Assembly: GCA_017303735.1 (NCBI GenBank)
Contig: JAFLCF010000201.1
Location: 1-7,457 of the forward strand
Source of the DNA: Anaerolineae bacterium
GTDB taxonomy: Bacteria; Chloroflexota; Anaerolineae; Anaerolineales; Villigracilaceae
DNA: 7,457 nt
Direction: 5' to 3'
Shown: positions 1 to 7,457 of the stretch, piece after piece
Layout: each line of letters opens with the position of its first letter
How positions within the stretch are numbered: position 1 is the stretch's first letter
Program-made: the position numbers and the translations under genes
Notes under the pieces: generated by a model
Told to the model about the DNA's origin: nothing
The model's input: only the letters and a program-made list of their open reading frames with translations
Database searches by the model: none

Positions 1-1
1 C

Positions 2-766
2 AAGACCGGCAGCAAAGCCGACTATGCCGATGCGAATATCATCGTCATCACAGCCGGAGCCAAACAAAACCCTGGCGAAACCCGTCTTAATTTACTGCAA
101 CGCAATGCCGCTATTATCAAAAGCATTATGGATGATATCGTCCAGGCGAACTCTCAAGCCATTGTCGTGATCGCCACCAACCCAGTCGATGTCAACACTC
201 GCATTGCGCTTAAGCATTCCGGGTTCCCTAAAAATCGTGTGATCGGTTCAGGGACCGTACTTGATAGTGCGCGTTTTCGTTATCTCATCAGCCAATACTG
301 CAATGTGGACGTGGCGAATGTCCATGCTTATATTTTGGGCGAACACGGTGACAGTGAAGTGGCAGCCTGGTCGATGACCAATGTTGCCGGGGTGCCCGTG
401 GATGATTACGCCCAAGCCCATGGCAATGGCAACTGGGCAGAAGAACGCGAACGCATTGTGCAAGAAGTGCGCAATTCGGCTTATCACATCATTACCTATA
501 AAGGTGCGACCTACTATGCCATTGGCATGGCGCTGGTGCGCATTGTGGGTGCCATCTTAAGAGATGAGCAAAGCGTGCTGACCATCTCCACCCTTTTAGA
601 AGGTGAATATGGCATACGAGACGTCTGCCTTGGGGTTCCCTGTGTGGTTGGGCAAGGTGGAGCGTTGAAGATCGTCGAAGCGCCCCTGCATGACGATGAA
701 CGCATCGCCCTGGCTTCCTCTGCGGAGGCGCTCCAATCTGCTTTTGATATGTTAAAGAAAGGCTAA
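2..766 (+). CDS. ldh: L-lactate dehydrogenase, 3' part (5' end outside window)
   Basis: This NAD-dependent cytoplasmic enzyme interconverts pyruvate and L-lactate at the end of fermentative glycolysis. The open frame runs in from the left edge and gives 254 residues. Full LDHs have about 310-320, so the first 60 or so (the dinucleotide-binding GxGxxG) are missing. Visible motifs in order: TAGAKQNPGETRL (active-site loop, with Gln at codon 65-67 where malate dehydrogenases carry Arg), ATNPVDV, VLDSARFRYL (catalytic Asp and substrate-binding Arg), LGEHGDSE (catalytic His at codon 344-346, 27 residues after the Asp as in the family), KGATYYAIG, and the C-terminal GVPCVVGQGG. The Gln favours lactate over malate as substrate; this is inferred from family knowledge. 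All catalytic residues in the visible part are intact. The next gene starts 49 bases downstream with no terminator between, so the two are probably cotranscribed. The promoter is not in view. Confidence 0.93.
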   Translation, partial: KTGSKADYADANIIVITAGAKQNPGETRLNLLQRNAAIIKSIMDDIVQANSQAIVVIATNPVDVNTRIALKHSGFPKNRVIGSGTVLDSARFRYLISQYCNVDVANVHAYILGEHGDSEVAAWSMTNVAGVPVDDYAQAHGNGNWAEERERIVQEVRNSAYHIITYKGATYYAIGMALVRIVGAILRDEQSVLTISTLLEGEYGIRDVCLGVPCVVGQGGALKIVEAPLHDDERIALASSAEALQSAFDMLKKG

Positions 767-805
767 TGCCTTTTTCTTGTTTTCCACATTCAAAAAATTT
801 CAAAC

Positions 806-809
806 GGAG
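806..809 (+). promoter_or_regulatory. Ribosome binding site fixing the amidohydrolase start
   Basis: GGAG lies 6 bases before the ATG at 816. The alternative in-frame TTG at 777 has only T-rich sequence upstream and no Shine-Dalgarno. The extra 13 residues it would add (MFSTFKKFQTEPI) are also not part of the conserved family N-terminus. The ATG is therefore the better start. Confidence 0.75.
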
Positions 810-815
810 CCGATC

Positions 816-2009
816 ATGAATCCATTCCTCAAAAAAGCCGAAGAACTGTTTCCCTACACCCAAGCCATGCGGCGTGACTTTCACAAGCACCCCGAACTCG
901 GCTTCAACGAAATACGGACTGGCGGCATCGTTGCCAAAGAACTCGAAGCCCTCGGCATTGAAGTGACCAAAGGGGTTGGCAAAACCGGTGTGGTGGGTTT
1001 CCTCGAAGGCTCCAAGCCGGGTCCTACGATTCTCTTACGCTTTGATATGGACGCCCTCCCCATCAGCGAAGAGACCGGCGCAGAATACAGCTCTGAAAAT
1101 CCCGGAGTGATGCACGCCTGCGGGCACGATGGTCACACTGCCATTGGGTTGACGGTTGCTAAAATATTGAATGAACATAAGCATGAGTTGAAAGGCAATA
1201 TCAAATTCTGCTTTCAACCTTCTGAAGAAGGCACCAACGGCGAAGAGATCGGCGGCGCGTTGATGATGATGCGCGATGGTGTGTTGGAAGGTCCCAAAGT
1301 GGAGAAGACTCTCTCGCTTCACTTGTGGAACGATAAGCCGCTTGGCTGGGTTCATGTGGGCGAAGGTCCCGTTATGGCAGGCGCTGACTTGTTCAGCATC
1401 AAACTCACAGGCAAGGGCGGGCATGGTGCCGCTCCAGATACCACCATCGACCCCATCGTTTGTGCAGCACAGATCGTCACCGCGATTCAAAGCATTGTGG
1501 CGCGCAATGTCGAACCGCTCAAACCGGCTGTTATTAGCGTCACAACGATTCATTCTGGCACGGCTTTCAATATCATTCCGCAAACCGCAGAGTTGGGCGG
1601 CACTATCCGTACCTTCGATCCGAGCGTCCGCAAGTTGGTGCATACACGGCTTGAGCAAGTCGTTCGCAGCACGGCGGCAGCCATGGGTTGTGAAGTGGAG
1701 TTGCTGATCAAACAGGTCACTGCGCCCGTCATCAATAACGAAGAAGTTGCCATTCGCGTCTTCGAGTCGGCGCAGGCGCTCTTTCCGCAGACCAAGATCG
1801 AGAACGATCCCTATCTCACGATGGGCGCAGAAGATATGGGCTACATGCAAGAAAAAGCGGACGGCTGTTATTTCTTCATCGGCTCGGCGAACAACGAGAA
1901 GAATCTCAACTACAACCACCATCATCCCAAATTCGACTTCGATGAACGCGCCTTGATCTCTGGTGTGGCGTTGATGGCAACTGCAGCCGCAGACTTATTA
2001 AAGGATTAA
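816..2009 (+). CDS. M20D-family N-acyl-L-amino-acid amidohydrolase (hippurate/IAA-amino acid hydrolase type)
   Basis: This is a zinc-dependent (sometimes manganese-dependent) cytoplasmic metallohydrolase that cleaves an acyl or amide group from amino acids. The exact substrate cannot be told from sequence; hippurate, N-acetyl-amino acids and N-acetyl-diaminopimelate-like compounds are all used by relatives. The protein has 397 residues, normal for the family. Order of motifs: RRDFHKHPELGF (19-30), RFDMDALPI (75-83), the metal site HACGHDGH (C102, H104), FQPSEEG (catalytic and metal Glu 137/138), SLHLW (H169), a lid/dimerisation domain about 185-300 with GKGGHGAAP (199-207) and SGTAFNIIP (247-255), then MGAEDMGYM (336-344) and NHHHPKFDFDE (367-377), which carries the last metal ligand. 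Every expected ligand is present, so the enzyme should be active. It follows the ldh gene by 49 bases, and its 3' end carries the binding site for the next start. Carboxypeptidase Ss1-type M20 peptidase is the alternative label. Confidence 0.93.
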   Translation: MNPFLKKAEELFPYTQAMRRDFHKHPELGFNEIRTGGIVAKELEALGIEVTKGVGKTGVVGFLEGSKPGPTILLRFDMDALPISEETGAEYSSENPGVMHACGHDGHTAIGLTVAKILNEHKHELKGNIKFCFQPSEEGTNGEEIGGALMMMRDGVLEGPKVEKTLSLHLWNDKPLGWVHVGEGPVMAGADLFSIKLTGKGGHGAAPDTTIDPIVCAAQIVTAIQSIVARNVEPLKPAVISVTTIHSGTAFNIIPQTAELGGTIRTFDPSVRKLVHTRLEQVVRSTAAAMGCEVELLIKQVTAPVINNEEVAIRVFESAQALFPQTKIENDPYLTMGAEDMGYMQEKADGCYFFIGSANNEKNLNYNHHHPKFDFDERALISGVALMATAAADLLKD

Positions 2010-2013
2010 CATT

Positions 2014-2946
2014 ATGAAACGGATCGTATCCGCGCTTCTTCTGCTTTCCATTGGGCTGGGTGCCTGCGCTTCAGAGCCCAGTGCCTCTCAAAGCGACTCT
2101 ACTGACTCTGCGGCTCCAGCCGAATCCACGCTGACAGAAAACAGCGACCCAGTTGCGGCGGCGCGTGAAGCGGTCGTTTCCGAATTTGAAAATGAAGTAG
2201 TGGTGCGAGCCGCATCCGAAGGAGAGTTTGTCCCTGCTGAATCCGGCTTTGTCATTCAAACAGGTGGCGCGTTACAAACAGGAGCCGATGGTCGTGCCCG
2301 CGTGGATATTAAGCCAGAAGGCACCATTGTCCGCGTTGCGCCAAACTCAGCATTTACCCTGCCGCAGATCACAGAAGAAAATGGCGAACCCAAGACAACA
2401 CTCTCGCTTTTCTTTGGGAAAATCTTTGTTCTGCTAAATGGCGGCTCATTGGATGTAGAAACGCCATCGGGTGTGGCATCGGTGCGAGGAAGTTTATTAA
2501 GCGTCAGTGTAGACCCTGCCAGAAACCGGTTGCAAGCGGTTTGCCTTGAAGGGCATTGCGCGCTTGAAAATGAAAATGGAGACTCTCAAGAATTAGAAGA
2601 GGGTCAGTCGGCATATGTTGATGAGAACGGGGAACTCTTTGAATTGGAAGAAATCGATCAGGACGAGATTCAAGATTGGCTCGATGAAGCTCCAGAGTTG
2701 GGTGAATTCCTTGAAGAATTACCTGACCCTGAAAGCTTCCCTGAGATCGAAGAATTCGAAGAGTTTAATTTTGACCCCGAAGCATTTTTTGAAGAGCCTG
2801 CCAACGAAGAAGACGGCATCTTCCCTCTCGATGATGAAGCCTTGCCCGACGATGCACCTGCCCCAGGCGACGATCCTTTAGATGATGGCGGCGGTGATGG
2901 TGAGGATGGTGGCGACACGGATGAGGGCGGAGATGATGGAGGCTAG
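2014..2946 (+). CDS. FecR-domain lipoprotein with a long acidic C-terminal tail
   Basis: The 310-residue protein starts with a lipoprotein signal: K2R3, a hydrophobic stretch 4-16, and lipobox L15-G-A-C18. It should be exported and lipid-anchored at Cys18. A Ser/Thr/Ala-rich linker (19-45) leads to a FecR domain at about 70-205: GGALQTGADGRARVDI (84-99), a V-x-V-x-P-N segment (106-111), and the hallmark TPSGVASVRGS (150-160). A CLEGHC pair (C177, C182) could form a disulfide. From D203 to the end, 47 of 108 residues are Asp or Glu. There is no Lys or Arg after R172. The tail ends in a Gly/Asp run (290-310). In classical systems FecR senses a TonB receptor and controls a FecI sigma factor. No sigma factor or receptor is visible here, so this looks like an orphan extracytoplasmic FecR domain of unknown role; cation or cell-wall binding by the tail is a guess. 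The start ATG has AAGGA 8 bases upstream, inside the end of the previous gene. Confidence 0.85.
   Translation: MKRIVSALLLLSIGLGACASEPSASQSDSTDSAAPAESTLTENSDPVAAAREAVVSEFENEVVVRAASEGEFVPAESGFVIQTGGALQTGADGRARVDIKPEGTIVRVAPNSAFTLPQITEENGEPKTTLSLFFGKIFVLLNGGSLDVETPSGVASVRGSLLSVSVDPARNRLQAVCLEGHCALENENGDSQELEEGQSAYVDENGELFELEEIDQDEIQDWLDEAPELGEFLEELPDPESFPEIEEFEEFNFDPEAFFEEPANEEDGIFPLDDEALPDDAPAPGDDPLDDGGGDGEDGGDTDEGGDDGG
2881..2943 (+). repeat. Low-complexity GAT/GGN tract coding for the Asp/Gly tail
   Basis: The last 21 codons of the FecR-lipoprotein gene are built almost entirely from GAT, GAC, GAG, GAA and GGN codons, giving short degenerate GATGG and GGNGG repeats. The strand has many GG pairs and few pyrimidines. 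This looks like simple-sequence growth and could vary in length between strains. It also supplies the GGAGG used by the next gene. Confidence 0.6.
2938..2942 (+). promoter_or_regulatory. Ribosome binding site inside the end of the FecR-lipoprotein gene
   Basis: A full GGAGG formed by the final GGA-GGC codons (G309, G310) sits 7 bases before the ATG at 2950 and just before the TAG at 2944-2946. The glycine codons at the end of the acidic tail double as the translation signal of the next gene, which implies coupled translation of the two exported proteins. Confidence 0.75.
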
Positions 2947-2949
2947 GGC

Positions 2950-3513
2950 ATGAAGCGCGCAGGGAAAATAGCCATTGGCGTTGCCCTGACCACTGCGGTT
3001 GCAGTATTCGGGGCATTGCAAACTGTTTCAGCTCCTGCAAATGAGGTGGGCACCTCCCCACCAGCCAGTGAGACTCCAACCGCAACGCCGCAGGGTCCAT
3101 GCGGTTTTATGTGGGCAAGCAAAGATGCGCCCGAATTGACAGTTTCTTTTGATAATGCTGTAAAAGCCTTAAACAGTGAAGCGACAGGTCGCGCAGAGCT
3201 TTTCGGTGAAGATTGTGTATACGCTGATGGCTCTTCCACTTTCGGCGTAATGGAAACAGATTTTTATGTTCGCCTGCCTGTAAGCGACCTAGGCAAGGAA
3301 GAAGAATTTGGCAACTGGGTTGCACAGGTGATGCAGATCGTTACACAAATCCCTCGCGAAACCCTGCCCGGCAATTACGGCTTTGTTGAGTTCACCTTCG
3401 CGAAAAACAGCGCAGAACGAATCATCTTTCGTGTCCCGATCCAGCAATACATCAGCGATGCCCAAGAGAAAAGCGGCGCGGAGTTGTTCCGCCAGTTTTA
3501 CAGCCCACCCTAA
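2950..3513 (+). CDS. Small secreted or membrane-anchored protein of unknown function
   Basis: I do not recognise a family. The 187-residue product opens with MKRAGK and a hydrophobic stretch (about 7-25) ending near VSAPA (26-30), which fits a Sec signal peptide or an uncleaved N-terminal anchor. There is no lipobox Cys. A Pro/Thr/Ser-rich linker (34-50) precedes a compact domain (51-187) with exactly two cysteines, C51 and C89, a plausible disulfide outside the membrane. The domain mixes aromatic beta-like stretches (TDFYVRLPV 103-111, YGFVEFTF 143-150, RIIFRVPI 157-164) with a helix around 117-132. It starts 3 bases after the FecR-lipoprotein stop, from a ribosome binding site inside that gene, so the two are made together and probably act in the same compartment. 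It is the last gene before the terminator at 3522. Codon use and the signal sequence argue that it is real. Confidence 0.75.
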   Translation: MKRAGKIAIGVALTTAVAVFGALQTVSAPANEVGTSPPASETPTATPQGPCGFMWASKDAPELTVSFDNAVKALNSEATGRAELFGEDCVYADGSSTFGVMETDFYVRLPVSDLGKEEEFGNWVAQVMQIVTQIPRETLPGNYGFVEFTFAKNSAERIIFRVPIQQYISDAQEKSGAELFRQFYSPP

Positions 3514-3521
3514 TCAACTTC

Positions 3522-3554
3522 AAATCAAGCCGCCGGTGACGGCGGCTTGATTTT
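3522..3554 (+). terminator. Rho-independent terminator after the ldh-to-secreted-protein run
   Basis: A perfect 14-base-pair stem (3522-3535 with 3540-3553; arm AAATCAAGCCGCCG) closes on a GTGA loop, which fits the stable GNRA tetraloop class. It is followed by T-rich sequence (TTTTATCCTT from 3551). It lies 8 bases after the stop at 3513 and only a few bases before the next promoter, so it separates two transcription units. Confidence 0.9.
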
Positions 3555-3558
3555 ATCC

Positions 3559-3587
3559 TTGACATCCCACAGCCTTAGTCGTATACT
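3559..3587 (+). promoter_or_regulatory. Near-consensus housekeeping promoter of the GbsR-type regulator operon
   Basis: TTGACA (3559-3564) is a perfect -35 box. A 17-base spacer leads to TATACT (3582-3587), one base off the -10 consensus. Transcription should start near 3594-3596. The whole -10 box and the predicted start point lie inside the palindrome at 3579-3618. This is a strong promoter that a bound repressor could shut off. Confidence 0.88.
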
Positions 3588-3618
3588 ACGTTTAGTAATT
3601 ACTAAACGTAGTATACGA
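3579..3618. promoter_or_regulatory. Perfect 40-base palindrome, probable operator for the GbsR-type regulator
   Basis: Two 20-base arms with no spacer: TCGTATACTACGTTTAGTAA followed by its exact reverse complement. It has inner layers: a central TTTAGTAATTACTAAA (3591-3606), a TACTA...TAGTA pair within each arm (3584-3597 and 3600-3613), and GTATAC at each edge (3581-3586, 3611-3616). It covers the -10 box and the expected start point, and its last bases merge into the GAGG ribosome binding site (3617-3620). Most of the left arm would not be transcribed, so a DNA operator is more likely than an RNA hairpin. Binding by the adjacent regulator is inferred from position. Confidence 0.85.
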
Positions 3619-3625
3619 GGCATGC

Positions 3626-4156
3626 ATGGTCACTAAACTTCCGCAACTCAAAAAAGATTTCACTGAAAGCCTGAGTCAGATCAGCCGCTTTTGGGGTTTC
3701 CCCAAAGGTATGGGCGCGATCTTCGCCGTGCTGTATCTCTCCCCTACTCCTCTCGCATTGGATGAGATCACGGCACAAACCGGGCTCACAAAAGGGGCAG
3801 TCAGCACCGAAGTGCGGACCTTGGCGCGCATGGGTTTGGTGCATCGCTCTACAAAACTCGGCGACCGTAAGGATTACTACGAAGCTGAGACCAATTTTTA
3901 CACGTCCATCCGCTCAATTTTGAAGGAACGTCAAAACAGCGAATTCGACCGGGCACTGCGCGGGGTGAGAGAAACGCTCGAGAAACTCGAATCAGGTTCC
4001 GTATCTGGAGATGAGGCGGAGATCGCCATCATCCATGAACGAGTGAAAGCCCTGCAAGATTTCTTCAATGCCATAGACAGCCTGACGAATGCTGTGATTA
4101 AACTCGACAAGTTGGGAATTTCCAACGTCACGAAAATTCTTAATGTATTGAAATAG
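3626..4156 (+). CDS. GbsR/MarR-type winged-helix transcriptional regulator
   Basis: The 176-residue DNA-binding protein matches the GbsR branch of the MarR superfamily. Residues 20-40 (SRFWGFPKGMGAIFAVLYLSP) are the typical opening of that branch. The helix-turn-helix spans about 43-70 (LALDEITAQTGLTKGAVSTEV), followed by a wing with LGDRKDYYEAE (78-88). The C-terminal half (about 93-176) is helical and should mediate dimerisation. Known GbsR proteins repress osmolyte (glycine betaine/choline) genes. Nothing nearby is an osmolyte gene, so that ligand is not implied here. The ATG at 3626 has GAGG 5 bases upstream; the ATG at 3622 is out of frame. The regulator sits directly behind a strong promoter overlaid by a perfect palindrome, so negative autoregulation is likely. 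The stop TAG overlaps the AGGAGA site of the next gene. Confidence 0.88.
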   Translation: MVTKLPQLKKDFTESLSQISRFWGFPKGMGAIFAVLYLSPTPLALDEITAQTGLTKGAVSTEVRTLARMGLVHRSTKLGDRKDYYEAETNFYTSIRSILKERQNSEFDRALRGVRETLEKLESGSVSGDEAEIAIIHERVKALQDFFNAIDSLTNAVIKLDKLGISNVTKILNVLK

Positions 4157-4160
4157 GAGA
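4155..4160 (+). promoter_or_regulatory. Ribosome binding site overlapping the regulator stop codon
   Basis: AGGAGA begins inside the regulator's TAG stop (4154-4156) and lies 5 bases before the ATG at 4166. This supports cotranscription and coupled translation of the regulator and the membrane protein. Confidence 0.7.
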
Positions 4161-4165
4161 ACCAC

Positions 4166-4519
4166 ATGAACACCATCATTTCATTTGCACTTCAAATGAT
4201 CTTAACCCTTTTAATTGTTTCTTTTATCGTCGGATATCTGCGCCCATTCTTGAAAAAGATCTTGGTCGACCTGTGCGGCACAGAGGATCGTGCTCAATTT
4301 TGGCTGGTCTTTTCGAATGTGATTCTGATCGGTCTACCTGGCATGATCGCACTAAATTACAGACCAGAAGCAAACTCGTTTGAAGAATTGTTCTTTGAAA
4401 TTGCCGGGAGACTCAGTGGAGCCTTGGGAGGCTTTTTGTTCGCGCTGGTTTGTGTTGGCATGGTCGTTTCTGTGTTCGCTTTATTTGCTCCGCGCCCTGC
4501 AAAATTGGAGGCAAAATGA
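4166..4519 (+). CDS. Small three-helix membrane protein of unknown function
   Basis: The 117-residue product has three hydrophobic segments: about 4-24 (with a following basic patch, RPFLKK 26-31), about 45-64 (WLVFSNVILIGLPGMIAL) and about 80-108 (a Gly/Ala-rich stretch into VCVGMVVSVFALFA). The short acidic loop LCGTEDRAQ (36-44) and the NYRPEANSFEELFFE loop (64-78) would lie between them. The end is basic (RPAKLEAK). I do not recognise a family. It starts 9 bases after the regulator stop, and its own stop overlaps the next start (ATGA, 4516-4519). It is therefore locked between a regulator and an oxidoreductase. A role as a membrane partner, sensor or small transporter for that unit is only inference. 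Confidence 0.8.
   Translation: MNTIISFALQMILTLLIVSFIVGYLRPFLKKILVDLCGTEDRAQFWLVFSNVILIGLPGMIALNYRPEANSFEELFFEIAGRLSGALGGFLFALVCVGMVVSVFALFAPRPAKLEAK
4507..4511 (+). promoter_or_regulatory. Ribosome binding site and ATGA overlap fixing the oxidoreductase start
   Basis: GGAGG ends 4 bases before the ATG at 4516, which overlaps the TGA of the membrane-protein gene. The Rossmann motif begins at once (MKIAVTGA), so this start is preferred over the upstream in-frame TTG at 4450, which would lie deep inside the previous gene. Confidence 0.8.
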
Positions 4520-5424
4520 AGATCGCAGTCACTGGTGCTTTTAGTTACTCTGGCAAATACATCACAAAACGGTTGCTCGAAAAGCGAGAAGAGGTGATAA
4601 CACTCACCAATCATCCCAATCGACCCAACCCGTTCAATGGACAGGTGAAAGCCTTTCCGCTAGATTTTGCCAATGAAGCCGAATTGACCGCGAACCTGCG
4701 CGGCGTGGATGTGCTTGTGAATACCTATTGGGTGCGTTTTGATAAAGGAAGCAATACCCAGCCTCAAGCCGTTGAAAATACAAAGGCGCTGGTTCAGGCT
4801 GCTGTCAAAGCAGGTGTGAAACGCATCGTCCATATCAGCATTGCAAATCCCTCTGCAGATTCGCATCTGCCCTATTACTGGGGCAAAGCAGCCAACGAAA
4901 AAGCCGTGACTGACTCCGGCATGTCGTACGCCATTCTTCGTCCTACCGTGTTGGTAGGCGGCGGGGAAGATATTCTGATCAACAATATTGCTTTTCTGCT
5001 TCGGCGATTACCCATCTTTTTCATCCCAGGCGATGGTTCGTATGGAATCCAGCCGGTGCATGTTGAAGACCTCGCAAGCCTTGCTGTGGAAGGCGTATAC
5101 AGCAAAGAGAGTTATGTGATCGATGCAGTAGGACCCGACTCGTACACCTTCAAAGAACTGGTGAAACTGGTTGGGGATACCATCGGCGCGAAACGACTGT
5201 TGATCTCCATGCCGCCTCGTTTGGCACTGCTAGCAGCTCAATTCCTGAGTCTTTTTGTGAACGATGTGATCTTAACTCCCGAAGAAGTAGACGGACTGAT
5301 GGCAAACCTTTTGGTCTCTAAAGAGCCGGCTCGTGGAAAAACGATGTTCAAAGATTGGTTGTACGAAAACCGTGAGAGCATTGGCACAAAATATGCCTCT
5401 GAGTTAAAGAAACATTACTCGTGA
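4516..5424 (+). CDS. Atypical short-chain dehydrogenase/NmrA-like NAD(P)-binding protein
   Basis: The 302-residue protein has an N-terminal Rossmann fold: KIAVTGAFSYSGKYI (2-16), acidic D50 in the segment after beta-3, DVLVNTYW (65-72), an extended-SDR tail RIVHISIANPS (103-113), Y120-WGK-type Y-x3-K124, and LRPTVLVGGGE (141-151). The C-terminal part contains PVHVEDLA (180-187), as in NmrA-like and complex-I NDUFA9-like atypical SDRs. It probably binds NAD(P)H and either reduces a substrate or senses redox state; the substrate cannot be named. The glycine motif is unusual: the middle Gly of GxxGxxG is Ser10. Residues 227-252 are hydrophobic (MPPRLALLAAQFLSLFV) and could touch the membrane, which would fit coupling to the preceding membrane-protein gene. 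No terminator is visible in the 46 bases before the convergent gene. Confidence 0.87.
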   Translation: MKIAVTGAFSYSGKYITKRLLEKREEVITLTNHPNRPNPFNGQVKAFPLDFANEAELTANLRGVDVLVNTYWVRFDKGSNTQPQAVENTKALVQAAVKAGVKRIVHISIANPSADSHLPYYWGKAANEKAVTDSGMSYAILRPTVLVGGGEDILINNIAFLLRRLPIFFIPGDGSYGIQPVHVEDLASLAVEGVYSKESYVIDAVGPDSYTFKELVKLVGDTIGAKRLLISMPPRLALLAAQFLSLFVNDVILTPEEVDGLMANLLVSKEPARGKTMFKDWLYENRESIGTKYASELKKHYS

Positions 5425-5470
5425 AAAGGAAAAAGAAAGAGCAGATTTTCCCCCGGCGAATCAACAAACC
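5425..5470. other. Short gap between convergent genes, no clear terminator
   Basis: 46 bases separate the oxidoreductase stop from the stop of the opposite-strand DUF2726 gene. The first part is purine-rich on the + strand (AAAGGAAAAAGAAAGAGC), hence pyrimidine-rich on the other. I found no stable hairpin on either strand, so the convergent transcripts may overlap here. Confidence 0.5.
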
Positions 5471-6052
5471 TCAGTCAATCGCAACAAGCCCTTTGCAACG
5501 CGGACTATCGATACAACCATAATATTCCGTGCCTGCATCGGTGCCATTCCGATGAACTCGCAACACCATCATCTTGCCGCACACGGGGCAGTTCGGAACT
5601 GCATCCATTGGGTTTCCGATCACAGCCGTTTTCCCTGCCCGAACAACAGCAAGCTGAAATAAAGCGATCAAGTCTGTAGGTTCGTAACTCTCACTGAGTG
5701 GAATACGCACCAACGGGACCCCGGCGTCCATAAATAGTTCATCTATAAATTTATCGGCTTCCCGCATTTCATCTTTTGAGATCGACTTTACGATCTCGAC
5801 CCCGAATGAAGGGGCAAAGGTCTTCGGGTCACATAGCAAAAAGTCGACATGCTTGCGGAATATCTTGTTGAAAAAATGAACGTTTTCATTTGGGCGCACG
5901 ATCATGAACAGATCTGTGAGTGCCACCTTCGGGCAAATGACATAACGGTTTCCCATCAGCTCGCCCAACAATCGAAAAAGAGCCGCTTCCGTTTTGCTTA
6001 GGAAGGGCTCTCGCAGGCGGTAGGGCAATCTGTCTTTTTTCTCCGCGGTCAT
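5471..6052 (-). CDS. DUF2726 (nuclease-fold-like) protein with C-terminal C4 zinc ribbon
   Basis: The 193-residue product has two parts. Residues 10-120 match the DUF2726 layout: LPYRLREPFLSKTEAALFRLL (9-29), a middle VICPKVALTDLF (38-49), NKIFRKHVDFLLCD (62-75), VEIVK (85-89) and AGVPLVRIP (110-118). DUF2726 is thought to be related to PD-(D/E)xK nucleases; D70 and E86 are where acidic metal ligands would lie. The usual IELDD-S-H segment is here VEIVKSISK, so the expected Asp and His after the Glu are absent. Residues 155-186 form a zinc ribbon with C155-PVC158-G and C180/C186 (YYGCIDSPRCKG), like the DNA-binding C4 fingers at topoisomerase I C-termini. Together these suggest a DNA-binding protein of unknown job with uncertain catalysis. 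The N-terminus fits family starts. No Shine-Dalgarno precedes the ATG. Confidence 0.8.
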   Translation of the reverse strand: MTAEKKDRLPYRLREPFLSKTEAALFRLLGELMGNRYVICPKVALTDLFMIVRPNENVHFFNKIFRKHVDFLLCDPKTFAPSFGVEIVKSISKDEMREADKFIDELFMDAGVPLVRIPLSESYEPTDLIALFQLAVVRAGKTAVIGNPMDAVPNCPVCGKMMVLRVHRNGTDAGTEYYGCIDSPRCKGLVAID

Positions 6053-6191
6053 GGCTCGAATTATACGTTAGGATTGATTCTTCGTACAGAATTCAGCTTA
6101 ATTTCCACGCATCAATTTCAGGGTCTGAAGCTTATGCATATCATTACAAGCCAATTCTTCGGGGTAGAGTTTTAAGGGTAAACTTTCTTTG
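6053..6191. other. 139-base intergenic region between the TIR-like and DUF2726 genes
   Basis: Both flanking genes point leftward. Apart from the TATAAT, I see only a weak 5-bp inverted repeat (TTCAG/CTGAA, 6117-6129) with a 3-base loop and no T-run, so no convincing terminator follows the TIR-like gene. No small gene with a ribosome binding site was found. Confidence 0.5.
6060..6065 (-). promoter_or_regulatory. Perfect -10 box (TATAAT) immediately upstream of the DUF2726 start
   Basis: On the minus strand TATAAT lies with only 7 bases between it and the ATG (6050-6052). A start point at the usual distance would fall at or next to the A of the ATG, giving a leaderless message. The region where a -35 should lie (about 6083-6088, TGTACG on the minus strand) is only a half match, so the box could be chance. 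Confidence 0.45.
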
Positions 6192-6992
6192 CTAAATTAA
6201 GTTAAGGTCAATTTTCAATCCAGCATGCTTCATTTCTTTAGCAATTTGAATTTTCCAAAAACCCGAGTTGTCCCAAGGTACATACAATACCCCATGCACA
6301 TCAGAGGGTAATTCAACACCGTTCTCGTATAAAGCACATACATGGGCGCGCCCCAATTTTCCTAAAAAATAGCCAAGCTCAAAAATAACATTCTGCCTTG
6401 CACGAGGTAATTGCGACTCTTTTGTATCCCTCACCCCTCCAATATCATCGGCGGTTAAAAGGACTATTGCATATCGAACATCTGAAAATGCCTCAAATTT
6501 TTCAATTATTGTCATACCAAAATTCGGTTGTTCGTGAAGTATTATGGCACCCAATCCAAATTTTTCTAAAAAACGAGCAACCTCTTCTTTTAAGGAGTGG
6601 TTTCTTCCATGGACAATAAAAACTTTTTTAGATAGTAGCAATTTATCCTTATTATCTCGAGATAAATTTCCAGAATTCAAGTTATCCTGCCAAGTCTTAA
6701 GCAAACTAAGTAAATGTATTTGTGCACCTCTACTTAGAGATAATCCATCTGTTGATTTCCCGCCTGATTCAATGAACTTCTGGAGGTCATTTACGAATTT
6801 ATTCCCAAAATCTACAAACTCGACAGTATCTAGCCCTATTGATTGCAAATCATCAGTTTGACTTAGAATGCGTCTAATTAATAAGCTTAACGATAGAGTC
6901 TTTTCGGTTGCAGCATCCAAGTCTTCTTTAGAAGAAACAATTCGACACCTCTCACAATCTACTATCCATTCTTGGATAATCTTCGTATTCAT
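6192..6992 (-). CDS. TIR-like (CAP12/PF10137-type) nucleotide-binding protein, probable defence effector
   Basis: The 266-residue protein has a helical N-terminal region (1-115, unknown, with C13-ER-C16) and a C-terminal TIR-like domain (122-245): KKVFIVHGR (122-130), ILHEQPNFGMTIIEKFE (151-167), AIVLLTADDIGG (175-186), RARQNVIFELGYFLGKLGR (197-215) and VELPSDVHGVLYV (226-238). This is the layout of the CAP12 family. Related TIR domains in bacterial TIR-STING proteins degrade NAD+ after a nucleotide signal, and the Glu of their FELG motif is catalytic; E205 occupies that place here. NADase activity is therefore likely but inferred. No cyclase gene is visible, so its trigger is unknown. The gene is much more A+T-rich than its neighbours (three sampled 60-base lines give 16 to 25 G+C), a sign of transfer. 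It follows cca by 28 bases on the same strand. Confidence 0.88.
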   Translation of the reverse strand: MNTKIIQEWIVDCERCRIVSSKEDLDAATEKTLSLSLLIRRILSQTDDLQSIGLDTVEFVDFGNKFVNDLQKFIESGGKSTDGLSLSRGAQIHLLSLLKTWQDNLNSGNLSRDNKDKLLLSKKVFIVHGRNHSLKEEVARFLEKFGLGAIILHEQPNFGMTIIEKFEAFSDVRYAIVLLTADDIGGVRDTKESQLPRARQNVIFELGYFLGKLGRAHVCALYENGVELPSDVHGVLYVPWDNSGFWKIQIAKEMKHAGLKIDLNLI

Positions 6993-6999
6993 AAAATAT

Positions 7000-7006
7000 C
7001 CTCCTT
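7000..7006 (-). promoter_or_regulatory. Strong ribosome binding site of the TIR-like gene
   Basis: AAGGAGG on the minus strand is a full match to the anti-Shine-Dalgarno and stands 7 bases before the ATG (6990-6992). It confirms the start and predicts efficient translation. I found no clear promoter in the 28 bases after cca, so transcription may come from the cca side. Confidence 0.85.
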
Positions 7007-7020
7007 GACCAATTAATAAT

Positions 7021-7457
7021 CTACCAACTAGAGATTATTTTACCAAGCAAAACGTCTTCTTGCTCACGGCTATTCACCTCTCCATCCAACCAGGCAGATC
7101 GCAAACGGATCAGGATCTCGCCAAAGCGCGGACCCGGCGGCAAGCCAAGTTTCCTCAGATCGTCTCCGGTCGTATGTGCTCGAACGTGTCGCCAGACAGA
7201 GATATAACTCAACAATGCATTCTCCCGCGCCACAAGATAAACCGCATAGATCGAAAGCAGCGGCAGTTTTTCCAAGGCATAGGTCCATTCGCTGGGCTTC
7301 ATATCCGTCAAATGCACTAGCCCACGCTTTAACTGCGCCGCCGCCCAAACAGCCAGAGTAAGCTCATTCGTAAAATCAAGCCGGTTGGCAAGCAGAATCA
7401 CATCCGCTTCAGCCAAGTCAATGAACCAAAGCATGTAACCCATCACCCGCCGGTCGG
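7021..7457 (-). CDS. cca: CCA-adding tRNA nucleotidyltransferase, C-terminal part (5' end outside window)
   Basis: The frame enters from the right edge and gives 144 residues with no stop, so the gene starts outside the window. CCA-adding enzymes build or repair the 3' CCA end of tRNAs in the cytoplasm. Only the helical tRNA-binding C-terminus is seen. Its best marker is the segment DDLRKLGLPPGPRFGEIL followed by RLRSAWLDGEV, matching the DLxxLGxxPGPxxGxxL...AxxDGxxx-type end shared by class II CCA/poly(A) polymerase-like enzymes with an HD-like helical region. The catalytic GS...DxD part lies outside. The internal GTG at 7444-7446 has open frame upstream and is not the start. The alternative label poly(A) polymerase cannot be excluded from this part alone. 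Confidence 0.78.
   Translation of the reverse strand, partial: DRRVMGYMLWFIDLAEADVILLANRLDFTNELTLAVWAAAQLKRGLVHLTDMKPSEWTYALEKLPLLSIYAVYLVARENALLSYISVWRHVRAHTTGDDLRKLGLPPGPRFGEILIRLRSAWLDGEVNSREQEDVLLGKIISSW

Follow-up and report, generated by a model that had tools for sequence, protein, structure and literature searches.

A perfect 40-bp palindrome at the promoter of a GbsR/MarR-type regulator gene: a probable operator core flanked by a recurrently mirrored -10 box

Introduction

What does a perfect 40-nt palindrome do at the promoter of a regulator gene: is its whole length built for repressor binding, or only a part of it? We analyzed such a palindrome in a window of 7,457 nt, the whole stretch of DNA considered here, from a contig of an Anaerolineae bacterium. 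An earlier note, made from the sequence alone, had read all 40 bp as a design for tight autorepression by the product of the adjacent gene, with room for two dimers side by side or one dimer at the centre.

GbsR of Bacillus subtilis is described as a roadblock: its A/T-rich target, an inverted repeat whose half-sites are separated by 4 bp, lies downstream of the transcription start; gbsR is itself described as autoregulated (PMC7396694). Inducers may differ in GbsR-type proteins that lie outside the osmostress branch (PMC6207618).

Materials and methods

The first set comprised 80 loci from genome contigs, the best 80 of 130 encoding a relative, or 81 loci with the window. A set enlarged with more distant relatives was reduced from 180 places to 125 loci by identity of a 280-base stretch, and near-identical rows remain among these 125. 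One locus without upstream DNA (L209) was dropped, followed by three loci with fewer than 11 of 12 core bases (L037, L211 and L212), leaving 121 loci for counts on the arms. The counts leave out ten further loci (L135-L144) as well as L081-L104, which are locus copies. The 68 genomes searched for the core were 66 of the 78 positive genomes from one search and two from another. Most of the named relatives are metagenome-assembled. Arm positions are numbered outward from the centre of the palindrome, and the -10 box occupies left positions 12-17.

Results

Architecture of the palindrome

Positions 3579-3618 equal their own reverse complement over 40 nt, in two 20-nt arms without spacer or mismatch (left arm TCGTATACTACGTTTAGTAA, right arm TTACTAAACGTAGTATACGA), just as the earlier note had described. 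No other perfect palindrome without a spacer has arms exceeding 7 nt in the window. Base composition predicts ~7e-9 such palindromes in a 7.5-kb window and 4.5e-6 in 5 Mb; therefore, the 40-nt palindrome did not arise by chance. As a baseline, inverted repeats with arms of 15 nt or more and a spacer of at most 8 nt number 29 in the 742,933 bases of the 80 loci; 5 of them are at the gbsR operator and 24 elsewhere, several of the latter being terminator-like by eye.

The palindrome looks like a two-layered structure, with an inner 18-bp core and outer arms that consist of a piece carrying the -10 box and its mirror copy (Table 1). Both the inner TTTAGTAATTACTAAA and the edges reading GTATAC are present as claimed. 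The promoter had been placed within the left arm; this is correct for the -10 box, but the -35 box lies outside the arm, upstream of it. A perfect TTGACA at 15-19 bp spacing was found in 102 of 121 loci. At its other end, the palindrome reaches the putative ribosome binding site, with the right arm ending within a Shine-Dalgarno-like CGAGG that stops 5 nt before the ATG at 3626. Judged from the position of the -10 box, transcription would start near 3594, so the core would sit on the start point.

Table 1. Features at and around the palindrome, in window coordinates.
Feature	Position	Strand	Remarks
Intrinsic-terminator-like inverted repeat	3522..3553	+	14-nt arms, 4-nt loop, TTTT at 3551-3554; behind the upstream genes
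-35 box TTGACA	3559..3564	+	17-bp spacer to the -10 box
Whole perfect palindrome	3579..3618	.	Folds as ssDNA at -17.2 kcal/mol, z -8.4
-10 box TATACT, in left outer arm	3582..3587	+	
Core operator GTTTAGTAATTACTAAAC, putative one-dimer site	3590..3607	.	Overlaps the predicted start at ~3594
Right outer arm, mirror of the left	3608..3618	.	Mirrored -10 box at 3610-3615; predicted part of the 5' UTR
Shine-Dalgarno-like CGAGG	3616..3620	+	Read from the sequence; overlaps the end of the right arm
GbsR/MarR-type regulator, 176 aa, putative autorepressor	3626..4156	+	CudC, Mj223 (1ku9) and Foldseek matches
117-aa protein	4166..4519	+	No Pfam or NCBIfam match; composition reads membrane-like; lies between the genes of the regulator and the NmrA-like protein
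NAD(P)-binding epimerase/NmrA-like protein	4516..5424	+	Pfam NAD_binding_10, E 1.2e-15

The regulator and its neighbours

The GbsR/MarR type assigned earlier to the adjacent gene is supported by NCBIfam, PDB profile and Foldseek matches. The 176-aa protein matches the NCBIfam model CudC (E 9.1e-20) with 71.2 bits, below the curated equivalog cut-off of 218; its matches to Pfam MarR_2 and MarR are below cut-off, and that to HTH_IclR is just above it (23 vs 22 bits). By sequence profile, its PDB match is Mj223 (1ku9; E 1.2e-18). The only solved chains matched by profile, 1ku9 and 5jbr, are also the top Foldseek matches (4.2e-07 and 3.8e-07, respectively, with TM ~0.5 and a large rmsd). The AlphaFold model is of moderate quality (pLDDT 73, pTM 0.52), with the winged-helix order present. 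Profile and Foldseek thus both point to a winged-helix fold with Mj223 as the closest solved relative, although Mj223 is archaeal and the whole-chain fold match is loose (TM 0.50, rmsd 18 Å). Among the best 120 of 3,194 homologues, those with a name are annotated as GbsR/MarR family or hypothetical protein and come from Anaerolineales and Chloroflexota.

Among the best 80 of 130 loci, relatives of the 117-aa protein were present in 33 and relatives of the NmrA-like protein in 79, the exception (L044) ending 564 bases after the regulator start. An NmrA-like protein was also encoded together with GbsR in 30 of 30 loci returned by a promoter-plus-core pattern search. The regulator and the dehydrogenase-like NmrA-like protein (4516-5424) form a conserved gene pair.

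Elsewhere in the window, 2014-2946 encodes a FecR-domain protein with a long acidic glycine-rich tail and a start that is lipoprotein-like by eye. The gene at 6192-6992 (minus strand) encodes a TIR-domain protein (Pfam CAP12-PCTIR_TIR, E 1.2e-37; PADLOC candidate PDC-S35, E 2.1e-72) and is likely an anti-phage defence gene; a relative was seen in the fetched DNA of only one locus, L023, among the best 80 of 130.

The core as an autoregulatory operator

Counting the window, 121 of 124 loci have 11 or all 12 bases of TTTAGTnnnnACTAAA upstream of the regulator gene. All 12 bases were present in 109 loci, 11 in 12 loci, and 10 or fewer in three (L037, L211 and L212), of which L211 and L212 encode regulators that are only 30% identical. 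The 121 retained loci extend to a protein identity with the window of ~43%, and in them the aligned start follows the core centre at a distance of 15-75 nt. In the first 81 loci this distance is 22-36 nt, and GTTTAGTA-NN-TACTAAAC is letter-exact in 59, window included, with one of its 16 bases missing in 14 loci and two to four missing in 8.

Genome searches gave the same picture. In 26 genomes of the 80 loci, TTTAGTANNTACTAAA occurred at a single place in 24 and nowhere in 2. A search of 68 genomes with GTTTAGTNNNNACTAAAC found 55 places in 54 genomes, and 54 of these 55 exact 18-bp sites lie less than 100 bp upstream of a gbsR match, the sole extra site being in G612. Among the 14 genomes lacking an exact match, three (G010, G020 and G053) have a deviating operator of their own (L028, L056 and L122). 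The promoter-plus-core pattern matched 28 of 396 genomes of the class, and in each of the 30 loci that it returned, GbsR and an NmrA-like protein are both encoded. By both counts (121/124 loci and 54/55 genomic sites), the promoter of the gene for the regulator itself carries a conserved dyad. The inner TTTAGTAATTACTAAA is distributed as the gene's own operator would be, and we take the inner 18 bp, GTTTAGTAATTACTAAAC, to be very probably the operator through which the adjacent GbsR/MarR-type repressor controls its own gene.

One exact site per genome, beside gbsR, suggests that this operator is probably a single-target switch serving only its own operon. Against a single target, three of the seven genomes in a CudC model search have a second, more distant GbsR-type gene, and G612 has its second exact site.

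These second genes belong to G020, G276 and G383 (loci L142-L144). The only exact copy of the core away from gbsR among the 54 matching genomes (L214:574-591, in G612) is ~200 bp upstream of a minus-strand ORF and is possibly a chance occurrence. A wider regulon was sought by the exact-site search, which found nothing further beyond this copy.

The core can be compared with two characterized systems. Like the B. subtilis operators of gbsAB and opuB, it is an A/T-rich inverted repeat that would serve an autoregulated GbsR-type repressor, and TTTAGT-4-ACTAAA can be read as half-sites 4 bp apart, a likeness of layout. Unlike the roadblock on gbsAB and opuB, the window operator abuts the -10 box, overlaps the predicted start and seemingly serves its own operon only. 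CydE of Alishewanella, also of the GbsR type, is described as binding at the promoter of its own gene, where one footprinted site contains, in our reading, an 18-bp A/T-rich palindrome, TTTCAGAAATTTCTGAAA; it differs in having two sites of another sequence, in repressing cytochrome bd and in being relieved by sulfate (PMC6096048). The likeness to both sets of sites argues that the core is an ordinary GbsR-type operator, placed differently.

In a minority of loci the right outer arm mirrors the local -10 box

The -10 box reads TATACT in 79 of 121 loci, TATATT in 24 and TATAAT in 11, with TATAGT (4), TACACT (2) and TAAACT (1) as rarer forms. On the opposite side, the right arm mostly has some other sequence, the commonest being TTCTAAA (positions 11-17; 46 of 121 loci). 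The TTCTAAA flank is kept in the distant loci L192 and L195, and also in L070, which has no clear ribosome binding site after it.

The outer arms are mirrored through position 18 in 16 of 121 loci and through position 17 in 17. Scored over positions 10-18, the mirroring has a two-humped distribution: 16 loci are perfect (9/9), one scores 8, four score 7 and 100 score 6 or less. When the right arms were re-dealt among the loci, 10,000 shuffles gave a maximum of 7 perfect loci, as against 16 observed. Such shuffles ignore relatedness, and clade representatives were therefore tested too. The right arm matched the representative's own -10 box in 13 of 13, compared with 23% across representatives, and 0 of 100,000 shuffles of 12 representatives reached the observed match.

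The 17 loci symmetric over positions 10-17 carry, on both sides, TATACT (8 loci), TATAAT (3), TATAGT (3), TATATT (2) or TACACT (1), and the right arm mirrors the local -10 box exactly for all five of these variants. Position 18 is symmetric in 16 of 17 mirrored loci vs 29 of 104 others, and position 19 in 13 of 17 vs 49 of 104. The mirror is lost by positions 20 (9/17 vs 45/104) and 21 (4/17 vs 24/104). In the first 81 loci the window, L022, L050, L056, L062 and L065 stood out for mirroring, but 630 of 5000 permutations equalled the observed mean mirror score, which is thus not significant; the signal is clear only in the enlarged set and its perfect subset.

On the regulator tree, the 16 mirrored tips require 13 Fitch changes, counted against all rows, vs 15.3 for random labels, although some of the 13 may be losses, and the window and L022 may share one gain that was lost in L001/L007. 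The mirrored state is thus scattered on the tree, in ~13 separate places, which suggests that the mirror copy has arisen repeatedly. Three sister pairs retain the mirror, for which selection could also account, and two of these pairs changed both arms together (L125/L126 at position 18, L062/L065 at position 11). Between L053 and L173, the closest pair and one that is suggestive of a single copying event, there are 16 differences from -1400 to +499 around the ATG (the alignment breaks near +540); three of these fall in the 9-nt right outer arm, and the L173 arm is an exact mirror, in a pair that was picked after being noticed and in which L053 could be the derived member.

Discussion

Proposed template switching seeded by the operator

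We consider it likely that the inner 18 bp is a repressor operator and that the 40-bp symmetry is a by-product of template switching. One repressor dimer on 3590-3607 would lie over the start point and next to the -10 box, and so block RNA polymerase at its own operon, which would comprise the repressor, a small membrane-like protein and an NAD(P)-binding protein. The inverted repeat of the operator would also act as a seed: a replicating strand that folds back on it could be copied on itself, in a quasipalindrome-correcting template switch, and the 5' untranslated arm would thereby receive a mirror copy of the arm with the -10 box. Copying in the reverse direction would remove the -10 box, and with it the promoter, and would not persist; this may explain why the promoter always occupies the left arm. 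The copied tract stops approximately where the Shine-Dalgarno region begins, and selection may set this limit.

In the mirrored loci, the arms are reverse-complement identical and their covarying changes are tract-like, as template switching would leave them. Quasipalindrome mutation in Escherichia coli makes an imperfect inverted repeat more perfect (PMC7202029), and, according to another proposal, stems can be created and maintained by template switching, with compensatory changes at several bases (PMC8794818). The cases described there concern reporters, mutation hotspots and RNA genes, whereas here an operator would be the seed and a -10 box would be what is copied. Among the open-licence papers listed for template switching, covered mostly as titles and abstract openings, none dealt with the process at repressor operators and we saw no case of operators repeatedly mirroring a promoter element, and the excerpt of a paper on inverted repeats in bacterial genomes (PMC10434271) contained nothing on operators.

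Alternative explanations

The strongest alternative is that the 40-bp symmetry was selected for binding, either by two or more dimers or by one dimer with wing contacts, giving tighter autorepression. TACTA/TAGTA pairs are indeed present in the outer arms, the mirror is retained in the three sister pairs, two of them with joint arm changes, and CydE is described as having two sites at the cydE promoter region (PMC6096048). We nevertheless regard such a design as unlikely. The right-hand TAGTA occurs in only 10 of 121 loci, and the side pairs, TACTA..TAGTA, are oriented opposite to the TTTAGT..ACTAAA of the core, which argues against the two dimers side by side of the earlier note. The earlier note would count its reading as refuted if close orthologues lacked the palindrome, and this check goes against the full length: mirroring through position 18 is confined to the 16 loci noted above, scattered on the tree, and of the closest orthologues, one with a regulator 90% identical (L022) has the full palindrome and one at 92% (L001) does not. 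The mirror also tracks the local -10 box, even where this is TACACT or TATAGT, letters for which a protein that reads sequence would have no need. Such a protein would call for particular letters and not for whichever ones the local box has; covariation of the two arms requires that they pair or that one is copied from the other; base-for-base copying of five variants is better explained by recurrent template switching than by protein recognition. We do not read the outer arms as additional half-sites for the repressor.

Template switching and function could also be combined, with the mirrored -10 box functional and selected. A symmetric device, either a head-on -10 box or a hairpin, would hold RNA polymerase or the repressor, and template switching would renew it as the -10 box drifts. 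We judge this combination distinctly improbable.

Still less probable, in our estimation, is that the mirrored arm acts through DNA or transcription, as a promoter cruciform or as a head-on, opposite-strand -10 box that traps RNA polymerase. The palindrome's ssDNA fold (-17.2 kcal/mol) would suit a cruciform, and arm pairing in DNA is possible; the mirrored hexamer is -10-like on the bottom strand, where one mirrored locus, L206, has a 5/6 match to TTGACA at promoter spacing. However, the mean best bottom-strand -35 match is 2.94/6 in mirrored loci and 2.73 in others, which is background, any -10 variant would suffice without exact copying, and the distribution is patchy. The predicted transcript contains the right half only and has no unusual fold (z +0.9), making arm pairing in its own RNA unlikely.

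Two specific candidates of this kind were tried and rejected. For an RNA hairpin, the predicted transcript begins inside the core, and 167 of 200 shuffles fold as well (z +0.91). For a reverse-strand promoter, a -35 box for the mirrored -10 box was not enriched relative to other loci, the best match being 3/6 in the window and 5/6 in L206.

Chance, by which A/T-rich, -10-like letters would simply have given the operator a lucky flank, is scarcely credible against 16 perfect loci vs at most 7 by shuffling and 13 of 13 hexamers mirrored vs 23% across. In its favour, consensus letters largely account for the symmetry that 74-93% of 121 loci show at positions 14, 15 and 17, no excess appears in the mean score of the first set of 81 loci, and TTCTAAA differs from the mirror of TATACTA at only three positions, which places symmetric states within three substitutions, near by point mutation.

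Implications

The operator itself is ordinary; what stands out is that a promoter element is mirrored recurrently. If this account is correct, repressor operators would not only bind repressors but also seed directed mutation that rewrites their flanks in mirror image, in this instance a -10 box. Relatives would then have to be checked before a long perfect operator palindrome is taken for a binding design, and base covariation, which is commonly accepted as proof of a selected structure, could arise by copying at the DNA level. The gbsR promoter family would provide natural replicates, in ~13 placements, for the origin of such mirrors, their decay and their effect on repression. For Anaerolineales-type bacteria, the operator would represent a probable single-target GbsR-type switch.
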